This document shows positions 1 through 64,000 of a DNA stretch of 64,000 nt, piece after piece. Position 1 is the stretch's first letter; each line of letters opens with the position of its first letter. Both the position numbers and the translations under genes were made by a program. Source of the DNA: Streptomyces sp. F001 (GTDB lineage: Bacteria > Actinomycetota > Actinomycetes > Streptomycetales > Streptomycetaceae); assembly GCF_004187715.1 (NCBI RefSeq), contig NZ_QZWF01000001.1, forward strand, positions 620,001-684,000, written 5' to 3'. Below the pieces are notes generated by a model. It saw nothing but the letters and a program-made list of their open reading frames with translations, ran no database searches and was not told the origin of the DNA.

Positions 1-411
1 GGCGCGGACATACTCGTCGCCCAGTCGGCGACGTCCACGTTCCAGCAGAGCTGGGCGCCCGCGCAGCACGCCTCGCTCGCCGCCCTGCGCGCCGCGGAGT
101 CCGGCCGCCCGATGGTGCACGCGACGCTGACCGGCGTCTCCGCCGTCCACGGACCGGAAGGGCAGCGGATCGGTCCTTGGCTCGGTACGGACGCGAGCAC
201 CACGCAGGTCTACGAGGTGCCGCTGGCGGACGGTGTCACGCCGTACGTCCGCTTCGGCGACTGGCCGGTGTACGGGGCCGTGCTGGCGCTCGCCGCCCTC
301 GGTGTCACCGAGGGGGCGCTACGGGGCCGGCGGCCGCGCCCGCGCGCTCCAGGACCGCGAGTACCACCCGCTCGCACAGCTCGTGAGTCGCCAGCGCGTC
401 CCGGGCGCTGA
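1..411 (+). CDS. lnt: Apolipoprotein N-acyltransferase, C-terminal part (cut by window edge)
   Basis: The reading frame is open from base 1 and shows the last 136 residues. The text VAQSATSTFQQSW, then GRPMVHATLTGVSAV and later YVRFGDWPVYG, is the end of the nitrilase-like domain and the final membrane segment of Lnt. The enzyme N-acylates the free N-terminal cysteine of lipoproteins at the outer face of the cytoplasmic membrane; several lipoproteins are encoded in this window. The catalytic Glu, Lys and Cys lie upstream of the window, except possibly the last, so activity cannot be judged. The tail is Arg/Pro-rich and overlaps the convergent oxidoreductase gene by 107 bp. The assignment rests on family resemblance of the C-terminus only. 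Confidence 0.75.
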   Translation, partial: GADILVAQSATSTFQQSWAPAQHASLAALRAAESGRPMVHATLTGVSAVHGPEGQRIGPWLGTDASTTQVYEVPLADGVTPYVRFGDWPVYGAVLALAALGVTEGALRGRRPRPRAPGPRVPPARTARESPARPGR

Positions 412-1240
412 GCAGCCGGCCCGCGCGCACGGCGTCCAGGAAGGCCAGCACCGCCTGCTCGATACCGCGCTGGCGGGCCACCGGCACCCAGTCCCCGCGC
501 CGTCGCACCGTCGGCTGCCCCTTGTGGTCGATCACCTCGGCGAGGTTGAGCACCTGCCGCTTGGTGTCCTGCCCGGAGACCTCCAGGATCTCCTCATTGG
601 AGCCGCTGAGCCGGTTCATGACACCCAGCGCGGTGAAGCCGTCGCCAGCCAGTTGCAGCACCACATGGTGGACCAGCCCGTGCTCGGTCCGGGCCCGCAC
701 CGTCACGTCGTCGATCTGGCCCGGCACCAGGAAGCGCAGTGTGTCGACGACGTGGATGAAGTCGTCGAGGATCATCGTGCGCGGCTCCTCCGGGAGCCCG
801 ATCCGGTTCTTCTGCATCAGGATGAGCTCGCGCGGATGCTCGGCACACTGCGCGTACGCCGGCGCGTGCCGCCGGTTGAAGCCGACGGCGAGGCTCACAC
901 TCCGTTCCTCGGCGAGCGCCACGAGCCGTTGGGAGTCGGCGAGTTCGTACGCCAGCGGCTTGTCGACGTACGTCGGCACGCCCGCCTGGAGCAGCTGGGT
1001 GACGATCTCGGGGTGCACGTCGGTCGGCGCGTGCACGAAGGCGGCGTCGAGGCCCTGGGCGAGGAGGTCGTCGAGGGCGGTGTGCCGCTGGGCCTGCGGC
1101 AGGTGGAGGCTGTCGGCGACTCGGACGAGGGTCGCCGGGGTGCGGGTCTGCAGGTGCAGATCGACTCCGGGCTGGACGGCGAGTACCGGCAGATATGCCT
1201 TCTGCGCGATGTCGCCGAGTCCGATGCAGCCGACCTTCAC
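305..1240 (-). CDS. Gfo/Idh/MocA family NAD(P)-dependent oxidoreductase
   Basis: A 311-residue protein starts at a GTG preceded by GGAGGAGAA. The N-terminus (VKVGCIGLGDIAQKAYLP) is a Rossmann fold with a GxGxxA dinucleotide motif. The segment YVDKPLAYEL corresponds to the family EKP motif, here DKP, and FNRRHAP follows at about residue 140. Length fits small members of the family. These enzymes oxidise or reduce sugars, inositols or related substrates in the cytoplasm, but nothing nearby indicates the substrate. Its 3' end overlaps the convergent lnt gene by 107 bp. Family assignment is firm; the reaction is unknown. Confidence 0.85.
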   Translation of the reverse strand: MKVGCIGLGDIAQKAYLPVLAVQPGVDLHLQTRTPATLVRVADSLHLPQAQRHTALDDLLAQGLDAAFVHAPTDVHPEIVTQLLQAGVPTYVDKPLAYELADSQRLVALAEERSVSLAVGFNRRHAPAYAQCAEHPRELILMQKNRIGLPEEPRTMILDDFIHVVDTLRFLVPGQIDDVTVRARTEHGLVHHVVLQLAGDGFTALGVMNRLSGSNEEILEVSGQDTKRQVLNLAEVIDHKGQPTVRRRGDWVPVARQRGIEQAVLAFLDAVRAGRLLSARDALATHELCERVVLAVLERAGAAAGPVAPPR

Positions 1241-1440
1241 TGGTTCTCCTCCACCGCCTGCCTGCGCCTGTTCCGACGGAAGCATACGGCTGCTGCGGCG
1301 GCCGCCGGCCGGCGCTGTCGCCGAAGCTGCGCAGGAAGAGCGCCGGTCCCGCCTTCGACAGGGCGGCCACAGTGGCATTGCGTACGGGGCTGCTCGTGAA
1401 ACTCCTCGAGGAACCGGCGGAGTTGGGACAGGATGCGCAT

Positions 1441-1953
1441 ATGACGACCGAGCGCTGTGAGCCTGCCCAGAACGCCGACGAACGCACCATGCTGGAGGGA
1501 TGGCTGGAGTACCACCGGCAGACCCTCGCCCTGAAGTGCGAGGGTCTGAGCGATGCCCAGCTCAGGACCGCGTCCGTGGAGCCGTCCGAGCTGTCCCTGA
1601 TGGGGCTGGTGCGGCACCTGGCGGAGTGCGAGCGCGGCTGGTTCCGCAAGGTGCTGGTGGGTGACGACCCGGGGCCGATCTACTACACCGAGGAGGACCG
1701 CGACGGCGAGTTCCACCTCACCGAGGCGGACACCTGGGAGGAGGCGTACGCCACCTGGCAGGCCGAGATCGGGATCGCCCGGCGCAACGCGGCCGGCTTC
1801 GCCCTGGACGACCTGTCCAAGGGCCGCAGCAGATTCACCGACGAACCCTTCAGCCTGCGCTGGATCTACACGCACATGATCGAGGAGTACGCGCGCCACA
1901 ACGGCCACGCCGATCTGATCCGCGAACGCATCGACGGCGCCACCGGCGACTGA
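1441..1953 (+). CDS. DinB-fold (DUF664-type) protein
   Basis: A 170-residue cytoplasmic protein. The start is the ATG opening MTTERCEPAQ. Longer in-frame extensions upstream overlap the 5' region of the divergent oxidoreductase and read as non-coding. Features of the DinB four-helix fold are visible: MGLVRHLAECERGWF near residue 60 and a C-terminal YTHMIEEYARHNGHADLIRE. The spaced histidines of those two segments (LVRHL, EYARHNGH) are the usual metal-binding set. Members include mycothiol- or bacillithiol-dependent transferases, but many have no known role. I infer a possible thiol transferase function and cannot see the substrate. Confidence 0.82.
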   Translation: MTTERCEPAQNADERTMLEGWLEYHRQTLALKCEGLSDAQLRTASVEPSELSLMGLVRHLAECERGWFRKVLVGDDPGPIYYTEEDRDGEFHLTEADTWEEAYATWQAEIGIARRNAAGFALDDLSKGRSRFTDEPFSLRWIYTHMIEEYARHNGHADLIRERIDGATGD

Positions 1954-2066
1954 CGTCACCCTCGCCGGGCCCGCCCCCCTTCGTACGAAGGCGGGGATCA
2001 CCCGTCCGGAGCAACCTGCGCTCGTCCGCTGGGTCCGAGGGGCCCAAAAGCAGCAGAGTTGCGCGG

Positions 2067-2549
2067 GTGCATCGAACGACGACCACCGCAACGCTCCTGG
2101 TCACCGTGGCTGTCTCGGCCCTGGCCGGCTGTACGACGGTCCAGGGCCCGCCTGTGGCCGGGCCGCCGACGGCGCCGTCCCCGCCGTCTCCGGCCGGCCC
2201 GGACGGCCGGACCGCGCCGCAGATCGTGCAGGCGCCGGCCCGTGAGGCACTGGAGCTCATCGGCCCGTCCCACCGGCCGCAGCCCGCGGTACCCGCGACG
2301 CCGAGCCGTACGGCCGCCTCTACCCCGCCGCCGGTCCACCAGCCGCCGACGCCCCGCCCGCAATCCAGCCGACAGTCCCGGCCGGAGCGTTCGGAGCCCT
2401 GGCAGTCGCCGTCTCCGGCCATCCGGCTCCCGGACGTGTCGGACACGCTCCGGGACACCACGGATGTGTGCGCCCTCGGCAGGAACTACGGCGGCTGGCG
2501 GCCGGACAGCGCCGAGGCGGTGATCTGCGAGCGGGCGTACGGCCGTTGA
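2067..2549 (+). CDS. Putative lipoprotein, proline-rich
   Basis: A 160-residue protein starting at GTG (MHRTTTTATLL after initiation). A hydrophobic signal peptide ends in a lipobox SALAGC, so Cys22 should be lipidated and the protein anchored outside the membrane. Residues 25-120 are low-complexity Pro/Ala/Ser/Arg sequence typical of a wall-spanning linker. The conserved-looking portion is the last 35 residues (SDTLRDTTDVCALGRNYGGW, then AEAVICERAYG), with two cysteines that could form a disulfide. No domain is recognised. The Shine-Dalgarno site is weak, so the start is chosen from the signal peptide. Confidence 0.72.
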   Translation: MHRTTTTATLLVTVAVSALAGCTTVQGPPVAGPPTAPSPPSPAGPDGRTAPQIVQAPAREALELIGPSHRPQPAVPATPSRTAASTPPPVHQPPTPRPQSSRQSRPERSEPWQSPSPAIRLPDVSDTLRDTTDVCALGRNYGGWRPDSAEAVICERAYGR

Positions 2550-2654
2550 CAGGGCACACCGCAGCTGCGCGGTCGTCCCCGCCGGGCAGGGCGCCGACAG
2601 GGCCGCTGCCGCACCGGCAGAGGCTCCAAGGCCACTGCCTGGGCGGCCCGGGCG

Positions 2655-3176
2655 CTAAGGCCGCTGCCTGGGCGGCCCCCACGTCGCCCCGCCGGCCGCC
2701 CCGTCCTCGCCCAGTCGTAGTGCCAACCGCCCGATCGCCGCGCGCACTCCCTCCCCGTAGCTGTCGTCGCCGAGGGCGTCGGCCGCGCCGCGGGCCCGGT
2801 GCAGATGGGTGCGGGCGGCCTCGGAGCGGCCGAGCTTGACGTAGTCGGCGGCGAGATTGAGGTGCAGGGAGGGGTAGAGGGCACGGACGGCGAGGGCGCC
2901 CTCGTGAGCGGCGAGCCGCTCGTCCGTGAGCTCCTCGGCGGCCGTCAACGCCCGTAGGTCCCAGGCCAGTTCGTCCGAGGGGTCGTCCTGGGTGTCGGCC
3001 ATGTAGTGCGCCAGCGTGCACCGGTGCAGCGGGTCGCCGTCCTCGCCGATCTCCGCCCACAGGTGCAGGAAGCGGTGCCGGGCCTCCTCGCGGTCGCCCG
3101 CGTGATGCAGCATGACGACCTGCCCGATCCGCGTCATCACGGCATCCGGCGCCGCCTGCTCCTGTCGCTCAGCCAC
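2655..3176 (-). CDS. Conserved hypothetical, helical-repeat (TPR-like) protein
   Basis: A 173-residue protein starts at a GTG with GGGAGAG seven bases upstream. It is rich in Ala, Leu, Arg and His. Alternating helical stretches (MLHHAGDREEARHRFLHLW, RCTLAHYMADTQDDPSDELA, YPSLHLNLAADYVKLGRSEA) resemble degenerate tetratricopeptide repeats across residues 15-160. There is no signal peptide or membrane segment. It lies alone between a lipoprotein gene and ung, on the same strand as ung but separated by about 115 bp. It is probably a small cytoplasmic scaffold-like protein; the function is unknown. Confidence 0.7.
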   Translation of the reverse strand: MAERQEQAAPDAVMTRIGQVVMLHHAGDREEARHRFLHLWAEIGEDGDPLHRCTLAHYMADTQDDPSDELAWDLRALTAAEELTDERLAAHEGALAVRALYPSLHLNLAADYVKLGRSEAARTHLHRARGAADALGDDSYGEGVRAAIGRLALRLGEDGAAGGATWGPPRQRP

Positions 3177-3291
3177 CGCACTCTCCCAGCACTCACCGAC
3201 GTCCGATTCCTCCCGACGCTAACGGCAGCCACCGGCAATCACGGCGAGGCAGGGCCGACCCGCAGGATCGGCCCCACCCGGACCTCCCAGG

Positions 3292-3975
3292 TCAGCCCAG
3301 ATTCGGAATACGCCAGTCGACCGGCTCGTGCCCCTGCGCGGCGATCGCCTCGTTGATCTGCGTGAACGGGCGGGAGCCGAAGAACTTCTTGGCCGACAGC
3401 GGCGAGGGGTGCGCACCCTTCACCACCACGTGCCGGCTCTCGTCGATCAGCGGGAGCTTCTTCTGCGCGTAGTTCCCCCAGAGCACGAAGACCGCCGGGT
3501 CGGGCCGCTCGGCCACCGCGCGGATCACCGCGTCGGTGAACTTCTCCCAGCCCTTGCCCTTGTGCGAGTTGGCCTCGCCGGCGCGGACCGTGAGCACCGC
3601 GTTGAGCAGCAGCACACCCTGCCGGGCCCAGGGCATCAGATAGCCGTTGTCCGGGACCGGCAGGCCGAGCTCTTCGTGCATCTCCTTGTAGATGTTGCGC
3701 AGCGAGGGCGGGGTCTTCACCCCGGGACGCACCGAGAAGCACAGGCCGTGGCCCTGGCCCTCGCCGTGGTACGGATCCTGGCCGAGGATCAGGACCTTCA
3801 CCTGCTCGTACGGCGTGGCGTCGAGCGCGGCGAAGACCTCCTCGCGCGGAGGGTAGACGGGACCCTTCGCCCGCTCCTCCTCGACGAACTCCGTCAGCTC
3901 CTTGAAGTAGGGCCTCTGCAGTTCGTCGCCCAGGACCCCGCGCCAGGACTCGGGCAGCATGGCGATGTCGGTCAC
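3292..3975 (-). CDS. ung: Uracil-DNA glycosylase, family 1
   Basis: Ung removes uracil from DNA, starting base-excision repair, which matters in a high-GC genome exposed to cytosine deamination. The protein has 227 residues, the family length. The water-activating motif GQDPYHG is followed by GHGLCFSV, then LLLNAVLTV and the active-site HPSPLS motif (GAHPSPLSA) near residue 190. The start is the GTG of VTDIAMLPESW, with AAGGAAG five to six bases upstream; a 20-residue longer reading lacks a site. It is separated from the solute-binding gene upstream by about 80 bp and may be co-transcribed with it. Confidence 0.95.
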   Translation of the reverse strand: MTDIAMLPESWRGVLGDELQRPYFKELTEFVEEERAKGPVYPPREEVFAALDATPYEQVKVLILGQDPYHGEGQGHGLCFSVRPGVKTPPSLRNIYKEMHEELGLPVPDNGYLMPWARQGVLLLNAVLTVRAGEANSHKGKGWEKFTDAVIRAVAERPDPAVFVLWGNYAQKKLPLIDESRHVVVKGAHPSPLSAKKFFGSRPFTQINEAIAAQGHEPVDWRIPNLG

Positions 3976-4056
3976 GTCAACTTCCTTACGGTGTGCGGTC
4001 GCTTCCAGAGCACAGAACCTACCGGCGGCCACTGACAATCGACGCAGCGGACGGCC

Positions 4057-5634
4057 TCACCAGCTGGTCTTGCGGTACAGCTCCCACACCATCATGATCG
4101 TCGACGGGTCCAACGCGCGCTCCCCGCCGGAGATCTCCTCGCTCGCGGCGACATACTGCTTACCCTGCCACAACGGCAGCAGGCGCGCGTCGTCGACGAG
4201 GATCTCCTGGGCCTCCTCGAATTCCCGCTCCACCTGGGCGCGGTCGCTCTCCTCGCGGGAGCGGGGCAGCAGCTCGTTGGTGATCTCGGGCTCGGGGTAC
4301 GGCGTTCCGAGGGCGTTCTCCTCGCCGACGAAGGGTGCGATGTAGTTGTCGGCATCGGGGAAGTCGGGGAACCAGCCGCGGCCGAACACCGGGTACTCGC
4401 CCTTCTGGTAGCCCTCGACGTACGTCTTCCAGGGCCGGCCCTTGAGGGTGATCTCGAACAGGCCCGAGGCCTCCAGCTGGCGCTTCAGCTCCTTGAACAG
4501 AACGGCGGTCTCGGAGCCGTAGCGGTCGGTGGTGTACCAGAGGGTGAGCGGGACGGGCTCGGTGATGCCGGCCTCGGTGAGGATCGTGCGGGCCTTGTCC
4601 TGGTCGGGGTCGCCGTAGTTGTCGAAGAAGCCCGTGGTGTGGCCGGTCAGGCCCTTGGGGACCATCGAGTACAGGGGGTCGACAGTGTCCTTGTAGATCG
4701 TGTGGGCGATGGTCGGCCGGTCGACGACCTGGGCGATGGCCTTGCGTACCGCAACGTTGCCGGCCCACTCGTCCTTCGGGTTGAACACCAGGTAGCTGAT
4801 GTCGGTGCCGGCGCCCTCGACCAGCTGCAGCGTGTCGGAGTCCTCGCCCTCCAGGGCGACGATGTCGTCGGCGGCGAGGCCGCGGTAGGTCACGTCGATG
4901 CGCTGCTCCCGCAGGGCCTTGACCATGGCGGCGGAGTCCTGGAAGTAGCGGATGGTCACCGCGTCGTTTCTGCGCTCGGCGAAGCCCTTGTAGCTGTCGT
5001 TCCGGACGAGTTCGGCCTGACTGCCCTCGTCGTACGCGTCGAGCGTGTACGGCCCGGACCCGGTTACTCCGCCGTCCTCGCGCAGGGAGTCGGCCGGGTA
5101 GTCCTCGGGGTCGACGAGGGACATGGCCGGGGTGGCGAGCACGAACGGGAAGGTGGCGTCGGCGGTCTTCAGGTGGAAGACCACCTCGCGGTCACCCAGC
5201 GCCTGCACCCGGTCCAGGCTGCCCAGCAGCCCGGCGGGCCCGCCCGGCGCGTTGATGGCGGTGATCCGGTCGATCGAGTGCTTGACGGCCTGCGCGTCGA
5301 TCGCGCCGCCGTCGGAGAAGGTCAGGCCCTCCCGCAGCTTGCAGCGGTACGCCCGGTTGGTGCCGTCGGTGAACGCACAGCTCTCGGCGGCGTCGGGCTG
5401 GGGCGTGGTGGTGCCGTTGGGGTAGCTCAGCAGCGTCTGGTAGACGTTGCGGAACAGCTCCCAGGAGCCGTCCCAGGAAGCGGCCGGATCCAGCGTGCTG
5501 GGAGCGCTGGTGGTCCCCACCACGATCGGCCCGTCGTCACCGGTCTCGCCGTCCGAGAACAGGCTGCATCCGGCCACCAGGGATATGGATGCGATCGCGG
5601 CCAACTGCCGCAGGCCTCGGTTCCGGTTGAACAC
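4057..5634 (-). CDS. Family-5 ABC transporter solute-binding lipoprotein (peptide type)
   Basis: A 525-residue extracytoplasmic lipoprotein. The leader contains ASISLVAGCSLF, a lipobox with the lipidated Cys at about residue 23. The mature part matches the oligopeptide/dipeptide-binding family: an N-terminal IVVGTTSAPSTLDPAASWD, then REGLTFSDGGAIDAQAVKHS and GSGPYTLDAYDEGSQAEL. Two GTG codons lie six bases apart. GAGGAG is seven bases before the second (5634) but only one before the first (5640), so the second is chosen. No permease or ATPase gene is adjacent, so it must work with subunits encoded elsewhere. The ligand cannot be read from the sequence. Confidence 0.92.
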   Translation of the reverse strand: MFNRNRGLRQLAAIASISLVAGCSLFSDGETGDDGPIVVGTTSAPSTLDPAASWDGSWELFRNVYQTLLSYPNGTTTPQPDAAESCAFTDGTNRAYRCKLREGLTFSDGGAIDAQAVKHSIDRITAINAPGGPAGLLGSLDRVQALGDREVVFHLKTADATFPFVLATPAMSLVDPEDYPADSLREDGGVTGSGPYTLDAYDEGSQAELVRNDSYKGFAERRNDAVTIRYFQDSAAMVKALREQRIDVTYRGLAADDIVALEGEDSDTLQLVEGAGTDISYLVFNPKDEWAGNVAVRKAIAQVVDRPTIAHTIYKDTVDPLYSMVPKGLTGHTTGFFDNYGDPDQDKARTILTEAGITEPVPLTLWYTTDRYGSETAVLFKELKRQLEASGLFEITLKGRPWKTYVEGYQKGEYPVFGRGWFPDFPDADNYIAPFVGEENALGTPYPEPEITNELLPRSREESDRAQVEREFEEAQEILVDDARLLPLWQGKQYVAASEEISGGERALDPSTIMMVWELYRKTSW

Positions 5635-5850
5635 GCGCACGCTCCTCGATCTGCCATACCAAGGGTCGGCAGACCTTATCGCAGTGCTCGGCCGGGCTGA
5701 ACCACAGTTGCGCGAGGTACTTGATCAGCATCTCGATGACGACGTTGTCATCGCCCTGTGCAGTACCTGTACGTGGACAGGGGCGCCGTTTCCGTCAACG
5801 GATCCACGTCCCGCCGACGGAGCCGACGCCCCTGTATGTCCCCGGCCCGG

Positions 5851-6609
5851 TCAGCCCACGCCGGCGTTGAGGAAGATGCCGCCGTCCACGACGAGCGTCT
5901 GGCCGGTGATCCAGTCGGCCTGCGCCGAGGTGAGGAACGCGGCGGCGCCACCGATGTCGGAGGGCACGCCGAGCCGGCCCAGCGGGTAGGCCGCGGCGGC
6001 CTCCGCCTCGCGGCCCTCGTACAGGGCCTGCGCGAACTTGGTCTTCACGACGGCCGGGGCGATCGCGTTGACCCGCACCGTGGGCGCGAACTCGTGCGCC
6101 AGCTGCAGGGTCAGGTTGATCATCGCGGCCTTGCTGATGCCGTACGCGCCGATGAAGGGCGAGGCGGAGACGCCGGCCACGGACGCGATGTTGACGATCG
6201 CGCCGCCGTTGTCCTTCTGCCAGGCGTGCCAGGTGCGCTGGGCGAACCCGAGGGCCGAGACGACATTGGTCTCGAACACCTTGCGCGCGACATCGAGGTC
6301 GAGGTCGGCGATCGGCCCGAACACCGGGTTCGTGCCGGCGTTGTTGACCAGGTAGTCGACCCGACCGAAGGCGTCCATCGTGCGCTCGACGGCGGCGGCC
6401 TGGTGGTCGACGTCGTGGGCCTTGCCCGCCACGCCGATGACCCGGTCGGCGCCGAGCTGCTCGACGGCCTCCTTGAGGGCGTCCTCGTTACGGCCGGTGA
6501 TGCACACGCGGTCACCGCGTGCCACGAGCGCCTCGGCGACGCCGTAGCCGATGCCGCGGCTGGCGCCCGTGACGAGCGCGACCTTGCCCGAAAGCTCCGG
6601 GAGTTCCAT
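5851..6609 (-). CDS. Short-chain dehydrogenase/reductase (SDR)
   Basis: A 252-residue cytoplasmic classical SDR. It has the cofactor motif TGASRGIGYG near residue 14, NNAG near 90, catalytic Ser in NIASVAGVS and the YGISK Tyr/Lys pair. The position after beta-2 reads TGRNEDAL, an Arg-containing loop that suggests NADPH preference. The start has AGGGGAT seven bases upstream. It begins 14 bp after the stop of a FabG-like SDR on the same strand, so the two probably form an operon. Tandem SDRs of this kind often serve acyl-CoA or ketone metabolism, but the substrates are not evident. Confidence 0.92.
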   Translation of the reverse strand: MELPELSGKVALVTGASRGIGYGVAEALVARGDRVCITGRNEDALKEAVEQLGADRVIGVAGKAHDVDHQAAAVERTMDAFGRVDYLVNNAGTNPVFGPIADLDLDVARKVFETNVVSALGFAQRTWHAWQKDNGGAIVNIASVAGVSASPFIGAYGISKAAMINLTLQLAHEFAPTVRVNAIAPAVVKTKFAQALYEGREAEAAAAYPLGRLGVPSDIGGAAAFLTSAQADWITGQTLVVDGGIFLNAGVG

Positions 6610-6623
6610 GGAAGTGATCCCCT

Positions 6624-7385
6624 TTAGTCGAGCGGTCCGCCGGCCACGTACAGCACCTGGCCGGAAACGAAGCCGGCCGCGTCGCCCGTGAAGAAGGCGA
6701 TGGCGTTGGCGATGTCCTCCGGCTCACCGACCCGCTGTACCGGGATCATGGAGGCGGCCGCGGCCTTGAAGTCCTCGAAGCCCATGCCGACACGTTCTGC
6801 GGTGGCGGCGGTCATGTCGGTGGCGATGAAGCCGGGGGCGACGGCGTTGGCGGTGATGCCGAACTTGCCGAGCTCCTTGGCGAGGGTCTTGGTGAAGCCC
6901 TGCAGACCGGCCTTGGCGGCGGAGTAGTTGACCTGGCCGCGGTTGCCGAGGGCGGAGGACGAGGAGAGGTTGACGATCCGGCCGAAGCCGGCGTCGACCA
7001 TGTGCTTCTGGCAGGCCCGGGACATCAGGAAGGCGCCGCGCAGGTGCACGTTCATGACGGTGTCCCACTCGGCGACGCTCATCTTGAACAGCAGGTTGTC
7101 GCGGAGCACACCCGCGTTGTTGACAAGGATCGACGGCGCGCCGAGCTCCTCGGCGATGCGCGCGACGGCCGCCTCGACCTGTGCCTCGTCGGAAACGTCG
7201 CAGCCGACCGCGATGGCCCGGCCGCCCGCCGCGGTGATCTTCTCCACGGTGTCCTTGCAGGCGGCCTCGTCGAGGTCGAGCACGGCGACCGCGCGGCCCT
7301 CGGCCGCCAGGCGTACGGCGGCGGCGGCGCCGATGCCGCGCGCGGCACCGGTGACGACTGCGACCCGCTGCTCAGTAGTGGACAT
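6624..7385 (-). CDS. FabG-like SDR, 3-oxoacyl reductase type
   Basis: A 253-residue SDR with TGAARGIGAAAA at the N-terminus, the NNAG motif, an active site NLSSSSALGN followed by YSAAKAG, and a C-terminal FFTGDAAGFVSGQVLYVAGGPLD typical of FabG-type 3-oxoacyl-(ACP or CoA) reductases. The acidic residue in VLDLDEAA after beta-2 favours NAD(H). GGCGAGGAG lies eight bases before the ATG at 7385. It is the first gene of a two-SDR operon. Without fatty-acid synthesis genes nearby it is more likely to act on free or CoA-linked hydroxyacyl substrates than in primary fatty-acid synthesis; that is inference. Confidence 0.92.
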   Translation of the reverse strand: MSTTEQRVAVVTGAARGIGAAAAVRLAAEGRAVAVLDLDEAACKDTVEKITAAGGRAIAVGCDVSDEAQVEAAVARIAEELGAPSILVNNAGVLRDNLLFKMSVAEWDTVMNVHLRGAFLMSRACQKHMVDAGFGRIVNLSSSSALGNRGQVNYSAAKAGLQGFTKTLAKELGKFGITANAVAPGFIATDMTAATAERVGMGFEDFKAAAASMIPVQRVGEPEDIANAIAFFTGDAAGFVSGQVLYVAGGPLD

Positions 7386-7519
7386 TGCTGCTACTCCTCG
7401 CCCTTGGATGCGGCTCAGCGGCACGCTCTTCGGTGAGCGACCGCTTAGTACCTTCAGCAGACGTGACGCTAGAAGCCCTGGCACCCGGTGTCAACGGCCC
7501 ATCGGGTGCATGTGATCCA

Positions 7520-7936
7520 TCACCTCACCAGCAGGTCGAGCAAACGCTCCGTCTCGGCCGCCGGATCGGCGGTCAGCCCGGTGTGCACCGGCCCGGGCTG
7601 CACGACCGTCGAGCGGGGCGCGATCAGCCAGCGGAAACGCCGGCCCGCGTCGTCGCCGGCCGCCTGCCCGGCCGCCTCCCCGCCGCCGCACACGCTCTCG
7701 ACGGCACGCAGCGCGGCGCGTACGCCGGCCACGTCGGCCGCCGGGTCGAGGGCCAGCAGCCGCGCCTCGTCGAGGTGCGTGCGGGCGCCGACGTACCCCT
7801 TGGCACGGCAGTACACGAGCACCCCGGCGTTGATGCACTCGCCGCGCTCGACGCGCGGCACGACCCGCAGGAGGGCGTACTCGAAGACGTCCCGGCCGCC
7901 GCCCTGGCCGGCCCTGGTGATGTGGCGCTCGCTCAC
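7520..7936 (-). CDS. DUF3037 family protein
   Basis: A 138-residue protein starting at GTG (VSERHITRAGQ). The DUF3037 signature is clear: FEYALLRVVPRVERGECINAGVLVYCRA, then a DEARLLALDPAAD segment and RRFRWLIAPRSTVVQPGPVHTG. Its start overlaps the stop of the upstream HipA-like kinase gene by four bases (GTGA), implying translational coupling and a shared function. DUF3037 has no established biochemical role. The pairing suggests it modulates or is modified by the kinase, but that is inference. Confidence 0.88.
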   Translation of the reverse strand: MSERHITRAGQGGGRDVFEYALLRVVPRVERGECINAGVLVYCRAKGYVGARTHLDEARLLALDPAADVAGVRAALRAVESVCGGGEAAGQAAGDDAGRRFRWLIAPRSTVVQPGPVHTGLTADPAAETERLLDLLVR

Positions 7937-8688
7937 TTGACCCCCTGAACGCGTTCGTGGACGACGGCGGCGCGCGCGAGCAGTGGTCGCGCATAGGCCC
8001 GGCGCAGGTCGTCGGGCGTGTCGAAGCCAGGCTCGCCGGTCAGCCACACGTCGGGAATCTCGGCCGTGACCTCGGCCAGCAGGTCCTCGGTGACGAGGGG
8101 CGCGAGAGCGGCGGCGGCTGCGGTGACGTCCGGGGCGAAGGAGCGCAGGGCGTGGTCGGAGGCGTCGTAGGGCCGCAGCGCGGAAGCTTCGGCGCCGGGC
8201 CAGTTGTGGTGCCAGATCATGGTTGCGCCGTGGTCGATGAGCCACGGTTCGCCGTGCCACATCAGCAGGTTGGGGTTGCGCCAGGAGCGGTCGACGTTGT
8301 TCACCAGCGCGTCGAACCAGACGATCCGCCCCGCTTCCTCCGGGCTCACCGCGAAGGCGAGGGGGTCGAAGCCGAGGGCGCCGGACAGGAAGTCCATGCC
8401 GAGGTTGGTGCCGCCGCTGGACTTCAGCAGCTCCTGCACCTCCTGGTCGGGTTCGCCCAGCCCCAGCAGCGGGTCGAGCTCGACCGTCACCAGGTGCGGC
8501 ACCCTGAAGCCCAGCCGGCGGGCGAGTTCGCCGCAGACGACCTCCGCCACGAGCGTCTTGCGGCCCTGGCCGGCACCGGTGAACTTCATGACGTACATCC
8601 CGAGATCGTCGGCCTCGACGAGCCCCGGCAGCGAGCCGCCCTCACGCAGGGGCGTGATGTAGCGGGTCGCGATGACTTCCTTGAGCAT
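7933..8688 (-). CDS. HipA-like kinase domain protein
   Basis: A 251-residue protein with a HipA C-terminal-type kinase fold and no HipA N-terminal domain. FDALVNNVDRSWRNPN (Asp133) matches the catalytic loop and LIDHGA (Asp152) the metal-binding DFG-like element. The N-terminal YVMKFTGAGQGRKTLVAE contains the ATP-binding Lys and is followed by VCGELARRLG. True HipA toxins phosphorylate glutamyl-tRNA synthetase and pair with a HipB antitoxin. Here there is no HipB-like HTH gene; the partner is the overlapping DUF3037 gene. It may be a protein or small-molecule kinase. The start has GGGG close upstream. Confidence 0.88.
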   Translation of the reverse strand: MLKEVIATRYITPLREGGSLPGLVEADDLGMYVMKFTGAGQGRKTLVAEVVCGELARRLGFRVPHLVTVELDPLLGLGEPDQEVQELLKSSGGTNLGMDFLSGALGFDPLAFAVSPEEAGRIVWFDALVNNVDRSWRNPNLLMWHGEPWLIDHGATMIWHHNWPGAEASALRPYDASDHALRSFAPDVTAAAAALAPLVTEDLLAEVTAEIPDVWLTGEPGFDTPDDLRRAYARPLLARAAVVHERVQGVK

Positions 8689-8840
8689 CGCCCCAGGTTA
8701 CTGGGGCGTTCGGGACGGTTGGGGCGCCGCCCGTCGGCTCGGGGCCACGATCGGGTGACGAACCGCGTGGCGGCTGAACCGGGGCCGGTCGCGGCCCGTA
8801 CTGCTGGACATCACATGACGACCGTGGAAGGGAACCCCAG

Positions 8841-9254
8841 ATGGCCAGCGAATCGCTTCACTCCGGGTCGGGACCGGCCCGCCGTACCGTGATCGCGGCG
8901 GCCGGGGCGGCGGGGCTCGCCGTCGCGCTGACCGCGTGCGGGTCGGGCGACGACTCGTCCGGATCCGGTTCCGGCACCGTCCTCGGCAAGACCTCCGACA
9001 TCCCCGAGGGCGGCGGGAAGGTCTTCGGCGGCGTGGTGGTCACCCAGCCGGCGGCGGGCGAATTCAAGGCGTTCTCCTCCAAGTGCACCCATCAGGGCTG
9101 TGCGGTGAAGGACGTCAAGGACGGGGTCATCATCTGCCCCTGTCACGACAGCCGGTTCTCCGCGACCGACGGCAGCGTGCAGAAAGGTCCGGCGACCCAG
9201 CCGTTGTCCGCCGAGGAGATCACCGTGGAGGGGGACGAGATCAGGATGGCGTGA
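8841..9254 (+). CDS. Rieske [2Fe-2S] protein, probable Tat-exported lipoprotein
   Basis: A 137-residue protein. Residues 14-34 form a signal with paired arginines (ARRTVIAAAGAAG) followed by LTAC, so it could be Tat-exported and lipidated at Cys33. After a Ser/Gly linker the Rieske fold carries both cluster motifs, CTHQGC and CPCHDSRF, giving the two Cys and two His ligands. It is much shorter than the Rieske subunit of the bc1 complex and has no membrane anchor helix. It resembles the small stand-alone Streptomyces Rieske proteins of unknown electron-transfer role. GAAGGGA precedes the ATG. It converges on the next gene with a 3-bp gap. Confidence 0.93.
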   Translation: MASESLHSGSGPARRTVIAAAGAAGLAVALTACGSGDDSSGSGSGTVLGKTSDIPEGGGKVFGGVVVTQPAAGEFKAFSSKCTHQGCAVKDVKDGVIICPCHDSRFSATDGSVQKGPATQPLSAEEITVEGDEIRMA

Positions 9255-9257
9255 CGG

Positions 9258-9899
9258 TCAGCGCCGACGGGGTCGTTCGAAGCAGCCCAGCACCTCGTCG
9301 GTGGTCGCGAGGGTGGCGACCAGGGCGAGGGTGTGCCGGATCATCGCGGGGGTGTAGTCGGCGGGCACCCCCGCGATGGCGTCGGTCGGCACGACGGCCG
9401 TGTAACCGCGGTTCACGGCGTCGAAGACGGCGTTGGGGATCGCGACGTTGGCGGAGACGCCGGTGGCGATCAAGGTGCGGCAGCCGAGGTTGCGCAGCAG
9501 CGCGTCGACGTCGGTGCCCTGGATGGGCGACAGTCCGTGCAGCCGGCGTACGACGAAGTCCTCCTCGGCGACCTCGATCGGGGGTGCGACGCGCACCGCC
9601 GTGGTGCCGGACAGCTGCTGGACGGGGAGCCGTTCGGCGGCGTGGAACAGCCGGGCGTTGCGACTGGCGCCCCGTCCGTCGGGGCGGCGTTCGGCGAGGG
9701 CGTGGATCACCTGGATGCCGCTCTCGTGGGCGGCGGCCACCAGCCGCGCGATGTTGGCGAGGGCGCCCGAGGAGCGGGCCTGACGGGCGAGTTCGGGCAG
9801 TGCGCTGTCCGGGCCGACGACGCCCTGCTGGCACTCGACGGTGAGGAGCACGGTGACGGCGGGGTCGAGAAGTTCGCTGAGGTGCTCGTACGACGGCAT
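9258..9899 (-). CDS. Isochorismatase-fold protein lacking the catalytic triad
   Basis: A 213-residue cysteine-hydrolase-fold protein. Compared with the family Asp-Lys-Cys triad, the first motif reads LLTVECQQG (Glu22 in place of Asp), the second region reads VVRRLHGLSPIQGTD (no Lys at the expected place), and the nucleophile position in TGVSANVAI is Ala153. The fold is otherwise intact (GIQVIHAL, GTDVDALLRNLG, TAVVPTDAIAGV). It is therefore unlikely to hydrolyse by the standard mechanism. It diverges from a split-barrel gene across a short intergenic region with an inverted repeat. Fold assignment is firm; the role is unknown. Confidence 0.88.
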   Translation of the reverse strand: MPSYEHLSELLDPAVTVLLTVECQQGVVGPDSALPELARQARSSGALANIARLVAAAHESGIQVIHALAERRPDGRGASRNARLFHAAERLPVQQLSGTTAVRVAPPIEVAEEDFVVRRLHGLSPIQGTDVDALLRNLGCRTLIATGVSANVAIPNAVFDAVNRGYTAVVPTDAIAGVPADYTPAMIRHTLALVATLATTDEVLGCFERPRRR

Positions 9900-9972
9900 G
9901 GTTCCCCCTCGGTGTGGGAGCCGGTGAGGTCAGCCACCATTGCACGGGGACGCAAGAAGCTCCATTCTTTTT

Positions 9973-9987
9973 CTGACACATCGTCAG
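9973..9987. promoter_or_regulatory. Inverted repeat in divergent promoter region
   Basis: CTGAC-acatc-GTCAG is a perfect 5-bp inverted repeat with a 5-bp spacer. It sits between the divergent isochorismatase-fold gene and the split-barrel gene, 26 bp before the ATG of the latter. The position suits an operator controlling one or both genes. No regulator gene is adjacent other than the LysR gene at 10490-11398. Confidence 0.4.
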
Positions 9988-10012
9988 GTGTTGTTCTGTC
10001 GAGGGGAATCGC

Positions 10013-10480
10013 ATGACAGTCACTCAGCGCCGGGGCCGCAAGATCATGATGACGCCCGGTGAGCTGGACGAGTTCCTGACCAGCCAGCGCACGTGCCGGG
10101 TCGCCACGGTGTCGGCCGACGGCGCCCCCCACGTGAGCACGCTGTGGTTCGCCTGGGACGGCACCTCGATGTGGCTGTACTCCGTGGTGCGCAGCAAGCG
10201 GTGGGCCGATCTGCGGCGTGATCCGCGGGTGGCCGTCGTGGTCGACACGGGCGAGGAGTACGACGAACTGCGCGGTGTCGAGCTGTCCGGGACCGTCGAG
10301 TTCGTGGGCGAGATTCCGCGCACCGGCGAGCTGCGCGCCGAACTCGACGTTCCGGAGACGCTGTTCGCCCGCAAGAACTTCGGCCTGGAGGAGATGCCGC
10401 ACGACGGGCGACACGCGTGGGTGCGGCTGACGCCGGAGAAGATCGTCTCCTGGGACTTCCGCAAACTGGGGACGTTGTAG
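10013..10480 (+). CDS. Pyridoxamine 5'-phosphate oxidase-like split-barrel protein (F420/FMN class)
   Basis: A 155-residue PPOX-class flavin or F420-binding protein. The core reads ELDEFLTSQRTCRVATVSADGAPHVSTLWF, then SKRWADLRRDPRVAVVVDTGEEYDELRGVELSG, the pattern of F420-dependent split-barrel reductases. GAGGGG lies five to six bases before the ATG. It is convergent with the LysR gene at a 9-bp gap. The F420 versus FMN preference cannot be settled by reading; the basic SKRWADLRRD segment favours a phosphate-rich cofactor such as F420. The substrate is unknown. Confidence 0.88.
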   Translation: MTVTQRRGRKIMMTPGELDEFLTSQRTCRVATVSADGAPHVSTLWFAWDGTSMWLYSVVRSKRWADLRRDPRVAVVVDTGEEYDELRGVELSGTVEFVGEIPRTGELRAELDVPETLFARKNFGLEEMPHDGRHAWVRLTPEKIVSWDFRKLGTL

Positions 10481-10489
10481 GGCGCCTGC

Positions 10490-11398
10490 TCAGCTCGCGC
10501 CTACGCTCTCCCCCGCGGCCCGCAGTGCCTGCACCGCCGCCCGGATCGAAGGGCGGCGGTCGGCGTCCGCCCGCCAGACGACGTACACATGCCGGCGCAC
10601 CCGCTGCCTCAGCGGCACGGTGACGACCCCGGCCGGCATGGGATGGCGGCCCAGCAGCGGGGCGATGCACACGCCGAGACCGGCGGCGACCAGCCCGAGC
10701 TGGGTGTGCGTCTCGGCCGCGCGGTGGCCGACGATCGGCTCGATGCCCCGCGACCGCAGGGTGAACATCAGCCACTCGTGGCAGAACTCGCCCTCGCCCC
10801 AGGTGATCCACTCGTCCTCGGCGAACTCCCCGAGGTCCACCTCGTCACGGCCCGCGAGCGGATGGCCGGCCGGCATCGCCACATCGGCGGGATCGTCCAG
10901 GATCGGCGCCTTGACGAGACCGTCGGGCAGCGGCATCGGCTTGTTGTACCAGTCGAGGACGACCGCCAGGTCGAGGTCGCCGCGCACCACACCCCTGATC
11001 CCGTACTCCGGTTCCAGCTCGCAGGAGCGCAGCCGCAGCGCGGGGTGCGCGGCGCGCAGCGCGGCGAGCGCCGTGGGGAACAGTCCGCGCGCGGCGGTCG
11101 GGAACGCCGACAGCCGCAGTTCGCCCGCGACCTGTCCGCGCTGCGCCTCCAGGTCGGACTGGGCCAGTTCGACCTGCGACAGGATGCGCGCCGCGTGCTC
11201 GGCGAGCAGTCGCCCCGCGTCCGTGAGCCGCACGCCCCGCCCGTGTTTGGTGAGCAGCCGCTGGCCCACTTCCCGCTCCAGCTTGGCCAGTTGCTGCGAG
11301 ACGGCCGAGGTGGTGACGTGCAGGCCCTCGGCCGCTCCGCTCACCGATCCGTGCCGGGCGAGGGCGTCGAGGGTGCGCAGGCGGTCCAGACTCAACAT
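10490..11398 (-). CDS. LysR family transcriptional regulator
   Basis: A 302-residue LTTR. The N-terminal winged helix-turn-helix is LDRLRTLDALARHGSVSGAAEGLHVTTSAVSQQLAKLEREVG, and the effector domain starts near residue 90 (VAGELRLSAFPTA). It is divergent from a broken EamA transporter gene with 74 bp between the starts. LysR proteins usually regulate their divergent neighbour, so an export gene responding to its substrate is the likely original target. The effector is unknown. Confidence 0.92.
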   Translation of the reverse strand: MLSLDRLRTLDALARHGSVSGAAEGLHVTTSAVSQQLAKLEREVGQRLLTKHGRGVRLTDAGRLLAEHAARILSQVELAQSDLEAQRGQVAGELRLSAFPTAARGLFPTALAALRAAHPALRLRSCELEPEYGIRGVVRGDLDLAVVLDWYNKPMPLPDGLVKAPILDDPADVAMPAGHPLAGRDEVDLGEFAEDEWITWGEGEFCHEWLMFTLRSRGIEPIVGHRAAETHTQLGLVAAGLGVCIAPLLGRHPMPAGVVTVPLRQRVRRHVYVVWRADADRRPSIRAAVQALRAAGESVGAS

Positions 11399-11472
11399 GT
11401 AAGCAATGCTACGAGATACAGCGTGCGAAATCTCGATTGTGCTACGAGGTTTGCTCGCCCATCGTTGGTTCC

Positions 11473-12395
11473 ATGACCACCGCCACCACCACCCGCACGG
11501 CCGGCTGCGCCACCGCCCGCCCCCGCCGCACCCTCGACTGGCGGCTCCGCTTCGCCGCCCTCTCGCTGATCTGTGGTTTCAGCTCCTGTCGTCTTCATAG
11601 GTGGCACCGAGGCTAGCCCCCTCCAGTCACGCGCGGCGGCGGTTGGGCGGCACGGCGGTGCTCGCGGCGGCGATGATCGTGCAGCGGGAGCGGCTCCCGC
11701 GCGCGGCGCGCACCTGGGGGCATCTCACGGTGGCCGCCTTCCTGCTCAACGCGCTGCCCTTCTCCCTCTTCGCCTACGCCGAGCTGACGATTCCGTCCAC
11801 GCTCGCCGGCATCTGCAACGCCACGTCACCCCTGTGGGGCATGGCCCTGTCCCTGGTCGCCCTCTCCGAGGACCGGCCGACCCGGATCCGGGTCGCCGGC
11901 CTGGGCCTCGGTTTCCTCGGAGTGCTGACGGTGCTCGGCGCCTGGCAGGGCTTCACCGGCGTGGACGCCACCGGCACGGCGCTGGCCCTGCTGGCCTCAC
12001 TGAGCTACCCGATCGGCTGGATCTACGTCCGCCGCACCCTGGCGGGGTCGCGCGAGTCGCATCTGTCCCTCACCGGGGCCCAGTTGCTGCTCGCCACACT
12101 CCAACTGGCGGTCGTCACCCCGCTGTTCACCAGCCTGCCGGCCCGGTTCCCCGTCGTGCCGCTGCTCGCTGTCGCCGCCCTGGGCGCGCTCGGCACCGGT
12201 CTCGCCATGCTCGTCCAGTTCAGCCTCGTCGCCGAGGTCGGCCCGACCACGGCGCAGATGGTCACCTACTTCATCCCCGTCATCGCCACGGCCGCGGGCG
12301 TCGCGATCCTCGGCGAGTCGCTGACCTGGTCGACCCCGGTCGGCGCGGTGATCGTGCTGGCGGGGGCTGCGCTGACCCAGGTCCGGCGGGCCTGA
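11473..12395 (+). pseudogene. EamA (DMT) transporter gene, frame-disrupted near its 5' end
   Basis: The first 34 codons (MTTATTTRTAGCATA to FAALSLI) and the segment from GGTAVLAAAMIVQ to the stop at 12395 are both good EamA sequence and together would give about 305 residues with ten membrane helices. Between about 11570 and 11660 the coding text hops through other frames: ICGF, then GTEASPLQ in another frame, then RLGGTAVLAAA in a third. A TAG closes the initial frame at 11596-11598. Several small indels are needed to restore it. The remainder reads normally through NATSPLWGMALSLVAL and the second EamA repeat. It is either a pseudogene or local sequence error. Confidence 0.8.
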
Positions 12396-12410
12396 ACCGC
12401 TCCCCTACGG

Positions 12411-12743
12411 TCACTCGGCCGGCGTGCCGATCCGCAGGCGGTTGCCGTCCGGATCGCGCAGCTCGATCTCGCGCGCCCAGGGAGCGTCGGCCACCTGCAC
12501 CCCGAACTCGGCGGCGACCGCGTCGACATCGGCAACTCTCAGGTACACCAGCGTGTCCGGCCGGGCGTCCCCGGCGTGCTCGGACAGGAACAGCCGCATC
12601 CGGCCGCGCGCGACCTCGACGAACGCCGGCAGCCCCGGCTCGAAGCGGTGTTCCCACTGCTTACCGAAGCCCAGGCGCTCGTACCAGCGGACCGCTGCTG
12701 CGGCGTCGGCCACGTGCAAGATCGGGATGATTTCCTCGTCCAT
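12411..12743 (-). CDS. Glyoxalase/bleomycin-resistance-fold protein
   Basis: A 110-residue vicinal-oxygen-chelate protein. MDEEIIPILHVADAAAAVRWYERLGF is the first beta-alpha-beta-beta-beta unit and DPDGNRLRIGTPAE the conserved end of the second. Small members bind and sequester drugs or act as metal-dependent lyases and dioxygenases. The start at 12743 is chosen because the family begins here; a longer start at 12785 would add residues that do not match the fold. It lies 41 bp downstream of the MocR gene on the same strand, so it may be read through from it. Confidence 0.85.
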   Translation of the reverse strand: MDEEIIPILHVADAAAAVRWYERLGFGKQWEHRFEPGLPAFVEVARGRMRLFLSEHAGDARPDTLVYLRVADVDAVAAEFGVQVADAPWAREIELRDPDGNRLRIGTPAE

Positions 12744-12784
12744 GGCGCCATGGTTCCAGTCGCCACTGACAACGCCGAGATGCA

Positions 12785-14116
12785 CTAGACATACCTACGC
12801 ACCGGCGCCGGTCCCACCGCTGAGGTGATCGCGTCGGCCAGTGGGCCGGCCTCGTCCGCGGTCAGTGTGGCGACGGTGACCCGGATGCCGGGCGGGGCGC
12901 TCATCCGGAAGCGGGCGCCGGGGGCAACCGCCCAGCCGGCGTGCAGCAGACGGGCGACGGCTCCCGTCTCGTCGGGCACCGGAATCCACACGTTCAGGCC
13001 GCTGCGCCCGTACGCCGCGACGCCACGCCGTGCGAGCTCGCCGATCAGGGCGTCCCGGCGCCGCCCGTACGCCGCCGCGACCGCCGGCGCGTCCACCGCG
13101 CCGTCGGCCCACAGCCGTGCCACCGCCCGCTGGGTGATCCGGCTGACCCAGCCGGGCCCCAGCCGCTGCCGCCCGCGGACCCGGTCCAGCGTCATCTCGT
13201 CCCCGGTGAGCACGGCAAGCCGCAGGTCGGGGCCGTACGCCTTGGCCGCCGAACGGACGAAGGCCCAGTGGGCGGTGACGCCTGCCAGGGGGTGCAGCGG
13301 CAGGTCGACGATCCCGTGCCCGTGGTCGTCTTCGATCAGCAGGATCGCCGGGTGCCGGCGGAGCACGGAGCGCAGGGCACGCGCGCGGGCAGGGCTCACC
13401 ACGGCTCCGGTGGGGTTCTGGGCGCGGTCCGTGACGATCAGGGCCCGCGCTCCCGCCGACAGGGCGCGCTCCACGTCGTCGGGGAGCGGTCCGTCGTCGT
13501 CGAGGCGGACCGGCACCGTGCGCAGGCCGAGGGCGGGGACGAGGTCGAGCAGGCTGCCCCAGCCGGGGTCCTCGACGGCGACGGTGTCCCCGGGCTTGAG
13601 GTGCACGGCGACGACCCGCTCGATGGCGTCCAGCGAGCCGGAGGTGACGACGACGGGCCCGTCCGGCACTCCCGCGGCGTCCAGGTCGGCCCGGGCGATG
13701 CGGGCCAGCTCGGGTTCCACGGGTGCGTCGCCGTAGAGCACCGGCTCCCGGTCCGCCTGAGCGGCCGCCGCGGCGAACGCCGCCGCCAGCGAGGGCAGCA
13801 GCGCCGGGTCCGGATTGCCGGCGGACAGGTCGCGCACGCCCTCTGGTACGTCCACGCGGATGTCGTCGCGCCCGGTGGTGGCCGGCTTGGGCCGCACCCG
13901 GCTGCCCCGGCGCCCGGCGGTCTCGATGACCCCGCGCTCGCGCAGGATCCGGTAGGCGGCGGCGACGGTGTTGGGGTTCACGCCGAGCCGGGACGCCAAC
14001 TCCCGCATGGGCGGAAGCAGTTGCCCCGGGACCAGGGCGCCGGCACCCACCGCGCGCTCGACGCTCGCGGAAATCTCTGCTGCACCCCGACCCTCGATCG
14101 GATAGTCTCCTAGCAC
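12785..14116 (-). CDS. MocR-type (GntR HTH plus aminotransferase) regulator
   Basis: A 443-residue fusion. Residues 10-80 are a GntR-family winged helix-turn-helix (LPPMRELASRLGVNPNTVAAAYRILRERG). The rest is a fold-type-I aminotransferase-like domain with the PLP Lys in SAAKAYGPDLRL near residue 290. MocR regulators often control vitamin B6 or PLP-linked genes. It diverges from a PPOX-family gene, with the two starts only 23 bp apart around a perfect palindrome, so the neighbour is a likely target. The GTG at 14116 has no leader Shine-Dalgarno and may be leaderless. Confidence 0.92.
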   Translation of the reverse strand: MLGDYPIEGRGAAEISASVERAVGAGALVPGQLLPPMRELASRLGVNPNTVAAAYRILRERGVIETAGRRGSRVRPKPATTGRDDIRVDVPEGVRDLSAGNPDPALLPSLAAAFAAAAAQADREPVLYGDAPVEPELARIARADLDAAGVPDGPVVVTSGSLDAIERVVAVHLKPGDTVAVEDPGWGSLLDLVPALGLRTVPVRLDDDGPLPDDVERALSAGARALIVTDRAQNPTGAVVSPARARALRSVLRRHPAILLIEDDHGHGIVDLPLHPLAGVTAHWAFVRSAAKAYGPDLRLAVLTGDEMTLDRVRGRQRLGPGWVSRITQRAVARLWADGAVDAPAVAAAYGRRRDALIGELARRGVAAYGRSGLNVWIPVPDETGAVARLLHAGWAVAPGARFRMSAPPGIRVTVATLTADEAGPLADAITSAVGPAPVRRYV

Positions 14117-14127
14117 AAAACCAAGTA

Positions 14128-14139
14128 TGCACTAGTGCA
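14128..14139. promoter_or_regulatory. Candidate MocR operator, perfect 12-bp palindrome
   Basis: TGCACTAGTGCA is fully self-complementary. It lies in the 23-bp gap between the divergent MocR start (14116) and the split-barrel gene start (14140 or 14152). A regulator bound here would block both transcripts, consistent with autoregulation and control of the neighbour. Confidence 0.5.
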
Positions 14140-14850
14140 ATGGAGAACGCCATGCGGGGAACCCAGAACACGCCGTCGCAGGCCTCGTACACCGCCACCG
14201 ACCGCACGGTTCCCACCCGCGCCGCGCACAAGGCCTCGTACGACAAGGACGTGGTGCACGCGATACTCGACGAGGGCTACGTCTGCCACCTCGGCTTCGT
14301 CCGCGACGGGGCGCCGGTCGTGCTGCCCACCCTGTACGGCAGGGTCGGCGAGCGGCTCTATGTGCACGGCTCGACCGGCTCGCGCCCGCTGCGGATGGCG
14401 GGTCAGGCCGATCCGGGCCTTGCGGTGTGCCTGACGGTCACGCATGTCGACGCGCTGATCCTGGCCCGCTCGGCCTTCCACCACTCGATCAACTACCGCT
14501 CCGTGGTGGTGCACGGCATCGCCCACGACGTCACCGACCCCGACGAGAAGCGCCAGGCCCTGGACGCGCTCGTCGACCACGTGGTGCCGGGCCGGTCGCA
14601 GGACTCGCGGCCCGCCAACGCCAAGGAGTTCGCCGCCACCGCCGTGCTCCGCCTCGACCTCGACGAGGTCTCCGCCAAGATCCGCACGGGCGGTGTCAAC
14701 GACGAGCCCGAGGACCTCGCCCTTCCGCACTGGGCCGGCGTCGTCCCGCTGCGCAAGGGCTACGAAACCCCGGTCGGCGACCCGGACCTGGCCCCCGGCA
14801 CCGAACTCCCGGACTATCTGGTGGCCGACCGGGCCTGCCGCCAGGCGTGA
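14140..14850 (+). CDS. PPOX-family (flavin split-barrel) protein
   Basis: A 236-residue protein of the pyridoxamine 5'-phosphate oxidase-related group. The core reads DEGYVCHLGFVRDGAPVVLPTLYGRVGERLYVHGSTGS and FHHSINYRSVVVHG, the latter an FMN phosphate-binding type segment. A second start at 14152 has GGAGA seven bases upstream and may be the real one. It is divergent from a MocR regulator with a palindrome between, suggesting PLP-responsive expression. The exact reaction is unknown. It is longer than the split-barrel protein at 10013 and only distantly like it. Confidence 0.87.
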   Translation: MENAMRGTQNTPSQASYTATDRTVPTRAAHKASYDKDVVHAILDEGYVCHLGFVRDGAPVVLPTLYGRVGERLYVHGSTGSRPLRMAGQADPGLAVCLTVTHVDALILARSAFHHSINYRSVVVHGIAHDVTDPDEKRQALDALVDHVVPGRSQDSRPANAKEFAATAVLRLDLDEVSAKIRTGGVNDEPEDLALPHWAGVVPLRKGYETPVGDPDLAPGTELPDYLVADRACRQA

Positions 14851-14893
14851 CCCGCGGGGCGGGCGCGCACCGGGACAGGCCCTGGGCCGTCCG

Positions 14894-15856
14894 TCACCCG
14901 AGCGCCCGCTCCTCCCGTACCGCCCGTGCCCCGCGCGTTTCGGTCACCGCGAGTCCCGCGACCGCGCCGAGCATCAGCAGGGTGCCGGTCAGTGTGGCGG
15001 TAGTGAGGTGTTCGCCGAGCAGAGCGACGGCGAGGACCGCTGCGCTGACCGGCTCGAGGAGCATGATCACGGACACGGTGGCCGACCGTACGACGGCCGC
15101 GCCCGCGAAGTACAGGGCGTACGCGAGCGCCGTGGGAACCGCAGCGATGTACGCCACGAGCCAGAGCAGCCGGACCGGTTCGGCAGTGTGCGGCACGAGC
15201 CCCTCGGCGAGCGCGAAGGGCAGCAGGCACAGGGTGGTGACCGCGAACGCCCACACGGTCGTACGGGAGGCGTCCGCCCCGCCGTCACGGCCCCAGTAGC
15301 GGGTGAGCAGGGTCATCGCCGAGTAGCCGGCGGCGGACAGCAGCGCGAGCGCGACGCCCCACGGCCGTACGGCCGTGTCCCCGCCGCCGAGCACGAGCAC
15401 CCCGAGCCCGGTGAGCGCGCCGGCCACGGCCATGAGGCCGGCGCGGCCGAGCCGCTCCCCCATGGTCAGCCGTGCGCCGAGCGCGATGAGCACGGGACCG
15501 GCGCCGAGGGTGACCACGGTCGCGACGGCGAGACCGGTGGCGGACACGGCGGCGAAGTAGGCCGTCTGGAACACCGCGAGACCGAGGCCGGTGGCACCGA
15601 TCCGCAGCGCCTTGCGGGCAAGGGGCTCGGGGACGGGGGTCGTCCGGGTACGCGGGCGCAGCGGGCGGGCGGCGAGCAGCAGGACCAGTCCGGCCGCACA
15701 GCGCCAGAAGGACAGGGCGACGGAGCCCATGTCGCTGGTCCGGTAGACCAGCGAGGCGGCCGCGCCCGCGGTGCCCCAGGCGGCACCGGCGACGATCAGA
15801 TACAAAAGGCCTCGCCCGACGGGCAGGCCGGAGACAGCAGGGGACGCAGTGAACAC
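14894..15856 (-). CDS. EamA family (DMT) transporter
   Basis: A 320-residue integral membrane protein with ten predicted helices as two EamA repeats, the second ending [25 protein letters not shown]. Typical features are [20 protein letters not shown] near the N-terminus and [29 protein letters not shown] in the second repeat. GGAGAG is five bases before the GTG at 15856; an upstream TTG (15871) would add five residues but is too close to the same site. It is probably an exporter of amino acids or other metabolites. It is followed on the same strand by another EamA gene upstream at 16043-17047, so two exporters lie in tandem. Confidence 0.9.
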
Positions 15857-16042
15857 GTGTTCTCTCCGCAAATGCGCAGAATTGCGCGGAAGTTCGGGGA
15901 CCGCCGCTCAGCGGGGTCGCGGACGTCTTCCGCGGGCAGCACCGTTCCGCCCGGCGAGATGCCGCGGGGCGTGTGGTCCTGAGGCCCGCCTCAGGCGGCC
16001 GGAGGCGGAAGAACGAGTGCGTCCGAATGCATGGTCAGCACC

Positions 16043-17047
16043 TTATGCCGCTGTTCCGCGGGCCGACAACTCGCGTTCGGGCCCGCCGCCGGCGACCGGC
16101 TCGGCGGAGCCCTTCGCGGGCGTCGACGACTGCGCGATGAACGCCCCCACCAGGACCACCGCACCGCCGACGATCTGCGGCGCCGACAGGTGCTCGCCGA
16201 GCAGGACCCAGGCCAGCACGGTCGCGATGACCGCCTCCAGGCAGGCCACCACGCCGGCCACCTGCGGCGAGAGCCGGCGCACGGAGAGCACGCCGGTGAC
16301 GTACGCGACGACGGTCGCGACGAGCACGATCCAGGCCAGCAGCAGCACAGCCGGGACCGCGGTGCCGTCCATGTGCGCGGCGCCCCCGAGCAGCGACCAG
16401 TCCATGGTCCAGGGGCGCGCGACGACGGTCAGCACTCCGGCGCCGATCAGCAGGCCGTAGGCGATGACGCCGAGCGGGTCCGGTGCGTCGGCGCCGGAGT
16501 CGCTGCCCTGGTCGGACAGGACGAAGTAGCCGACCTGGCAGCAGGCGGCGCCGAGCGCGAGGAGCAGTCCGAGGGCGTCGAAGCCGAGCCCGGACCACAC
16601 CTCGACGACACAGGCGAGGCCACCGACCGCGAGGACCACGCCCAGCGCCGCGGCACGCGTCACCGGCCGCCGTTGCACGAACCGCACCCAGCCGAGGACG
16701 AGAGCGGGCGCGAGGTACTCGACGAGCAGCGCGACCCCGACCGGGATACGGGAGATGGCAGCGAAGTAGCAGGCCTGCACACCGGCGACGGCGAGCAGTC
16801 CGAACCCGGCGAGCAGCGCGGGGCGGCGGCGCAGCAGCGCCCGGTGGCGCACGGCGAGCGGCAGCATCACCAGGGCCGCGCCCGCCACCCGCAGCCACAC
16901 CACGTGCAGCGGGTCGAGGCCCGCCTCGATCAGTGGTTTGGCCGCGACCCCGGAACCTCCGAAGGCGACCGCCGACCCGAGCGCGAGCGAGAGCCCGACG
17001 CTCTTGCCGCGGCTGCCCTGACTGCTGACTGACGTATGCACCGGCAC
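16043..17047 (-). CDS. EamA family (DMT) transporter, RhtA-like
   Basis: A 334-residue membrane protein. The first repeat starts LSLALGSAVAFGGSGVAAKPLIEAGL and the second ends VVACLEAVIATVLAWVLLGEHLSAPQIVGGAVVLVGAFI, the usual pattern of ten helices. The C-terminus is a short hydrophilic tail with repeated Ala and Glu. Similar proteins export threonine or homoserine, but substrate specificity cannot be inferred from sequence alone. The start is a GTG with no clear ribosome-binding site. It is unrelated in detail to the EamA gene at 14894, so the pair is not a recent duplication. Confidence 0.88.
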   Translation of the reverse strand: MPVHTSVSSQGSRGKSVGLSLALGSAVAFGGSGVAAKPLIEAGLDPLHVVWLRVAGAALVMLPLAVRHRALLRRRPALLAGFGLLAVAGVQACYFAAISRIPVGVALLVEYLAPALVLGWVRFVQRRPVTRAAALGVVLAVGGLACVVEVWSGLGFDALGLLLALGAACCQVGYFVLSDQGSDSGADAPDPLGVIAYGLLIGAGVLTVVARPWTMDWSLLGGAAHMDGTAVPAVLLLAWIVLVATVVAYVTGVLSVRRLSPQVAGVVACLEAVIATVLAWVLLGEHLSAPQIVGGAVVLVGAFIAQSSTPAKGSAEPVAGGGPERELSARGTAA

Positions 17048-17119
17048 ATGATGACAGGCGATGACATGAGCGTCACCCCCTATGACACCTGTCTCATCGG
17101 CTGGACGCCGAGCGCCGCG

Positions 17120-17671
17120 TCAGCAGCCGGTCTCGCCGCCCCCGACGTATTCCTCGAAGCGTTGCTCGATCCGGGTGAACAGCTCCCCCGCGTCGACACC
17201 GGCGCGGTCGAGCACCTCGACGGCCCGCGCCTGCGGGGCGACGACGATCGCGGCGAGCAGATCGACCCCGCGGGCCAGGTCGTCACCACGCCGCCCGGCC
17301 CGCTCACCGGCGTACGACATCGCTCCCGCGGCCAGCGGCGAGTACCCCTCGGCCTCGGGTACGACGGGAATCACGCCGGAGTCCTCCACGGTGCTCTGCC
17401 AGCGCAGGCCGTAACCGATGCTGCGCTGCACGAGATAGCCGAGCAGCCGGGCGAGCTGGGGTCCGCCGTCGAAGACGGCGCGCACCTCGGGGTCGTACTC
17501 CAGCAGTGAGTGCAGCAGATGGGCGGTGTCGATCTGCCGGTCCCCGTCCCTCAGGGCCCGCCTGCGGGCACCGGCGACCACCGCTGCCAGCTCCGCGCTG
17601 AACCCGGCATCGTGGTCCGCGCCGTGGGTGCCCTGGTCGTGGGCCGGCTGCTGGGGAGTATGGGGTTGCAC
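17120..17671 (-). CDS. Clp N-terminal repeat domain protein
   Basis: A 183-residue protein with two Clp-N-like helical repeats (SAELAAVVAGARRRALRDGDRQIDTAHLLHSLLEY and a second unit with RRGDDLARGVDLLAAIVV). It has no AAA+ ATPase domain, so it is an orphan ClpN protein, as common in Streptomyces. In ClpA or ClpC this domain binds adaptors or substrates. A stand-alone copy could act as a peptide-binding adaptor; that is inference. GGGGTGAGA precedes the GTG start. It is separated from the EamA gene downstream by about 70 bp. Confidence 0.85.
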   Translation of the reverse strand: MQPHTPQQPAHDQGTHGADHDAGFSAELAAVVAGARRRALRDGDRQIDTAHLLHSLLEYDPEVRAVFDGGPQLARLLGYLVQRSIGYGLRWQSTVEDSGVIPVVPEAEGYSPLAAGAMSYAGERAGRRGDDLARGVDLLAAIVVAPQARAVEVLDRAGVDAGELFTRIEQRFEEYVGGGETGC

Positions 17672-17947
17672 ACTCTCACCCCATCAGTCCCTGCGGCTCC
17701 GGTCATCCCCGGACAGAAGCATTTTTGCGTCCCACACAGAGCGGATGCCCCCGGCCGGAATCTCCTCCTTACGGATGAGATCACGCCGAATCGACCATGG
17801 GGCGCGCGCCATCTTGCCGTGCGCCGGGTGCGCGCACCACCGCACTCCACCGGCCTCCACACTTCCTGACGGTTCATCAGTATTGAATGTTCCGGCCCCT
17901 GCGGCTACGTTCCGCGACACCCAAGCCCGACACGAAGAGGTGGTCGC

Positions 17948-18376
17948 ATGGCCGAAGTCAGCGCGGAGGCACGCATCGAGGCACCGGCCGAGAAGGTCTG
18001 GGCGCGACTCACGGACTGGTCCGCGTACGGGGAGTGGAACGCGACCCACACGAGCTTCCCCAAGGGCGGCCCCTCGACCCTGGAAGTCGGCGCGACCTTC
18101 CAGGAGAACATGAAGCTCATGGGCTTCCCGGCCGAGGTCGAGTGGGCCGTGGAGGAACTGGAACCGGCCCGGATGCTGGCCATTCGCGGCAAGGGCCCGA
18201 TGGCCGTCACCGTCGCCACGCGCTACACCCTCACACCCGACGGCGACACCACGACGGTCCGTATCGACGGGGAGTTCACCGGCGCGGCGGTCTCACTGAT
18301 GGCGGGCAAGCTCAAGGACTCGGCGACCGCCGCGCTGAGCGAGTCGCTGCGGAAGCTGGGCGGGCTGGTGGCCTGA
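17948..18376 (+). CDS. SRPBCC (polyketide cyclase/dehydrase-like) protein
   Basis: A 142-residue helix-grip protein. MAEVSAEARIEAPAEKVWARLTDWSAYGEWN is the standard first strand, two helices and W-Y-xx-W motif, and the C-terminal long helix is KLKDSATAALSESLRKLGGLVA. Such proteins bind hydrophobic ligands in a cavity. GAAGAGG lies upstream of the ATG. It is convergent with the PadR gene, with a strong hairpin between. No polyketide genes are near, so a cyclase role is not supported. Confidence 0.88.
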   Translation: MAEVSAEARIEAPAEKVWARLTDWSAYGEWNATHTSFPKGGPSTLEVGATFQENMKLMGFPAEVEWAVEELEPARMLAIRGKGPMAVTVATRYTLTPDGDTTTVRIDGEFTGAAVSLMAGKLKDSATAALSESLRKLGGLVA

Positions 18377-18419
18377 ACTTCCCACGGCCCGAGCTTTCGG
18401 CAGGTATCAGGTATGCGAA

Positions 18420-18452
18420 GGCGCCCCGCGGATCGTCGTTCCGCGGGGCGCC
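18420..18452. terminator. Bidirectional terminator hairpin
   Basis: A 13-bp perfect stem (GGCGCCCCGCGGA paired with TCCGCGGGGCGCC) with a 7-nt loop lies between the convergent SRPBCC gene and the PadR gene. GC-rich stems without a long U tract are usual Streptomyces terminators. Confidence 0.75.
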
Positions 18453-18500
18453 CCTTCTCAAAACCGTACGGCTTCTTGCGGCCGTACGACGGGGAGGCCG

Positions 18501-19124
18501 TCAGTCCTCGTCGGCGAGGATCAGGTACAGCTTCTTGCGGGCCTCGTTGATGACACCGACCGCCTTCTCCCGCTGCTCCGCACTGCCGGTCTTCCAGACC
18601 TGACCGAAGGCCTCCATCAGCCCGAAGCCGGCCTGGCGGATCTCACCGAGAGCCTCCCAGTCGATCCCGCGCGAGGCCGCCTCCCAGGGCGCCTCGGGAC
18701 CTTCCTCGGCCGCCGCGCGGCCCGACTCCGTGAGCGAGAACAGCTTCTTGCCGCCCTCGGTCGCGCTGACGATCAGGCCCTCGTCCTCCAGCAACTGGAG
18801 GGTGGGGTAGACCGAGCCGGGACTGGGCTTCCACACCCCGTCGCTGCGCTCGGCGATCTCCTGGATCATCTCGTAGCCGTGCATCGGCCGGTCCTTCAGC
18901 AGGGCCAGGATCGAGGCCCGTACGTCACCGCGCCGCGCCCTCCCCCTCGGACCTCCTCGCCCTCGTCCGCCACCACCCCAGGGTCCGGGACCGAAGCCGG
19001 GCCCGAATCCGTGGTGCCCGCCGGGGCCGAACGGCCCGAAGGCCTCGCGCCGGCCGTCGAAGTCACCTCGGCCACGCCGGGGGTCACCGTGTCCATGCCC
19101 ACGCTCGTATCCATGGCTGCGCAT
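18501..19124 (-). CDS. PadR family transcriptional regulator with Gly/Arg-rich N-terminus
   Basis: A 207-residue regulator. Residues 1-65 are low complexity, rich in Gly, Arg, His and Phe. The PadR winged helix-turn-helix follows (RASILALLKDRPMHGYEMIQEIAERSDGVWKPSPGSVYPTLQLLEDEGL). The C-terminal helices mediate dimerisation. Start candidates are a GTG at 19133 and ATGs at 19130 and 19124. GGAG is eight bases before the last, which is therefore chosen. A CGATATATCG palindrome lies 44 bp upstream and suits autoregulation. No divergent efflux gene, the common PadR target, is present; the neighbour is a PhzF-like gene. Confidence 0.9.
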   Translation of the reverse strand: MRSHGYERGHGHGDPRRGRGDFDGRREAFGPFGPGGHHGFGPGFGPGPWGGGGRGRGGPRGRARRGDVRASILALLKDRPMHGYEMIQEIAERSDGVWKPSPGSVYPTLQLLEDEGLIVSATEGGKKLFSLTESGRAAAEEGPEAPWEAASRGIDWEALGEIRQAGFGLMEAFGQVWKTGSAEQREKAVGVINEARKKLYLILADED

Positions 19125-19167
19125 CGCCATCACTCCATTCCATCGTTGATCTGTCGCGATGCTTCAA

Positions 19168-19177
19168 CGATATATCG
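19168..19177. promoter_or_regulatory. Candidate PadR operator
   Basis: CGATATATCG is a perfect 10-bp palindrome between the divergent padR-type gene and the PhzF-like gene. Its AT-rich centre stands out in GC-rich DNA and resembles PadR-like sites known from other actinobacteria. It could also overlap a promoter. Confidence 0.45.
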
Positions 19178-19280
19178 GAATAGCTCGCTCGACAACCCCG
19201 AACCGAGAAAGAGGGCCCGGCAACCGGGCCGGCACTCGCGAATTGGCCTTGGCCTGCGGCTTTGTGGAGCCCTTAGCGTC

Positions 19281-20096
19281 ATGGCCATGCGGATTCGAAT
19301 CGTCGATGCCTTCACCGACCGCCCCTTCGCCGGCAACCCGGCCGGGGTCCTGCTCCTCGACGCCTTCCCGGACGACGACCGGCTGCAGAACGTGGCCATG
19401 GAGGTCAACCACGCGGAGACCGCGTTCGCCCACCCGCTCCCCGAAGGCGGCGAGGCCGACTGGGCGCTGCGCTGGTTCACGCCCGCGGCCGAGGTCGCGA
19501 TGTGCGGCCACGCCACCCTCGCCACGGCCCATGTCCTGCACAGCACGGGCACCCACGAGGGCCGGGTACGGTTCGCCACGCGCAGCGGTGTGCTCGTCGC
19601 GGAGCCCCACGAGGACGGCTCGATCACTCTGGACTTCCCCACCGCCCCGCTCACGCCGGCCGACATCCCCGAGGGCATCGCCGACGCCCTGGGCGCAGAG
19701 CCGGGCGCGGCCTTCGACACCGGCCCGGACGTCGGCGACCTGCTCCTGGAACTCGCCGACGAGAAGACGGTTCGTGCCCTGCGCCCCGACCACAAGGCCC
19801 TCGGCGCCCACTCGGCACGCGGCATCATCGCCACCGCCCGGGCCGAGGACCCGTCCAGGGGCTACGACTACGTCTCGCGCTGTTTCTTCCCGAACGTCGG
19901 CATCGACGAGGACCCGGTCACGGGCAGCGCCCACACGGCTCTCGCCCCCTACTGGTCGGAGCGCCTGGGCCGCCCCGGCCTCACCGGTCTGCAGGCCTCA
20001 CCCCGCTCCGGCCGCGTCCGCACGCAGCTGCGCGGCGACCGCACCCTGCTGAGCGGCCGCGCGGTCACCGTCATCGAGGGGGAGCTGCTGGCGTAG
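19281..20096 (+). CDS. PhzF family isomerase-like protein
   Basis: A 271-residue protein of the diaminopimelate-epimerase fold. The N-terminus RIRIVDAFTDRPFAGNPAGV and the catalytic-Glu motif NHAETAFA match PhzF. GHATLATAHVL (glycine-rich loop) and GIDEDPVTGSAHTALAPYW complete the family signature. PhzF isomerises an intermediate in phenazine synthesis, but the broad family is widespread without phenazine genes, as here. A second in-frame ATG lies two codons downstream. There is no strong ribosome-binding site. The function is likely an isomerase of unknown substrate. Confidence 0.9.
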   Translation: MAMRIRIVDAFTDRPFAGNPAGVLLLDAFPDDDRLQNVAMEVNHAETAFAHPLPEGGEADWALRWFTPAAEVAMCGHATLATAHVLHSTGTHEGRVRFATRSGVLVAEPHEDGSITLDFPTAPLTPADIPEGIADALGAEPGAAFDTGPDVGDLLLELADEKTVRALRPDHKALGAHSARGIIATARAEDPSRGYDYVSRCFFPNVGIDEDPVTGSAHTALAPYWSERLGRPGLTGLQASPRSGRVRTQLRGDRTLLSGRAVTVIEGELLA

Positions 20097-20897
20097 TCAC
20101 GCCGTCGGCAGCCAGCCCACCCTGCCCGCGAGCAGCGCGTAGCCCACGAACGCGCCGATGTCGAGCAGCGAGTGCGCGACCACCAGCGGACCGACGCGGC
20201 CCCAGCGCCGGTACAGGTAGACGAAGACCACGCCCATCACCATGTTGCCGATGAAGCCGCCGATGCCCTGGTACAGGTGGTACGAGCCACGCAGTACGGA
20301 GCTGACCACCAGCGCGGAGCCCGGCGACCAGCCCAACTGGTCGAGCCGGCGCAGCAGGTAGCCGACGACGATCACTTCTTCGAGAATGGAGTTCTGCAGG
20401 GCAGAGAGGATCAGCACCGGGTACTTCCACCACACGTCGGGCAGGGCCTCGGGGACGACGGTGAGGTTGAAGCCGAGGCCGCGCGCGGCCAGGTAGAAGG
20501 CGATGCCGCTGCTGCCGATCACCGCGGCGATCGCGGCGCCCTGGCCCAGGTCCGGCCAGGGCCGGGTGCGGTCGAAGCCGAGGGTTTTCAGGCTGCGCCC
20601 CTCGCGCAGCAGGAAGTGCGCGACGAGGGCGACGGGGACGAGCGCGGTGGCGATGCCGAAGAGCTGCCACGCCAGGTCGAGCCAGGGGCGGCCGGGAGCG
20701 GCCGAGGCGTTGAGGGTGGCGGCCTGGTCCTTCAGGCCGCCGGGCCTGGTGACGGATCCGATGAAGCTGATCAGTGCGGACACACCGCTGGCACCGAGCG
20801 ACAGCCCGAGCACGAGCAGCGTCTCATCACGGAGAATCCGTCGCGACGGCCGCTCCTGCGGCTCGGATTCGGCCACCCGGCCCGTCTCCGCCTGCAC
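20097..20897 (-). CDS. CPBP (CAAX-protease/bacteriocin-processing-like) membrane protein
   Basis: A 266-residue membrane protein with about seven hydrophobic segments. The CPBP region begins ILSALQNSILEEVIVVGYLLRRL, carrying the EE pair of motif 1, followed by SSVLRGSYHLYQG (motif 2 His) and AHSLLDIGAFVG (motif 3 His/Asp). The Arg usually found four residues after EE is Val, so proteolytic activity is uncertain. GGGAGG precedes the GTG start at good spacing. It converges on the PhzF-like gene with the stop codons adjacent. It could be an intramembrane protease or a structural relative. Confidence 0.87.
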   Translation of the reverse strand: MQAETGRVAESEPQERPSRRILRDETLLVLGLSLGASGVSALISFIGSVTRPGGLKDQAATLNASAAPGRPWLDLAWQLFGIATALVPVALVAHFLLREGRSLKTLGFDRTRPWPDLGQGAAIAAVIGSSGIAFYLAARGLGFNLTVVPEALPDVWWKYPVLILSALQNSILEEVIVVGYLLRRLDQLGWSPGSALVVSSVLRGSYHLYQGIGGFIGNMVMGVVFVYLYRRWGRVGPLVVAHSLLDIGAFVGYALLAGRVGWLPTA

Positions 20898-21044
20898 GCC
20901 TGCCTCCCGTCGAGTAGTCCTGCTCCGCGCTCATCTTCGCCCGTCGGCATCCCGACGAGATTACGAAGATCGCACACTCCGACCACACGACAGCCTTGCA
21001 GACGCACTTTCCCCCGCCCGCGGCTCCCCCGCCCGAGGAAGCCG

Positions 21045-22562
21045 TCACCCCGTCCGCGCCGGCTCCGGCAACCCCACCGGCCAGGTGTGCACCGGTTCCC
21101 CGAGGTGGCTCAGCTCGGCGTAGCGCCGCGTCGTGGCAGCCAGCGCCGCCGCGCGCGGCAGCCCGCCTTCCAGCGCCCGGTGGAAGGTCGCGACCTGCCA
21201 GGACGCCCCGTTGACCCGGCGCCTGCAGCGCTCTTCGATCACGCCCAGGTAGAGGTCCCGGTCGGCCGGTTCGACGCCCCACGCATCCAGCCCTGCCTCG
21301 GCGAGCGGCAGCAGTTCGTCCCGTACGAGACTGACCGCTTCGACCTGGGTCGTCCCGCCGTACCGCCCGCGCCGCGGCCAGGTGAAGCGTGCGTCGATGC
21401 CGTACCGGCACGCGGCGTCGAAGTTGGCCGCGGCCGCCTCGAAGGGCAGGCGGGTCCACACCGGCCGGGGGTTCTCGGCGAGCGCGCGGACGATGCCGTA
21501 GTAGAAGGCCGCGTTGGCGATGACGTCGGTGACGGTGGGCCCGGCGGGCAGGACGCGGTTCTCGACGCGCAGATGCGGGACGCCGTCGGCGATCCCGTAC
21601 ACGGGACGGTTCCAGCGGTACACCGTGCCGTTGTGCAGGACGAGCTCGGCGAGTTTCGGAACGCCCCCGGCGTCGAGCACCGCAAGCGGATCCTCGTCGT
21701 CGCAGATCGGCAGCAGCGCGGGGTAGTAGCGCAGGTTCTCCTCGAACAGGTCGTACGCCGAGCTGATCCACCGCTCCCCGAACCAGGTGCGCGGCCGGAC
21801 CCCCTGGGCCTGCAGTTCGGGCGGGCGGGTGTCGGTGGACTGCTGGAACAGCGGCGGCCGGGACTCGCGCCACAGCTCGCGACCGAACAGGAAGGGCGAG
21901 TTGGCGCCGACGGCGATCTGTGCCGCGCAGGCCGCCTGTGCGGCGTTCCACACGTCGGCGAAACGGGCCGGGGTGACCTGGAGGTGCAGTTGCACGGAGG
22001 TGCAGGCGGCTTCGGGCGCGATCGACTTCGACGTGCAGGTCAGATGCTCGACGCCGTCGATGTCGAGGGTGAAGTCCTCGCCGCGGGCGGCCACGATCTG
22101 ATCGTTGAGGAGGGTGTAGCGGTCGACGTCGGAGAGGTTCGAGGAGACCAGATCGTCGCGGTCGAGTGTGGGCAGAATGCCGATCATCACGATTCCCGCG
22201 TCGACCTCACCCGCTTTCCGGTGGGCATATGCCAGGGACGTACGGACTTCTTCCGCGAGCCGATCGAATACCCGGCCACCCAACCTGTGTGGGGCTATGT
22301 TGACTTCCAGGTTGAACATGGCGAGCTCTGTTTGGAAATCTCGGCTTGCGATCTTTTCCAGAACCTGCGCATTGAGCATTCTCGGCATGCCGTCGGCCCC
22401 GGCCAGATTCAGTTCGATCTCCAGACCCATGAGGTTCTTCGGGCGATCGAACCGCTTCTCCTCCAGCAGCCGCTCCAGGCCCCGCAGACACTGCCGGAGC
22501 TTGGTGCGGTAGCGCTGGCGATCAGACAGGTCGAACGCGCCCGCCACGACCTTCTCCCCCAT
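21045..22562 (-). CDS. Glutamate-cysteine ligase family (GCS2-type) protein
   Basis: A 505-residue cytoplasmic protein starting MGEKVVAGAFDLSDRQRY, with GGAGGG eight bases upstream. The ATP-grasp-like glutamine-synthetase/GCS fold is shown by LMGLEIELNLAG near residue 45, CTSVQLHLQVTPARFADVWNAA, and VLHNGTVYRWNRPVYG with HLRVENRVLPAGPTVTD. The family ligates glutamate to an amine, classically cysteine. Actinobacteria use mycothiol rather than glutathione. Relatives serve ergothioneine synthesis or unknown ligations. No ergothioneine genes are adjacent, so the substrate is open. Confidence 0.85.
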   Translation of the reverse strand: MGEKVVAGAFDLSDRQRYRTKLRQCLRGLERLLEEKRFDRPKNLMGLEIELNLAGADGMPRMLNAQVLEKIASRDFQTELAMFNLEVNIAPHRLGGRVFDRLAEEVRTSLAYAHRKAGEVDAGIVMIGILPTLDRDDLVSSNLSDVDRYTLLNDQIVAARGEDFTLDIDGVEHLTCTSKSIAPEAACTSVQLHLQVTPARFADVWNAAQAACAAQIAVGANSPFLFGRELWRESRPPLFQQSTDTRPPELQAQGVRPRTWFGERWISSAYDLFEENLRYYPALLPICDDEDPLAVLDAGGVPKLAELVLHNGTVYRWNRPVYGIADGVPHLRVENRVLPAGPTVTDVIANAAFYYGIVRALAENPRPVWTRLPFEAAAANFDAACRYGIDARFTWPRRGRYGGTTQVEAVSLVRDELLPLAEAGLDAWGVEPADRDLYLGVIEERCRRRVNGASWQVATFHRALEGGLPRAAALAATTRRYAELSHLGEPVHTWPVGLPEPARTG

Positions 22563-23105
22563 CGAAGCGTCCCTCCTCGGTGGGCAGGCCTGAGATCCGG
22601 CCGCCGGTGTCCGGGTCAGGGGGGATGATGCCCAGCCCGGGCGATCCGTAACGCCCGCGGCGCATGCCCGCACCCGCTACTCTGGTCACTCGGGCCAGAG
22701 ATGACCGGCGGCACATTCACCGGGCAGGTGCACCGCACACTTTCCGGTGCGGGGAACTCGTGAAAAACGCCGACGCAAATTAGCCGACCGCACCGGGAGC
22801 ATTTCCCGAGGTCACCGCCGTGCGACCGGTTCGGAATCGGGATGTTTTCCACGTATCGCCGACCGAATGAACCCTTGTGCGAGTGCCCGGAAGCGTTTAG
22901 ATGAAACACTGGCTGAACAAATGTCGTATAAACTCCGCGGAAGACAGAAGGTTGGCGCCCGCGGTCGGAGGAACCTGCCGTCGAGATGGCGTACGGCAGG
23001 CCTCACACCCACGCCCCTCTCGCACAGACCCGGCCCTCGCCTCTCTGTCCCCGTGAGCTGACAGCGCCGTCCGCCCCCGCCACCTCGCGCCTACTTGCCT
23101 GTCGA
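22563..23105. other. Intergenic region with divergent promoters, no gene seen
   Basis: This 540-bp stretch separates divergent genes. It is less GC-rich than its surroundings near 22850-22960 and contains TATAAA at 22928, a plausible -10 element for the rightward gene. No open frame has a convincing start plus codon bias. No RNA gene or riboswitch was recognised. Confidence 0.4.
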
Positions 23106-23705
23106 ATGAGAGGCGACCCACCATGCCGCTGCATGTCCCCCCGGCTCCCGCGCCCGCGCTCCGTTCCGTCTCACAGCACTCGGTTCCCCACCGCCGTCCG
23201 CGAGGCCCGAACCCCCTCCCTGCGCGGCGCCCACGGTCCCGCCACACCCGAACTCGCTTTGCCCGTCCATGTTCTGGACCGGATCACCGCCAAGGGCACA
23301 CCCGTCACCCGGCTGGCCGGCTGGCGCTTCCTGATCCGGTGCGGCGACCAGGCAGTGGCCGCGGCGGAGACCATGCTCACGCCCGACGGCTGGGCGTTCT
23401 CGCACTTCTTCGAGGGGCCGTACATCGCCTCCACCGAGCGTGCACTGCGCCAGACCGAGACACTCGCCCAGTCGTACCAACCGCGCCTGCTGTCCGTGCC
23501 GGGCCTCTACATGCTCACGCTCTGGCTGCACGGCGACTGCGCCGCCGACGGCGCGGCCGGCCACCTGGCCGCGCCGGACCTGCTGGTACCGCTGGCCCCC
23601 GCGCCGCCCGGTATCGCGGCCCACCGTCCGCACCGGGTCGCCGAGTTGCTGCCGGTACTCACCCTTCGCTCCACTCCGGCACCGCTGATGGGTTCGCCGG
23701 CCTGA
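23106..23705 (+). CDS. Conserved hypothetical protein, uncertain 5' end
   Basis: The reliable part runs from about FPTAVREARTPSLRGAHGPATPELALPVHVLDRI to the stop. It includes LAGWRFLIRCGDQAVAAAETM, GWAFSHFFEGPYIASTERAL and LSVPGLYMLTLWLHG, a compact alpha/beta protein of about 170 residues with no recognised family. The N-terminus is doubtful. In this frame the first codons (ATG at 23106) read as Cys/Arg-rich text. The neighbouring frame has a better start (ATG at 23123 with GAGAGG nine bases upstream, MPLHVPPAPAPALRSV). A single frame change near 23165-23200 would join the two. Function unknown. Confidence 0.6.
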   Translation: MRGDPPCRCMSPRLPRPRSVPSHSTRFPTAVREARTPSLRGAHGPATPELALPVHVLDRITAKGTPVTRLAGWRFLIRCGDQAVAAAETMLTPDGWAFSHFFEGPYIASTERALRQTETLAQSYQPRLLSVPGLYMLTLWLHGDCAADGAAGHLAAPDLLVPLAPAPPGIAAHRPHRVAELLPVLTLRSTPAPLMGSPA

Positions 23706-23716
23706 GGTACAGCCTT

Positions 23717-23754
23717 CCGTGCCCCGATGCCGGGCTCCCGGCGTCGGGGCACGG
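23717..23754 (+). terminator. Rho-independent-type terminator hairpin
   Basis: CCGTGCCCCGATGCCGGG pairs with CCGGCGTCGGGGCACGG around a short loop, just after the stop of the hypothetical gene. It is followed by GCGTTTTCG, a short T run. Confidence 0.75.
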
Positions 23755-23779
23755 CGGCGTTTTCGTATAGCACCGCAGG

Positions 23780-23810
23780 TCAATTGCTCGTAAGAGCGCT
23801 CAATCGCTCG
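23780..23810. repeat. Short direct repeat with 20-bp period
   Basis: TCAATTGCTCG and TCAATCGCTCG start exactly 20 bp apart, with an AGAGCGCT element between them. They lie in the 250-bp gap upstream of the DUF5999 gene and could be a regulator-binding pair on one face of the helix. The rest of the gap (23811-24017) shows no gene. Confidence 0.4.
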
Positions 23811-24017
23811 TCCGAGCCGGAAATTTCCGCGCGTCCCGTACGGACTAGCCCCGTCCGGCCATCTTGAACCATCCGAAAGGACTGTCCAGTTGGCGTGAAC
23901 CGTCCGGGCGAGTGATGCGTCATCAACCTGTGAAGAAGCGGTGCAGCCAAATCCCTGCGGAATGGCGCCCGTGAGGCAACACTGGGTTCGACCGACACAG
24001 TCGCAACGGGGGCGGCC

Positions 24018-24257
24018 ATGAACACCACGACAGAGCGAAAGATCCCTCCCATGTGCCAGCACCAGCCACCGTGCCCCACCGCAAACTCCGCCGACCGGGA
24101 ATCCGCCCGTCTCGTGGCGCACCACCCGGAGCAGGGCTGGAGCCTGCTGTGCAACGGAGTTGTGCTCTTCGAGGACACCGGTGAGCTCCTGCCGGACGGC
24201 CAGATCATCGCGCCCCACCGACTGCTGGACGGCAGCCGGGTGATGACCGCCGCCTGA
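24018..24257 (+). CDS. DUF5999 family small protein
   Basis: A 79-residue soluble protein. The DUF5999 core starts MCQHQPPCPTANSADRESARLV at residue 12 and continues HHPEQGWSLLCNGVVLFEDTGELLPDG and APHRLLDG. Three cysteines (MCQHQPPC and LLCNG) may bind metal. The first ATG (24018) has GGGGGC in range. The internal ATG at the core lacks a ribosome-binding site but begins where most relatives do. The family is widespread in Streptomyces and has no known function. Confidence 0.85.
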   Translation: MNTTTERKIPPMCQHQPPCPTANSADRESARLVAHHPEQGWSLLCNGVVLFEDTGELLPDGQIIAPHRLLDGSRVMTAA

Positions 24258-24261
24258 GCAC

Positions 24262-24474
24262 CTACCGGGCGGCACGCACACCGTCCGAAGACTCGAGGGG
24301 CCGGCCCGCGGACGCACCCCCGCGAACCGGCCCCGACGCGTGTTCCACGACGGTCACTGCCTGTAGTCGGTCATGTGCCCCGCTACAGAAGTGCTCCGGC
24401 TTGATCAGGGCCACCACCACGTAGGCCAGCAGGGCGATCGCGACGATCAGCCCCACCACGTTCTCGGCCGTCAC
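24262..24474 (-). CDS. Orphan KdpF-like small membrane protein with C-terminal extension
   Basis: A 70-residue frame from GTG 24474. The first 29 residues ([20 protein letters not shown], then VALIKPEHF) match kdpF at 34450-34539 almost residue for residue, and the DNA is clearly homologous. True KdpF ends here. In this copy the frame runs on for about 40 unrelated, non-hydrophobic residues. No kdpA follows; the next gene downstream is on the other strand. It may be a leftover of a duplicated kdp locus or a free-standing regulator peptide. GAGGAA lies near the start. Confidence 0.6.
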   Translation of the reverse strand: MTAENVVGLIVAIALLAYVVVALIKPEHFCSGAHDRLQAVTVVEHASGPVRGGASAGRPLESSDGVRAAR

Positions 24475-24572
24475 AGGTTCCTCGCATATCGCATCGAAAA
24501 GGGCGTGGGGCACCCCCGGTCGAGGGCGTGGCTGTCACCCGACCGGAGGTGGACCTCGGGGGCGGCGCGGGC

Positions 24573-25905
24573 CTACAGGCCCACGTCACGGCTGCGGATG
24601 TCGTCCAGGGACTCGCGGCGGACCAGGACCCGGGCGCGGCCGTCCGCGACGGCGGCCACCGGCGGGCGGCCGACCATGTTGTAGCCGGAGGCCATGGAGA
24701 GGTGGTACGCGCCCGCCACGGGGACGGCGAGCAGGTCGCCGGGCCGTATGTCCTCGGGCAGTTCCACATCGGCGGCGAGGACGTCCCCGGCCTCGCAGTG
24801 TCGGCCGACGACGGTCACCGGGGGCCGGGGCGGCGCTGCTGTGCCGGCCGATCAGCCGGGGCGCGTAGCGCACGCCGTACAGGGCGGGCCGCGGGTTGTC
24901 GCTCATGCCGCCGTCGACGGCGACAAAGACATGCGAGCCCGTACGCTTCACGGCCAGCACGTGGTAGAGGGCGACACCGGCCGGACCGGCGATGGCGCGG
25001 CCCGGTTCGATCATCAGCCGGGGCACCGTGAGCCCGGCCGCCGCGCACGCCTCGACCAGTTCGGCGCGCACCTTGCGGGCCAGCGACGTGAGGTCCAGGG
25101 CGGGTTCGCCCGGGCGGTAGGCGATGCCGTGGCCGCCGCCGAGGTCGAGTTCGGTCAGGACGAGGCCGTGCTGCTCGTGCAGCCGGGCCATCAGGCCGAC
25201 CATGCGGCGTACGGCCGACAGGTACGGCTTGACGCTGGTGATCTGCGAGCCCAAGTGGCAGTGCAGGCCGGTCAGTTCGAGCTGCGGCTGGTCGAGTATG
25301 CGGACAATGGCGTGCTGGGCGTAGCCGTAGGAGATGGACAGGCCGAACTTCTGGTCGTCGGTGCCGGTGCGGATCTTCGCATGGCCGCCGACGCTGATGC
25401 CGGGCACCACCCGGACCATGACCTTCTGGTGCCCCTCGGGCCCGACGGCCGCCGCCAGTCGGGCGATCTCGGACGGACCGTCGATGACGATCCGTCTGAC
25501 GCCGAACCGCAGCGCGGTCTCAAGGTCCCTGGGCGACTTGGCGTTGCCGTGCAGCACGATCTTCTCCGGCGGGAAGCCGGTGGTGACCGCCAACTCCAGC
25601 TCACCGGCGGAGCAGACGTCGAGTCCGAGGCCTTCCTCCTCCACCCAGTGGACCATCGCGCGGCACAGGAACGCCTTGGCCGCGTACACGACGTCGGCGT
25701 CGGGGAAGGCGTGCCGGTAGGTGCGGCAGCGTTCGCGCACCTCTGCCTCGTCGAGGACGTAGACGGGGGTGCCGAAGCGGTCGGCGATCTCGGCGAGCGG
25801 TACGCCGCCGACGGCGAGCTCGCCGGGCTGCGGCTCGGTGGCGGAGGCCGGCCACACCGACAGGGCGTCGGTGGTGGTGACGGCTGGTTCGTGAAGAGTC
25901 GTCAT
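24573..25905 (-). pseudogene. lysA: Diaminopimelate decarboxylase-like gene with a frameshift near its 3' end
   Basis: From ATG 25905 the protein reads as a fold-type-III PLP decarboxylase. It has VVYAAKAFLCRAMVHW (PLP Lys), LDVCSAGELELA, LHGNAKSPRDLE, GLHCHLGSQI, LDLGGGHGIAY and EPGRAI, ending in frame 1 at DNPRPALYGVRYAPRL. The true C-terminus, VTVVGRHCEAGDVLAADVELP to SGYNMVGRPPVAAV, continues in another frame to 24573. The switch lies at a run of five G on the plus strand (about 24823-24827); removing one base restores a gene of about 443 residues. LysA makes lysine from meso-diaminopimelate. It follows the SAV_915-family gene by 14 bp. It could be a second lysA paralogue; the frameshift may be a sequencing error. 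Confidence 0.82.
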
Positions 25906-25919
25906 GGTGCTGGTACCTC

Positions 25920-26369
25920 TCAACCGATCCACAGCGCGAGTGCCGAGACGAGGGCGGCGGCGCCGGTCACGCGCAGCGCGCCGACGGCCTGGGGGTCCCA
26001 GGCGGTAGGGCGGGGAGCGTCCGGCGCGGGGTGCCCGAGAGCGGGGGCGCTCACCGGCGCGGTCGCCGTGGAGGTGTCCCTGGCGGGTGCGGGGGCGGAG
26101 AACTGGGGGTCGATCGTGACGGTGGTGACCCCGAGCAGCGCGGTCAGTGAGCGCAGCGCGGGTTCGGCCAGCCGGATCCACGCCTGGTCGGGGCCCAGGG
26201 TCGCCCTCAGCCGGCGCTCGGAGGTGAAGCCCACGGCCGTACGCTCGCCGAGAGGGCTGCGGAAGAGCCGGGTCGTACAGCCTGCCGGTCCCGGCCGGAC
26301 CGGAACGTACAGAGGTCCGGCCGGGAACCGATCGGAAGGCTCCGGGTCTTCGCACATGAGATCTGGCAT
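25920..26369 (-). CDS. SAV_915-family conserved protein with C-terminal membrane segment
   Basis: A 149-residue protein starting MPDLMCEDPEPSDRFPAGPLYV, with AGGAGG six bases before the ATG. The core LYVPVRPGPAGCTTRLFRSPLGERTAVGFTSERRLRATLGPDQAWIRLAEPALRSLTALLGVTTVTIDP resembles the Streptomyces SAV_915/SseB-like group. The tail after a Pro/Ala linker (VGALRVTGAAALVSALALWIG) is one hydrophobic helix. It sits 14 bp before the lysA-like gene, likely in one transcript. Function unknown. Confidence 0.78.
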   Translation of the reverse strand: MPDLMCEDPEPSDRFPAGPLYVPVRPGPAGCTTRLFRSPLGERTAVGFTSERRLRATLGPDQAWIRLAEPALRSLTALLGVTTVTIDPQFSAPAPARDTSTATAPVSAPALGHPAPDAPRPTAWDPQAVGALRVTGAAALVSALALWIG

Positions 26370-26675
26370 GGGATGCCTCCTGGAGGATCCGAGCTGATTG
26401 CTTTTCAGTGGCTTGCCCCGAACGCGGGGAGGCGGGCCGGGGCTCACGCTTGACGCTAAGCCCGCCCCAGGCGGCACCGACGGGTCATGACGCGACGCTG
26501 ACGGCGATCGGGCCGACGCTGACGGAGCGGTCGGTCAGCCCTGGTGGAAGGTGCTAGAGGTGTGCAAAGAAGTGATGCCCCGCCTGTTCCCGGCCGTCGC
26601 GCCGGGGTGGGATGGAGGGGCGGCCCCTCAAGGCCGCCCGCGGGCCGCGGCTGCGCGGGTGTGTGCGAAGGAACG
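26370..26675. other. Intergenic region with a strong hairpin
   Basis: This 306-bp stretch lies between two divergent starts. It contains the 8-bp stem GGGCGGCC / GGCCGCCC with a 6-nt loop at 26618-26639, and GC-rich sequence. No open frame is convincing. The hairpin could attenuate the rightward transcript. Confidence 0.4.
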
Positions 26676-27003
26676 GTGGGGTCATTGTCCGGTCACGACA
26701 GCTCCGGTCCCGCTCGGGTCGTCGTCGGCGTGAGCGGTTCCCTGGGGAGCCTGACCGCTCTCACGCTGCCCACGAGGCCCGGCGCCGAGGTGCCGAGCTG
26801 TGGCCGGTGCCGGCCTGGGAGCCGCCCGGCGGGGAGTTCGCCGGAGGTCGGTCCCAGCCGCCGTGCGGGCTGGTCGACCAGTGGCAGGAGCCGGCCCGGG
26901 AGCGGCTGCTCACCGCGCTCGGGGACGTCTTCGGCGAACGGGGCCCCGGGGCCGCGATGTGGGCGCTGGTGGCGCGCAGCACGCCGGGCCGGGTCCTGGT
27001 CGA
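26676..27003 (+). pseudogene. Universal stress protein gene fragment, frameshifted and 3'-truncated
   Basis: SGHDSSGPARVVVGVSGSLGSLTAL is the start of a UspA-type domain with its VGVSGS nucleotide-binding strand. After about 26763 the reading moves by one frame to AAHEARRRGAELWPVPAWEPPGGE, then ERLLTALGDVFGERGPG and ALVARSTPGRVLVE. There the similarity stops at about 27003, some 40 residues short of the usual end, so the C-terminal GxxG-type nucleotide loop is gone. It abuts truncated kdpD on the opposite strand. Such proteins bind ATP or respond to stress, and this one should not fold completely. Confidence 0.75.
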
Positions 27004-29155
27004 GGTGGACCATGGGAAGGGTCTCCGGGATGTCGAGATCCACGCTGCCCTCCGGCACGCCCCCGAGGGCCATGGGCACCACCTCGTCGAGGTCGATCTC
27101 GCGGATGATCGGCGTGACCGTGCCGGTCTGCAGGCGGGACATGTCGAGCAGGTTGCCGACCAGGTGGTCGAGGCGGTCGGCGCCCTCCTCGATCGCCTCC
27201 AGCAGGGCCGCCCGGTCCTCCTCGGACCACTCGACGTCGTCCGAACGCAGCGACGTGACCGACGCCTTGATGCCGGCCAGGGGCGTCCGCAGGTCATGGC
27301 TGACGGCGGCCAGCAGGGCCGTGCGGATGCGGTTGCCCTCGGCCAGCGTGCGGGCCCGGTCGGCCTCCTCCTGGAGCCGGCGGCGGTCCAGGACGACCAC
27401 GGCCTGCGCGGCGAACGCGGCCAGCACCCGGCGGTCCTCGGCGGGCAGCACCCGCCCGGTCAGTGCCAGGGCCATGTGGTCGCCGACCGGCATGTCGACG
27501 TCCGCGTCCTCCGGGCTCTGACACGGCCGGAGCCCGACGCTGCCCGCGCACGTCCACGGATCGACGTCGCTCTCACGCTCCAGCAGCGCCACCGACTCCA
27601 TGCCGAAGGTCTCGCGCACCCGCTCCAGCAGCGCCTCCAGGCTGGTCTCACCGCGCAGCACGTTGCCCGCCAGGAACGACAGGATCCCCGACTCCGCCCG
27701 CAGACGGGCCGCCTGATGCGTCCGCCGGGCCGCGAGGTCGACCACCGACGCCACCGACACCGCCACGCCTATGAAGATCACCAGGGCGACGATGTTCTTC
27801 GGGTCCGCGATGGTCAGCCGGTGCAGCGGCGGGGTGAAGAAGTAGTTGAGCAGAAACGTTCCGAAGGCCGCCGCGGCGAGCGCCGGGTAGAGCCCGCCGA
27901 GCAGGGCCGCCGCCACCGTCAGCGTCAGGAAGAGCAGCATGTCGTTGGCGAGGCCGAGGTGAACGGTGTTCAGCAGGACCGCCAGGACCACCGGCCCGGC
28001 CAGGCCGACCAGCCAGCCCCAGATGATCCGGGCCCGCCCCAGCCGTGCACCGCGCGCCACCGGCAGCCCACGCCCCTTGGCGGCCTCGTCGTGCGTGACG
28101 ATGTGGACGTCCAGGTCGGGACCGGACTCCCGGGCGACCGTCGCCCCCACACCCGGCCCGAACACGTACTGCCAGCTCTTGCGCCGCGACGAACCCAGCA
28201 CGATCTGGGTGGCGTTCACGCCGCGGGCGAAGTCCAGCAGGGCCGCCGGTATGTCGTCGCCGACCACGTGATGGAAGGTCCCGCCGAGGTCCTCGACCAG
28301 CGTGCGCTGCACCGCCAGTTCCTTCGGCGAGGCGGACGTGAGCCCGTCGCTGCGCGCTATGTAGACCGCCAGCACCTCACCGCCGGCCCCCTTCTCCGCC
28401 AGCCGCGCCGCCCGCCGGATCAGCGTCCGCCCCTCCGGACCACCCGTCAGACCCACCACGATCCGCTCCCGACCCCAGATCCTCGACACCCGGTGATCAC
28501 TGCGGTACTGCTTCAGATACTCGTCGACCCGGTCCGCCACCCAGAGCAGCGCCAGCTCCCGCAACGCGGTGAGATTCCCCGGCCGGAAGTAGTTCGACAG
28601 CGCCGCATCCACCTTGTCCGGCTGGTAGATGTTGCCGTGCGCCATCCGCCGCCGCAGCGCCTGCGGCGACATGTCCACCAGCTCGACCTGATCCGCCCGC
28701 ACCACCTCGTCCGGGACGGTCTCCCGCTGCCGTACCCCCGTGATCGACTCCACCACATCACCAAGGGACTCCAGATGCTGGATGTTCACCGTCGAGATCA
28801 CATCGATCCCCGCCGCCAGCAGCTCCTCCACGTCCTGGAAGCGCTTGGCATGGCGCGAACCGGGGACGTTCGTGTGCGCCAGCTCGTCCACCAGCGCCAC
28901 CTTCGGCCGCCGGGCGAGGACCGCCTCCACATCCATCTCCGTGAACACCCCGCCCCGGTACCCGAACTCCCTGCGCGGCACCTGCTCCAGCCCGTGCAGC
29001 ATCACCTCGGTGCGCGGCCGGCCATGGGACTCCACGAACGCCACCACACAGTCCGTGCCCCGCTCCACCCGCCGGTGCGCCTCGGACAACATCGCGTACG
29101 TCTTGCCCACCCCCGGTGCCGCACCCAGGTAGATCCGAAGCTTGCCGCGTGCCAT
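26693..29155 (-). CDS. kdpD: KdpD sensor kinase lacking its ATP-binding domain
   Basis: KdpD is the K+/turgor sensor kinase that phosphorylates KdpE. From ATG 29155 it shows the KdpD N-terminal domain (YLGAAPGVGKTYAM Walker A; DELAHTNVPGSRHAKR), a UspA-like domain, four transmembrane helices from about residue 360 (DUF4118), a GAF-like stretch and the HisKA box AVSHDLRTPLAGI. Authentic sequence stops at LPMVH at about 27004. The N, G1, F and G2 boxes of HATPase_c are absent. The frame continues for about 104 codons through the antisense of the universal stress gene to a stop at 26693. The product should bind DNA-damage-independent signals but cannot autophosphorylate. It begins 2 bp after kdpE's stop. 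Confidence 0.88.
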   Translation of the reverse strand: MARGKLRIYLGAAPGVGKTYAMLSEAHRRVERGTDCVVAFVESHGRPRTEVMLHGLEQVPRREFGYRGGVFTEMDVEAVLARRPKVALVDELAHTNVPGSRHAKRFQDVEELLAAGIDVISTVNIQHLESLGDVVESITGVRQRETVPDEVVRADQVELVDMSPQALRRRMAHGNIYQPDKVDAALSNYFRPGNLTALRELALLWVADRVDEYLKQYRSDHRVSRIWGRERIVVGLTGGPEGRTLIRRAARLAEKGAGGEVLAVYIARSDGLTSASPKELAVQRTLVEDLGGTFHHVVGDDIPAALLDFARGVNATQIVLGSSRRKSWQYVFGPGVGATVARESGPDLDVHIVTHDEAAKGRGLPVARGARLGRARIIWGWLVGLAGPVVLAVLLNTVHLGLANDMLLFLTLTVAAALLGGLYPALAAAAFGTFLLNYFFTPPLHRLTIADPKNIVALVIFIGVAVSVASVVDLAARRTHQAARLRAESGILSFLAGNVLRGETSLEALLERVRETFGMESVALLERESDVDPWTCAGSVGLRPCQSPEDADVDMPVGDHMALALTGRVLPAEDRRVLAAFAAQAVVVLDRRRLQEEADRARTLAEGNRIRTALLAAVSHDLRTPLAGIKASVTSLRSDDVEWSEEDRAALLEAIEEGADRLDHLVGNLLDMSRLQTGTVTPIIREIDLDEVVPMALGGVPEGSVDLDIPETLPMVHLDQDPARRAARHQRPHRGPGAPFAEDVPERGEQPLPGRLLPLVDQPARRLGPTSGELPAGRLPGRHRPQLGTSAPGLVGSVRAVRLPREPLTPTTTRAGPELS

Positions 29156-29157
29156 GT

Positions 29158-29841
29158 TCACCCTTCGAAGCGGTAACCCATGCCGGGTTCTGTGATGAGG
29201 TAACGGGGATGCGACGGGTCCGCTTCCAGCTTGCGCCGCAGTTGGGCCATGTAAACCCGCAGGTAGTTGGTCTTGTTGCGCTGTGAAACCCCCCAGACGT
29301 CCTGGAGAAGCTGCTTCTGCGTGATCAGCCGGCCGGGGTTGGTGACCAGCAGCTCCAGCAGATGCCATTCGGTCGGTGTGAGACGTACGTCGTGTCCGTC
29401 CCGGACGACCTTCTTGGCGAGCAGGTCGATGGTGAATTCGTCCGTCTCCACCAGGGTCATCTCGGGGGCGAGCGGGATCTCCTCGGTGCGGCGGACGGCT
29501 GCCCGCAGCCGGGCCATCAGCTCGTCCATGCTGAACGGTTTGGTGACGTAGTCGTCGGCCCCCGCGTCCAGGGCGGCGACCTTCTCGTCGGACGCCTGAC
29601 GGGCCGACAGCACGAGGATCGGGACGCGGGTCCAGCCCCGTAGCGCCTTGATCACGTCGACGCCGTCCATGTCGGGCAGCCCGAGGTCGAGCATCACGAC
29701 GTCGGGCTGGCGGGCGGCCGCCAGGCGCAGGGCGGTGGCGCCGTCGAGGGCGGCGTCCACTCCGTACCGGCGTGCCTGCATGTTGATCACGAGAGCCCGG
29801 ACGAGCTGCGGGTCGTCCTCCACCACCAGCACCCGGGTCAT
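29158..29841 (-). CDS. kdpE: KdpE response regulator
   Basis: A 227-residue OmpR/PhoB-family regulator. The receiver domain has VLVVEDDPQ, the phospho-acceptor Asp in DVVMLDLGLPD and the KPF switch Lys (VTKPFSMDE). The C-terminal winged helix reads VRLTPTEWHLLELLVTNPGRLITQKQLLQDVWG and YLRVYMAQLRRKLE. The ATG at 29841 is chosen because the receiver starts there; a longer reading has no site. It lies between kdpC and kdpD on the same strand, and kdpD starts 2 bp after its stop. Family members bind direct repeats with 11-bp spacing. Such repeats precede the kdp operon and neighbouring genes. Confidence 0.93.
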   Translation of the reverse strand: MTRVLVVEDDPQLVRALVINMQARRYGVDAALDGATALRLAAARQPDVVMLDLGLPDMDGVDVIKALRGWTRVPILVLSARQASDEKVAALDAGADDYVTKPFSMDELMARLRAAVRRTEEIPLAPEMTLVETDEFTIDLLAKKVVRDGHDVRLTPTEWHLLELLVTNPGRLITQKQLLQDVWGVSQRNKTNYLRVYMAQLRRKLEADPSHPRYLITEPGMGYRFEG

Positions 29842-29973
29842 GGTGCGCGCCTTTCGTGTCGTCGTATGTGTTGTCATGGGCGCCGGCACAACCGGCTTCA
29901 CGACGGCGGGAGTCGGCGGAACCGGGATGTCGTCCCGGTTCCGCCGACTCCCGCTCGGGTCCCGGTAACGCCA

Positions 29974-30642
29974 TCAGCTCTTCGCCACGAGTTCCTTGAG
30001 CGCGATGTTGAGTTCGAGGACGTTCACACGGGGCTCGCCGATGAAGCCGAGGGTGCGGCCCTCGGTGTGCTCGTCGACGAGCTTCTGGACCTCGGCGACG
30101 GGCAGACCGTTCTGCTCGGCGATCCGGTGCACCTGGAGATCGGCGTACTGCGGGGAGATGTCCGGGTCCAGGCCGGAGCCGGAGGAGGTGACCGCGTCGG
30201 CGGGCACCTCGGAGGGCTTGACGGTGTATCCGAGGACCGAGTTGTCCTTGACGACGGCGGCCTTGGCGTCCTTCACCCACTGGATGAGCTCGGGGTTGTC
30301 GCCGGACCGGTTGGTCGCGCCGGACAGGATGAGCTTGTACTGGGTGTTGACGCTGTTGGTGCCGAGGCCGTTCTGCGGGCGGCCCTGGAACCACTTCAGG
30401 TCCGGCTCCGGGGTCTCCTGGCCCTTCTTCAGCGGCAGGTGGTACGCCTGCCCGGTCAGGGACGAGCCGACGACCTTGCCGTCCGCCCTGATCTCCGAGC
30501 CGTTCGCCTTGTTGTTGAACAGACCCTGGGCGATGCCGGTGACGGCCAACGGATAGATGACGCCCGTCACCAGGGTCAGGACGAGGAGGGCGCGCAGGCC
30601 CGCCCCGAGCAACCGGGCGGTGTTGGTAACCGAGTTGTTCAT
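29974..30642 (-). CDS. kdpC: Potassium-transporting ATPase subunit C
   Basis: KdpC is the single-span accessory subunit that stabilises the KdpFABC complex and raises ATP affinity. The 222-residue protein has one N-terminal membrane helix (LRALLVLTLVTGVIYPLAVTGIAQ), then an extracytoplasmic domain with the family text FQGRPQNGLGTNSVNTQYKLILSGATNRSG, GSGLDPDISPQYADLQVHRIAEQNGLP and GEPRVNVLELN. The ATG at 30642 is used; a TTG start overlapping the kdpB stop is possible. It lies 5 bp after kdpB. Confidence 0.95.
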   Translation of the reverse strand: MNNSVTNTARLLGAGLRALLVLTLVTGVIYPLAVTGIAQGLFNNKANGSEIRADGKVVGSSLTGQAYHLPLKKGQETPEPDLKWFQGRPQNGLGTNSVNTQYKLILSGATNRSGDNPELIQWVKDAKAAVVKDNSVLGYTVKPSEVPADAVTSSGSGLDPDISPQYADLQVHRIAEQNGLPVAEVQKLVDEHTEGRTLGFIGEPRVNVLELNIALKELVAKS

Positions 30643-30647
30643 GGCGG

Positions 30648-32780
30648 TCAACCGATTCCGGGTATGAGGGAGATGAGCAGGTCGATGATCTTGATGCCGA
30701 CGAAGGGCGCTATCAGTCCGCCGAGACCGTAGATCGCGAGGTTGCGGCGGAGCATCCGGTCGGCGCTGACCGGCCGGTACTGCACGCCCTTCAGGGCGAG
30801 CGGCACCAGCGCGATGATGATCAGCGCGTTGAAGATGACGGCCGAGAGGATCGCGGAGTCCGGCGAGGACAGCTGCATGATGTTGAGCTTGTCCAGGCCC
30901 GGGTGGACGGCCGCGAACAGCGCCGGGATGATCGCGAAGTACTTCGCGACGTCGTTGGCGATGGAGAACGTCGTGAGCGCGCCCCGGGTGATGAGGAGCT
31001 GCTTGCCGATCTCGACGATCTCGATGAGCTTGGTCGGGTTGGAGTCGAGGTCGACCATGTTGCCGGCCTCCTTGGCGGCCGACGTACCGGTGTTCATCGC
31101 CACGCCGACGTCCGCCTGGGCCAGAGCCGGGGCGTCGTTGGTGCCGTCACCGGTCATCGCGACCAGCTTGCCGCCCGCCTGCTCCCGCTTGATCAGCGCC
31201 ATCTTGTCCTCGGGAGTGGCCTCCGCGAGGAAGTCGTCGACACCGGCCTCCTCGGCGATCGCCTTCGCCGTGAGCGGGTTGTCACCCGTGATCATGACGG
31301 TCTTGATGCCCATGCGGCGCAGTTCCTCGAACCGCTCGCGCATACCGTCCTTGACGACGTCCTTGAGGTGGATGACGCCCAGGATCCGGGCCCCGGCGCT
31401 GTCCTCGACGGCCACCAGGAGCGGCGTACCGCCTGCCTCGGAGATCGTGTCGGCGAGCGTGTCCGCGTCCTCGGCGACCGCGCCGCCGCGCTCCTCAACC
31501 CAGGTGATCACCGAACCGGCCGCGCCCTTGCGGATCTTCCGGCCGTCGACGTCCACACCCGACATGCGGGTCTGGGCGGTGAACTCGATCCACTCGGCGC
31601 CGGCCAACTCGCCCTGGTGACGCTCGCGCAGCCCGTACTTCTCCTTCGCCAGGACGACGATGGAGCGGCCCTCGGGCGTCTCGTCGGCCAGCGACGACAG
31701 CTGGGCGGCGTCCGCGACCTCGGCCTCGGTCGTGCCGCGCACCGGTACGAACTCGGCGGCCTGCCGGTTGCCGAGCGTGATGGTGCCGGTCTTGTCCAGC
31801 AGCAGCGTGGAGACGTCACCGGCGGCCTCGACCGCACGCCCCGACATGGCCAGCACGTTGCGCTGCACCAGCCGGTCCATGCCCGCGATGCCGATTGCGG
31901 AGAGCAGCGCGCCGATCGTCGTCGGGATGAGGCAGACCAGCAGGGCGACCAGCACGACCATCGTCAGATGGGTGCCCGCGTAGTCGGCGAACGGCGGCAG
32001 GGTCGCCACCGCGAGGAGAAAGACGATCGTGAGGGACGCCAGCAGGATGTTCAGCGCGATCTCGTTCGGCGTCTTCTGCCGCGCGGCGCCCTCGACGAGG
32101 CCGATCATCCGGTCGATGAAGGTCTCGCCCGGCTTCGTCGTGATCTTGATGACGATCCGGTCGGAGAGGACCTTCGTACCGCCGGTGACCGCACTGCGGT
32201 CGCCGCCGGACTCACGGATGACCGGCGCCGACTCACCGGTGATCGCCGACTCGTCGACGCTCGCCACACCCTCGACGACGTCACCGTCGCCGGGGATGAT
32301 GTCGCCGGCCTCGCAGACGACCAGGTCACCGATCCTCAGCTCGGTGCCCGGCACCCGCTCCTCACGGCCCTCGACGAGCCGCCGGGCGACGGTGTCCGTC
32401 TTGGCCCTGCGCAGAGTGTCGGCCTGGGCCTTGCCGCGCCCCTCGGCGACCGCCTCCGCCAGGTTGGCGAAGATCACCGTCAGCCACAGCCAGGCGCTGA
32501 TCGTCCAGCCGAACCAGTCGCCCGGGTCCGTGAAGGAGAAGACGGTGGTCAGGACGGAGCCGATCCACACCACGAACATCACGGGCGACTTGACCATCAC
32601 CCGCGGGTCGAGCTTGCGGAAGGCGTCCGGCAGCGACTTGACCAGCTGCTTGGGGTCGAAGAGGCCCGCGCCGACACGGCCCTCGGGGGACTTGTGCCCG
32701 GTGGGTACGTCGCTGTGCGGCGCCCGGGTCGGAGTGGCTGTGGACATGGAGTCCTCTTGATTCGCTGTACGAGTGGTCAT
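30648..32780 (-). CDS. kdpB: Potassium-transporting P-type ATPase, catalytic subunit B
   Basis: KdpB hydrolyses ATP to drive high-affinity K+ uptake through KdpA. The 710-residue protein has the actuator TGES loop (AITGESAPV), the phosphorylation site [13 protein letters not shown], the ATP-binding TGDNPLTA and hinge [16 protein letters not shown], and about seven membrane helices. The start ATG (32780) overlaps the kdpA stop (TGATG) and has GAGGGG eight bases upstream. A later ATG at 32747 also has a usable site. The regulatory Ser of the TGES region is present, as in other KdpB. Confidence 0.97.
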
Positions 32781-34441
32781 CACGCCAGCCCCTCGGCCAG
32801 CGGCCCGAGCGCGAGGGCCGGGAAGTACGTCAGACCGGTGATGATCAGGATCGCGCCTACCAGCAGGCCGGTGAACAGCGGCTTCTCGGTGCGCAGGGTG
32901 CCTGCGGTGACCGGCACCGGCTTCTGCTCGCCGAGCGAGCCGGCGAGGGCCAGCACGAACACCATCGGCACGAAACGACCGAGCAGCATCGCGATGCCGA
33001 GCGTGCTGTTGAACCACTGCGTGTCCGCGTTCAGACCGGCGAAGGCCGAGCCGTTGTTGTTCGAGGCGGACGTGTAGGCGTACAGGATCTCGGAGAAGCC
33101 GTGCGCCCCGCCGTTGGTCATGGAGTTGGCCGGGGTCGGAAGGGCCATGGCGGCGGCGGTCAGGACCAGCACCAGCGCCGGCGTGACCAGGATGTAACAG
33201 GCCGCCAGTTTGATCTCGCGGGTGCCGATCTTCTTGCCCAGGTACTCGGGCGTCCGGCCGACCATCAGACCGGCGATGAAGACCGCGATGATCGCCATGA
33301 TCAGGATGCCGTAGAGGCCGGAGCCGACACCACCGGGCGCGATCTCGCCCAGCATCATGCCGAGCAGGGTGATGCCACCGCCGAGGCCGGTGTACGAGGA
33401 GTGGAAGGAGTCCACGGCACCGGTGGAGGTGAGCGTGGTCGACACCGCGAAGATCGACGAGGCACCGATGCCGAAGCGGACCTCCTTGCCCTCCATCGAG
33501 GCGCCGGCGATCTCGAACGCCGGGGCGCGGTGGGCGAACTCGGTCCACCACATCAGACCGATGAAGGCGACCCAGATGGTGGCCATGGTGGCGAGGATCG
33601 CGTAGCCCTGCTTGACCGAGCCGACCAGCACGCCGAAGGTGCGCGGCAGCGAGAACGGGATGGCGAGCAGCAGGAAGATCTCGAAGAGGTTCGTGAACGG
33701 GGTCGGGTTCTCGAAGGGGTGGGCGCTGTTGGCGTTGAAGTAGCCGCCGCCGTTGGTGCCCAGCTCCTTGATGGCCTCCTGCGATGCGACCGCGCCGCCG
33801 TTCCACTCCTGCGAGCCGCCCATGAACTGGCCAACCTCGTGGATACCGGAGAAGTTCTGGATGGCGCCGCAGGCGACCAGCACGATCGCGGCGACGAACG
33901 CCAGCGGCAGCAGGATGCGGGTGACGCCACGCACCATGTCCGCCCAGAAGTTCCCGAGCTCACCGGAGCGCGACCGCGCGAAGCCCCGGACGAGAGCCAC
34001 GGCGACGGCGATGCCGACGGCCGCGGAGACGAAGTTCTGCACAGCCAGACCGGCGGTCTGCACGACGTGGCCCATGGCCTGTTCGCCGTAGTACGACTGC
34101 CAGTTGGTGTTGGTGACGAAGGACACGGCGGTGTTGAACGCCTGGTCCGGGTCGATCGAGGAGAAGCCGAGCGAACCGGGCAGAACGCCCTGGAGCCGCT
34201 GCAGCAGGTAGAGAAAGAGAACTCCGACCGCCGAGAAGGCGAGGACACCGCGCAGGTACGCGGTCCAGCGCATCTCGGTGTCGGGGTTGGCACCGATGCC
34301 CTTGTAGATCCACTTCTCGACGCCCCAGTGCTTGTCGGAGGAGTAGACCTTGGCCATGTAGTTGCCAAGGGGGACGTGGATGATCGCCAGCGCGCCTATG
34401 AGGGCGAGCAGTTGGAGGACGCCGGCAAATACGGGACCCAT
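32780..34441 (-). CDS. kdpA: Potassium-transporting ATPase subunit A
   Basis: KdpA is the K+-selective membrane subunit, related to Trk/Ktr channels. The 553-residue protein shows the four P-loop filter regions: [38 protein letters not shown] and [10 protein letters not shown]. The remainder is ten or more membrane helices. Length matches the family (about 555). The start ATG is 9 bp after the kdpF stop, and the stop overlaps the kdpB start. It appears fully intact, unlike neighbouring kdpD. Confidence 0.97.
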
Positions 34442-34449
34442 GTCGGTAC

Positions 34450-34539
34450 TCAGAACCTCTCCGGGAAGATCAGGGCGAGGACGAGATAGCCCAGCAGGGC
34501 GACGGCCACGATCAGGCCGACGACGTTTTCGGCGGTCAC
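34450..34539 (-). CDS. kdpF: KdpF small membrane subunit
   Basis: A 29-residue protein: [20 protein letters not shown] followed by LALIFPERF, one transmembrane helix. KdpF stabilises the KdpABC complex. It starts at a GTG overlapping the stop of the upstream 27-aa gene by four bases (GTGA) and ends 8 bp before kdpA. Its length and ending are canonical, in contrast to the extended copy at 24262-24474. Confidence 0.92.
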
Positions 34540-34619
34540 AGCTTCGTCACCCCCTTGGCAACGAGGGCCACCAGCGCGAAGAGCGCGATCGTGGTGACAA
34601 CGAAGGCCAGATCGGCCAT
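34536..34619 (-). CDS. 27-residue membrane peptide gene heading the kdp operon
   Basis: An open frame [20 protein letters not shown] ending AKGVTKL encodes one transmembrane helix with a Lys-rich tail. GGAG lies six bases before the ATG, and the stop overlaps the kdpF start (GTGA), so kdpF translation should depend on it. Peptides like this occur ahead of kdpF in other actinobacteria (from memory). A role as an additional KdpFABC subunit or leader peptide is inferred. Confidence 0.78.
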
Positions 34620-34697
34620 CGTGAGCTCCTGGAGTCGAGGTTCGGTTGGACAAGGACGTTTAGAGGAAACCGCGTCTGTGGCTGGATTCGACCGTCA

Positions 34698-34748
34698 TTG
34701 ACGGCTCCCTTACGGGACACTGCGCGGCTTTGACGGGACTCTTACGGG
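34698..34748. promoter_or_regulatory. Phased 11-bp repeats upstream of the kdp operon (candidate KdpE sites)
   Basis: On the minus strand, toward kdp, the sequence reads CCCGTAAGAGT then CCCGTCAAAGC (34748 to about 34727), and again CCCGTAAGGGA then GCCGTCAA (34716 to 34698). Within each pair the units repeat at 11 bp, and the pairs are in helical register. They lie 80-130 bp before the first start codon, the usual place for OmpR-family activator sites. The same unit occurs before the neighbouring permease genes. Confidence 0.6.
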
Positions 34749-34761
34749 CACCCTTCGAATG

Positions 34762-36603
34762 TCAGGTCAGCCGGAACCGCAAGCGGCAGATCACCGCGTC
34801 GGTGTCCCGGCGCAGGGCGTGCGCGACGACGGCGCCGCGCTGGTTCTGCAGCACCCGCTGCCAGAGCCGCTCCGGCTCGGTCTCCGGGATGAGCACGGTG
34901 ATCTGGGTGCCCGGCTCCGCCACGGTGACGTCTCGGACGTAATCGGCTATCGGCCGGCCCAGGGTGCGGCGCTCGGAGGTCAGCTTGACCAGTGGCACGC
35001 CGGGGTCCCACTCGGCCCAGGCGCGCTCGAGGGCATGCAGCTGAGCCCGGTCCTCGGGGTCGGGGTAGCAGACGGTGACCGCACGGACCTCGTCGCCCAG
35101 GGAGGCGGCGGCCGTCAGGGCCTGGGAGGTGAGCCGGGACAGGGAGGATACGGGCACGATCACGACCGAGCGGTCACGGTGCGGGGCCTCGGGGATGTGG
35201 CCGAGGCCCAGCCGCTCGCCGATCCGGACGTAGGCCCGGTGCACGGTCTGGAAGGCCACGACCAGCAGGGGCAGGGCGATCACGATCAGCCAGGCGCCCT
35301 CCTCGAACTTGGTCGCCGTGACGACGACGGCCGAGACACCGGTCAGCAGCCCGCCGAAGCCGTTGAGTACGGCCTTGCCCCGCCAGCCCGGCCCGCGTTG
35401 CTCGCGCCAGTGCCGGACCATGCCCACCTGGGCGATGGTGAAGCCGACGAAGACGCCGATGGCGAACAGCGGCACGAGGGTGTTGGTGTCGCCGCCGGAG
35501 AAGAGCAGCAGGGCGGCGGAGACCAAAGCGAGCGCGAGTACGCCGTGCCGGTGGACCTGGCGGTCGGCCTTGAGGGCGAAGACGTGCGGCAGGTAGTTGT
35601 CGCGGGCGAGCAGCTTCAGCAGCACGGGGAGGCCGCCGAAGGAGGTGTTCGCGGACAGGGCGAGCAGGATCATCGTGGCGAACTGGACGACGTAGAAGGC
35701 CCAGTTGTGGCCGAGCGAGGCGTCCGCGAGCTGGGCGAGGACGGTGACGCCCTCGACCGGCTGGAGGTGGAAGCGGGAGATCAGTACCGACAGGCCGATC
35801 AGCATGACGCCGAGCACGGCGCCGAGGGCGACCTCCGCGCGCTGGGCGCGCTTGACGCGTGGTACCCGGAAGGAGGGGACAGCGTTGGCGATGGCCTCGA
35901 CGCCGGTCAGCGCGCTGCATCCGGAGGCGAAGGCCTTGAGCAGCAGCAGGGCGCCCACGGTGGTGGCGTTGTCGGCCAGGGCCGAGGCGTGTCCCTGCGC
36001 GGTGACAGTGCTGACCGGTTCGGACCGGAAGAGCCCGACGCCGATCAGGACGAAGATCGAGCCGACGAAGATCACGGTCGGCACGATGAACGCCTTCGCC
36101 GACTCCACGATGCCGCGCAGGTTGACCACCGTGATCAGCGCGAGCACCACCAGGCACAGCCACAGCCGCTCGTCGTGGAGCGCCGGGAAGGCGGAGGTCA
36201 GGGCGGCCACACCGGCGGTGACGGCGACGGCCACGTTGAGGACGTAGTCCAGGACGAGCGAGGCCGCGGCGACCAGGCTGGTGCGTGCACCCAGGTGGCG
36301 CTTGGCCACGGCGTACGAACCACCGCCGTCCGGGAAGGCGGCGATCACCTGGCGGTACGAGGCGACCAGCACTGCCAGCAGGCCCGCGATGGCCAGCGTG
36401 ACCGGGAGCGTGAAGCCGAGGCCGTGCGCACCGGCGGCGGCCAGCACGAGCACGATCGCCTCGGGCCCGTACGCCACCGACGCCATCGCGTCCAGCGACA
36501 GCGCGGCCAGGCCGGTGACGGCGGTGAGGCGATGCCGCTCACCGGTATCGGGCGGCTCCTCGTCGGCAGGGACGGCGCCCGGTGCGGCGGTCAGTACGGA
36601 CAT
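34762..36603 (-). CDS. APC-family permease, KimA-like, with cytoplasmic UspA-like tail
   Basis: A 613-residue membrane protein with about twelve helices from residue 25 (LTAVTGLAALSLDAMASVAYGPEAIVLVLAAAG) to about 450. A soluble domain follows, beginning RSVVIVPVSSLSRLTSQALTAAASLGDEVRAVTV. That arrangement and length match KimA (YdaO), a K+ importer of the APC superfamily. The alternative is an amino acid permease. Position next to kdp and shared 11-bp repeats favour a role in potassium. AAGGAG is nine bases before the ATG. The leader carries a long hairpin (36634-36659). Confidence 0.82.
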   Translation of the reverse strand: MSVLTAAPGAVPADEEPPDTGERHRLTAVTGLAALSLDAMASVAYGPEAIVLVLAAAGAHGLGFTLPVTLAIAGLLAVLVASYRQVIAAFPDGGGSYAVAKRHLGARTSLVAAASLVLDYVLNVAVAVTAGVAALTSAFPALHDERLWLCLVVLALITVVNLRGIVESAKAFIVPTVIFVGSIFVLIGVGLFRSEPVSTVTAQGHASALADNATTVGALLLLKAFASGCSALTGVEAIANAVPSFRVPRVKRAQRAEVALGAVLGVMLIGLSVLISRFHLQPVEGVTVLAQLADASLGHNWAFYVVQFATMILLALSANTSFGGLPVLLKLLARDNYLPHVFALKADRQVHRHGVLALALVSAALLLFSGGDTNTLVPLFAIGVFVGFTIAQVGMVRHWREQRGPGWRGKAVLNGFGGLLTGVSAVVVTATKFEEGAWLIVIALPLLVVAFQTVHRAYVRIGERLGLGHIPEAPHRDRSVVIVPVSSLSRLTSQALTAAASLGDEVRAVTVCYPDPEDRAQLHALERAWAEWDPGVPLVKLTSERRTLGRPIADYVRDVTVAEPGTQITVLIPETEPERLWQRVLQNQRGAVVAHALRRDTDAVICRLRFRLT

Positions 36604-36633
36604 GGATGGGTGCTCCTTCGTACGGTGTGAACG

Positions 36634-36659
36634 ACCGCGCAGGGCCTGCCCTGCGCGGT
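36634..36659 (-). promoter_or_regulatory. Long hairpin in the permease leader
   Basis: ACCGCGCAGGGC pairs perfectly with GCCCTGCGCGGT, leaving a tiny loop, 31 bp before the permease ATG. It lies between the repeat elements and the start codon, so it would be in the mRNA leader. It could be an attenuator or a stability element. No match to the c-di-AMP riboswitch was recognised. Confidence 0.5.
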
Positions 36660-36731
36660 GCACCCAGGTTCTGTCCGGATCCGGCCGCCTTCGACTGTTC
36701 CTTGCGCGTTCTTCGCGCCGATCCAGCCGAC

Positions 36732-36826
36732 TTTGACGAGACTTTGACAGGGCACGCGGACCGCTCAGGGCCCCGCTGGGACGGCGTCAAGAATCGACCG
36801 GGCACTCGTCAGAGTCCCGTCAAGCA
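36732..36826. promoter_or_regulatory. Phased 11-bp repeats in a divergent promoter (candidate KdpE sites)
   Basis: Toward the minus-strand permease the sequence reads CTGTCAAAGTC then TCGTCAAAGTC (36752-36732), units 11 bp apart. Toward the plus-strand gene at 36865 it reads GGCGTCAAGAA (36783), one unit without match, CTCGTCAGAGT (36805) and CCCGTCAAGCA (36816), all in one 11-bp register. The unit is the same as upstream of kdp. The region is a shared divergent promoter. Confidence 0.6.
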
Positions 36827-36864
36827 AAGTCGACATGGCTCACCCGGTCTCTAGCGTCGGCGGT

Positions 36865-37422
36865 ATGGAGCCCCCCGACGACGTGCGACACGATCTCTCC
36901 CCCGCACCGGAACGGCACTTCGACGCAGAGGCGTACGACCACCGCTGGACACGGGACCTGCACAGCGCGGTCCGCTGCGCGGCCGTACTCCTGGCCCTGC
37001 TGCTCCTCATCGACTGGGGCGCCGGCACCCTCACCCCATGGCGCACCGCCCTGTGGTGCATCCTCGCGGCGCTGCTCTTCGTGGTGCTGTGTCCGCCCCG
37101 CGTCTCGGCGGGCGCCGGCTGGCTGCAGTCGCGTTCGCTGCTGCGCACGCGGACCGTCCGCACCGACCTGCTGGTGTCGGTCCGCTGCCTGGACGGCGTC
37201 TCCCAGCGGCTGGTGCTGCGCGACACGTTCGGCGAGCGCGTCGAGATCGACCCCCAGGTCCTCGTCGCCAACCCCGAACTGTGGTACCGCCTCGACGAGG
37301 ATGCGCACAAATCGGAGGCGCGCGGGTTGCTGCTGTGCGGGGCGACCGCGCTGAACCGCGTGGCGGAGCGGATCGACTGCGAGACCGCGCGGACGGTGTT
37401 CAGGGTGTCGGGGCTCGAATAA
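36865..37422 (+). CDS. Conserved membrane protein with two helices and a soluble C-terminal domain
   Basis: A 185-residue protein from ATG 36865 (MEPPDDVRHDLSP). An earlier ATG at 36835 would add ten residues. Two adjacent helices (VRCAAVLLALLLLIDWGAG and RTALWCILAALLFVVLCPP) are followed by a cytoplasmic domain (VRTDLLVSVRCLDGVSQRLVLRDTFGERVEIDPQVLVANPELWYRL) that looks like a small beta-rich PH-like module. It is divergent from the KimA-like permease and shares the 11-bp repeat promoter, so it probably belongs to the same potassium regulon. Function unknown. Confidence 0.78.
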   Translation: MEPPDDVRHDLSPAPERHFDAEAYDHRWTRDLHSAVRCAAVLLALLLLIDWGAGTLTPWRTALWCILAALLFVVLCPPRVSAGAGWLQSRSLLRTRTVRTDLLVSVRCLDGVSQRLVLRDTFGERVEIDPQVLVANPELWYRLDEDAHKSEARGLLLCGATALNRVAERIDCETARTVFRVSGLE

Positions 37423-37535
37423 CCCCGAGTAGCTCCAACAGCCCCGGTGGCGCTTGGCTTCAGCCCCGCCGATCCGGCGGATCGGGCTGCACGCCGCCGG
37501 TCATCAGGATGTCCGGACCACCCGGTTCCCCGCCC

Positions 37536-37865
37536 TCAGCTCCCGCCCCTGCGGCGGCCGCCGGTCGAAGCCCGGCGAGGCTGTCGTTCGACTGAGCCCG
37601 ACCGCCGCCGCAGCCCCGGCCACCGGCCTCTGGCAGGTGGAGAGTTGACATCCCGTCGGTCACGAAAGGCCGGTCCCCGTACGTTCCGTCTCCCCGCCCC
37701 GGCCGGCTCGGCCAGCGGCAGTGAGACGACCATGGTCAGCCCGCCGCCGGGGGTGTCCTCGGGGGTGAGGGTGCCACTCATCGCTTCGGTGAGGCCCCGA
37801 GCCAGAGCAAGGCCCAGACCGAGCCCCGTGGTGTTGTCGGTGTCACCGAGCCGCTGAAAGGGCTC
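37536..37865 (-). pseudogene. C-terminal remnant of a KdpD-type histidine kinase
   Basis: The frame EPFQRLGDTDNTTGLGLGLALARGLTEAM, then EDTPGGGLTMVVSLPLAE, is the F/G2-box end of a KdpD HATPase domain. It starts abruptly at 37865 against an SDR fragment on the other strand, so the rest of this kinase copy is missing. After LPLAEPAGAG the frame runs on into Arg-rich text to a stop at 37536, suggesting the natural stop was lost by indel. It is exactly the piece missing from kdpD at 27004, apart from about 60 residues absent from both. Confidence 0.75.
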
Positions 37866-38460
37866 GCCTCGACGAGGTCGAGACCCTCGCCCACCGGGTG
37901 GTCGCCGAGCACCCGCACCTCGACGTGCTCATCAACAACGCGGGCATGGCCGCGCCGGAGCGGCACACTGTCACCGCCGACGGCAACGAGATCGCCTTCC
38001 AGGTCAACTTCCTGGCCCACTATCTGCTGACCTGCCTGCTGGAACCGGCACTCACCAGCGACCCGGGCGGCCGCGTGGTCAACGTGTCCTCCTCCCTGCA
38101 CCGCACGGCGTCCATCCAATGGGCCGACCCGAACCGCGCCCGCCGCTACTCCCGGCTCGCCGCCCACGCCCAGTCCCGGCTGGCCCTGACGGTGTTCGCG
38201 GCCGACCCCCGCGTCACGGCGGTGTCGGTGCACCCCGGCGTCTGCGACACGGCCCTGCTCCCGCTCTACGCCCACGAGGGCGCCTCCGCGGCCGAGGCGC
38301 GGCGCACGTGGTGCGGCTGTGCGACCCGACCGTCGAGATCGTCAACGGCGCCTACTACGACCGCGCCGAGCGCGTCGACCCGGCCCCAGCCGCCACCGAG
38401 GACCGCACGGTCGAGCGCCTTAACAAGCTCGCCGACCTTCTCGTGGGCCGCAGCGCTTGA
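37866..38460 (+). pseudogene. SDR gene fragment, 5'-truncated and frameshifted
   Basis: Coding text starts RLDEVETLAHRVVAEHPHLDVLINNAGMAAPERHTV, lacking about 70 N-terminal residues including the cofactor-binding GxxxGxG. It continues QVNFLAHYLLTCLLEPAL, NVSSSLHRTASIQW and the active-site Tyr/Lys region, which here reads ARRYSRLAAHAQSRLA. Lys of YxxxK is replaced by Ala. Near 38297 the frame changes from EGASAAEA to AAHVVRLCDPTVEIVNGAYYDRAERV, which reaches the stop at 38460. Two independent lesions plus the altered YxxxK indicate a non-functional gene. Confidence 0.78.
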
Positions 38461-38491
38461 AGTCCGTGTCAGAGAAAGGAAGTTGACGTAC

Positions 38492-38550
38492 ATGTCGAAG
38501 CGCGCCCCAAGAAGAAGGCGAACCACGGCAACAAGGCCGGTCAGCGCTGA
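38492..38550 (+). pseudogene. Very small basic protein gene with a one-base deletion
   Basis: ATG TCG AAG CGC opens a frame with AAGGAAG upstream. One base later the second part reads PKKKANHGNKAGQR and a TGA, giving a 19-residue Lys-rich protein if one base were added near 38505. As written the frame overruns. The KKKANHG text resembles short conserved Streptomyces proteins of unknown function. It has the size of a true gene, so the frame break is more likely an indel than chance. Confidence 0.5.
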
Positions 38551-38645
38551 GTCACGCGCCGAAAGCTGTCCACCGGGGCGGGTGAGAAGGAGCGCGGCGC
38601 TCCCGATCACCCGACCCGCCCGTATCACCCACCCGTGAGGCGTCG

Positions 38646-39418
38646 ATGATCGAACTCTCTCCCCGTCACCTGCCCACCCTGACCCGCTGGTTCCCCGCGG
38701 GCACCCCGGCGCCGCCATCGGCGAGCATGTGCTGGCGACCGACGTCGGACGCTGGCGGGCCGACCGCGTCCTCCAGCCGCGAGCCGTCGCGGCGTCGTGT
38801 GCCGGCCATGTCGTCCTGCGCGGGTCCCCCGACCTGCTCACGCCCGAGGTCCTGGCGCCACTGGCGGGCAGCCGGATCGACGCCCCCGCTCGCTTCCTGC
38901 CGGCACTGGGTGCGGCCTTCGAACGGCTCATCCCCTGGGAACGCATGGTCTGGACCCGGCAGGCCGAGCCGCAGCCCGCCCCGGTGCCGTTCGGCGTGAC
39001 CGTACGCCGCCTGGAGCCGGCGGACACCGACGCCGTGCACGACCTCGGCCTGGACGCCTCGTGGCTCTCCGCCACCTGGGGCGGCCCGGCCGGACTCGCC
39101 ATGTCCGGTCACGCCTGGGCGGCCACGGCCAGGAACGGCCGCCTCCTGGCCGTCGCCTGCACCTACTTCCGCGGCACGGCGTACGAGGACGTGGCGGTCT
39201 TCACCGTGCCGGACCACCGCCGTCACCGCCTCGCCCTGGCCTGCGTCATCGCCCTCTGCGACGACATCGCGGCCCGCGGCCGCACCCCCAGCTGGAACTG
39301 CTCGGTCCTCAACCGCGCCAGTCGCCTCCTCGCCCGGACGGCGGGCTTCCGCCTGATCCGCGAGTACGTCCACTACGCCGTCGGCAGCCCGGTCTCCCAC
39401 GACCGGCTCAACGCATGA
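38646..39418 (+). pseudogene. GNAT acetyltransferase gene, frameshift near the N-terminus
   Basis: ATG 38646 begins MIELSPRHLPTLTRWFPAGTP. At a C-rich run near 38709 the coding text moves to another frame (GEHVLATDVGRWRADRVLQPRAVAA) and continues to the stop at 39418. The C-terminal part has a GNAT fold: VTVRRLEPADTDAVHDLG, AVFTVPDHRRHRLALACVIALCDDIAARG (acetyl-CoA loop) and LLARTAGFRLIREYVHYAVG. One inserted base would restore about 257 residues. The stop codon overlaps an ATG of the next frame. Confidence 0.75.
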
Positions 39419-39447
39419 ACCCACCCCCACGGGAAAGACAGCCCTCG

Positions 39448-39807
39448 ATGCCCAGGTCACCACTCCTCACCCTCCTGATCCTGAACGATCGCCACGAACT
39501 GGCGATCACCCGGCTGAAAGGGGCCGACGACTCCTTCACCCTCCACTACACGATCACGCCCGCGCTGCCCGACTCCGACAGCGGTACGCCCCTGCTCCCG
39601 GTTCTGTCCGCCGAGGACGATCTGGGCAACGCGTACGAGGACCGGGGCGGCGCCTACGGCCCGAGCCAGGACGGCACCCGCACCCACGGCTCACTCACCG
39701 CCCACCCCGCCCTCGCCCCCGGCACGACCGCCCTCCGGATCCGGATCACGTTCCTGCGAAACGGCCAGGAGTCGGCGTACGACATGACACTCGGTGTCCA
39801 CCCCTGA
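39448..39807 (+). CDS. Conserved hypothetical beta-rich protein
   Basis: A 119-residue soluble protein (MPRSPLLTLLILNDRHELAITRLKG). It reads as alternating beta strands (DSFTLHYTITPALPDSDSG, PVLSAEDDLGNAYEDRGGAYG, TALRIRITFLRNGQESAYDM), probably an immunoglobulin-like sandwich with no signal peptide. GGGAAAGA is ten bases before this ATG. An earlier ATG at 39415 overlaps the GNAT stop (ATGA) and could make the two genes coupled. Function unknown. Confidence 0.72.
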   Translation: MPRSPLLTLLILNDRHELAITRLKGADDSFTLHYTITPALPDSDSGTPLLPVLSAEDDLGNAYEDRGGAYGPSQDGTRTHGSLTAHPALAPGTTALRIRITFLRNGQESAYDMTLGVHP

Positions 39808-39903
39808 GTGCGGCTTGCGTTCATCCCCCCATACAGCGCAGTCGGCGCACGGTCATCCCCGAGCTGCGGTCTTGGCGTGCTGCCCACGCCTCAACGCCCT
39901 TTC

Positions 39904-39923
39904 TTAACGGGAACTTGACGTCG
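39904..39923. promoter_or_regulatory. 11-bp repeat pair upstream of the second large permease
   Basis: TTAACGGGAACTTGACGTCG has ACG units 11 bp apart and on the minus strand reads GACGTCAAGTT then CCCGTTAA, matching the kdp repeat unit with the opposite orientation to its gene. It lies about 110-130 bp before the ATG at 40034. Confidence 0.45.
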
Positions 39924-40033
39924 ATGGACCCCTTATGCGTGGGCCCGTGCGTCACTCTCTGAATACGCTGAGGGCGCCGTCCGCGTGATGGCCGGAACCG
40001 CACGCAGAGCCGCTGTACATCAGGAGCACGCCG

Positions 40034-41989
40034 ATGGCCACCACCGAGCATCCGCCGCCCAGTCGCCTGCGCGCCTGGATGCTGGAGGGGCTGTCCGACA
40101 TCGGCAAGGGCGGCGGCCCTCAGGGACCCCACGCCCAGCCGGCGCCCCCGCACGAGGGCCAGCCCTGGTACCGGGTGATGTGCCTGACCGGTGTGGACTA
40201 CTTCTCGACCCTCGGCTATCAGCCCGGTATTGCCGCGCTCGCGGCCGGTCTGCTGTCGCCCGTCGCGACCATCGTGCTCGTGATCGTCACCCTGGCGGGC
40301 GCCCTCCCGGTCTACCGGAGGGTGGCCGAGGAGAGCCCGCACGGACAGGGCTCGATCGCGATGCTGGAGCGGCTGCTCACCTTCTGGAAGGGCAAGCTCT
40401 TCGTCCTGACCCTGCTCGGCTTCGCCGCCACCGACTTCCTGATCACCATCACCCTCTCGGCCGCGGACGCCTCGACCCACCTGGTGGAGAACCCGCAGCT
40501 GCACGATGCGCTGCACGACAAGCAGCTGCTGATCACCCTCGTGCTCATCGCGCTGCTCGGCGCGGTGTTCCTCAAGGGATTTCTGGAGGCGATCGGCGTC
40601 GCGGTGGCTCTGGTGGGGGCCTACCTGGCGCTGAACGCCGTCGTCGTGATCGTCGGCCTGTGGCACATCATCACCGAGGGGCATGTCGTCACCGACTGGT
40701 CGAACGCCCTGACCGCCGAGCACGGCAACGTCTTCGTCATGATCGGCATGGCCCTGATCGTCTTCCCGAAGCTCGCCCTGGGCCTGTCCGGCTTCGAGAC
40801 CGGCGTCGCCGTGATGCCGCACGTCAAGGGCGAGGCGGGGGACACCGAAGAGGACCCCAAGGGCCGGATCCGGGGTACCAAGAAGCTGCTCACGACGGCC
40901 GCACTGATCATGAGCGGCTTCCTGATCACGACCAGTTTCATCACCACCCTCCTGATCCCGGAGCAGGAGTTCGAGGAGGGCGGCAAGGCCAACGGCCGCG
41001 CCCTCGCCTATCTGGCGCACGACTACCTGGGCAACGTCTTCGGCACGGTCTACGACGTCTCGACGATCGCCATCCTGTGGTTCGCCGGCGCCTCCGCGAT
41101 GGCCGGACTGCTCAACCTGATGCCCCGCTATCTGCCCCGCTACGGCATGGCCCCGCACTGGGCCCGTGCCGTGCGCCCGATGGTCATCGTCTTCACCCTG
41201 ATCGGCTTCCTGGTCACCTGGATCTTCGACGCCGACGTCGACGCCCAGGGCGGCGCGTACGCCACCGGCGTGCTGGTGCTGATCAGCTCGGCCGCGATCG
41301 CGGTGACCATCGCCGCGCGGAAGGCCGACCAGCGCAACTGGACGATCGCCTTCGCGGTGATCTCGGCGGTGTTCCTCTACACGACGGTCCTGAACATCAT
41401 CGAGCGCCCGGACGGCGTGAAGATCGGCGCCTGCTTCATCGCGGGCATCATGATCCTCTCCCTGGCCTCCCGGCTGGCCCGCGCCTTCGAGCTGCGCGTG
41501 ACCAGCGTGACACTCGACGACATGGCGGAACGATTCGTCCGGGACATCGCCAGCCGCAAAATCCGATTCATCGCAAACGAGCCCGACAAGCGCGACCTCG
41601 CCGAGTACCGCGACAAGATCGAGCAGATCCGCCAGGACAACGACGTCCCCGGCCAGGAGGACTTCGTCTTCGTCGAGGTGACGGTCACCGACCCGTCCGA
41701 GTTCGAGTCCGGTCTGACGGTGCGCGGCGAGGTCATGCACAACCGCTACCGGGTCCTGACGCTGGAGTCCTCCTCCATCTCCAACTCCCTGGCCGCGCTG
41801 CTTCTACACGTCCGCGACACCACCGGCCGCATCCCGCACATCTACTTCGAGTGGACCGAGGGCGACCCCTTCGCCAACTTCCTGCGCTTCTTCCTCTTCG
41901 GCCAGGGCGAGATCGCCCCGGTCACCCGGGAGGTGCTGCGCGCGGCGGAACCGGACCCCGCACGCCGGCCACGCGTGCACACGGGCTGA
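40034..41989 (+). CDS. Large APC-superfamily permease with cytoplasmic C-terminal domain
   Basis: A 651-residue membrane protein. The first helix region is [42 protein letters not shown], followed by about twelve helices to residue 480. Then comes a soluble domain ([34 protein letters not shown]) that is unlike the UspA tail of the KimA-like protein. The N-terminal cytoplasmic stretch is Pro/Gly/His-rich. AGGAG is seven bases before the ATG. Substrate not known; amino acid or cation transport are both possible. The upstream repeat suggests it may be in the same regulon as kdp. Confidence 0.8.
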
Positions 41990-41993
41990 GCGG

Positions 41994-42566
41994 TCAGCGC
42001 CAAAAGCCTCGCCGAGGAGCGCGTGTCACGACCCGGCCGTAGCCGAGGCGACCGCACACCTCCACGCGCAGCACCACGGGCCCGTCCGCACCTCTGGACC
42101 CGCGCGTCCTGATCGTGGAGTAGTCCGTGACCAGGGCGTCGGTGTCCACCACGACGCCCGGCCGCGTCACCAGCCGCAGCGTGCCGCCCTGCATGTCGAG
42201 CTCGATGCGCAGGGTGTCGTACGTGATGACGGCCTCGGTGAAGTCGAGCGTCACGTCGCCCCAGGTCGACTCGATCGCCAGCCGCCGCGGCACCGCCCAG
42301 GTACCGTCCCGCCGGACCGAGCTGCCCTCCTGCTCGATACGGACGACATCCTTCGCCTCGGCCACGACGGGCAGATCGCCGGTCAACGCGGCCAACTCCC
42401 CCATGGTCCGGGCGGACAGCGCGGCCCCGACCCGTTCGTCGAGCTCCTCGGCGGTCAGCCGACCGTCCCCCGCGGCGGCGGTCAGCACCTCCACGACGCG
42501 GTCCCGGTCCGCATGCGAGGCCCGCACCTCGGACGACGTACCCGAACCCAAGAGCTCGGCCGACAT
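41994..42566 (-). CDS. DUF1707 domain protein
   Basis: A 190-residue protein. The DUF1707 motif is RASHADRDRVVEVLTAAAGDGRLTAEELDERVGAALSARTMGELAALTGDLP. It is followed by a beta-rich domain (IESTWGDVTLDFTEAVITYDTLRIELDMQGGTLRLVTRPGVVVDTDAL) resembling DUF4870/LiaF-like repeats. No membrane helix is present. The ATG at 42566 with GGGGTGA at good distance is preferred over a GTG at 42590. It diverges from the molybdate regulator gene. It is convergent with the permease gene 5 bp away. Function unknown. Confidence 0.83.
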   Translation of the reverse strand: MSAELLGSGTSSEVRASHADRDRVVEVLTAAAGDGRLTAEELDERVGAALSARTMGELAALTGDLPVVAEAKDVVRIEQEGSSVRRDGTWAVPRRLAIESTWGDVTLDFTEAVITYDTLRIELDMQGGTLRLVTRPGVVVDTDALVTDYSTIRTRGSRGADGPVVLRVEVCGRLGYGRVVTRAPRRGFWR

Positions 42567-42594
42567 ACCTTCACCCCGATCACCCATCACGAAC

Positions 42595-42612
42595 TAACGC
42601 TATATCGCGTTA
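42595..42612. promoter_or_regulatory. Perfect inverted repeat, candidate molybdate-regulator operator
   Basis: TAACGC-TATATC-GCGTTA is a perfect 6-bp inverted repeat with a 6-bp AT-rich spacer, in the divergent gap between the DUF1707 and HTH-TOBE genes. The CGCTATAT half recalls ModE-type half-sites described in proteobacteria (from memory). It stands out sharply in GC-rich DNA. Confidence 0.55.
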
Positions 42613-42669
42613 TACCTGATGGCCAACCCTGCGTCCACCATGCACGCCTGCCGCCCTATCGTGACCGGC

Positions 42670-43065
42670 ATGCACTCCTACACCATCGGTCAGGCCGCAC
42701 GCCTGCTCGGCGTCAGCCCCGACACCGCACGTCGCTGGGCGGACGCCGGCCGGGTGGCGACCCATCGGGACGACAGCGGACGCCGGCTCATCGAGGGACG
42801 GGACCTGGCCGCGTTCTCGGTCGAGCTCGCCAAGTCCGGCAGCGGCGAGGAGGAGGCTCCGTACACCTCGGCCCGCAACGCCTTCCCCGGCATCGTGACC
42901 GCCATCAAGCTCGGCGATGTCGCGGCCCAGGTCGAGATCCAGGCCGGGCCCCACCGGCTGGTCTCCCTGCTCACCCGCGAGGCCGTCGAGGAACTCGGCC
43001 TGGAGGTCGGCATGGAGGCGACGGCCCGCGTGAAGTCGACGAACGTCCATATCGACCGCGCCTGA
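42670..43065 (+). CDS. Molybdate-responsive regulator: MerR-type HTH plus TOBE domain
   Basis: A 131-residue protein. Residues 1-50 (MHSYTIGQAARLLGVSPDTARRWADAGRVATHRDDSGRRLI) are an excisionase/MerR-like helix-turn-helix. Residues 68-130 (ARNAFPGIVTAIKLGDVAAQVEIQAGPHRLVSLLTREAVEELGLEVGMEATARVKSTNVHI) are a TOBE/Mop molybdate-binding domain. It directly precedes modA by about 150 bp on the same strand, so it likely senses molybdate and controls the modABC operon. The GTG at 42661 is an alternative start; no clear Shine-Dalgarno is present, so it may be leaderless. Confidence 0.9.
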   Translation: MHSYTIGQAARLLGVSPDTARRWADAGRVATHRDDSGRRLIEGRDLAAFSVELAKSGSGEEEAPYTSARNAFPGIVTAIKLGDVAAQVEIQAGPHRLVSLLTREAVEELGLEVGMEATARVKSTNVHIDRA

Positions 43066-43218
43066 CACGCCCCGAGCCGCACATGCGATCACCCATCACG
43101 CATTAGCCTCGATCGTGCGATGCAACAGGTGACTCATGCCTTGCATCTGCGCCAGTATGATCGACGCATCGGAAGAGTCCGGCGGGCTCTTCCTCCAGCG
43201 GACAGAGGGAGTGGACCC

Positions 43219-44043
43219 GTGAGTGGACCCGTGATGACCCGTCCCCGACGCCGGGCCCTGCGGGCGGCCGGCGCCGGAGCCGCCGCGCTGCTGGCGCTGA
43301 GCGCCTGCTCCTCCTCGTCCGATTCCGACTCCACGGCCGCCGGGTCCGACGCGTCGGATCGGCTCAGCGGCGAGGTGACCGTCTTCGCGGCCGCCTCGCT
43401 CAAGGAGAGCTTCACGACGCTGGGCAAGGAGTTCGAGAAGCAGCACCCGGGCACAAAGGTCACCTTCAGCTTCGGCGGCAGCGACTCCCTCGCGGCGAGC
43501 ATCACCGGCGGCGCCGCCCCGGCGGACGTCTTCGCCGCCGCCAGCCCCAAGACGATGGCGATCGTCACCGACGCCGGGGACGCCTCCGGCACGCCGACCA
43601 CCTTCGTCCGCAACCAGCTGGAGATCGCCACCCTGCCGGGCAACCCCGACAGGATCTCCTCCCTCAAGGACCTGACCAAGTCCGGTCTGAAGGTCGTGCT
43701 CTGCGACGAGTCGGTGCCGTGCGGCGCCGCCGCGCAGAAGGCGCTGGGCGCGACCAGGCTGAAGCTCACCCCCGTGTCCTACGAGCAGGACGTCAAGAGC
43801 GCCCTGACGAAGGTGGAGTTGAAGGAGGCCGACGCGGCGCTCGTCTACAAGACCGATGTGAAGGCGGCGGGTGACAAGGTGGAAGGCGTGGACTTCCCCG
43901 AGTCGGCCGATGCCCTCAACGACTACCCGATCGCCCTGCTCAGGGACGCGCCCAACGCCGAGGCGGCCAAGGCCTTCATCGACCTGGTGAAGTCCGCCGA
44001 GGGGCAGAAGGTGCTGACCGGGGCCGGGTTCCTCGCGCCGTGA
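43219..44043 (+). CDS. modA: Molybdate-binding lipoprotein of the ModABC transporter
   Basis: A 274-residue periplasm-equivalent binding protein. After a Tat-like basic start (TRPRRRALRAAGAG) comes a lipobox LLALSAC. The fold begins VTVFAAASLKESFTTLGKEFEKQHPGTKVTFSFGGSDSLAASI, with the usual molybdate contacts in TFVRNQLEIATL and VKSALTKVELKEADAALVYKTD. It binds molybdate (or tungstate) outside the membrane. The GTG start at 43219 has GGGAG seven bases upstream. Its stop overlaps the modB start by four bases (GTGA). It sits in an operon with modB and modC. Confidence 0.95.
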   Translation: MSGPVMTRPRRRALRAAGAGAAALLALSACSSSSDSDSTAAGSDASDRLSGEVTVFAAASLKESFTTLGKEFEKQHPGTKVTFSFGGSDSLAASITGGAAPADVFAAASPKTMAIVTDAGDASGTPTTFVRNQLEIATLPGNPDRISSLKDLTKSGLKVVLCDESVPCGAAAQKALGATRLKLTPVSYEQDVKSALTKVELKEADAALVYKTDVKAAGDKVEGVDFPESADALNDYPIALLRDAPNAEAAKAFIDLVKSAEGQKVLTGAGFLAP

Positions 44044-44870
44044 CGGAAACCCTCAAGGGTGGCCCCCGGCGAGGCCGGCTCCGCAAAGGTACCCGCGGGG
44101 TGCCGCTGCCCCTGCTCGTTCCGGCGCTGGCAGGCCTGGCGTTCCTGGTGCTGCCGCTGATCGCCCTGCTCGTACGCACTCCCTGGCGCACCCTGCCGGA
44201 TCAGCTCACCAGTCCCGAGGTGTGGGAGGCCCTCCGGCTGTCCCTGTTCTGTGCCACGGCGGCGACCGCCCTGAGTCTGGTGATCGGAGTCCCGCTGGCC
44301 TGGCTGCTGGCCCGCACGGACTTCCCCGGCCGCCGACTGGTCCGTGCCCTGGTGACGCTGCCGCTCGTGCTGCCGCCGGTGGTGGGCGGTGTGGCCCTGC
44401 TGCTGGCGCTCGGCCGCAACGGCGTCGTCGGGCAGTGGCTCGACTCCTGGTTCGGGATCACCCTGCCGTTCACCACCGCGGGCGTGGTCCTCGCGGAGAC
44501 GTTTGTGGCGATGCCGTTCCTCGTCATCAGCGTGGAGGGCACCCTGCGGGCGGCCGACCCCCGCTACGAGGAGGCGGCCACGACCCTGGGCGCCTCCCGT
44601 TTCACCGCCTTCCGCCGCGTCACCCTGCCGCTGATCGCCCAGGGCATCGCCGCCGGCGCGGTGCTGGCCTGGGCCCGGGCACTCGGCGAGTTCGGGGCGA
44701 CGATCACCTTCGCGGGCAACTTCCCGGGCCGTACGCAGACCATGCCGCTCGCGGTGTACCTGGCCCTGCAGAACGACCCGGCCGCGGCGATCGCCCTCAG
44801 CCTGGTCCTGCTCGCCGTGTCCATCGCCGTCCTCGTCGGCCTGCGCGACCGCTGGATGACCGCCTCATGA
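44040..44870 (+). CDS. modB: Molybdate ABC transporter permease
   Basis: A 276-residue membrane protein with about six helices. The EAA loop typical of ABC permeases is present near residue 180 (EEAATTLGASRFTAFRRVTLPLIAQGI), which docks to ModC. GRNGVVGQWLDSWFGITLPF and LAWARALGEFGATITFAGN match ModB permeases. Start GTG overlaps the modA stop and its own stop overlaps modC's ATG (ATGA), so the three are translated as one unit. Confidence 0.95.
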   Translation: MTETLKGGPRRGRLRKGTRGVPLPLLVPALAGLAFLVLPLIALLVRTPWRTLPDQLTSPEVWEALRLSLFCATAATALSLVIGVPLAWLLARTDFPGRRLVRALVTLPLVLPPVVGGVALLLALGRNGVVGQWLDSWFGITLPFTTAGVVLAETFVAMPFLVISVEGTLRAADPRYEEAATTLGASRFTAFRRVTLPLIAQGIAAGAVLAWARALGEFGATITFAGNFPGRTQTMPLAVYLALQNDPAAAIALSLVLLAVSIAVLVGLRDRWMTAS

Positions 44871-45955
44871 CCCACCTCGACGACTCCACCGCCCTCACCT
44901 CCGGTGCCGTGCACGGCGAGGGGCTCGACGCCCGTCTCGTCGTCGACCACGGCCCCTTCCGCCTCGACATCGCGCTCACCGCAGCGCCCGGCGACGTCGT
45001 CGCCCTGCTCGGCCCCAACGGCGCCGGAAAGACGACCGCCCTGCGCGCCCTGGCCGGCCTCGCCCCGCTCACGGCCGGCCATCTCCGGCTGGACGGCACC
45101 GAGTTGGGCCGTACGCCGCCCGAATCCCGGCCGGTCGGCGTCGTCTTCCAGGACTACCTGCTCTTCCCCCATCTGACGGCCCTGGACAATGTGGCCTTCG
45201 GACCGCGCTGCCACGGCGCGACCAAGGCGGAGGCCCGCGCGCAGGCAGCCGCATGGCTGGACCGCATGGGCCTCGCCGACCACGCCGGCGCCAAACCCCG
45301 CCGCCTGTCCGGCGGCCAGGGCCAGCGCGTCGCCCTCGCCCGTGCCCTGGCCACGCACCCCCGGCTGCTGCTCCTCGACGAGCCCCTCGCCGCCCTGGAC
45401 GCCCGCACCCGCCTGGAGGTGCGTGCCCAACTACGGCGCCATCTCGCCGACTTCGAGGCCGTGGCGGTACTGGTCACGCACGATCCGCTGGACGCCATGG
45501 TCCTGGCCGACCGGCTCGTGGTCGTCGAGCACGGCCGGATCGTCCAGGAGGGCACGCCCGCCGACATCGCCCGCCGCCCCCGCACGGACTACGTGGCCCA
45601 ACTCGTCGGGCTGAACCTCTACAAGGGCAGAGCCACGGGCCACACCGTCCACCTGGACGCCGGCCCCGCCATCACCACCACCGAGGACCTCACGGGACCG
45701 GTCTTCGTGGCCTTCCCACCGGGCGCCGTCACCCTCTTCCGGGACCGCCCCACCGGTGCCAGCGCCCGCAACCTCTGGCGCTGCGAGGTCACCGGCCTGG
45801 AGACCCACGGCGACCAGATCCGCGCCGCCCTCACCGGCGAACTCCCCCTCACCGCCGACCTCACCACGGTCGCGGCCGCCGAACTCGACCTGCACCCCGG
45901 CGCACCGGTCTGGGCAACGGTCAAGGCCGCCCAGACCCACGCCTACCCGGCCTGA
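44867..45955 (+). CDS. modC: Molybdate ABC transporter ATPase
   Basis: A 362-residue ATPase. The Walker A is GPNGAGKTT, the signature is LSGGQGQRVALARAL, the Walker B is LLLLDEP with switch His in VTHD. A C-terminal TOBE domain (ARNLWRCEVTGLETHGDQIRAALTGELPLTADLTTVAAAELDLHPGAPVWATVKAAQTHAY) binds oxyanions and regulates transport. It powers ModAB. It overlaps modB by four bases. A terminator hairpin follows, and the operon converges on gcvP. Confidence 0.95.
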   Translation: MTHLDDSTALTSGAVHGEGLDARLVVDHGPFRLDIALTAAPGDVVALLGPNGAGKTTALRALAGLAPLTAGHLRLDGTELGRTPPESRPVGVVFQDYLLFPHLTALDNVAFGPRCHGATKAEARAQAAAWLDRMGLADHAGAKPRRLSGGQGQRVALARALATHPRLLLLDEPLAALDARTRLEVRAQLRRHLADFEAVAVLVTHDPLDAMVLADRLVVVEHGRIVQEGTPADIARRPRTDYVAQLVGLNLYKGRATGHTVHLDAGPAITTTEDLTGPVFVAFPPGAVTLFRDRPTGASARNLWRCEVTGLETHGDQIRAALTGELPLTADLTTVAAAELDLHPGAPVWATVKAAQTHAYPA

Positions 45956-45963
45956 AACGCCCA

Positions 45964-45995
45964 GAGGGCCCCGCGCAGCAGAACGCGGGGCCCTC
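45964..45995. terminator. Terminator between the modABC and gcvP transcripts
   Basis: GAGGGCCCCGCG pairs perfectly with CGCGGGGCCCTC around an 8-nt loop, nine bases after the modC stop and eleven before the gcvP stop. It can end transcription from both sides. Confidence 0.8.
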
Positions 45996-46006
45996 AACCG
46001 ACGTAC

Positions 46007-48892
46007 TCAGTCCTCGTACGCATCCAGCGGCGGGCAGGAACAGACCAGGTTCCGGTCGCCGAAGGCCTGGTCGATTCGGCGCACCGGCGGCCAGTACTTG
46101 TCCGCGGCCGAGACACCGTCCGGGAAGACGGCCTCCGTACGGCTGTAGGTGTGCTCCCACTCACCGCCGAGCGCGGCGGCCGTGTGCGGGGCGTTTCGCA
46201 ACGGGTTGTCGTCGGCCGGCCACTCGCCCGAGCCGACCTTCTCGATCTCCGCCCGGATCGCGATCATCGCCTCGCAGAACCGGTCGAGTTCGGTCAGGTC
46301 CTCGGACTCGGTCGGCTCGATCATCAGCGTTCCGGCCACCGGGAAGGACATCGTCGGCGCGTGGAAACCGTAGTCGATCAGCCGCTTGGCGACGTCGTCG
46401 ACGCTCACGCCGGTCGCCTTGGTCAGCGGCCGCAGATCGATGATGCACTCGTGCGCGACCAGCCCGCCGGGACCGGTGTACAGCACGGGGTAGTGCGGTT
46501 CGAGCCGCTTGGCGATGTAGTTGGCGCTCAGGACCGCCACCTGCGTGGCCCGCTTGAGCCCCTCACCGCCCATGAGCCGGACGTACGCCCACGAGATCGG
46601 CAGGATGCCCGCGGACCCCCACGGCGCGGCCGAGATCGGGCCCACGCCGGTCTCCGGACCGGCCTCCGGCTGGAGCGGGTGGTTCGGCAGATACGGCGCC
46701 AGGTGCGACCGTACGGCCACCGGGCCGACGCCCGGACCGCCTCCGCCGTGCGGGATGCAGAACGTCTTGTGCAGGTTGAGGTGCGAGACGTCACCGCCGA
46801 AGTGCCCGGGCTTGGCCAGCCCGACCAGGGCGTTGAGGTTGGCGCCGTCGACGTACACCTGCCCGCCGGCCTCGTGGACCTGGGCGCAGATGTCGGCGAC
46901 GTGCTCCTCGAACACCCCGTGCGTCGAGGGGTACGTGATCATCAGCACCGCCAGTTCGTCGCGGTACTGCTCGATCTTGGCCCGCAGATCCTCGACGTCG
47001 ATCTCACCGTCCTCGGCGGTCTTCACGACGACGACCTTCATCCCGGCCATCACGGCGCTGGCGGCGTTCGTCCCGTGCGCGGAGGACGGGATGAGGCAGA
47101 CGGTCCGCTGCTCATCGCCGTTGGCCCGGTGGTACCCCCGCACCGCGAGCAGACCGGCCAGCTCACCCTGCGAGCCGGCGTTGGGCTGCAGCGACACCTT
47201 GTCGTAGCCGGTGACCTCGGCGAGCCGGTCCTCCAGCTCACGGATGAGCGTGAGGTAGCCCTGCGCCTGCCCGGCGGGTGCGAAGGGGTGCAGCTGCCCG
47301 AACTCGGGCCAGGTGACCGGCTCCATCTCGGTGGTCGCGTTGAGCTTCATGGTGCACGAGCCCAGCGGGATCATGCCGCGGTCCAGCGCGTAGTCGCGGT
47401 CGGCGAGCCGGCGCAGGTAGCGCAGCATCGCGGTCTCGGAGCGGTGCTGGTGGAAGACGGGGTGGGTCAGGTAGTCGTCGGTGCGCAGCAGCGCGGCCGG
47501 CAGCGCGTCCTCGGTGCCGGCGTCCAGGGCGTCGATGTCGCCGTCGACCCCGAACGCGGCCCACACGGCGCTCAGTTGGGCCCGCTTCGTGGTCTCGTCG
47601 CAGGCGATCGAGACATGGTCGGCGTCCACGAGGTGCAGGTTCACCCCGCGGTCTCGGGCGGCCGCGACGACGTCGGCCGCCCGGCCCGGCACCCTTGCGG
47701 TGAGCGTGTCGAAGTAGGCGCCGTGGACGGTCTCGACGCCGCCGTCGCGCAGCCCCGCGGCGAGGAGGGCGGCGTATCGGTGGGTGCGCCTCGCGATGCC
47801 CTTCAGACCCTCGGGCCCGTGGTGGACGGCGTACATCCCGGCCATGACGGCGAGCAGCACCTGGGCCGTACAGATGTTGCTGGTCGCCTTCTCCCGGCGG
47901 ATGTGCTGCTCACGCGTCTGCAGTGCGAGCCGGTAGGCCCTGTTGCCGTCGGCGTCGACCGAGACGCCCACGAGGCGGCCGGGCAGGCTGCGGGCGAACT
48001 TCTCCTGCACGGCCATGTATCCGGCGTGCGGCCCGCCGAAGCCCATCGGCACACCGAACCGCTGGGTCGTACCGACGGCGATGTCCGCGCCCAGCTCGCC
48101 CGGCGACTTCAGCAGCGTCAGCGCCAGCAGGTCGGCTGCGACGGTGACCAGTGCGCCCAGCTCGTGCGCCTGGTCGATGACCGGCTTGATGTCGCGTACG
48201 GCTCCGGAAGCGCCGGGGTACTGGATGAGCACGCCGTTGATCTCACGCTCGGCGATGTCGGCCGGAATGCCGTCACTGAGGTCGGCGACGACGACCTCGA
48301 CACCGGTCGGCTCGGCGCGGGTCTCGATCACGGCGATGGTCTGCGGGAACGCGTCCGCGTCGACCAGGAAGAGGCCCTTCTTGTTCTTGCCCATGCGCCG
48401 GGACAGGGACATGGCCTCCGCCGCGGCCGTGCCCTCGTCGAGCAGCGAGGCACCCGAGGTCGGCAGCCCCGTGAGGTCGGCGACCACGGTCTGGAAGTTC
48501 AGCAGCGCTTCGAGCCGCCCCTGCGAGATCTCCGGCTGGTACGGGGTGTAGGCGGTGTACCAGGCCGGGTTCTCCATGACGTTGCGCAGGATGACGGGCG
48601 GGGTGAACGTCCCGTAGTAGCCGAGCCCGATCATGGAGTCGAGGACCTGGTTGCGGTCGGCGAGCGAGCGCAGCTCGGCCAGCACCTCGGCCTCGGTCCG
48701 CGCACCCGGCAGGTCCAGGGCGTCGGCGTTCTTGATCACATCCGGTACCGCGGCGGCGGTGAGCTCGTCGAGCGAGCCGTAGCCGACCTGCGCGAGCATC
48801 TTGGCCCGCGCCTCCTGGTCGGGCCCGATGTGACGCTGCTCGAAGGGCGTGCCCTGTTCGAGCTCGGAGAGCGGAATGCGATGGGCGGTCAT
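46007..48892 (-). CDS. gcvP: Glycine dehydrogenase (decarboxylating), P protein
   Basis: The 961-residue single-chain P protein of the glycine cleavage system decarboxylates glycine and passes the aminomethyl group to GcvH lipoyl. The PLP Lys is in [21 protein letters not shown], near residue 715. N-terminal and C-terminal halves, each aminotransferase-like, are fused as in most bacteria ([36 protein letters not shown]). GGAGG is eight bases before the ATG. A tandem glycine riboswitch lies upstream, so expression should rise with glycine. gcvT and gcvH are not in this window. Confidence 0.97.
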
Positions 48893-48954
48893 TGCGGAGG
48901 CCTCCTGGTCTGACACGACCTTCGAGGGGCACCACGGCGCGGGTACCCCGGCGG

Positions 48955-49158
48955 CCTCCCCCTCTGTCATCTCAACCTGAGAGCTTCACCGGACCGCCCG
49001 AGGACGCCCGGCTTGCACCGTCGGTGAGAGCGGAAGCCGTCGACACCCGCTCTGCTTTCCAGAGTGACCTCGTCCGTGCGGTACGTGGGCCTGAGAGATT
49101 CCGGGGAGGATTTGCTCCTTCGGCGCCTCCGATGGTGTCCGGAGGACTCTCCCGCACG
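48955..49158 (-). promoter_or_regulatory. Glycine riboswitch, tandem aptamers
   Basis: On the minus strand the leader of gcvP reads GTGCGGGAGAGTCC, then CGCCGAAGGAGCAA and AATCTCTCAGG, then GTCACTCTGGAAAGC: a complete first glycine aptamer. A second unit follows, with GACGGTGCAAGCC, GGTGAAGCTCTCAGGTT and GACAGAGGGGGAGG. The second lacks a clear GGGAGAG opening, reading CCGCTCTCACC instead. Glycine binding normally turns gene expression on. A possible start-site-proximal expression platform overlaps the region 48893-48954. Confidence 0.88.
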
Positions 49159-49278
49159 GGGTCAGCAGCCGTTTGCCAGACTACCAGCGAGGTCAACGCC
49201 CGGGCGTTCGAGTGGCCGCGTGCCTCAATGTGCTCTTTCGTAGTGCTTACGGATGAGTTGCGAGCAAGTGGAGGGCCC

Positions 49279-49650
49279 GTGCAGACCGACATCGATCCGC
49301 GCAACCTGATCGGCCGCAAGGCCTTCGACCGCAACGGCAACAAGATCGGCACGATCGACGAGATCTACCTCGACGACGCAACCGGCGTCCCGGAGTGGGC
49401 CGCGATACGCACCGGCCTGTTCAGCAGAGACGCCTTCGTGCCGCTCGAGCCCAGCGAGCTGATCGAGGGCAGCCTGCACGTCCCCTTCGACCGCGCCCTG
49501 ATCAAGGACGCCCCCGACTTCGGCGTGGGCCGTCACCTCTCCCCGGAACAGGAACTCCAGCTCTACCACCACTACGGCCTCGACGTGGCCCCTCCGCCCC
49601 GGCTCCCGGACCACGACTTCGGCAAACTGGCGGGCACGGACGACTCCTGA
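49279..49650 (+). CDS. PRC-barrel domain protein
   Basis: A 123-residue soluble protein starting at GTG with GGAGG upstream. The PRC-barrel core is NLIGRKAFDRNGNKIGTIDEIYLDDATGVPEWAAIRTGLFSRDAFVPL. The rest (GSLHVPFDRALIKDAPDFGVGRHLSPEQELQLYHHYGL) is conserved among actinobacterial versions. These domains act in photosynthetic centres or RNA processing, but the stand-alone forms are mostly uncharacterised and often linked to stress. Its 3' end overlaps the end of dinB by 79 bp, in convergent orientation. Confidence 0.88.
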   Translation: MQTDIDPRNLIGRKAFDRNGNKIGTIDEIYLDDATGVPEWAAIRTGLFSRDAFVPLEPSELIEGSLHVPFDRALIKDAPDFGVGRHLSPEQELQLYHHYGLDVAPPPRLPDHDFGKLAGTDDS

Positions 49651-51044
49651 CCCCCGGACTCACCCCCGACCGACGAACCCCCCTCCGTGCCCGAAGCCAC
49701 CTGCTCCCCGGCTCTTCGCGCCACCAATGGCAGCGGATCCGCCGGCTCCAGCGCGCGATCGTCGGTCCGGAACGTCCGCACCCGCCCGGGCTCCGAGTCA
49801 GGCGTCTCGAACCGCACGGTCACCCTCCCCAGCCCGCTGCCCTGCACCCACCCGTGCCCGTACTCGGCGTGCCGTACGTCGTGCCCCGCGGGCCATCGAC
49901 GCTCGACCGGCACGGCCGCACCCTGCACGGGCTCGTCCACCAAGTCCTCCGCCGGCCCCTCCGCCGGTTCACCCGCGGCCTGCGCGAACAGATCCTCCTG
50001 CGTGTAGTCGGCGAGCCCGCTGACCCCCACTCCGAGCAGCCGCACACCGCCCGTGGTGTCCACGGAGTCCAGCAGCCGGGCCGCGGCCTCGCGCACCACC
50101 GCCGGATCGTCCGTGGGCCCGCGCAGCGTCTCGGACCGGGTCAGCGTGGAGAAGTCGTACCGCCGCACCTTCAGCACGATCGTCCGCCCCGACAGCCCTG
50201 CGCCGCGCAGCCGCCGCACACACCGGTCCGCGAGCCGCTGTACCTCCAGCCCCACCCGGACCCGGTCATGGATGTCCATGTCATAGGTGTCCTCGACCGA
50301 CACCGACTTCGTCTCCCGCTCGGCGACCACCGGCCGATCGTCGCGGGCCAGTGCCATGGCGTACAGCGCGTGCCCGTGCGCCTTTCCCAGAAGTCGCACG
50401 AGCTCGTCCTCCCCCGCCTCGGCGATCTCGTCGATCGTGGTGATGCCGGCCCGCCGCAGGTGGTCGCCCGTCGCGGGCCCCACTCCGGGAAGCGTCCGCA
50501 CCGACATCGGCCCGAGCAGCGTCCGCTCGGTCCCCGGCTCGATCAGCACCAGCCCGTCGGGCTTGGCCTGCTCGGAGGCGATCTTCGCAAGCATTTTGGA
50601 TGCGGCGAGACCGACGGACCCCGTGAGCCCGGTGACGGCCCGTATGTCGGCCCGCAGCTTCATCCCCGCCAACCGCGCCGACTCCTCGTCCCAGGCCGTT
50701 CCCCCGGTCTCCAGGTCCACGAACGCCTCGTCCAGGCTCAGCGGCTCCACCAGCGGCGACAGGGCCCGCAGCAGCTCCATCACCTGCTCGCTGATCGTTC
50801 GGTACAGCCCGAAGCGCGGCACGAGATACGCGGCGTTCGGCGCGAGCCGGCGCGCCTGGGCCATGGGCATCGCCGAATGCACCCCGAACACCCGGGCCTC
50901 GTACGAGCAGGTCGCCACCACCCCGCGCGGCCCGAGCCCGCCCACGATCACGGCCTTCCCGCGCAGACTCGGCTTGGATGCCTGCTCCACCGAGGCGAAG
51001 AAGGCATCCATGTCGAGATGCAGGATCGTGGGCGCGGTTCTCAC
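49572..51044 (-). CDS. dinB: DNA polymerase IV (Y family)
   Basis: A 490-residue translesion polymerase. LHLDMDAFFASVE (catalytic Asp pair), YEARVFGVHSAMPM, and SLDEAFVDLE with its acidic residues, then GVGPATGDHLRRAGITTIDEIAE (HhH) and a little-finger domain are all present. The C-terminal 130 residues are an acidic, Ala/Glu-rich extension with LARRAGEQVASGTEGGSS, longer than usual. The GTG at 51044 lies three bases after GGAG. Pol IV copies past lesions and raises mutation rate. Overlaps the PRC-barrel gene by 79 bp. Confidence 0.95.
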   Translation of the reverse strand: MRTAPTILHLDMDAFFASVEQASKPSLRGKAVIVGGLGPRGVVATCSYEARVFGVHSAMPMAQARRLAPNAAYLVPRFGLYRTISEQVMELLRALSPLVEPLSLDEAFVDLETGGTAWDEESARLAGMKLRADIRAVTGLTGSVGLAASKMLAKIASEQAKPDGLVLIEPGTERTLLGPMSVRTLPGVGPATGDHLRRAGITTIDEIAEAGEDELVRLLGKAHGHALYAMALARDDRPVVAERETKSVSVEDTYDMDIHDRVRVGLEVQRLADRCVRRLRGAGLSGRTIVLKVRRYDFSTLTRSETLRGPTDDPAVVREAAARLLDSVDTTGGVRLLGVGVSGLADYTQEDLFAQAAGEPAEGPAEDLVDEPVQGAAVPVERRWPAGHDVRHAEYGHGWVQGSGLGRVTVRFETPDSEPGRVRTFRTDDRALEPADPLPLVARRAGEQVASGTEGGSSVGGESGGQESSVPASLPKSWSGSRGGGATSRP

Positions 51045-51162
51045 ATCTCCGATGCTGCACCACGCCACTGACAATGCGGCGGCACGACCAGGACAGCACG
51101 GCCTGCACACCTGCCGACGCGGTGCCCGGCAGGCCTCCGGAGGCGCCGGGCAGCTGCGTCGC

Positions 51163-51807
51163 TCAGACCGCCCGATTGCGCCGTCGTGCCAGCTCGTCCG
51201 CCGGATTGTGCCCGACGAGCGTCTCGCCGGTGTCGATACGCTCCCCGTGCAGCTGTGACAACGCGCTCTCGACGTCCCGCCACACCACCCCGACCGCGAT
51301 GCCGAAGATCCCCTGGCCGCCCTGGAGGAGCGCATGAACCTCGTCGGGCGAGGTGCACTCGTACACGGTCGCACCGTCGCTCATCAGCGTCATGCGTTCC
51401 AGGTCGCGGAAACCGCGTTCCCTGAGGTGCTGCACGGCGGTGCGGATGTTCTGCAACGACACCCCGGTGTCGAGGAACCGCTTGACGATCTTCAGGACGA
51501 CGACGTCCCGAAAGCTGTACAGGCGCTGCGTCCCGGACCCGTAGGCGGGCCGCACGCTGGGCTCGACGAGCCCGGTGCGGGCCCAGTAGTCCAGTTGCCG
51601 GTAGGTGATGCCGGCGGCCGCACAGGCCGTCGGGCCGCGGTAGCCGATCTGCTCGGACGTCATGGACGCCGCCCCTCCGCTGGTGGGAATGGGCGTCGGT
51701 CGCTGCGGAGTGTGATCGGCCGCCCTGCCGTGGAGCGGGTACGGACCGCTCTCCCCGAGACTGCGTCCGGGGGCACCCCCACCCGTACCGTCGCCGCTGC
51801 TTCTCAC
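51163..51807 (-). CDS. MerR family regulator (Rv1830-like)
   Basis: A 214-residue protein with an N-terminal Gly/Pro-rich 47-residue stretch, then a MerR-type HTH (TSEQIGYRGPTACAAAGITYRQLDYWARTGLVEP) with the wing YSFRDVVVLKIVKRFLDTGVSLQNIRTAVQHLRERG. The C-terminal part has no metal-binding cysteines. GGAGGT precedes the GTG at 51807; a shorter start at ATG 51663 is possible. Its position between dinB, the bifunctional-nuclease gene and ftsR matches mycobacterial Rv1830, beside gcvB. Target genes are unknown. Confidence 0.87.
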   Translation of the reverse strand: MRSSGDGTGGGAPGRSLGESGPYPLHGRAADHTPQRPTPIPTSGGAASMTSEQIGYRGPTACAAAGITYRQLDYWARTGLVEPSVRPAYGSGTQRLYSFRDVVVLKIVKRFLDTGVSLQNIRTAVQHLRERGFRDLERMTLMSDGATVYECTSPDEVHALLQGGQGIFGIAVGVVWRDVESALSQLHGERIDTGETLVGHNPADELARRRNRAV

Positions 51808-52069
51808 GCCGACCTCCGTCCTTGACCTGCCTTCTCGACGGTAGGCAGTCACCAAGGGTGCGTCAACGATCGCCACACTCGGCACGCCGAGTGATAATCA
51901 CCCTAAGAGTGGTTTCCCGCCCCCAACCGCGGGGAAAGGCTAGCCGAATGCGCTTGCGGGGAACCGCGGGACGCCCTCACCGGCCGCCGGCAATTGCCGG
52001 TACGGAGGCCGTCATCGACCAGGGGACGACCCGTCGAGGACCTTCACGTCCGCCTGAGCCGACCACGTC

Positions 52070-52543
52070 TCACTGGCTGCTGGTGCCGAAGTCCTCGGGC
52101 GAGATCTGGTCGAGGAACTCGCGGAACTTCTCCACCTCGTCCTCCTGCTCGTCCGGAATCGCGATACCGGCGTCGTCGAGCACGCCGTCGCTGCCGTAGA
52201 TCGGCGTTCCGGTGCGCAGGGCCAGCGCTATGGCATCGGACGGACGGGCGCTCACCTCGACCCCGCTGGCGAAGACCAGCTCGGCGTAGAAGACACCTTC
52301 ACGCAGATCCGTGATGCGCACTTCGGTGAGCTCCTGACCGACGGCCTCCAGCACGTCCTTGAACAGGTCGTGGGTCAGCGGTCGCGCGGGGGCCATGCCC
52401 TGCTGGGCGAAGGCGATCGCCGTCGCCTCCCCCGGCCCGATCCAGATGGGGAGGTAACGGTCGCCTCCCACTTCGCGCAGGAGCACGATCGGTTGGTTGG
52501 AGGGCATTTCGACCCGGACACCTACGACATCGAGCTCGTTCAC
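52070..52543 (-). CDS. Bifunctional nuclease (DUF151) family protein
   Basis: A 157-residue protein starting VNELDVVGVRVEMPSNQPIVLLREVGGDRYLPIWIGPGEATAIAFAQQG, the BFN domain, with PSDAIALALRTGTPIYGSDGVLDDAGI near residue 110. The family has DNase and RNase activity in plants, but in bacteria its function is not established. It matches mycobacterial Rv1829 in sequence and position between two MerR genes. The acidic C-terminus (DEQEDEVEKFREFLDQISPEDFG) is typical. Confidence 0.9.
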   Translation of the reverse strand: MNELDVVGVRVEMPSNQPIVLLREVGGDRYLPIWIGPGEATAIAFAQQGMAPARPLTHDLFKDVLEAVGQELTEVRITDLREGVFYAELVFASGVEVSARPSDAIALALRTGTPIYGSDGVLDDAGIAIPDEQEDEVEKFREFLDQISPEDFGTSSQ

Positions 52544-52559
52544 ACAGCAACCCTAGGCC

Positions 52560-53040
52560 GTGCCCGGGACGTTTGGGTAGTCGGGCCGACATCGGAGCCC
52601 CGATCCGGCCTTCCCCACCCCCACCGGCCCACCCGACACCCCTGGCAACGCGCCCGCTCCCTGCCCAGACCCACGCCGGTACCTCGACGAAAGCCCTGCA
52701 CCGGGCAGCACGGTCCGCCCGAAGCCCATACCGCCCCACCCGGAAGTCCCCCTCAGCCCGCGCCGCCCCGCGCGAACCACGCAACCCCTCCGCCGCCCCG
52801 CGCGAACGCTCCGAAGCCGCCCCCACCAACCCACACGGCGTCTCCGCAGATCACACCGCCCAGCCCCGCTCAGCCCCGCATGCCGTCCGAAGTCCTCAGC
52901 CGCCACCCGCACTGCGCCCGCCGACAGATCGCATCGCTCCTGCCCAGACCCACGCCGTCCTCCGGGGCCGGTCCAGGCTCGTCCGCCGATCCGAGCCGTA
53001 CAGGCCCCGAGCCACACGCCCCTGCCGACAGGCCGCCCTC
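52560..53040. repeat. C-rich, repeat-bearing intergenic region
   Basis: About 480 bp with no supported gene. The plus strand is strongly C-rich. A 17-bp sequence CGCCGCCCCGCGCGAAC occurs at 52761-52777 and 52791-52807, exactly 30 bp apart. An 18-bp sequence CTGCCCAGACCCACGCCG occurs at 52661-52678 and 52940-52957. Open frames here have unnatural composition (Arg, Pro, Ala on one strand; Gly, Arg, Val on the other). It separates ftsR from the bifunctional-nuclease gene. Confidence 0.6.
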
Positions 53041-53042
53041 GA

Positions 53043-53780
53043 TCAGGGCAGTCGCACGCCCAGCGCGGTCTGTACAAGCGCCGCGTGCAGCTTCACCGTG
53101 AGCCCCGCCAGCTCCTGCACACGGGCCTCCGCGTGCGCCCTGGTCTGCGGATTGCGGTGCCGCTTCAGCGGAGCCACCACCTGGTCCACCAGCCCGGCCT
53201 CACGGTCGGCAGCCGCCTTCATCACCCGCAGGTGACGCGGCTCGATGCCGAAGCGTCCCAGCTCGGCGACCAGCGAGGCCACGGTGGCGGTCTCCGCGTC
53301 GTACACCCCGTCCGACAGCGGAGCAATCAGCCCGTACGACTCCCACTCCGCGAGTTCCTGCTCTCCGATCCCGGCGGCCGCCAGCAGCTCCGCCCGCCCG
53401 ATGCGCGCCGCCGTCGGTCTCTCGGAGGACTCCGGCGGGGCTTCGCCGTCACGCTGCCGGCCCAGCGCGGGCAGCCGCACCTCCTCGCCGCGCTCCATCG
53501 CGTCGAGGTACTCGCGGATCACCTTGAGCGGCAGATAGTGGTCCCGCTGCATCCTCAGTACGTGGCCGAGTCGCTCGACATCGGCCGCGCTGAACTTGCG
53601 ATATCCCGAGGGGGTCCGCTGCGGCTCGATGAGCCCCTCGGACTCCAGGAAACGGATCTTGGAAATGGTGACTTCGGGGAACTCCTCGCGCAGCACGTTC
53701 AACACCGTGCCGATACTCATCAGCCCGCTGTCCGCGGCGGTGATGCCGTTGCCGGCACCACCGCTCGGTGTATGAAGCAT
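53043..53780 (-). CDS. ftsR: MerR-type regulator FtsR
   Basis: A 245-residue protein. MSIGTVLNVLREEFPEVTISKIRFLESEGLIEPQRTPSGYRKFSAADVERLGHVLRMQRD is a MerR/FtsR winged HTH. The C-terminal half (AARIGRAELLAAAGIGEQELAEWESYGLIAPLSDG; KAAADREAGLVDQVVAPLKRHRNPQTRAHAEARVQELAGLTVKLHAALVQTALG) is a second helical domain with an effector-like fold. In Corynebacterium FtsR activates ftsZ; I infer similar control of division here. GGGAAGG is near the ATG at 53780. Synteny with Rv1828 supports the name. Confidence 0.86.
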   Translation of the reverse strand: MLHTPSGGAGNGITAADSGLMSIGTVLNVLREEFPEVTISKIRFLESEGLIEPQRTPSGYRKFSAADVERLGHVLRMQRDHYLPLKVIREYLDAMERGEEVRLPALGRQRDGEAPPESSERPTAARIGRAELLAAAGIGEQELAEWESYGLIAPLSDGVYDAETATVASLVAELGRFGIEPRHLRVMKAAADREAGLVDQVVAPLKRHRNPQTRAHAEARVQELAGLTVKLHAALVQTALGVRLP

Positions 53781-53823
53781 GGACCTTCCCTGGGGGTCCC
53801 CCCGGACGGAGCCCGGGGGACGG

Positions 53824-54654
53824 TCAGATGCCCTGCCGGCTCGCGTAGAAGACCAGCCGATACTTGCCGATCTGTACCTCGTCACCGTTCGACAGAGCAA
53901 CCTGGTCGATCCGCTCACGGTTGACGTACGTGCCGTTCAGACTGCCCACGTCGGCCACCGTGAACGAACCGTCCGGGCTGCGGCGGAACTCCACATGCCG
54001 CCGCGAGACCGTCACGTCGTCCAGGAAGATGTCGCTCTGCGGGTGACGCCCGGCCGTGGTCAGGTCGCTGTCCAGGAGGAAGCGGCTGCCCGAGTTCGGC
54101 CCGCGGCGCACGACCAGCAGCGCGGAACCCAGCGGAAGGGCGTCCACCGCAGCCTGCGCTTCGGGCGAGAGCGTCGGCATCGGGGTCTGCCCGGTGGCCT
54201 CGGCGTCGTAGGCCTCGAGACCGCTGATGGAGATCGTGGAGGTCGTCTCGGACGGACGCTCGGCGGCCGCACCCGCCCGCAACGGCGCACCGCAGTTGGA
54301 ACAGAAGCGGCTGCTCTCCGCATTGCGGTTACCGCACCTCGTACACACCAGGGCCGACATGGACGGATCCTCCTGCCGCGGCTGCCCCGCCGGGGCATTG
54401 GACGCGTACGGGCCGGCGGAAAACCCTCCACCCGTACTTGAGGTTGACGGTTGCCCGAAACCTATGCCGCCGGACTGGGCAGGGTCAACCGTCGGCGCGC
54501 CCTGACCTCCGGAAATGTCACCGCCCGGACCAGCGACCTGGTCGCGGAACAGTGGGCGCTGGCCCTCTGCGTCAGGCTGTGCGCGATGACGAGCGGTGGC
54601 GTTACCACTGCCCTCTCGTGCGCTCTTGCCGAACAACTTCGCAAACAACTTCAC
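53824..54654 (-). CDS. garA: GarA-like FHA protein with zinc ribbon
   Basis: A 276-residue protein. Residues 1-98 are a basic then Gly/Ser-rich stretch (VKLFAKLFGKSAREG). Residues 102-125 (ALVCTRCGNRNAESSRFCSNCGAPL) form a four-cysteine zinc ribbon. Residues 135-140 hold ETTSTI, the motif phosphorylated in mycobacterial GarA. The FHA domain runs from about residue 180 with GRHPQSDIFLDDVTVSRRHVEFRR (Arg203, Ser217, Arg218, His220) and GSLNGTYVN. GarA regulates the TCA cycle and glutamate metabolism through FHA binding. An alternative start at ATG 54360 has a strong AGGAGG site and would give a 178-residue product. Confidence 0.85.
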   Translation of the reverse strand: MKLFAKLFGKSAREGSGNATARHRAQPDAEGQRPLFRDQVAGPGGDISGGQGAPTVDPAQSGGIGFGQPSTSSTGGGFSAGPYASNAPAGQPRQEDPSMSALVCTRCGNRNAESSRFCSNCGAPLRAGAAAERPSETTSTISISGLEAYDAEATGQTPMPTLSPEAQAAVDALPLGSALLVVRRGPNSGSRFLLDSDLTTAGRHPQSDIFLDDVTVSRRHVEFRRSPDGSFTVADVGSLNGTYVNRERIDQVALSNGDEVQIGKYRLVFYASRQGI

Positions 54655-54844
54655 GGGCGATTCCCCTTGACCTGAACAGACCCGCCCGTGGGGCAGGACG
54701 AACCCTGACTGCACACTCCGGCCGACCCGGACATCCTCACAACGTCCGTATCCACCAGACAGTTTCCACCACGCACCACCCATTCGGTGCGCCGACCCCC
54801 CGCAACCTCATGCCCTCGCCGGACGACCCCCATGCACCCCCGGT

Positions 54845-55684
54845 TCACTGGGAGGACGACCGAGCGTAGTCAGGTCGCTTCGCCGCTCGCAAGGCGTCCA
54901 CAACGATCTTGTCGGACCGCTCGACGGTCACGGTGGCCTGCTCCTTCTCGAGCGTCTGCACCACGCCTCCTGGAATGTTGAGCGCCGGTTCGAGGTCCTG
55001 CGGCTTGCCGATGACCTTGAAACGATAGGGAGCATTGATCTTGTTCCCGTCGACGCTGACACTCTGCCCGGAGTCGGTCAGATACGTGCCTGCGACCACG
55101 CGCACCCCGTTCACCTGGATCGCCTCCGCGCCGGCCGCCCGTAGTTCCTGGATCGCGTCGAGCAGCATGTCCGCCTCGACCGTCCCCTTCGTGTCGTCGA
55201 TGGTCATCGTGATGCCGGGTCCCTGCGCCGCCACCGTGCCCGCCAGAATGCCGAGTTGCCGCTCCTTCTCGATCGTCTGCTTGCGAGCCTCCTCGGCCTG
55301 GTTGGAGCTGTTCTCCAACTCGTCGCGCTGCTTCTCGAGCCCCTGCTTCTCGTCCTCAAGACGCTGGGTACGGTCGTCGAGTTCATCGAGGATGCGTACG
55401 AGATCCTCCTGCCGCGCGCCCCGCAGCGCGCTGTCGTCGTCGCTGTTCGAGGCGACCTGCACGGCCAGACCGAAGCCGAGACCGAACAGCAGCAACGCGA
55501 CGATGAGTTGGGCACGGGTGACGCGCGGCGGCCACAGACCGTTCACGAGCCGCTGCCGACCGGTGAGCGCCGGCTCGGACTCCTCCTCGGGGCGGTCCAC
55601 CGTCGCCGTGGCCGGCACCTCGTCGGGCAGCTCCTTGCGCAGCTGGTTCTCGGCTGTCTCGTCCTGCTTGCTCATCGGCCTCAC
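54845..55684 (-). CDS. DUF881 family membrane protein (second copy)
   Basis: A 279-residue protein with an acidic cytoplasmic N-terminus, one membrane helix (LIVALLLFGLGFGLAVQV near residue 60), a coiled coil (LDDRTQRLEDEKQGLEKQRDELENSSNQAEEARKQTIE) and an extracytoplasmic DUF881 domain (GPGITMTIDDTKGTVEADMLLDAIQELRAAGAEAIQVNGVRVV). The start at GTG 55684 overlaps the sbp stop (GTGA). It resembles Rv1825. Such proteins occur beside division genes; their role is unknown, but FtsL/DivIC-like topology suggests a cell-envelope function. Confidence 0.88.
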   Translation of the reverse strand: MRPMSKQDETAENQLRKELPDEVPATATVDRPEEESEPALTGRQRLVNGLWPPRVTRAQLIVALLLFGLGFGLAVQVASNSDDDSALRGARQEDLVRILDELDDRTQRLEDEKQGLEKQRDELENSSNQAEEARKQTIEKERQLGILAGTVAAQGPGITMTIDDTKGTVEADMLLDAIQELRAAGAEAIQVNGVRVVAGTYLTDSGQSVSVDGNKINAPYRFKVIGKPQDLEPALNIPGGVVQTLEKEQATVTVERSDKIVVDALRAAKRPDYARSSSQ

Positions 55685-56013
55685 GCCCGGAACACATGCC
55701 GACGGATCGCCGCGGCGTTGGAGAAGATGCGGATGCCGAGAACCACCACGACGCCGGTGGACAGTTGCGCGCCGACGCCCAACTTGTCGCCCAGGAACAC
55801 GATCAGCGCGGCGACGACCACGTTCGACAGGAACGACACCACGAAGACCTTGTCGTCGAAGATGCCGTCCAGCATCGCCCGCAGACCTCCGAAGACTGCG
55901 TCCAGCGCCGCCACCACGGCGATCGGCAGGTAAGGCTCGACGGCCGCCGGAACCTCGGGCCGGACCAACAGGCCGGCCACGACTCCCACGACGAGGCCCA
56001 GTACGGCGATCAC
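55681..56013 (-). CDS. sbp: Small basic protein of the DUF881 cluster
   Basis: A 110-residue membrane protein with three helices (MIAVLGLVVGVVAGLLV; VEPYLPIAVVAALDAVFGGLRAMLDG; FVVSFLSNVVVAALIVFLGDKLGV). DUF1290 (small basic protein) members have exactly this arrangement. Its GTG start overlaps the upstream DUF881 stop by four bases and its stop overlaps the downstream DUF881 start by four bases, so three membrane genes are translated as one unit. The name small basic protein comes from early actinobacterial division clusters; the function is unproved. Confidence 0.9.
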   Translation of the reverse strand: MIAVLGLVVGVVAGLLVRPEVPAAVEPYLPIAVVAALDAVFGGLRAMLDGIFDDKVFVVSFLSNVVVAALIVFLGDKLGVGAQLSTGVVVVLGIRIFSNAAAIRRHVFRA

Positions 56014-56927
56014 GATGTGCCTTTCTCAGTTCTCGGCTGTGCTGACTCGGTTATCGGCTCTGCTGTGCGGACGATCACACTCGGCGCCGCCGGCAGCCGG
56101 ACCTCGTCCTCCACGGAGATGCTGGTACGGATGCCGAAGTTCTCCTGCAGGGCATGCAGATAAAGCCCGTCCGCGCTGTTCTGGAACCTGGTGCTCAGCT
56201 GCTTCCCGTCGCCCACCGCGAGCACCGTGTACGGCGGCACCAGTGGCCGGTTGTCGACCAGTATCGCGTCACCCGCAGCCCTGATCGCCGACAGCGCCGT
56301 CAGCCGCTGCCCGTTGATCGAGACAGCCTCGGCGCCCGACTCCCAGAGTCCGTTGACCACCCGCTGCATGTCACGGTCACGCACCCGCCCCGTGTCGGAG
56401 AAACCGGACGTTCCGCGCGGGTCGCTGTCACCACCGACGGCGGATTCCTTGGCGTCGTTCACGACCAACTTCACACCGGGGCCGCGTACTTCGGTGGCGC
56501 CCGACAGGATTCCCACCAAGTGGGTCTGATCACCGCCGCCACTCTGCTTCAGCGCCGCACGCTGGCGGGCGCTCACGTCGTCGCGCAGCTTGTCGACGTC
56601 ACTCTCCAGCGCGTCCGCAGCCGCGGTCTCCCGGTCGATCCGGTCGATGAGCTCTTCGCGCTCCTTGGCGACCACAGGAGCTGCCACCTGCGCCTGTGCG
56701 GCGCCGACGGTCACCACCAGGGCCGCGAGCACCAGGCCGGCAGCGAGACCGAGCTTCGCCCTGAGGGTTCTGGGCAGGCCTTCGGCGCCCGTCGCCTGCT
56801 TCCTGGCCGCGGCCTCGGCGTATCCCTCGTCGAGGCTGTGATCCATGACGTTGGTGAGCAGCGACATGGACGCGTCCGGGCGTGCGGGGGGCGTGGAACT
56901 GCTCCGAACGGGGGGCTGCTGCGGCAT
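56010..56927 (-). CDS. DUF881 family membrane protein (first copy)
   Basis: A 305-residue protein. A short cytoplasmic part (MSLLTNVMDHSLDEGYAEAAARK) precedes one helix (LAAGLVLAALVVTVGAAQ), a coiled coil (EREELIDRIDRETAAADALESDVDKLRDDVSARQ) and a DUF881 domain (RGPGVKLVVNDAKESAVGG, VVNGLWESGAEAVSINGQRLTALSAIRAAGDAILVDNRPLVPPYTVLAVGD). The ATG at 56927 is preferred; ATG 56936 is possible. It overlaps sbp by four bases. It matches Rv1823. Topology is like that of divisome bitopic proteins. Confidence 0.88.
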   Translation of the reverse strand: MPQQPPVRSSSTPPARPDASMSLLTNVMDHSLDEGYAEAAARKQATGAEGLPRTLRAKLGLAAGLVLAALVVTVGAAQAQVAAPVVAKEREELIDRIDRETAAADALESDVDKLRDDVSARQRAALKQSGGGDQTHLVGILSGATEVRGPGVKLVVNDAKESAVGGDSDPRGTSGFSDTGRVRDRDMQRVVNGLWESGAEAVSINGQRLTALSAIRAAGDAILVDNRPLVPPYTVLAVGDGKQLSTRFQNSADGLYLHALQENFGIRTSISVEDEVRLPAAPSVIVRTAEPITESAQPRTEKGTS

Positions 56928-57033
56928 GCCGCACATCGTCGCACGTCGCGACCGCTACCTCCGCACGGCCCCACCGGCGTGCCGGACAGGCCCCCTTGGG
57001 GACACTTGTCCGGCACGCGCGCGTGCTGCCCGT

Positions 57034-59529
57034 TTACCGTCCGGCGCTGTCCACGACCGCCGACCACTCGTCGAGCAGGGCCTGCGCGGAGGCGTCATCC
57101 GGCCCCTCCGCCCACAGGTGGGTGACCGCCTCGGCCGGGTCTGGCAGCACCATGACCCAGCGCCCATCGGCCTCCACCACGCGCACACCGTCCGTGGTGT
57201 CCACGTCGCGATCTCCGGCCGCCTCGACGACGCGCCGCATCACCAGCCCCTTGACGGCCCAGGGAGTCGCCAGATCCCGCTTGAGGACGTGCGCCCTGGG
57301 GATCCGCGCGTCGATCTGGCTGAGCGTGAGCTGAGTACGCGCCACCAGACCGATCAGCCGCACGAAGGCCGCCGTACCGTCGAAGACACTGCTGAACTCC
57401 GGGACGATGAATCCGCCCTTGCCGTCGCCACCGAAGATCGTCGTGTCATCGCGCCCGACCCGCGTCAGGTCGTCAGGGGAAGTGGTGGTCCACTCCACCT
57501 GGGTCCCGTGATAGGCCGCGACCTGTTCGGCGACCCTGGTCGTGGTCACCGGCAGGGCGACCCGCCCACTACGCCGCTCAGCGGCCACCAGGTCGAGCAT
57601 CACGAGCAGCGCCCGGTCGTCCTCGACGATCCGCCCCTTCTCGTCGACCAGCGACAGCCGCTCACCGACGGGATCGAACCGCACCCCGAATGCGGCCCGC
57701 GCGGACGCAACGATCTCTCCCAGCCGCACCAGTCCCGACCGCCGCGCATCCGCCGTCTCCGTCGGCCTGGACTCGTCCAGACCAGGATTGATCGTCAGCG
57801 AGTCCACGCCCAGCTTGCCGAGCAGGCTGGGCAGCACGAGCCCCGCACTACCGTTCGACGCATCGACGACGACCTTCAGCCCGGACTCGGTGATGCCGGT
57901 CGTGTCCACATTCCGCAACAGTGACCCGGTGTACGAGTCGAAGACACTGGCCGGGAAGTGCAGGTCCCCGATCTCTCCCGGGAACGCACGCCGGTACTCC
58001 TGCCGCGCGAACACCCGGTCCAGCTTTCGCTGACTCGCCTGCGAAAGGTCGGCTCCTCGCCCGTCGAAGAACATGATGTCCACGGAATCCGGCACGCCGG
58101 GTGTGGTCCGGATCATGATCCCGCCGGCACTGCCTCGTGCCGTCTGCTGCCTCGCCACCGGCAGCGGTACGTTCTCCAGGTCCCGTACGTCGATGGCACT
58201 GGCCTGCAGCGCGGAGATCACCGCCCGCTTCAGCGCACGCGCACCACGGGAATGGTCACGGGCCGTGGTCACCGTGGAGCCCTTTTTCAAGGTCGTGGCA
58301 TAGGCGCCGGCGAGGCGCACGGCCAACTCGGGCGTGATCTCGACGTTCAGAATTCCGGAGACGCCGCGGGCGCCGAAGAGATGCGCCTGACCCCTCGATT
58401 CCCATATGACCGAGGTGTTGACGAAGGCACCGGCCTCGATGGTCTTGAACGGGTAGACCCGCACATTGCCCTGCACGATCGATTCTTCGCCGATGAGGCA
58501 CTCGTCGCCGATGACCGCGCCGTCCTCGATCCGCGCCGCCCGCATGATGTCGGTGTTCTTGCCGACGACACAGCCCCGCAGATTGCTGTGCTGCCCGACG
58601 TACACGTTGTCGTGTACGACGGCCTTGTGCAGGAACGCCCCGCTCTTGACGACGACATTCGAGCCGACGACGGTGTGCTCACGGATTTCCGAGCCGGCCT
58701 CGACCTTGGCATAGTCACCGATATAGAGCGGCCCGCGGAGCACGGCGTCAGGGTGCACCTCGGCGCCTTCGGCCACCCACACACCAGGTGAGATCTCGAA
58801 GCCGTCGAGCTCGACGTCGACCTTGCCCTCCAGGACATCGGCCTGCGCCTTCACATAGCTCTCGTGCGTGCCGACATCCTCCCAGTACCCTTCGGCGACA
58901 TAGCCGTAGATCGGCTTGCCCTCCTTCATGAGCTGCGGGAAGACATCGCCGGACCAGTCGACGGGGACATCGGCCTCGACATAGTCGAAGACCTCAGGCT
59001 CCATCACGTAGATGCCGGTATTGACGGTGTCCGAGAACACCTGGCCCCACGTCGGCTTCTCCAGGAACCGCTCGACCTTGCCCTCTTCGTCGACGATGGT
59101 GATACCGAATTCCAGTGGGTTGGGGACACGCGTCAGGCAGACAGTGACCAGCGAATCCTTTTCCTTGTGGAAGTTGATCAGCTCGGTGAGGTCGAAGTCG
59201 GTCAGGGCATCACCGGAGATGACGAGGAACGTGTCGTCCTTCAACGCCTCTTCGGCGTTCTTGACACTCCCGGCAGTACCGAGTGGCTTCTCCTCATTGG
59301 CATAGGTGAGCTCCATGCCGAGCTCCTCGCCGTCACCGAAGTAGTTCTTGACCAGTGAGGCAAGGAACTGGACAGTTACGACAGTCTCGTTGAGCCCATG
59401 CCTTTTGAGCAGCCGCAGAACGTGCTCCATGATCGGCCGGTTGGCCACCGGCAGGAGCGGCTTGGGCATGCTTGAGGTCATGGGACGAAGGCGCGTGCCT
59501 TCGCCACCGGCCATCACGACGGCCTTCAT
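57034..59529 (-). CDS. Mannose-1-phosphate guanylyltransferase fused to a phosphomannomutase-like domain
   Basis: An 831-residue protein. Residues 1-240 are the nucleotidyltransferase ([67 protein letters not shown] begins left-handed beta-helix repeats at about 250-370). From about 400 a phosphohexomutase-like region follows. The position of the catalytic Ser motif (TASHNP) reads [13 protein letters not shown], without the conserved Ser-His, so mutase activity is doubtful. Later parts ([70 protein letters not shown]) keep the fold. It could make GDP-mannose for lipomannan and protein glycosylation. AGGAGG lies upstream of the ATG. Confidence 0.9.
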
Positions 59530-59643
59530 GTCGGAAGCGTCCTCCTCGAAGAGACGACGGTCTAGCCGACTTCACCCGTCCGAATTGTCCCGCACTTTTC
59601 CCTCGCGGGCCATCGCACCGCTACGGCCGCACGTTCGGCGAGC

Positions 59644-60291
59644 TCAATCGGTCATGGCGTCCGCACGAACCAGGCGGCGGACTTGCACCACATAGAGGAC
59701 TCCTGCCCACCAGTAGAGGGTTGTACCCCATCCTGCGAACGCCCATCCGAAAATAGCAGCGAGTGACGAGATCCATCCACTCCCGTCACTGAGCAACAGC
59801 AAGGGGAAGGCGTACATCAGGTTGAAGGTGGCGGCCTTCCCGAGGAAGTTCACCTGCGGCGGCGGATAGCCGTGACGCCTGAGGATGCCCACCATCACCA
59901 GCAGGACCAGTTCCCGCCCAAGCAGTACAGCGGTCAACCAGATCGGCAGGATCTCTCGCCACGTAAGACCAACCAGGGTCGAGAGAATGTAGAGCCGGTC
60001 GGCCGCGGGATCAAGAAGCCGGCCGAGACTGCTGATCTGGTTCCAGCGTCGGGCAAGTTTGCCGTCCAGGTAGTCACTGATCCCGCTGAGAGCCAGCACC
60101 AACAGCGCCCAGCCATCACTCTTCGGTCCCCCGAACTCGGGCCTGAGGATCAGCCACAGGAAGAGGGGCACGCCGGCGAGCCGCGCCAGGCTGAGGATGT
60201 TCGGGATGGTGAGGACCCGGTCCGTCTGGACGCGAGTCTCCTGGACCTCCAACCGGGGGCCTCCTGTCGAAAACGAGCCAACTATGCCCAT
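59644..60291 (-). CDS. CDP-alcohol phosphatidyltransferase (cardiolipin-synthase type)
   Basis: A 215-residue membrane protein with about six helices. The CDP-alcohol signature DG-x2-AR-x8-G-x3-D-x3-D is exact (DGKLAR, then GRLLDPAAD). GAGGT lies seven bases before the ATG at 60291. Mycobacterial pgsA2 occupies the same place beside DUF881 genes. In S. coelicolor the related gene SCO1389 encodes a eukaryotic-type cardiolipin synthase (from memory), so the present gene probably makes cardiolipin from CDP-diacylglycerol and phosphatidylglycerol. Phosphatidylglycerophosphate synthase is the alternative. Confidence 0.88.
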   Translation of the reverse strand: MGIVGSFSTGGPRLEVQETRVQTDRVLTIPNILSLARLAGVPLFLWLILRPEFGGPKSDGWALLVLALSGISDYLDGKLARRWNQISSLGRLLDPAADRLYILSTLVGLTWREILPIWLTAVLLGRELVLLVMVGILRRHGYPPPQVNFLGKAATFNLMYAFPLLLLSDGSGWISSLAAIFGWAFAGWGTTLYWWAGVLYVVQVRRLVRADAMTD

Positions 60292-60308
60292 TGACCTTAC
60301 CTCAATGC

Positions 60309-60351
60309 AAAAAAGCTCTGGCTCTCGGGCCAGGTGCCCGAGAGCCAGAGC
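60309..60351 (-). terminator. Strong terminator of the rRNA operon
   Basis: GCTCTGGCTCTCGGGC pairs perfectly with GCCCGAGAGCCAGAGC around CAGGT. On the minus strand it is followed by six T, a classical rho-independent structure just after 5S rRNA and before the phosphatidyltransferase gene. Confidence 0.92.
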
Positions 60352-60360
60352 TCTAAAAGG

Positions 60361-60480
60361 AGTTCGGCGGTGTCCTACTCTCCCACAGGGTCCCCCCTGC
60401 AGTACCATCGGCGCTGTGAGGCTTAGCTTCCGGGTTCGGAATGTAACCGGGCGTTTCCCTCACGCTATGACCACCGAAAC
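60361..60480 (-). rRNA. rrf: 5S ribosomal RNA
   Basis: Read on the minus strand it begins GTTTCGGTGGTCATAGCGTG and includes the loop segments CCGAACCCGGAAGC and GATGGTACTGC, ending CGCCGAACT. About 120 nt, the normal size. It follows 23S by about 85 bp. Confidence 0.95.
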
Positions 60481-60565
60481 ACTGTGAAACTGTGAACGCC
60501 GCACCACGCGCGGTGGCGTGGGGCTGTTCGTGGTTTCAGAACCAACACAGTGGACGCGAGCAACT
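60481..60565 (-). other. 23S-5S spacer
   Basis: About 85 bp between the 23S 3' end and the 5S 5' end. It holds processing-stem sequence such as CCACGCGCGG and no gene. Confidence 0.6.
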
Positions 60566-63686
<3,121 letters not shown>

Positions 63687-63989
63687 ACAGATGCTCGCGT
63701 CCACTGTGCAGTTCTCAAACAACGACCAGCCACCCATCACACACCACCGTGATGCACTGGGGCCGGCATCCGAAGGACGAGCAGCGCTCGCACCCTCAGA
63801 CACCCAACAGCGTGCCCGGCACGGCCAGCCGACCAGATCAGCGTTCCACGCCCTTGCGGGCAGTACTAGCGCCTGGTCCATCCTGGACCGTGCCGAATAA
63901 TCAACGTTCCACCCATGAGCAACCGGCATCGGACGTTCGCCGATGTACCGGCCCCTGAACCGGGCAAGCCCGGCTTAGAAGTGCTCCTT
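63687..63989 (-). other. 16S-23S internal transcribed spacer without tRNA
   Basis: About 300 bp. It lacks tRNA-Ile or tRNA-Ala sequence, as usual in Streptomyces. The CCGGGCAAGCCCGG hairpin near 63960 and AAGCACTTC element belong to the RNase III processing stem. Confidence 0.75.
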
Positions 63990-64000
63990 AGAAAGGAGGT
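63990..64000 (-). rRNA. rrs: 3' end of 16S rRNA (cut by window edge)
   Basis: The last bases read on the minus strand as ACCTCCTTTCT, the anti-Shine-Dalgarno 3' end of 16S. The rest lies beyond the window. Confidence 0.85.

Follow-up and report, generated by a model that had tools for sequence, protein, structure and literature searches.

Five 22-bp tandem repeats are present in the window, the 64-kb (64,000-nucleotide) stretch of the Streptomyces sp. F001 genome analysed here. Each repeat consists of two units placed 11 bp apart, giving the site core CGTCAA-N5-CGTCAA; two repeats precede kdpFABC and one each precedes kimA, a gene for a 195-aa membrane protein and a gene for a 651-aa permease. 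On comparative sequence evidence, we estimate a probability of roughly 85% that these repeats are sites for the response regulator KdpE and define a Streptomyces K+ regulon that includes an autoregulated kdpDE operon.

Tandem 11-bp repeats in the window

The original prediction had placed five repeat pairs before four transcription units, and all of them are present, 1–3 bases away from where they had been put (Table 1). They account for the top five pair scores of the 64-kb window (24.6–30.5), the runner-up scoring 15.0, and in 40 simulated 64-kb windows the top score was 19.2, with none at or above 20. The scoring matrix was derived from the window's own units, and hence the sites were rescored with one promoter left out at a time. 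The held-out scores were 24.8 for kimA, 23.8 for the 195-aa gene, 19.8 and 17.5 for kdp and 16.6 for the permease. At three of the four promoters the held-out sites were above all background; the exception was kdp, where one background match, scoring 17.8, falls between the two kdp sites.

The highest-scoring pair lies 126 bases from the kimA start, and the promoter-proximal kdp pair lies 75 bases from the start of kdpF. The two kdp pairs begin 32 bp apart, which leaves a 21-bp step between them and results in an 11-21-11 layout that is kept in orthologues. The two kdp pairs thus stand as predicted, but not as one unbroken 11-bp ladder. Likewise, the in-register array described before the 195-aa gene is there overall, except that the second of its four 11-bp steps is mismatched.

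Table 1. Repeat pairs and neighbouring genes, in positions of the 64-kb window.
Feature	Position	Strand	Description
Promoter-proximal KdpE-type pair, kdpF array	34695..34716	-	CCCGTAAGGGA GCCGTCAATGA; matrix score 25.0; orthologous sites exist
Upstream KdpE-type pair, kdpF array	34727..34748	-	CCCGTAAGAGT CCCGTCAAAGC; score 26.5
KdpE-type pair before kimA	36730..36751	-	CCTGTCAAAGT CTCGTCAAAGT; score 30.5
Array before 195-aa gene	36783..36826	+	GGCGTCAAGAA at 36783, poor unit, CTCGTCAGAGT CCCGTCAAGCA at 36805-36826; pair 36805-36826 scores 26.2
Pair before 651-aa permease	39901..39922	-	GACGTCAAGTT CCCGTTAAGAA; score 24.6; directed away from gene
kdpF, first kdp operon gene, 27 aa	34536..34619	-	Translated; named by position and conserved reading frame
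kdpA, kdpB, kdpC, kdpE	29158..34441	-	ORFs; kdpA 32780-34441 has orthologues; kdpE 29158-29847
kdpD, truncated	26693..29134	-	KdpD, Usp, DUF4118 and HisKA domains (Pfam)
kimA-type K+ transporter gene	34762..36603	-	PDB KimA 6s3k, E=1.5e-123
195-aa protein gene	36835..37422	+	Membrane-type helices (two predicted) plus PH-like barrel
651-aa APC-type permease gene	40034..41989	+	Putative distant KimA relative; hhalign and Foldseek

Genes preceded by the repeats

As had been proposed, kdpE belongs to the same operon as the kdp genes, and its product has both the Response_reg and the Trans_reg_C domain (Pfam). Of the PDB chains, those nearest to it are E. coli KdpE and a chain named only as a DNA-binding response regulator; the NCBIfam KdpE model is the top match at 238.6 bits, under its cut-off of 325. 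In the adjoining kdpD, no ATP-binding domain was found by Pfam search; positions 27000–29156 are 98.5% identical to the core kdpD of another contig. The kimA product resembles the solved KimA across residues 21–606, most of its length.

The 195-aa protein has no family in Pfam or NCBIfam. Its match to the PH-domain fold is weak (best Z 6.9, under Z 8), and the modelled resemblance may reflect a common arrangement. The 651-aa protein had been singled out as a second large permease, and by profile comparison it appears to be only distantly akin to KimA. It has no match in Pfam and none in the PDB by phmmer or profile search; against a KimA-family profile, hhalign gave a probability of 96.9 (E=1.7e-10). 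The top three Foldseek matches of its low-confidence model (pLDDT 59.6) are all KimA, a fold match that was not relied on alone, the model being poor. Riboswitch control of the K+ genes was considered and rejected, the sole riboswitch found in the window by Rfam at the gathering threshold being of the glycine type, at 49 kb.

Conservation upstream of orthologues

The repeats and their spacing are conserved. Within 450 bp upstream, the window-only matrix found sites in 24 of 29 kdp orthologues (28 kdpA loci of the genus and one of the order; shuffled mean 0.65), in 15/17 orthologues of the 195-aa gene (own copies, the second G035 copy and fragments excluded; 0.25), in 6/8 kimA orthologues (the nearest loci; 0.35) and in 14/17 permease orthologues (genus only, without second copies; 0.3). 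The other five kdp promoters have no site within 450 bp. Enrichment before orthologous kdp and kimA genes, as the original prediction expects, is thus present, and in a scan of spacings the pair score is highest at 11 bp; kdp and the 195-aa gene show another maximum at 21 bp. The consensus of 93 sites reads CGTMAR followed by CGTYAA.

In broader sets, scores above 13 were reached at 21/29 kdp, 15/18 195-aa, 16/22 permease and 8/29 kimA-family loci. Among the permease loci, the real matrix matched 16/22 and one of the permuted matrices 15/22, a test weakened because the sequences are related. Inverted orientation is the rule in permease orthologues with a site (13 of 14). In 5 of the 15 matches at the 195-aa gene, the top-scoring pair is directed away from the gene and may be owned by a divergent one. 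For KimA genes of the core locus, a site was present at one of the five core loci examined. No site was found upstream of kimA orthologues of a neighbouring family that have an adjacent kdpE. In six genomes of a family other than that of Streptomyces, kdpE follows kimA by about 200 bp, an arrangement in line with the KdpE explanation.

Sites at core kdpDE, an antiporter gene and genome-wide

Elsewhere in the genome, the motif lies upstream of the unlinked core kdpDE operon, and likewise of a gene for a K+/H+ antiporter. Among 20 hand-picked genomes, 18 have the core kdpDE site, including all 14 with a kdpA match and four of the six species without kdpFABC (G013, G021, G026 and G030). The core kdpDE promoters of the two remaining species (G002 and G025) have no site, which is therefore not universal among species lacking kdpFABC. 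At the antiporter gene, both units occur at 11-bp spacing in 27 of the 29 loci compared, next to a second conserved block, TTAGGTAAGGTAAC. A site is also found before a second kdpE (L177).

On the genome scale, the motif occurs mostly at K+ genes. An exact pattern, drawn up after many sites were already known, gave 55 matches vs 6 for the reversed pattern in 31 of the 37 genomes of the genus (G001, G002, G008, G017, G028 and G032 excluded). By hand assignment, 42 of the 55 lie at K+ genes and 13 elsewhere, two of the latter inside predicted genes (L190, ribosomal-protein-like, and L171). Two genomes in which no KdpE was detected may owe this to contig ends. In G017, considered as a natural test of the KdpE link, the contig with the core locus stops beside trkA, the expected position of kdpDE; in G059, which has a KimA-like gene with a site, the contig stops within a directly downstream ORF that has DUF4118 and the first part of a HisKA domain.

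Resemblance to known KdpE sites

The Streptomyces repeats match a site bound experimentally by KdpE. In M. smegmatis, KdpE binds a 22-bp A-rich site at kdpFABC and regulates the operon positively (PMC5401905); as far as the available part of that paper goes, this site is like those of Streptomyces in operon, in length and in consisting of two 11-bp units. The M. smegmatis 22-mer scores 17.6 on the window-only matrix, in the 11-bp register, a value reached by one of 20,000 shuffles, and by hand alignment it is identical to the upstream kdp pair at 15 of 22 bases. The accessible text of that paper describes a single site, its main text contains no occurrence of "direct repeat", and, unlike the motif set described here, it does not name sites at kimA, kdpDE or an antiporter gene.

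For a pattern fitting both the Streptomyces and the M. smegmatis sites, 28 of the 37 actinobacterial matches listed lie before kdpA (27) or kimA (1), all 28 on the gene's strand, compared with none of the 43 other loci listed; these figures cover 80 of 96 stretches, with no M. smegmatis record among the 80. At four other mycobacterial loci, a site fitting the pattern lies on the kdp strand, 230–276 bp before kdpA. Three further loci, from Streptosporangium, Nonomuraea and Planotetraspora (L296, L302 and L310), were set aside as chance, lying inside one similar coding gene.

The E. coli KdpE site at kdpFABC comprises two 6-bp direct repeats with 5 bp between them (PMC3264566). In the portion of that report available, it shares the 11-bp period of the Streptomyces sites and differs in its T-rich unit, TTTATA/TTTACA vs CGTCAA. 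The DNA-contact residues given there for E. coli KdpE (R193, R200 and T215) have identical counterparts in the window KdpE, with the numbering counted by hand on the alignment. The recognition helix is invariant across 20 rows, which stand for 19 distinct KdpE copies because one gene was entered twice, and nearly so in three mycobacterial KdpE proteins. The Streptomyces PhoP box, read by a regulator of the same family, consists of 11-bp direct repeats of the unit GTTCACC; this unit differs from the CGTCAA core, in a comparison of unit sequences only.

A predicted KdpE regulon

The choice of KdpE as the predicted binder is supported by the M. smegmatis KdpE site, the mycobacterial kdp promoters, the contact residues and the sites at kdpDE. 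We infer binding by KdpE, its dimer arrangement, the K+ response, activation and autoregulation in Streptomyces as follows. Under K+ shortage, KdpD would phosphorylate KdpE, and KdpE-P would bind upstream of kdpFABC, kimA, the KimA-like permease gene and the 195-aa gene and activate them. Each 22-bp pair would hold one KdpE dimer of the OmpR/PhoB family, with one subunit per 11-bp unit, and the 11-21-11 kdp array would hold two dimers on about one face of the DNA. Autoregulation of kdpDE and a general role in K+ homeostasis are suggested because the motif precedes core kdpDE also in species without kdpFABC; KdpE would then govern its own synthesis.

A further-reaching proposal, which we regard as possible but tentative, is that KdpDE is a general K+-homeostasis system that activates the importers (Kdp, KimA and the Pfam-less KimA-like permease) and the 195-aa gene, represses the K+/H+ antiporter, is autoregulated at core kdpDE and is kept without kdpFABC. 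Repression of the antiporter is proposed because its site abuts a -10-like TAAGGT, 5 bp away, unlike the importer sites, which end about 30–46 bp upstream of a -10-like box; the assignment of activation and repression is a weak guess, all -10 boxes having been placed by eye.

The type of site and the regulator are already of known kinds. Searches of open-access papers (PMC) turned up no KdpE regulon of Streptomyces, and likewise no account of a regulon this broad, of the double array or of KdpDE in species without Kdp. A review (PMC10117811) reports, from unpublished data, that S. venezuelae can develop, and can grow with 0.5 M NaCl or KCl, in the absence of KdpDE, an observation that, in the part of the review available, weighs against the regulon explanation.

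Alternative explanations

KdpE might be limited to the kdp and kdpDE sites; those of the 651-aa permease and antiporter genes would then be promoter elements or look-alikes read by another factor. The reverse complement TTGAC resembles a -35 box, the inverted permease sites contain TTGACG, the antiporter site has the further conserved block beside it and is retained in G017, and a 12-bp spacing scores too (9/17 permease and 13/29 antiporter loci). Yet both units are 11 bp apart in 14/17 and 27/29 genomes, respectively, and the permease sites precede a conserved TACGCT by about 40 bp, by eye too distant for a -35 box; we regard this restriction as rather unlikely.

It is still less probable that the repeats serve another OmpR/PhoB-family regulator of K+ genes, for example one of osmotic stress, with KdpE a mere passenger in the operon. 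By first-look counts, each Streptomyces genome encodes dozens of response-regulator candidates, 11-bp-period repeats are read both by KdpE of E. coli and by PhoP of M. tuberculosis (as far as the sources available go), and G017 retains the antiporter site with no KdpE detected. Against this, the 22-mer bound by M. smegmatis KdpE fits the matrix, mycobacterial kdp loci have sites of the matching pattern, and sites precede kdpDE itself as well as the second kdpE.

Chance likeness of short repeats in GC-rich DNA has a negligible probability: pairs scoring above 13 do arise by chance about 1.2 times per 64 kb, and the matches outside K+ loci in the own genome (12) equal the control count (11), but the score gap to background, the spacing peak and the whole-genome control oppose it, and conservation in orthologues rules it out.

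Implications for K+ homeostasis

With KdpE as the predicted binder, one switch probably controls the K+-handling genes of this Streptomyces and its relatives jointly. The shared operator would tie several K+ genes to one regulator, connect KimA-type uptake with KdpDE in Streptomyces and put the K+/H+ antiporter and the uncharacterized 195-aa membrane protein into one regulon, and the M. smegmatis KdpE site would become one instance of a wider actinobacterial 11-bp operator.

Repeat pairs in the window and in the own genome

Eleven units taken from the window's own sequence supplied the matrix with which the window was scanned. Five 22-bp pairs (core CGTCAA-N5-CGTCAA) scored 24.6–30.5, two before kdpFABC and one each before kimA, the 195-aa gene and the 651-aa permease gene. 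The next pair scored 15.0, and a score of 20 was not reached in any of 40 windows of 64 kb simulated to keep the dinucleotide steps. With leave-one-promoter-out matrices, held-out sites scored 16.6–24.8; the kdp pairs (19.8 and 17.5) were the only ones near a background match (17.8). The own genome (9.7 Mb in 171 contigs) was scanned with the exact pattern, allowing at most one mismatch, alongside a control pattern, yielding 21 matches versus 11 controls. All three exact matches and 6 of the 18 one-mismatch matches lay at K+ loci; the other 12 were at background level, and the permease site of the window was absent from this match list. The named close relatives of the kdp locus are Streptomyces (e.g., S. 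spinoverrucosus, KdpA 96% identity).

The 651-aa permease is a distant relative of KimA, and the 195-aa protein is predicted to combine two long helices with a barrel whose fold match to PH domains is weak.

Coordinates of features in the window and at related loci (G, genome, G000 being the own genome; C, contig; L, locus)
Location	Feature	Remarks
Window 26693–29134 (−)	Truncated kdpD	Lacks the ATP-binding domain
Window 27000–29156	Stretch matching core kdpD on contig C9	98.5% identity; adjacent kdpE only 79%
Window 34762–36603 (−)	kimA	Product matches PDB 6s3k, E=1.5e-123
Window 36835–37422 (+)	195-aa gene	Model pLDDT 85.8; best fold match Z 6.9
Window 37710–37865	Stretch matching S. geranii KdpD that follows the 195-aa gene	92% identity over 52 residues
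Window 37880–38460	Short-chain-dehydrogenase-like gene	Apparently broken (by eye); similar open frames occur with K+ islands elsewhere
Window 40034–41989 (+)	651-aa permease gene	No Pfam model matches
Window 49069–49164 (−)	Glycine riboswitch	69.6 bits
G000:C9, L130 12171–14827	Core kdpD	Two overlapping frames
G000:C3:762000–781900 (L112)	Second K+ island	Six motif matches >13
G005, L178 1499–1520	Pair ~220 bp before Mrp-type antiporter subunit gene	Score 20.5; one genome only
G001:C72	kimA fragment beside kdp
G009:C1:5237878–5238790	kimA fragment beside kdp	With 195-aa gene remnant
G011:C3:412794–413285	kimA fragment beside kdp
G022:C87:21940–22179	kimA fragment beside kdp

Conservation upstream of orthologues

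The original prediction of a K+ regulon turned in part on enrichment of the repeats upstream of kdp and kimA orthologues. With the window-only matrix (450 bp upstream, threshold 11, both strands, other genomes, nearer homologues only), they were enriched there, preceding 24 of 29 kdpA and 6 of 8 kimA genes versus means of 0.65 and 0.35 in shuffled controls. The 195-aa gene had a site in 15/17 (shuffled mean 0.25; best match facing the opposite way in 5) and the permease gene in 14/17 (0.3). The kdpA regions with no site within 450 bp were L018, L019, L025, L033 and L034, the last having one ~700 bp upstream, beyond the search range. In broader homologue sets, scores above 13 were found for kdp in 21/29, the 195-aa gene in 15/18, the permease in 16/22 and the kimA family in 8/29.

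When unit spacing was scanned, the pair score was highest at 11 bp; kdp and the 195-aa gene gave an additional peak at 21 bp, because the starts of two pairs are separated by 32 bp (units at 0, 11, 32 and 43). Of the 14 permease orthologues with a site, 13 have it in inverted orientation, and in the window the preceding gene runs in the same direction, leaving the inversion without a divergent-gene explanation.

Link to KdpE

In M. smegmatis, the kdpF promoter is activated by KdpE, which binds a minimal site of 22 bp within it (PMC5401905). This site resembles the window pairs in length and 11-bp register and scores 17.6 on the window matrix, as high a score being reached by 1 of 20,000 letter shuffles. 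A pattern fitting the window and M. smegmatis sites gave 96 stretches in ~85,000 genomes; 80 of these stretches were examined. Among the matches listed, the site lay on the same strand before kdpA (27) or kimA (1, in Fodinicola) at 28 of 37 actinobacterial loci, and before neither gene at any of the 43 other loci. The kdpA matches listed include three Mycolicibacterium loci and one Mycobacterium sp.; L244 and L294, among the nine actinobacterial loci left over, have the site too close to the locus edge for judging.

E. coli KdpE recognises repeats (PMC3264566) with an 11-bp period; the window system shares this period, and the residues aligned to the E. coli contact residues are identical in window KdpE. 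The recognition helix TNYLRVYMAQLRRKLE does not vary among 19 distinct KdpE copies, which represent both locus types. HYLRVYLAQLRRKLE is retained in three mycobacterial KdpEs, and Q replaces its V in six copies from Streptosporangium, Nonomuraea and Planotetraspora.

Core kdpDE and further targets

A KdpE match at E≤1e-50 was found in 36 of 37 genus genomes. At the five core loci compared (L130, L201, L203, L204 and L205), kdpDE adjoins trkA genes and a KimA gene, away from kdpFABC. In a set of 20 genomes that we chose, a pair precedes core kdpD in 18, mostly ~124 bp (range 89–147 bp) before the start of the conserved GKLR: in all 14 with a kdpA match and in four of the six without (G013, G021, G026 and G030), the pair not being found in G002 and G025. 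In two of these four, G013 and G026, the permease gene too is preceded by a site. The split core kdpD of the own genome reflects either a frameshift or an assembly error.

An exact pattern, designed after the sites had been seen, gave 55 matches in 31 of the 37 genus genomes versus 6 for the reversed control. By our assignment, K+ genes account for 42 of these: antiporter (12), core kdpD (11), kdpF (10), permease, 195-aa gene and kimA (two each), and core kimA, a second kdpE and a DUF4118 protein within a K+ island (one each); the other 13 are scattered. The antiporter scores 687 bits against the NCBIfam potassium/proton antiporter model (cut-off 355), and a window-matrix site precedes its gene at 27 of the 29 further Streptomyces loci that were checked. 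Motif-like pairs also precede SPFH (flotillin-type) genes or genes that we take to be NfeD-like (L366, L365, L163, L376, L380 and L382–L384), which are possible further targets on weak evidence; at SPFH loci, GGCATYAAG...CGTAAAGAT was found again in 5/20.

Neighbouring relics and K+ islands

The near-identity of the window and core kdpD copies may reflect either recent gene conversion or misassembly between them. The stretch downstream of the 195-aa gene is what remains of the C-terminal part of a further kdpD, so a second kdpD formerly adjoined that gene. In S. geranii (L244), otherwise arranged like the window, the kdp promoter, kimA, the 195-aa gene, kdpD and a Na+/H+-exchanger-family gene are contiguous, with strong pairs in front of kdp, kimA and the 195-aa gene, as well as in the interval from kdpD to the exchanger gene. 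The second K+ island encodes TrkA, TrkH, a KdpD N-terminal + Usp protein, an extra KdpB, a KimA-like permease and a 195-aa paralogue, together with kdpA, kdpB, kdpC, kdpE and kdpD. The fragments of kimA and the 195-aa gene in other genomes are apparently decaying relics of a window-type cluster.

A candidate KdpE regulon

The likely mode of action is of the OmpR/PhoB type, in which a single KdpE dimer would occupy each 22-bp pair. By eye, a -10-like box follows the end of the array after ~30 bp at kdpF, ~41 bp at the permease gene and ~46 bp at core kdpD, spacings that would fit activation. The antiporter pair ends 5 bp before TAAGGT (by eye), a position that would suit repression.

Several observations weigh against a KdpE regulon. 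Site conservation among orthologues is incomplete, and the core KimA gene has a site in one of five core loci. G017 keeps the antiporter site and no KdpE was found in it, with a contig gap there. Both core kdpD misses are in species without kdpFABC, which slightly lowers the odds of a general role in K+ homeostasis. An S. venezuelae kdpDE mutant reportedly developed normally and grew on 0.5 M salt (unpublished data cited in PMC10117811, in passages that say nothing of growth at low K+).

The operator and regulator are of known kinds; our searches of open-access papers turned up no account of the breadth of the regulon, of the double array or of KdpDE in species lacking Kdp. The candidate K+ regulon is supported and extends further than first stated, taking in the antiporter and core kdpDE sites. 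That pairs precede core kdpD, also in genomes without a kdpA match, argues for KdpE as the motif's regulator and for its acting beyond Kdp.
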